This document shows positions 1-7,288 of a DNA stretch of 7,288 bases, piece by piece (the first letter of the stretch is position 1; each line of letters starts with the position of its first letter). The stretch lies in contig JAUUZB010000168.1 of the NCBI GenBank assembly GCA_030590185.1, positions 1 through 7,288 of the forward strand, written 5' to 3'. Both the position numbers and the translations under genes were made by a program. The DNA comes from Deltaproteobacteria bacterium. Lineage in GTDB: Bacteria > Myxococcota > XYA12-FULL-58-9 > JAUUZB01. Under the pieces are notes generated by a model that had not been told where the DNA came from, made no database searches, and was given only the letters and a program-made list of their open reading frames with translations.

Positions 1-1929
1 ACCCTGCGCACGGAGGTCAGCTGGTTGGTCGGCGCCATGAAGAAGATCGGCGCCAAGGTGACCACCGCCTACCGGGCCGCGGTCAAGGGACACAAAACCA
101 AAAACATCAAAAAGCGCATCAAGCTCTTCCATCAGGCGGGCGTCGGGTTCAAAACCTGCGCCACCGCCATCAGCGAGCTGGAGTCGGACAAGCTCTACGC
201 GCCGACCAAGCGCTTCAAGACCCGCCTCGGCACGATGAACATCACCGACACCAAGCGCAAATGCCTGCAGCTCTCCAAGCAGGCCAGGGACCAGGTCGCC
301 GCAATGACCTGGTACCAAAGCGTCGACGAGGTTGTCTCCGAGGTCAATACCGCCATCGCCCGTCTGCGGACCCCCCGGGACGCCACCGCGGAGCTGGAAT
401 ACGCCCGGAACGCCACTGAGGTCCTAGCGAAGTGCAGCGTCGAGCTGGCCAAGACCAACCGGCAGGAGGGCTACGACCCGAAGCGGAGCTTTGAGACCCT
501 CCTCGGCGAGATCAGCGCGCCAAAGCTGATCAAGGCCTGCACGAAGGAGAAAGCCAAGATCACCAAGAAGCTGCCTCAAATCGAGTGGCGCACCAAGCTC
601 GCCACCGTGCAGGCGCGCCTCGACGAGGTCGCCGAGCTCACCGCCGCGGCCAACGAAGCCACCAAGGGGGCAATCAAGGCGGGCAAGCTCGAGCAGGCGG
701 TGGGTGGTCTGCGCGAGTGCCAGAGCGAGGCCAAGGCCCTCGGCAAGAAGAAGAGCGCCGACCGCAATCTCAAGATCACCACCGCCTTCGGCAAGCTGAC
801 CATCAACGCCATCGAGAAGCTGTGCATCGAGCAACGCAAGGAGGCCGAGAAGCGCCTGATGGCGGCGATCAAGCAGCGCGACGCCGAGGGCTTTGCCAAG
901 GATGCCAAGGGTGACGAGAAGGATGTCATCCGCCGCGAGGGCGTGCCATCCCGGATCGAGCCGTTCGCGGGCGGTCGGATCTTCATCTACGAGCGCTTCA
1001 ACAAACGAGGGACCAAGGAGCTCAAGCGCTACGGCTTTGACGCTCGGGGCAAACGGGTCGATTACTGGGTGGAGTGGCGCAACCAGGTGGTCGGCGTGGT
1101 CTCGGAGCTCGCCCGGGTGCTCGCCGGCGTGGAGGACGCCGCGACCGCGGTACAAATGTACGAGTCAGTCGAGGCCGCCATGCCGGTGCTCGACATCTGC
1201 AAGGAGGTCCTCTCCAGCTCCAAGACAAACCCGGGCTATGACGCCAAGGCCTCCTTCACCACACCCCTCGGCAAGCTCACCGCCGATAAGCTGGCCAAGG
1301 CCTGCGTTGCGGAGCGGGCCAAGATGGTCGGCGACCTGTCCGCCATCCGCTGGCACTCCAAGGCGGAGCAGCTGCGCAACCGGGTCAACGACGTCCAGGA
1401 TCTGCTCACCAGGGCCGCCGGTGTTCGGGACCCGGACAAGCGGATCGACGCCATCAGCAAGGCGGCGGGCGGTCTCGAGGAGTGCGTGGAGCGCACCACC
1501 ATCCTCCCCAAGCAGAAGGGGGCCGACCCGGGCTTCAAGCTCGACACGGTCTACGGGGAGCTCTCCATGGATGAGCTCAAGGCCGCCTGCACGACGATGC
1601 TCGAGGACGCCAGGGACCAAACCAAGCAGGCGATCAAGGACAAGGAAGTCGCCAAGTTCGTCACCAAGTGCCGCGCCGATGAAATCGAGGTCGCCTGGCG
1701 CGAGGGCATCCCCGACAAGGTGATCACCTTCGGCACCAAGCGGGTCTTCGTCTACAACCTGGCGGCGGGCAGCAAGACCAAGACCAAGCGCTACGCCTTC
1801 AACGCCCAGGGCACGCGTATCAACGAGGCGGCGATTCTGGCCGATCTCTCCATCGAGCCGGAGATCATCGAAATCGACGAGGGCGGGGACCTACCGCTGC
1901 CCGACCTCGAAATGCCGATCCCCAAGTAG
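1..1929 (+). CDS. Five-unit cysteine-pair repeat protein, function unknown (5' end missing)
   Basis: I do not recognise a named family. The frame is open to the left edge, so 642 residues are visible and the true start lies outside. Numbering here takes the TTG at 25 as residue 1. The protein is Lys/Ala/Glu-rich and mostly helical. Five units each carry two cysteines exactly 35 residues apart: C45/C80, C137/C172, C232/C267, C392/C427 and C487/C522. The core of a unit reads roughly S/K-F-x-T-x-L/F-G-x-L, then a helix holding the second Cys. Units 1, 2 and 4 end in a Trp (W96, W188, W443). Units 3 and 5 are followed by a short beta-rich module (about 300-347 and 553-600) of pattern R-E-G-V/I-P, I/V-F-I/V-Y, K-R-Y-x-F. 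The tail (605-634) is acidic and Pro-rich. The paired cysteines suggest disulfides and hence export, but no signal peptide is visible because the N-terminus is missing. The beta module loosely recalls BamE/SmpA-like motifs; I hold that weakly. The gene ends 4 bases from a converging gene. Confidence 0.85.
   Translation, partial: TLRTEVSWLVGAMKKIGAKVTTAYRAAVKGHKTKNIKKRIKLFHQAGVGFKTCATAISELESDKLYAPTKRFKTRLGTMNITDTKRKCLQLSKQARDQVAAMTWYQSVDEVVSEVNTAIARLRTPRDATAELEYARNATEVLAKCSVELAKTNRQEGYDPKRSFETLLGEISAPKLIKACTKEKAKITKKLPQIEWRTKLATVQARLDEVAELTAAANEATKGAIKAGKLEQAVGGLRECQSEAKALGKKKSADRNLKITTAFGKLTINAIEKLCIEQRKEAEKRLMAAIKQRDAEGFAKDAKGDEKDVIRREGVPSRIEPFAGGRIFIYERFNKRGTKELKRYGFDARGKRVDYWVEWRNQVVGVVSELARVLAGVEDAATAVQMYESVEAAMPVLDICKEVLSSSKTNPGYDAKASFTTPLGKLTADKLAKACVAERAKMVGDLSAIRWHSKAEQLRNRVNDVQDLLTRAAGVRDPDKRIDAISKAAGGLEECVERTTILPKQKGADPGFKLDTVYGELSMDELKAACTTMLEDARDQTKQAIKDKEVAKFVTKCRADEIEVAWREGIPDKVITFGTKRVFVYNLAAGSKTKTKRYAFNAQGTRINEAAILADLSIEPEIIEIDEGGDLPLPDLEMPIPK
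310..1074 (+). repeat. Protein-level tandem repeat, block A (255 residues)
   Basis: Residues 96-350 of the cysteine-pair protein: Trp, unit 2, Trp, unit 3, beta module. Every landmark recurs exactly 255 residues later in block B: W96/W351, C137/C392, C172/C427, W188/W443, C232/C487, C267/C522, P308/P563 and Y322/Y577. By hand count, 20 of 39 residues match between 150-188 and 405-443; the second halves are less alike. The DNA copies are diverged, so this is an old duplication. Confidence 0.75.
1075..1839 (+). repeat. Protein-level tandem repeat, block B (255 residues)
   Basis: Residues 351-605 of the cysteine-pair protein: Trp, unit 4, Trp, unit 5, beta module. It is the second copy of block A and follows it directly. 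Register holds without a gap from the first Trp to the Tyr of the beta module and slips by one residue near its end (Y336 versus Y590). Confidence 0.75.
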
Positions 1930-1933
1930 AGCG

Positions 1934-2905
1934 CTACCCAGATACCTGGGTGTAGTCGTGACCACACCAGCGGCAACGGTAGTGCCGGACGATCACTGTC
2001 TTGATCTTGGTCTCCGGGATGGGTCCGGTGTCGCCGTCTCGCACGACGCGGGTTTGGATCTCGCGTTTGGCGATCTCCCGTCGAACCAGCCGAGCGCCGA
2101 ACGGCCTTTTGCAGGACGGACAACGATAGTAGAAATAGAGCGACGCTCCCACCGCCAGCAAGGCCGTGCCGATCACCGCGCCGACAGCCAGCGGATAATC
2201 CGCGGCCAGGCGCACCGCCAGAAACACCGTCAACCCGAGCATCGTGAGAAACCCCAGGCTGAGGGTGGCGACGATGACCTTCTGGCGGATGGTCAAGGGC
2301 GGCGACCCTGGGGCCGGCTCCTCTGGCTGCCGATGCTTCGTCTCGAGCGGCTCCATCAGATCTCGGACCCGTTGACCCGAGACCCCGAGGTCGAGGAGCG
2401 CTGCGGCCGCCACCCCGCGTACGCCGTCCGGCCGAAACTTCACCGCCCGCGTCAGCTCATCCTGCGCCGCAGCGATCGTCGCCTCGTCGAGGAGGTTGGC
2501 GTGTTTGGGGCCGAGCCGCCCAACGGTCCGCGCCGCACTACGCAACTCGTCATCCGGTCCCTTGAGCGCCTGGAGCAGGCACTCCAGCGCAACCGCGAGG
2601 GCCCGTGGCCCGAGCTGCTCGAGAGCCGCGATGGCGGCGGCGAAAAGCGGCCCCTCCTCGGTCAATAGGAGCTTGGCGATCGCCGGAGCCGCCGGCTTCG
2701 CCGCCTGGCCGAGGGCACCGAGCGCTTCGAGGGTGGCACCCCGCAACTCCGCATCCGGCGAACGCAGGAGCCCGAGCAACCCCTTGGCCGCGAGATCCGC
2801 GTCTTCGGAAGGCGGGTTGGCGGCCATCAAACGCGCGGCCTCGATCTGCTCGTGGATCTCACCGTCCCTTAGGCGGTGGAGCAGCATCAAGAGAGTTTCG
2901 TCCAT
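1934..2905 (-). CDS. HEAT-repeat membrane protein with C-terminal zinc ribbon
   Basis: A 323-residue protein in three parts. Residues 1-190 are Ala/Leu-rich helical hairpins typical of HEAT-like repeats, with recurring patterns such as D-A-E-L-R-x-A-T-L-E-A-L-G-A-L-G; such arrays usually bind proteins. A charged, Pro-rich linker follows (about 188-206). Two hydrophobic segments (about 209-231 and 238-259) make a membrane hairpin, so both ends should face the same side, presumably the cytoplasm. The C-terminus is a four-cysteine ribbon: C262-P-S-C265 directly after the second helix and C311-R-W-C314 near the end. The 45 residues between contain a basic stretch and two beta-type segments (I-Q-T-R-V-V and T-V-I-V-R). 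The start could be the ATG at 2905 or the GTG at 2911; I chose ATG because GGGCGAG then sits at a workable distance upstream. No enzyme motif is visible. The likely role is a membrane-anchored scaffold, but its partner is unknown. Confidence 0.9.
   Translation of the reverse strand: MDETLLMLLHRLRDGEIHEQIEAARLMAANPPSEDADLAAKGLLGLLRSPDAELRGATLEALGALGQAAKPAAPAIAKLLLTEEGPLFAAAIAALEQLGPRALAVALECLLQALKGPDDELRSAARTVGRLGPKHANLLDEATIAAAQDELTRAVKFRPDGVRGVAAAALLDLGVSGQRVRDLMEPLETKHRQPEEPAPGSPPLTIRQKVIVATLSLGFLTMLGLTVFLAVRLAADYPLAVGAVIGTALLAVGASLYFYYRCPSCKRPFGARLVRREIAKREIQTRVVRDGDTGPIPETKIKTVIVRHYRCRWCGHDYTQVSG
1936..1951. other. Short perfect hairpin at a tail-to-tail gene junction
   Basis: ACCCAG (1936-1941) and CTGGGT (1946-1951) form a perfect 6-bp stem with loop ATAC. 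It lies 6 bases after the plus-strand stop and inside the last codons of the minus-strand HEAT gene. With only 4 bases between the two stops, it could be part of a bidirectional terminator. There is no T tract on either side, so an intrinsic terminator is not demonstrated. Confidence 0.3.
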
Positions 2906-2925
2906 GGTCACGCTCGCCCAGCGAT

Positions 2926-2955
2926 CCTGAGTGTCGCCCGGATAACCGACTCAGG
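2926..2955. promoter_or_regulatory. Inverted repeat between divergent genes, possible operator or leader hairpin
   Basis: CCTGAGT (2926-2932) and ACTCAGG (2949-2955) are perfect inverted copies 16 bases apart. Allowing a 2-base bulge extends the stem to 9 bp (CCTGAG-TCG with CGACTCAGG). It lies about 20 bases upstream of the HEAT gene start and about 75 upstream of the small cysteine-rich gene, so it could be an operator for both. In the HEAT transcript it would instead be a hairpin close to the start codon, covering an AGGA. Confidence 0.35.
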
Positions 2956-3028
2956 CAACGGCGCGATGGCTCTGGGGTTTCCCGCCGCTTGCTCGGCCGC
3001 AGCCCCGGCACTATTCGTACGCACAGTC

Positions 3029-3241
3029 ATGTCCCTGTTGAAGCCAAAAGAACGCCGCCGACGCGCCAAGGGCGGTTCCTGCTGTTGTTGCCGCCAGACC
3101 TTCCGCTTTTGTTGGACCTGCGCCTGCGGGTTCACGATCTGCCAGGCCTGCATGGACGCGAACCTCTGGGGCATGACCTGCAACTTCATCACCTGGGCCT
3201 GTCCCGATTGCGGCGCCAGTAACGGCTTCGGCAATCAGTGA
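3029..3241 (+). CDS. Small cysteine-rich, probably zinc-binding protein
   Basis: A 70-residue protein with 12 cysteines and a basic N-terminus (K-P-K-E-R-R-R-R). Four C-x2-C pairs are visible: C18/C21, C28/C31, C38/C41 and C58/C61, with further cysteines at 19, 20, 33 and 51. Eight paired cysteines fit two zinc sites, possibly interleaved as in RING or FYVE-like folds. The central W-G-M-T-C and C-terminal C-P-D-C-G and G-F-G-N-Q segments look like conserved family motifs, but I cannot name the family. There is no signal peptide or membrane helix, so a cytoplasmic protein is expected; the arginines could touch nucleic acid or a partner. The frame is open back to 2876, but that longer start overlaps the divergent HEAT gene and adds low-complexity sequence without cysteine clusters, so I chose the ATG at 3029. 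The ribosome binding site is weak. It is divergent from the HEAT gene, which also ends in a zinc-ribbon module; any link is speculative. Confidence 0.8.
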   Translation: MSLLKPKERRRRAKGGSCCCCRQTFRFCWTCACGFTICQACMDANLWGMTCNFITWACPDCGASNGFGNQ

Positions 3242-3249
3242 CCGCCGAC

Positions 3250-3264
3250 GGCGCGGTTCGCGCC
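3250..3264. other. Perfect GC-rich hairpin followed by an A tract
   Basis: GGCGCG (3250-3255), loop GTT, CGCGCC (3259-3264) is a perfect 6-bp stem starting 9 bases after the cysteine-rich gene's stop. It is followed by seven A (3271-3277), not T, on the plus strand. It could help end transcription of the upstream gene, but it lacks the T tract of an intrinsic terminator. On the minus strand the T tract comes before the stem, the wrong order. Confidence 0.3.
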
Positions 3265-3281
3265 AACGGTAAAAAAACCCG

Positions 3282-3311
3282 CTGACGCCGGGGTCAGATC
3301 CGTGTCATCAT
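3282..3311 (+). promoter_or_regulatory. Candidate promoter with overlapping near-palindrome, HU operon
   Basis: CTGACG (3282-3287) resembles a -35 box and CATCAT (3306-3311) a -10 box, each matching 4 of 6 consensus bases with an 18-base spacer. Transcription would start about 20 bases before the HU gene's ATG. The -35 overlaps the near-palindrome CTGACGCCGGGGTCAG (3282-3297), in which 7 of 8 pairs match, a plausible repressor site. In such GC-rich DNA, boxes this weak can occur by chance. Confidence 0.3.
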
Positions 3312-3338
3312 TTGGATGGAGTTCGGACTGGGGGCCAG

Positions 3339-3623
3339 ATGCTCACCGACGACGTGATAGCGGAGCTGGCGAAGCGCTTGGAGATCACGCCCCGGGAGGC
3401 GCGAGAGCAACTCAACCTCGTTACCCAGGCGCTCCGCGACAAACTGGAAAAAGCTGAGCCGTTCGCGATCCCAGGCCTGGGCGGCTTCGAGATCAAGACC
3501 CGACCCGAGACCCGCGGCTTCGTGCCGTTCCTGCGCCGCTTCGCGTTGCTGCCCCCCAAAGATCGGGTCCTGTTTCGGCCGAGCAAACGCCTGCGCGACA
3601 TGGCCAAGAAATTTGGGTGGTGA
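3339..3623 (+). CDS. Small HU/IHF-like DNA-binding protein
   Basis: A 94-residue protein, the usual size of HU/IHF subunits. Residues 1-40 form the two-helix N-terminal dimerisation region (L-T-D-D-V-I-A-E-L-A-K-R-L). The P-G-L-G-G-F-E turn at 45-51 matches the G-x-G-x-F hallmark at the start of the sheet, and V-L-F-R-P-S-K-R-L-R at 77-86 matches the C-terminal F-x-P-S/G-K-x-L segment. Between them, residues 52-76 should be the DNA-binding arm, but it lacks the canonical R-N-P motif and reads R-P-E-T-R-G-F-V-P instead, so this is a divergent clade rather than classical HU. The frame opens at a TTG at 3312, but the ATG at 3339 has G-rich sequence upstream and gives the normal family N-terminus. 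It lies 3 bases before the next gene, which also starts with an HU-like domain, so the two may form a heterodimer (inference). Confidence 0.88.
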   Translation: MLTDDVIAELAKRLEITPREAREQLNLVTQALRDKLEKAEPFAIPGLGGFEIKTRPETRGFVPFLRRFALLPPKDRVLFRPSKRLRDMAKKFGW

Positions 3624-3626
3624 GTG

Positions 3627-4718
3627 ATGGCCAGCAAGCAGAGCTTCTCCCAGCTCAGCGCTGAGCTGGCGGCCGCCACTCGGTTGGAGGAAAGGGAAAC
3701 CCAGGCGCTGTTGCGCGGGCTCGCCGACGTGGTGCAGCTCGGCTTGCTGCGGGACGGGCACGTGCGGATCGGTCGGTTGGGGCTCTTCAAGCTCAAGCGG
3801 CTCAAGGCCCGCCGGGGCCGCAACCCGCACACCGGTGAGCCGATGGAGATCGCCAACCGCTGCCGGGTGGTGTTCGTGCCCCTGCGCTCCTTGCGCCGGG
3901 CGGTGAACCAACGGTTCGAGCACTTGACCTATGAGCCGCTCGACGCGGTCGACGAGGCGGCGCGTGCCATTCACGTACGGGGCGCCTACACCGACGGAGA
4001 ACGCATTCGGGTGGAGGACCGGGACGGGGGGGGCACGGCCAGGCCGCTCACCGCAAGGGCGGAACGCCGCCATCGGGCGCTCTGGTTGGTGGGCGCCGCC
4101 GCCGGACTGGTATTGATCGGCGCGCTTTTTTTTGGCTGGCCAAGGGACGAGCCGACGCAACGGGAGGTGGATGTGGTGACACCAGCGGCGGTGGCCGAGT
4201 CCGCGCCGCCGGCGGTGGCGGTTGAGCCGCAGCAACCGGAGACGGTCGAGCCGGCACGGCCGGAGGCTGTAGAGCCAACGCGGCCAGAGGTTGTAGAGCC
4301 GACGCGGCCGGAGGCGGCAGAGCCAACCCAACCGGAGGCTGTAGAGCCAACGCGACAGGCGGCGGCAGAGCCGACGCCAATCGATGATTCCGCCCGTGCG
4401 GAGACGCCCGGCCAGCGCCACCGGATCACCCCCGGCACCACCCTGTCGAAGCTCGCGGACCGGTACTACGGTCGCCTGGCGCTGTGGCCGCTGATCTTCG
4501 CCGCCAACCGCGACCAGCTTCGCAGCCCGGACGCACTCGAGGTAGGTGACGAGCTGCTCATCCCCAGGCTCGCGACCTCCCCCCACGACTTGAGCCCACC
4601 CGACCGGGCGCGAGTCGCCGCCGCCTACCGGGCCGTCCACGAGTTCTACGCCAGCCGCGACGATCGACGGGCGGGGCGCTACCTGACCGCCGCCGAGCGC
4701 TTCGTCCAACCAAACTGA
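3627..4718 (+). CDS. HU/IHF-like domain - membrane helix - LysM protein
   Basis: A 363-residue protein joining a DNA-binding domain to a cell-wall-binding domain. Residues 5-96 are HU/IHF-like: N-terminal helices, an R-I-G-R-L-G-L-F turn (about 47-54) and a canonical arm motif G-R-N-P-H-T-G-E (64-71) with the intercalating proline at 67. After a charged stretch ending in R-A-E-R-R-H-R, a single membrane helix spans about 151-171; the arginines before it put the HU domain in the cytoplasm. A Pro/Glu repeat linker (199-251) follows. LysM is at 265-314 (G-T-T-L-S-K-L-A-D-R-Y-Y-G, A-A-N, L-E-V-G-D-E-L-L-I-P), expected to bind peptidoglycan in the periplasm. A helical tail (about 320-360) ends the protein. 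GGGTGG at 3615-3620 sits 6 bases before the ATG, favouring it over the GTG at 3624. It forms an operon with the small HU gene. The inferred role is tethering DNA to the cell wall or sensing the envelope. From memory, HU-like domains linked through a membrane helix to the wall-binding SPOR domain are known in Bacteroidetes, a precedent for this arrangement. Confidence 0.92.
   Translation: MASKQSFSQLSAELAAATRLEERETQALLRGLADVVQLGLLRDGHVRIGRLGLFKLKRLKARRGRNPHTGEPMEIANRCRVVFVPLRSLRRAVNQRFEHLTYEPLDAVDEAARAIHVRGAYTDGERIRVEDRDGGGTARPLTARAERRHRALWLVGAAAGLVLIGALFFGWPRDEPTQREVDVVTPAAVAESAPPAVAVEPQQPETVEPARPEAVEPTRPEVVEPTRPEAAEPTQPEAVEPTRQAAAEPTPIDDSARAETPGQRHRITPGTTLSKLADRYYGRLALWPLIFAANRDQLRSPDALEVGDELLIPRLATSPHDLSPPDRARVAAAYRAVHEFYASRDDRRAGRYLTAAERFVQPN
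4221..4379 (+). repeat. 24-bp tandem repeat coding for a Pro/Glu linker
   Basis: About 6.6 imperfect copies of a 24-bp unit, each coding for eight residues of pattern V/A-E-P-T-R-P-E-A. Copies differ at several bases each. They lie in the periplasmic linker between the membrane helix and LysM, and whole-unit gain or loss keeps the frame, so linker length may vary between strains. Confidence 0.85.
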
Positions 4719-4725
4719 AGCTCGC

Positions 4726-5838
4726 TCACTTCGCCTCGGCGCCCCGGGCCCGCAGCTGTTCTTGCAGCGCCTGCTCCAGAACGATCTTGTCGGCGAAACT
4801 CAAGTCCATGGTCTCCAGCTTCCGCGCGCGCATCAGCATCCAGGCGAAGCCCATGATCTCGCTGGCGCCATGCTCCTCCCGGGTGCTGGCCGTCCGCAGG
4901 GATGCGGCCTGATCCGGGGTGAGCAGCAGAAGGGCCTGCTGTCCCTGACTCGCCGCGAAGCTGAAGGTGATGGTGTCGACCTCCAGCAGCGGCACGCGCT
5001 CCCGGGCGTGTCCGAGGATCCCGCCTTGCCAACCGTAGCTCAACTCGTCGCCAGTGATCGCCACCACGTAGCGCGCCCCAAAGGTGCGTAGGTGTGAGCG
5101 CAGGACCAGCAGGGTGATGACGGCGAAAAAAACCGCCACCGCCACCCCAGCACCGAGGTGATAATCCCAGGCCAAGGTGACCCCAATCGCCGCCAGAGAG
5201 GCAAGCAACGCCAGGGATGCGAACACCCGGCCCAGGTTGAGTCGGCTCGGCCAGGAAATCTCACTGGCGGTGGCGCCCGGTTGGATTCGCAACCGACTGT
5301 CCACGGGCCTGGGGGACGGACCCTGATAGGGCTTGGTGACATCAACCCGCTCGACCAGGACATCGAGCACCGCCTGCGCCCGCGAGCGGTTGCCGGAGCG
5401 AAAGAGCTCGAGCACGCCGCCGTCCTTCTTGTGCGCGCCCACCACGTAGCTCACCGATCGGCTCTTGCCCGACTGCGAAACCATCTTGCGCAGCCGAAAC
5501 TCCGCCAGGTCGGTGAAGGGCAGGACCGCTTCGGGCGCGGCCAAGGCGCGTGCACTCTCGCGCACCACCATCCCACCCTGGGTCGTGTCAAACACCAACG
5601 CCTTGGGCAGGCGCACCCGGGTCAAAAATAGCATCAGCGCCGAGCCAAACAGCCCACCGAAACCAAAGACCACCGTCGTGACCCGGGGCTCGACGTCCTC
5701 CACCAAGAGGGCCCCCACCCCGGCGGTGAGCCCGATGGCCGAGAGCAACCCGAAGATCATCACCGCGGCCAAGGCACCGCCGTAGGTGCGCCGGAAGGTT
5801 GGTCGGTCGGGATCACGGTTGTCGAAACGATAGGCCAT
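4726..5838 (-). CDS. Four-helix membrane protein with two PH-like domains
   Basis: A 370-residue protein that appears to be an internal duplication of [two membrane helices + soluble domain]. The first half has helices at about 21-45 and 54-74, then a soluble domain at about 81-167 with alternating beta-type segments (A-L-V-F-D, G-M-V-V-R, L-P-F-T-D-L-A-E-F-R-L, V-L-E-L-F) ending in a helix, the layout of bacterial PH-like domains. The second half has helices at about 204-223 and 228-247, then a similar domain from about 254 (Y-V-V-A-I-T-G-D-E-L, V-P-L-L-E-V-D-T-I-T-F, A-L-L-L-L-T). Short loops within each helix pair put both soluble domains on the cytoplasmic side. No catalytic motif is visible. 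The first ATG, at 5838, lies 5 bases after the helicase stop; a TTG at 5847 would overlap that gene and is less likely. GGGGGCG upstream may serve as ribosome binding site. Co-transcription with the helicase is very likely. The function is unknown; the PH-like call rests on the strand pattern only. Confidence 0.88.
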   Translation of the reverse strand: MAYRFDNRDPDRPTFRRTYGGALAAVMIFGLLSAIGLTAGVGALLVEDVEPRVTTVVFGFGGLFGSALMLFLTRVRLPKALVFDTTQGGMVVRESARALAAPEAVLPFTDLAEFRLRKMVSQSGKSRSVSYVVGAHKKDGGVLELFRSGNRSRAQAVLDVLVERVDVTKPYQGPSPRPVDSRLRIQPGATASEISWPSRLNLGRVFASLALLASLAAIGVTLAWDYHLGAGVAVAVFFAVITLLVLRSHLRTFGARYVVAITGDELSYGWQGGILGHARERVPLLEVDTITFSFAASQGQQALLLLTPDQAASLRTASTREEHGASEIMGFAWMLMRARKLETMDLSFADKIVLEQALQEQLRARGAEAK

Positions 5839-5843
5839 GGCGA

Positions 5844-7288
5844 TCAACGCCCCCGCGGCCCGAGCTCGACCCGCAGGGTCTGCACCAGGTCAGGCGGCAA
5901 CGGCTGCGGCGGCGCTTCGTTCAGATCGAAGTCGCCGATCACCGGTGGCTGCCCGAGCAGGAACTCCATCCACTTCTCGCGCACCCGGACGCTCCGGTAC
6001 AGGATCGGATCGCCGGTGCCGTCGAGCAGGGGATAGAACACCTGCACCTTGCCCTCCGGCGTGGTCGGGTCGAAACGCTCGGCCAACGAGCCGTGTCGCT
6101 CGACCCGGCCGATGCGTTGCTCGAGATCGGTTGGGCTCCAGCGCAGATCGTAGTGGACGATGCGCCGGCACTGGCGGTGCAAGTCGAGCCCCTGTTGGAT
6201 CGCCTGGTTGCCGATCAGGATCAGGGGAAAGAAGGGCGCGTTGAAGGCGTTCTGACGCGCCGTGCGTGAAGCGGCGGTGAGGCTGGTCTGTACTACCCGC
6301 GGCGAGCGCATCATGTCGCGCAGCACCTCGACCTGTTCCGCCGGAGTCAAGCAGGGCAAGTAGGCGAGCAGCTCAGCGACCTTATCGCGCCATGGGCAGT
6401 CGTCCTGCGCCCACCACAGCTCGATGGCCTCCCGCAGCTGCGCCGAGGAGATCCCCTCGCTGCTGCCGAGACGCTCGAGCAACTCCGCGAGGAAGGAGAC
6501 CTCGCGACGCGTCAAATAGTAACGCACCGCCTCGATGATCAGCACCCGCACCTCCGGCGGGAACTGCGCGAGCTCGCCCCGCAGGCCAAACCAAATCCCG
6601 GGCCGGCGGGGACGCAGGATGGTGTTGAAGGTGGCGCGGCTGATGCTCCAGCTCACCTTTTTGGTACCGCGATTCGCCGGCGCGGGGTTTTCGAGGGACA
6701 GGCCGCGTTCTGGGTAGCCCGCGTCGAGCAGGGTCTTGGCCGCGCCGCCGTTTGCCTCGAGGCGCAGGCGCTCGACCTTGGATCGATGGTTGTCGAACCA
6801 GAGCGCCACCGCCTGGTCGATGCAGCGGCTGGCGAGCGCATAGTCGAGCCGACTCGCCGCACCTGGAGTCACCCGTTGGCGCTTGAGGATCCGGTTGGCC
6901 TGGTCGAGGAGTGTCCCGCTCGCCTGCCAAAACTCATGGCTAAACTCAGAGGTGTGTTCCGCTGGAATCAGGGTATCGTAGGGCAGGCACTCGACGAGGG
7001 AGAGGGAGAGCTCATCGGAGCCGCGGGAGAAGCGCGGTGGAAGTTTTTCCCCCAGCCCGCGGGCTCGACTCGCGCCGGTGCCGCCCCCGAAGATTTCCTC
7101 GAAGGAGGCCCCGGGGCAGACGCGGTTCCAGTTCTCGACCTGGAGCTTCTGCCAAGCTTTTTCGATCCCCTGCTGCAGGACGCGAATCGTGGCGGTGCGC
7201 TCGCAGAAGATGAGGGTCTTCTCGCCGCGTTCGGCGGCGCTGACCACCTCGTTGAGCACGTGCTGGATCTTCGGGTGGGGGCTACCCA
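5844..7288 (-). CDS. SF2/SNF2-like helicase, C-terminal part (5' end missing)
   Basis: The frame is open to the right edge; 480 residues are visible, and the Walker A and DEAD/DEAH region would lie outside. Numbering takes the GTG at 7259 as residue 1. The second RecA-like lobe is recognisable: K-T-L-I-F-C-E-R (14-21) as motif IV, Q-Q-G-L-D-L-H (355-361) as motif V, and E-Q-R-I-G-R-V-E-R-H-G (380-390) as motif VI with its arginine finger. Between them V-H-Y-D-L-R-W-S-P (368-376) is typical of SNF2/RapA- and DrmD-like translocases, which use ATP to move along duplex DNA or remodel bound proteins. Motifs IV and V are about 333 residues apart, far more than usual, so a large mostly helical, Trp-rich insert (about 60-320) splits the lobe. 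A conserved-looking tail follows motif VI (V-Q-V-F-Y-P, R-V-R-E-K-W-M-E-F). No nuclease or methylase motif is visible in this part. The gene is followed 5 bases later by the PH-like membrane protein gene. Confidence 0.9.
   Translation of the reverse strand, partial: GSPHPKIQHVLNEVVSAAERGEKTLIFCERTATIRVLQQGIEKAWQKLQVENWNRVCPGASFEEIFGGGTGASRARGLGEKLPPRFSRGSDELSLSLVECLPYDTLIPAEHTSEFSHEFWQASGTLLDQANRILKRQRVTPGAASRLDYALASRCIDQAVALWFDNHRSKVERLRLEANGGAAKTLLDAGYPERGLSLENPAPANRGTKKVSWSISRATFNTILRPRRPGIWFGLRGELAQFPPEVRVLIIEAVRYYLTRREVSFLAELLERLGSSEGISSAQLREAIELWWAQDDCPWRDKVAELLAYLPCLTPAEQVEVLRDMMRSPRVVQTSLTAASRTARQNAFNAPFFPLILIGNQAIQQGLDLHRQCRRIVHYDLRWSPTDLEQRIGRVERHGSLAERFDPTTPEGKVQVFYPLLDGTGDPILYRSVRVREKWMEFLLGQPPVIGDFDLNEAPPQPLPPDLVQTLRVELGPRGR

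Follow-up and report, generated by a model that had tools for sequence, protein, structure and literature searches.

A small HU gene, followed on the same strand by a gene joining an HU domain, a single hydrophobic helix and a LysM domain, is encoded in the window (the whole 7,288-nt stretch of DNA analysed here, GC 66%), and a matching adjacent pair is found in four out of four Bacteroidales records. The pair looks like a conserved candidate chromosome-to-wall tether, not a one-off. According to the proposed function, the small HU would pair in the cytoplasm with its counterpart domain in the large protein, giving an IHF-like dimer that would contact DNA; the single helix would fix the large subunit in the inner membrane and LysM would reach peptidoglycan on a flexible Pro/Glu linker. 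The outcome, in which the two HUs are connected across the inner membrane with peptidoglycan and the complex keeps chromosomal DNA at the envelope, is a plausible reading to which we give slightly less than an even chance.

The large protein is read from one open frame of 363 aa (3627-4718, plus strand, as for all its features given below), which starts at ATG 3627 (alternative GTG 3624) and has a stop codon ending at 4718. The original prediction of HU, membrane helix and LysM within this frame holds. The HU domain (3648..3908, residues 8-94) reaches 63.5 bits with PF00216 (Bac_DNA_binding; cut-off 22.4, E 2.3e-17) and, from sequence and alignments, carries the canonical RNP arm motif of HU/IHF that had been claimed for it (GRNPHTGE, 3816..3839, residues 64-71, in the β-arm). 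The stretch just after the domain (3906..3923) contains N94 and F97, invariant in the alignment of five large proteins. The hydrophobic helix (4077..4133, residues 151-169), a predicted membrane helix on the basis of hydropathy and charges, is the sole segment of the protein above a mean hydropathy of 1.4, and its mean of 2.34 is reached in 5 out of 1000 shuffles of the protein. Arginines had been noted on its N-terminal side; RAERRHR indeed precedes it, with a net charge of +4 in the 15 residues N-terminal and of -2 in the 15 residues C-terminal of the helix. Residues 174-258 constitute a Pro/Glu-rich linker, mostly coded by a 24-bp tandem repeat of 6.9 copies (4213..4377, Tandem Repeats Finder). 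The LysM domain (4419..4565, residues 265-313), assigned by PF01476 and by the structural model, is barely above the Pfam cut-off (22.9 versus 20.9 bits, E 8.5e-5), and the precomputed Pfam list of the protein database gives PF00216 alone for this protein, without LysM. Two predicted C-terminal helices lie beyond LysM (4596..4706, residues 324-342 and 349-360; 10-residue means of 84-88 in the model). A frameshift or misassembly artefact was considered for this frame and found no support; the frame is single and open, and since its third-position GC is 0.71-0.93 by segment, i.e. coding-like all along, such an artefact is unlikely.

Modelling with AlphaFold2 (34 alignment rows) gives an HU fold at about residues 7-97 (10-residue means of 84-97), a helix at residues 143-168 with low to moderate confidence, and a β-α-α-β LysM at residues 262-313 (strands 262-266 and 309-313, helices 273-281 and 287-293; means of 84-90, final block 78). 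The original prediction had LysM matching its family well; the domain has the modelled fold and passes the cut-off by a narrow margin. In the Foldseek comparison with the PDB, all 24 rows at E ≤ 0.001 were HU, IHF or histone-like chains, or complexes so titled, and Kbp (LysM) chains appeared at E 0.05-0.2. For the LysM part, E. coli Kbp is the top solved-structure match (E 5.4e-6), a protein named as potassium-binding. The best NCBIfam models are IHF alpha at the N-terminus and NF008399, ‘peptidoglycan-binding protein LysM’, at the C-terminus, both far under their equivalog cut-offs. Sequence and model together fit a likely topology with HU inside and LysM outside.

The partner HU gene is real, as the original prediction assumed, and encodes a divergent HU of 94 aa (3339..3623, plus strand; PF00216, E 8.3e-14). 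Its stop codon ends at 3623, leaving 3 nt before the ATG of the large protein. The model shows an HU fold (mean pLDDT 93.5), for which Foldseek ranks HU/IHF chains first. In general, HU proteins work as dimers, with an arm proline serving to bend DNA. The RNP motif is absent from the partner (arm TRGFVPFLRR), but the proline column is retained and is invariant among the five aligned partners, i.e. that of the window and those of the Bacteroidales. Close to its end the window partner carries LLPPK...RPS; PPK occurs in five out of five partners versus none of 52 viral HU open frames, a viral set that was picked by an RNP-type arm. The five small HUs have net charges of +2 to +7. HU-CCDC81_bac_2 matches the window partner at 17 bits, far under its cut-off of 35. 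A terminator-like inverted repeat, with its T run on the minus strand, is located upstream of the partner gene (3282-3297); terminator-like sites number three in the region versus 1.4 in shuffles, and therefore are perhaps due to chance.

With IHF and HU (PF00216), the pair shares the HU fold, two different adjoining HU genes and, in the large one, the RNP arm. It differs by the helix and LysM borne by one subunit and by the degenerate arm of the partner, and it scores far under the NCBIfam equivalog cut-offs for IHF and HU. Proteins of the IHF type bend DNA at specific sites, and the same domain architecture would be compatible with a membrane-bound regulator, in which LysM would act as a wall sensor or bring the protein to the wall, and bending by the HU pair at a small number of promoters would give a transcriptional output instead of mechanical anchoring. 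DNA binding by such a protein would be in keeping with the strongly basic HU domain found in the window. However, a separate output domain was not found in the Pfam scan, neighbouring genes differ between the window and the Bacteroidales, and neither trees nor gene order separate a regulator from a tether. On balance, a regulator is unlikely.

The Bacteroidales relatives come from a plasmid collection. When this was searched with the large protein by tblastn at E ≤ 1, 63 records were obtained; the 40 matches listed cover the C-terminal part alone (residue 228 onwards), and those in Bacteroides finegoldii and Phocaeicola massiliensis lie in proteins that contain an HU domain and a membrane helix as well. 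The Bacteroides protein as query gave 489 records, where the first four among the 40 listed are Bacteroidales and the other 36 are HU only. With the Parabacteroides protein, the nine records found are the same four Bacteroidales plus five HU-only records, and with the Prevotella protein (50 records) the same four come first among the 12 listed. From the side of the partner, tblastn of the small HU of the window gave 394 records in the same collection; the Bacteroides finegoldii partner was listed first at E 8e-8, and the remainder of the 40 matches listed reached 1e-5 at best.

A small HU gene and then a larger HU–helix–LysM-like gene occur in each of the four records (Bacteroides, Phocaeicola, Parabacteroides and Prevotella), always in the order rimO, small HU, large HU protein on one strand, with a spacing of -8 to +31 nt between the two HU genes. 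The pairs are annotated in two records, both under the sole name ‘HU family DNA-binding protein’ (e.g. WP_007758232.1 and WP_022275144.1 from Bacteroides finegoldii), and were read from open frames in the other two. The annotated records have ftsY before rimO, and AAA ATPase, DUF58 and VWA genes after the pair; in the two others, RimO is above the NCBIfam cut-off in both and FtsY in one, the other FtsY-like frame being recognized by eye. All four records are filed as plasmids; as they carry ftsY and rimO, and one of them measures 1.77 Mb, they are probably chromosomal pieces. In the Parabacteroides distasonis and Prevotella records, open frames of ∼185 aa encode further HU-like proteins extended at both ends. 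The original prediction had proposed a search for proteins of the same domain order and for their neighbours, and had held a LysM version with a partner HU to be uncommon. The search returned these four pairs after rimO, with neighbours other than those of the window, and rarity is not supported, given a matching adjacent pair in every one of the four records, albeit with a weaker LysM. Likeness to the window thus consists of a small HU and then a large protein with HU, one helix and a LysM-like end, on the same strand; flanking genes (ftsY and rimO before, AAA ATPase, DUF58 and VWA after) are replaced by others in the window, and the position after ftsY–rimO was treated as lineage context, not as a defining criterion of the pair.

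The large proteins of the window and of Bacteroides finegoldii share 27% identity over 100 aa in the HU part and the following stretch and 29% over 135 aa in the linker and LysM, and the small HUs share 32% over 87 aa. Each of the five large proteins has exactly one strong hydrophobic segment, which lies between HU and the LysM region. The positive-inside signal is present in the window, but weak or absent in the Bacteroidales relatives. With Pfam LysM, the Bacteroides, Phocaeicola and Prevotella proteins score 20.1, 14.7 and (partial match) 16.3 bits, respectively, and that of Parabacteroides has no match at E ≤ 1; none of the four reaches the cut-off of 20.9, and among the five proteins it is the window LysM that scores highest with Pfam. 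NF008399 matches the C-terminus of three of the four (E 5.2e-7, 5e-9 and 1.8e-6), far below its equivalog cut-off; the Prevotella large protein has no such match at E ≤ 0.01, and its LysM is doubtful. Beyond LysM, the Bacteroidales proteins stop shortly or diverge, and they lack C-terminal helices comparable with the two of the window.

The HU domains and linkers of the large proteins differ as well. Arms in the Bacteroidales read VNVNTGE, IHVNTGE or VDVNTGE, the arm proline being absent from all four, and the net charge of the HU domain is -3 to +1 versus +11 in the window (mean of 4.6 over 47 viral HUs, which span -1 to 12). The cytoplasmic linker comprises 112-188 residues with 35-52 Asp+Glu in the four relatives, whereas that of the window is 55 residues long and charge-balanced. 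In summary, a long acidic linker, a near-neutral HU without RNP and a LysM under the cut-off set the Bacteroidales large protein apart from that of the window. Judged from these sequences, DNA binding by the HU domain of the large protein would not be clearly conserved. Given the missing proline and the net charges, either subunit may be the one that contacts DNA; in some members of the family this role may fall to the partner, or to both proteins together.

The same differences in arm, charge and linker make scaffolding a serious rival. The HU fold of the large protein would then serve mainly for pairing, with the partner or other proteins, and the complex would organize a site at the envelope (pole or septum) in the manner of HubP/FimV. 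Besides large HU domains devoid of arm proline and positive charge, the long acidic cytoplasmic linkers of the Bacteroidales would suit such a role, since HubP/FimV cytoplasmic domains are likewise described as long and acidic (PMC12918733). The window version, however, is basic, has an RNP arm and a short, charge-balanced linker, and a scaffold is improbable overall. HubP also lends the tether an analogy. In Vibrio cholerae, it is a single-helix protein whose periplasmic LysM is reported to be both necessary and sufficient for targeting to the pole; the protein also binds ParA1 (PMC8789113). HubP thus illustrates how a complex linked to the chromosome can be positioned by a protein with one helix and LysM in the periplasm. 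HubP/FimV and the large protein of the window have in common a single membrane helix, a LysM on the periplasmic side and a cytoplasmic region linked with positioning of the chromosome, the latter two features being predicted for the window; the HubP/FimV cytoplasmic region consists of an acidic part with a TPR end (PMC8789113) and has no HU. FimV and TPR families have no match in the large protein of the window at E ≤ 1 (Pfam, NCBIfam).

Descent was approached with an HU tree of 95 columns and 60 rows, to which the five pairs contribute 10, viral contigs 47 and other sources three. With all rows, the large HU domains form one clade (98/81) and the small HUs another (90/82). In repeat trees, computed with a plainer model and HU parts trimmed to 94 aa, one window row was omitted each time; the clade of large HUs has 97/87 without the window partner, and the clade of partners 100/95 without the window large HU. 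Profiles are less favourable. In a profile of the four Bacteroidales large HUs, the window large HU ranks 12th (105 aa) or 23rd (94 aa) of 60, outranked by ordinary viral HUs, and in the profile of Bacteroidales partners the window small HU ranks 21st of 60. When phmmer is started from the window small HU, the Bacteroidales partners come 2nd, 3rd, 4th and 6th of 60, after the query itself; started from the window large HU, the first Bacteroidales row comes 2nd (105 aa) or 7th (94 aa). We read this as pointing to a shared module, with good support on the side of the partner and moderate support on that of the large protein. Separate origins, where the HU–helix–LysM protein of the window would be an independent fusion convergent with that of the Bacteroidales, would be compatible with any function. 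The long branches of the window rows in the tree (1.72 and 2.91), their poor profile ranks, and the differences in linkers, LysM strength and tails point in this direction. Yet both window HUs group with their counterparts in the trees, also when the other window row is omitted, the first three non-self phmmer matches of the window partner among the 60 HU rows are Bacteroidales partners, and gene order and orientation agree. Accordingly, convergence is given a low probability.

Returning to the chromosome-to-wall tether, what is observed in its favour is HU, helix and LysM in one frame, the adjoining partner, and an order and strand common to all four Bacteroidales records. Both tree clades, the GRNP arm with a net charge of +11 in the large HU of the window, and the agreement of its helix with the positive-inside rule further suggest it, and the periplasmic LysM of HubP on a one-helix protein argues for it by analogy. 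Against it are the Bacteroidales large HUs with neither arm proline nor positive charge, their LysM under the Pfam cut-off in four cases out of four, the poor profile ranks, the positive-inside signal that is weak or absent in relatives, and Kbp as the best structural match of LysM. The inferred part of this reading is a heterodimer that would bind DNA, with a predicted topology of N-terminus in and C-terminus out, and that may bind peptidoglycan and act as a tether.

Other searches delimit where relatives occur. A word-based protein search with the full large protein found its own protein only among the 7996 candidates scored, out of at least as many, as did residues 1-150 at E ≤ 0.01 (2813 candidates); with linkers removed, two weak matches besides self appeared at E ≤ 10 among the 7993 candidates scored, again out of at least as many, an HU+GrpB protein and a LysM protein. 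These searches require shared exact words and missed the Bacteroidales proteins; to conclude ‘no relative’ from them would have been a mistake. In viral contigs, three scans gave no relative. An HU-arm pattern matched at least 120 stretches there, corresponding to 52 HU loci, and none of the 52 open frames (82-195 aa, top 19-residue hydropathy 1.47; by eye and hydropathy) resembles the large protein. Two more scans of viral contigs yielded one locus each, a 92-aa HU and a 90-aa HU. Phages gave no tblastn match at E ≤ 1e-5, and scans of genome contigs with the membrane neighbour and with the helicase piece found no relative. Burroughs et al. 2017 reportedly described an HU-like domain joined to the peptidoglycan-binding SPOR domain (HU-CCDC81 type). 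In the window large protein, SPOR has no match at E ≤ 1 (Pfam) and HU-CCDC81_bac_2 is absent from the Pfam matches. That work is cited in PMC5906684. In the open-licence literature searched, no paper was recognized as being on an HU–LysM protein; HU and LysM are named in two different genes of a table in PMC10434189, and PMC13114119 concerns another LysM protein.

The window contains no Rfam family (gathering cut-offs) and no tRNA. A 634-aa Lys/Ala-rich protein with what look by eye like internal repeats is encoded at 1-1929 (plus strand), with no Pfam or NCBIfam family at E ≤ 0.1. On the minus strand, 1934-2911 encodes HEAT repeats; two hydrophobic segments come next, and the end weakly resembles a zinc ribbon. 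A small Cys-rich frame of 70 aa with several CxxC motifs (3029-3241, plus strand) has no PHROGs match, and neither plasmids (E ≤ 0.01) nor a viral scan gave a relative; a longer frame around it has a weak Pfam match only. Finally, 5844-7286 (minus strand) encodes the C-terminal part of a large helicase that runs past the window end. DISARM/Dpd-type and PADLOC PDC-M27C/ZacC models match this C-terminal part only, and a relative 44% identical over 99% of its length is located at an unlisted-gene site on a Methylocystis plasmid. A defence link between the helicase and the HU module was rejected; the DISARM/Dpd-type match is confined to the C-terminal helicase part, and the gene lies on the opposite strand.

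To our knowledge, attachment of the nucleoid to the envelope beyond the Par/HubP systems is an open question. A dedicated tether, consisting of an IHF-like heterodimer with one subunit crossing the membrane to peptidoglycan, kept as a module of two neighbouring genes both in Bacteroidales and in the high-GC lineage of the window, and independent of ParABS/HubP-type anchors, would be one answer, though a rather doubtful one. If the tether is true, one chain would join DNA, the inner membrane and the cell wall, and Bacteroides would provide a laboratory system for testing. The arrangement is already present in annotated records, and common bacteria of gut and mouth carry a matching pair. Thus, what seemed an odd single protein is apparently part of a conserved gene pair, labelled in records only as ‘HU family DNA-binding protein’.
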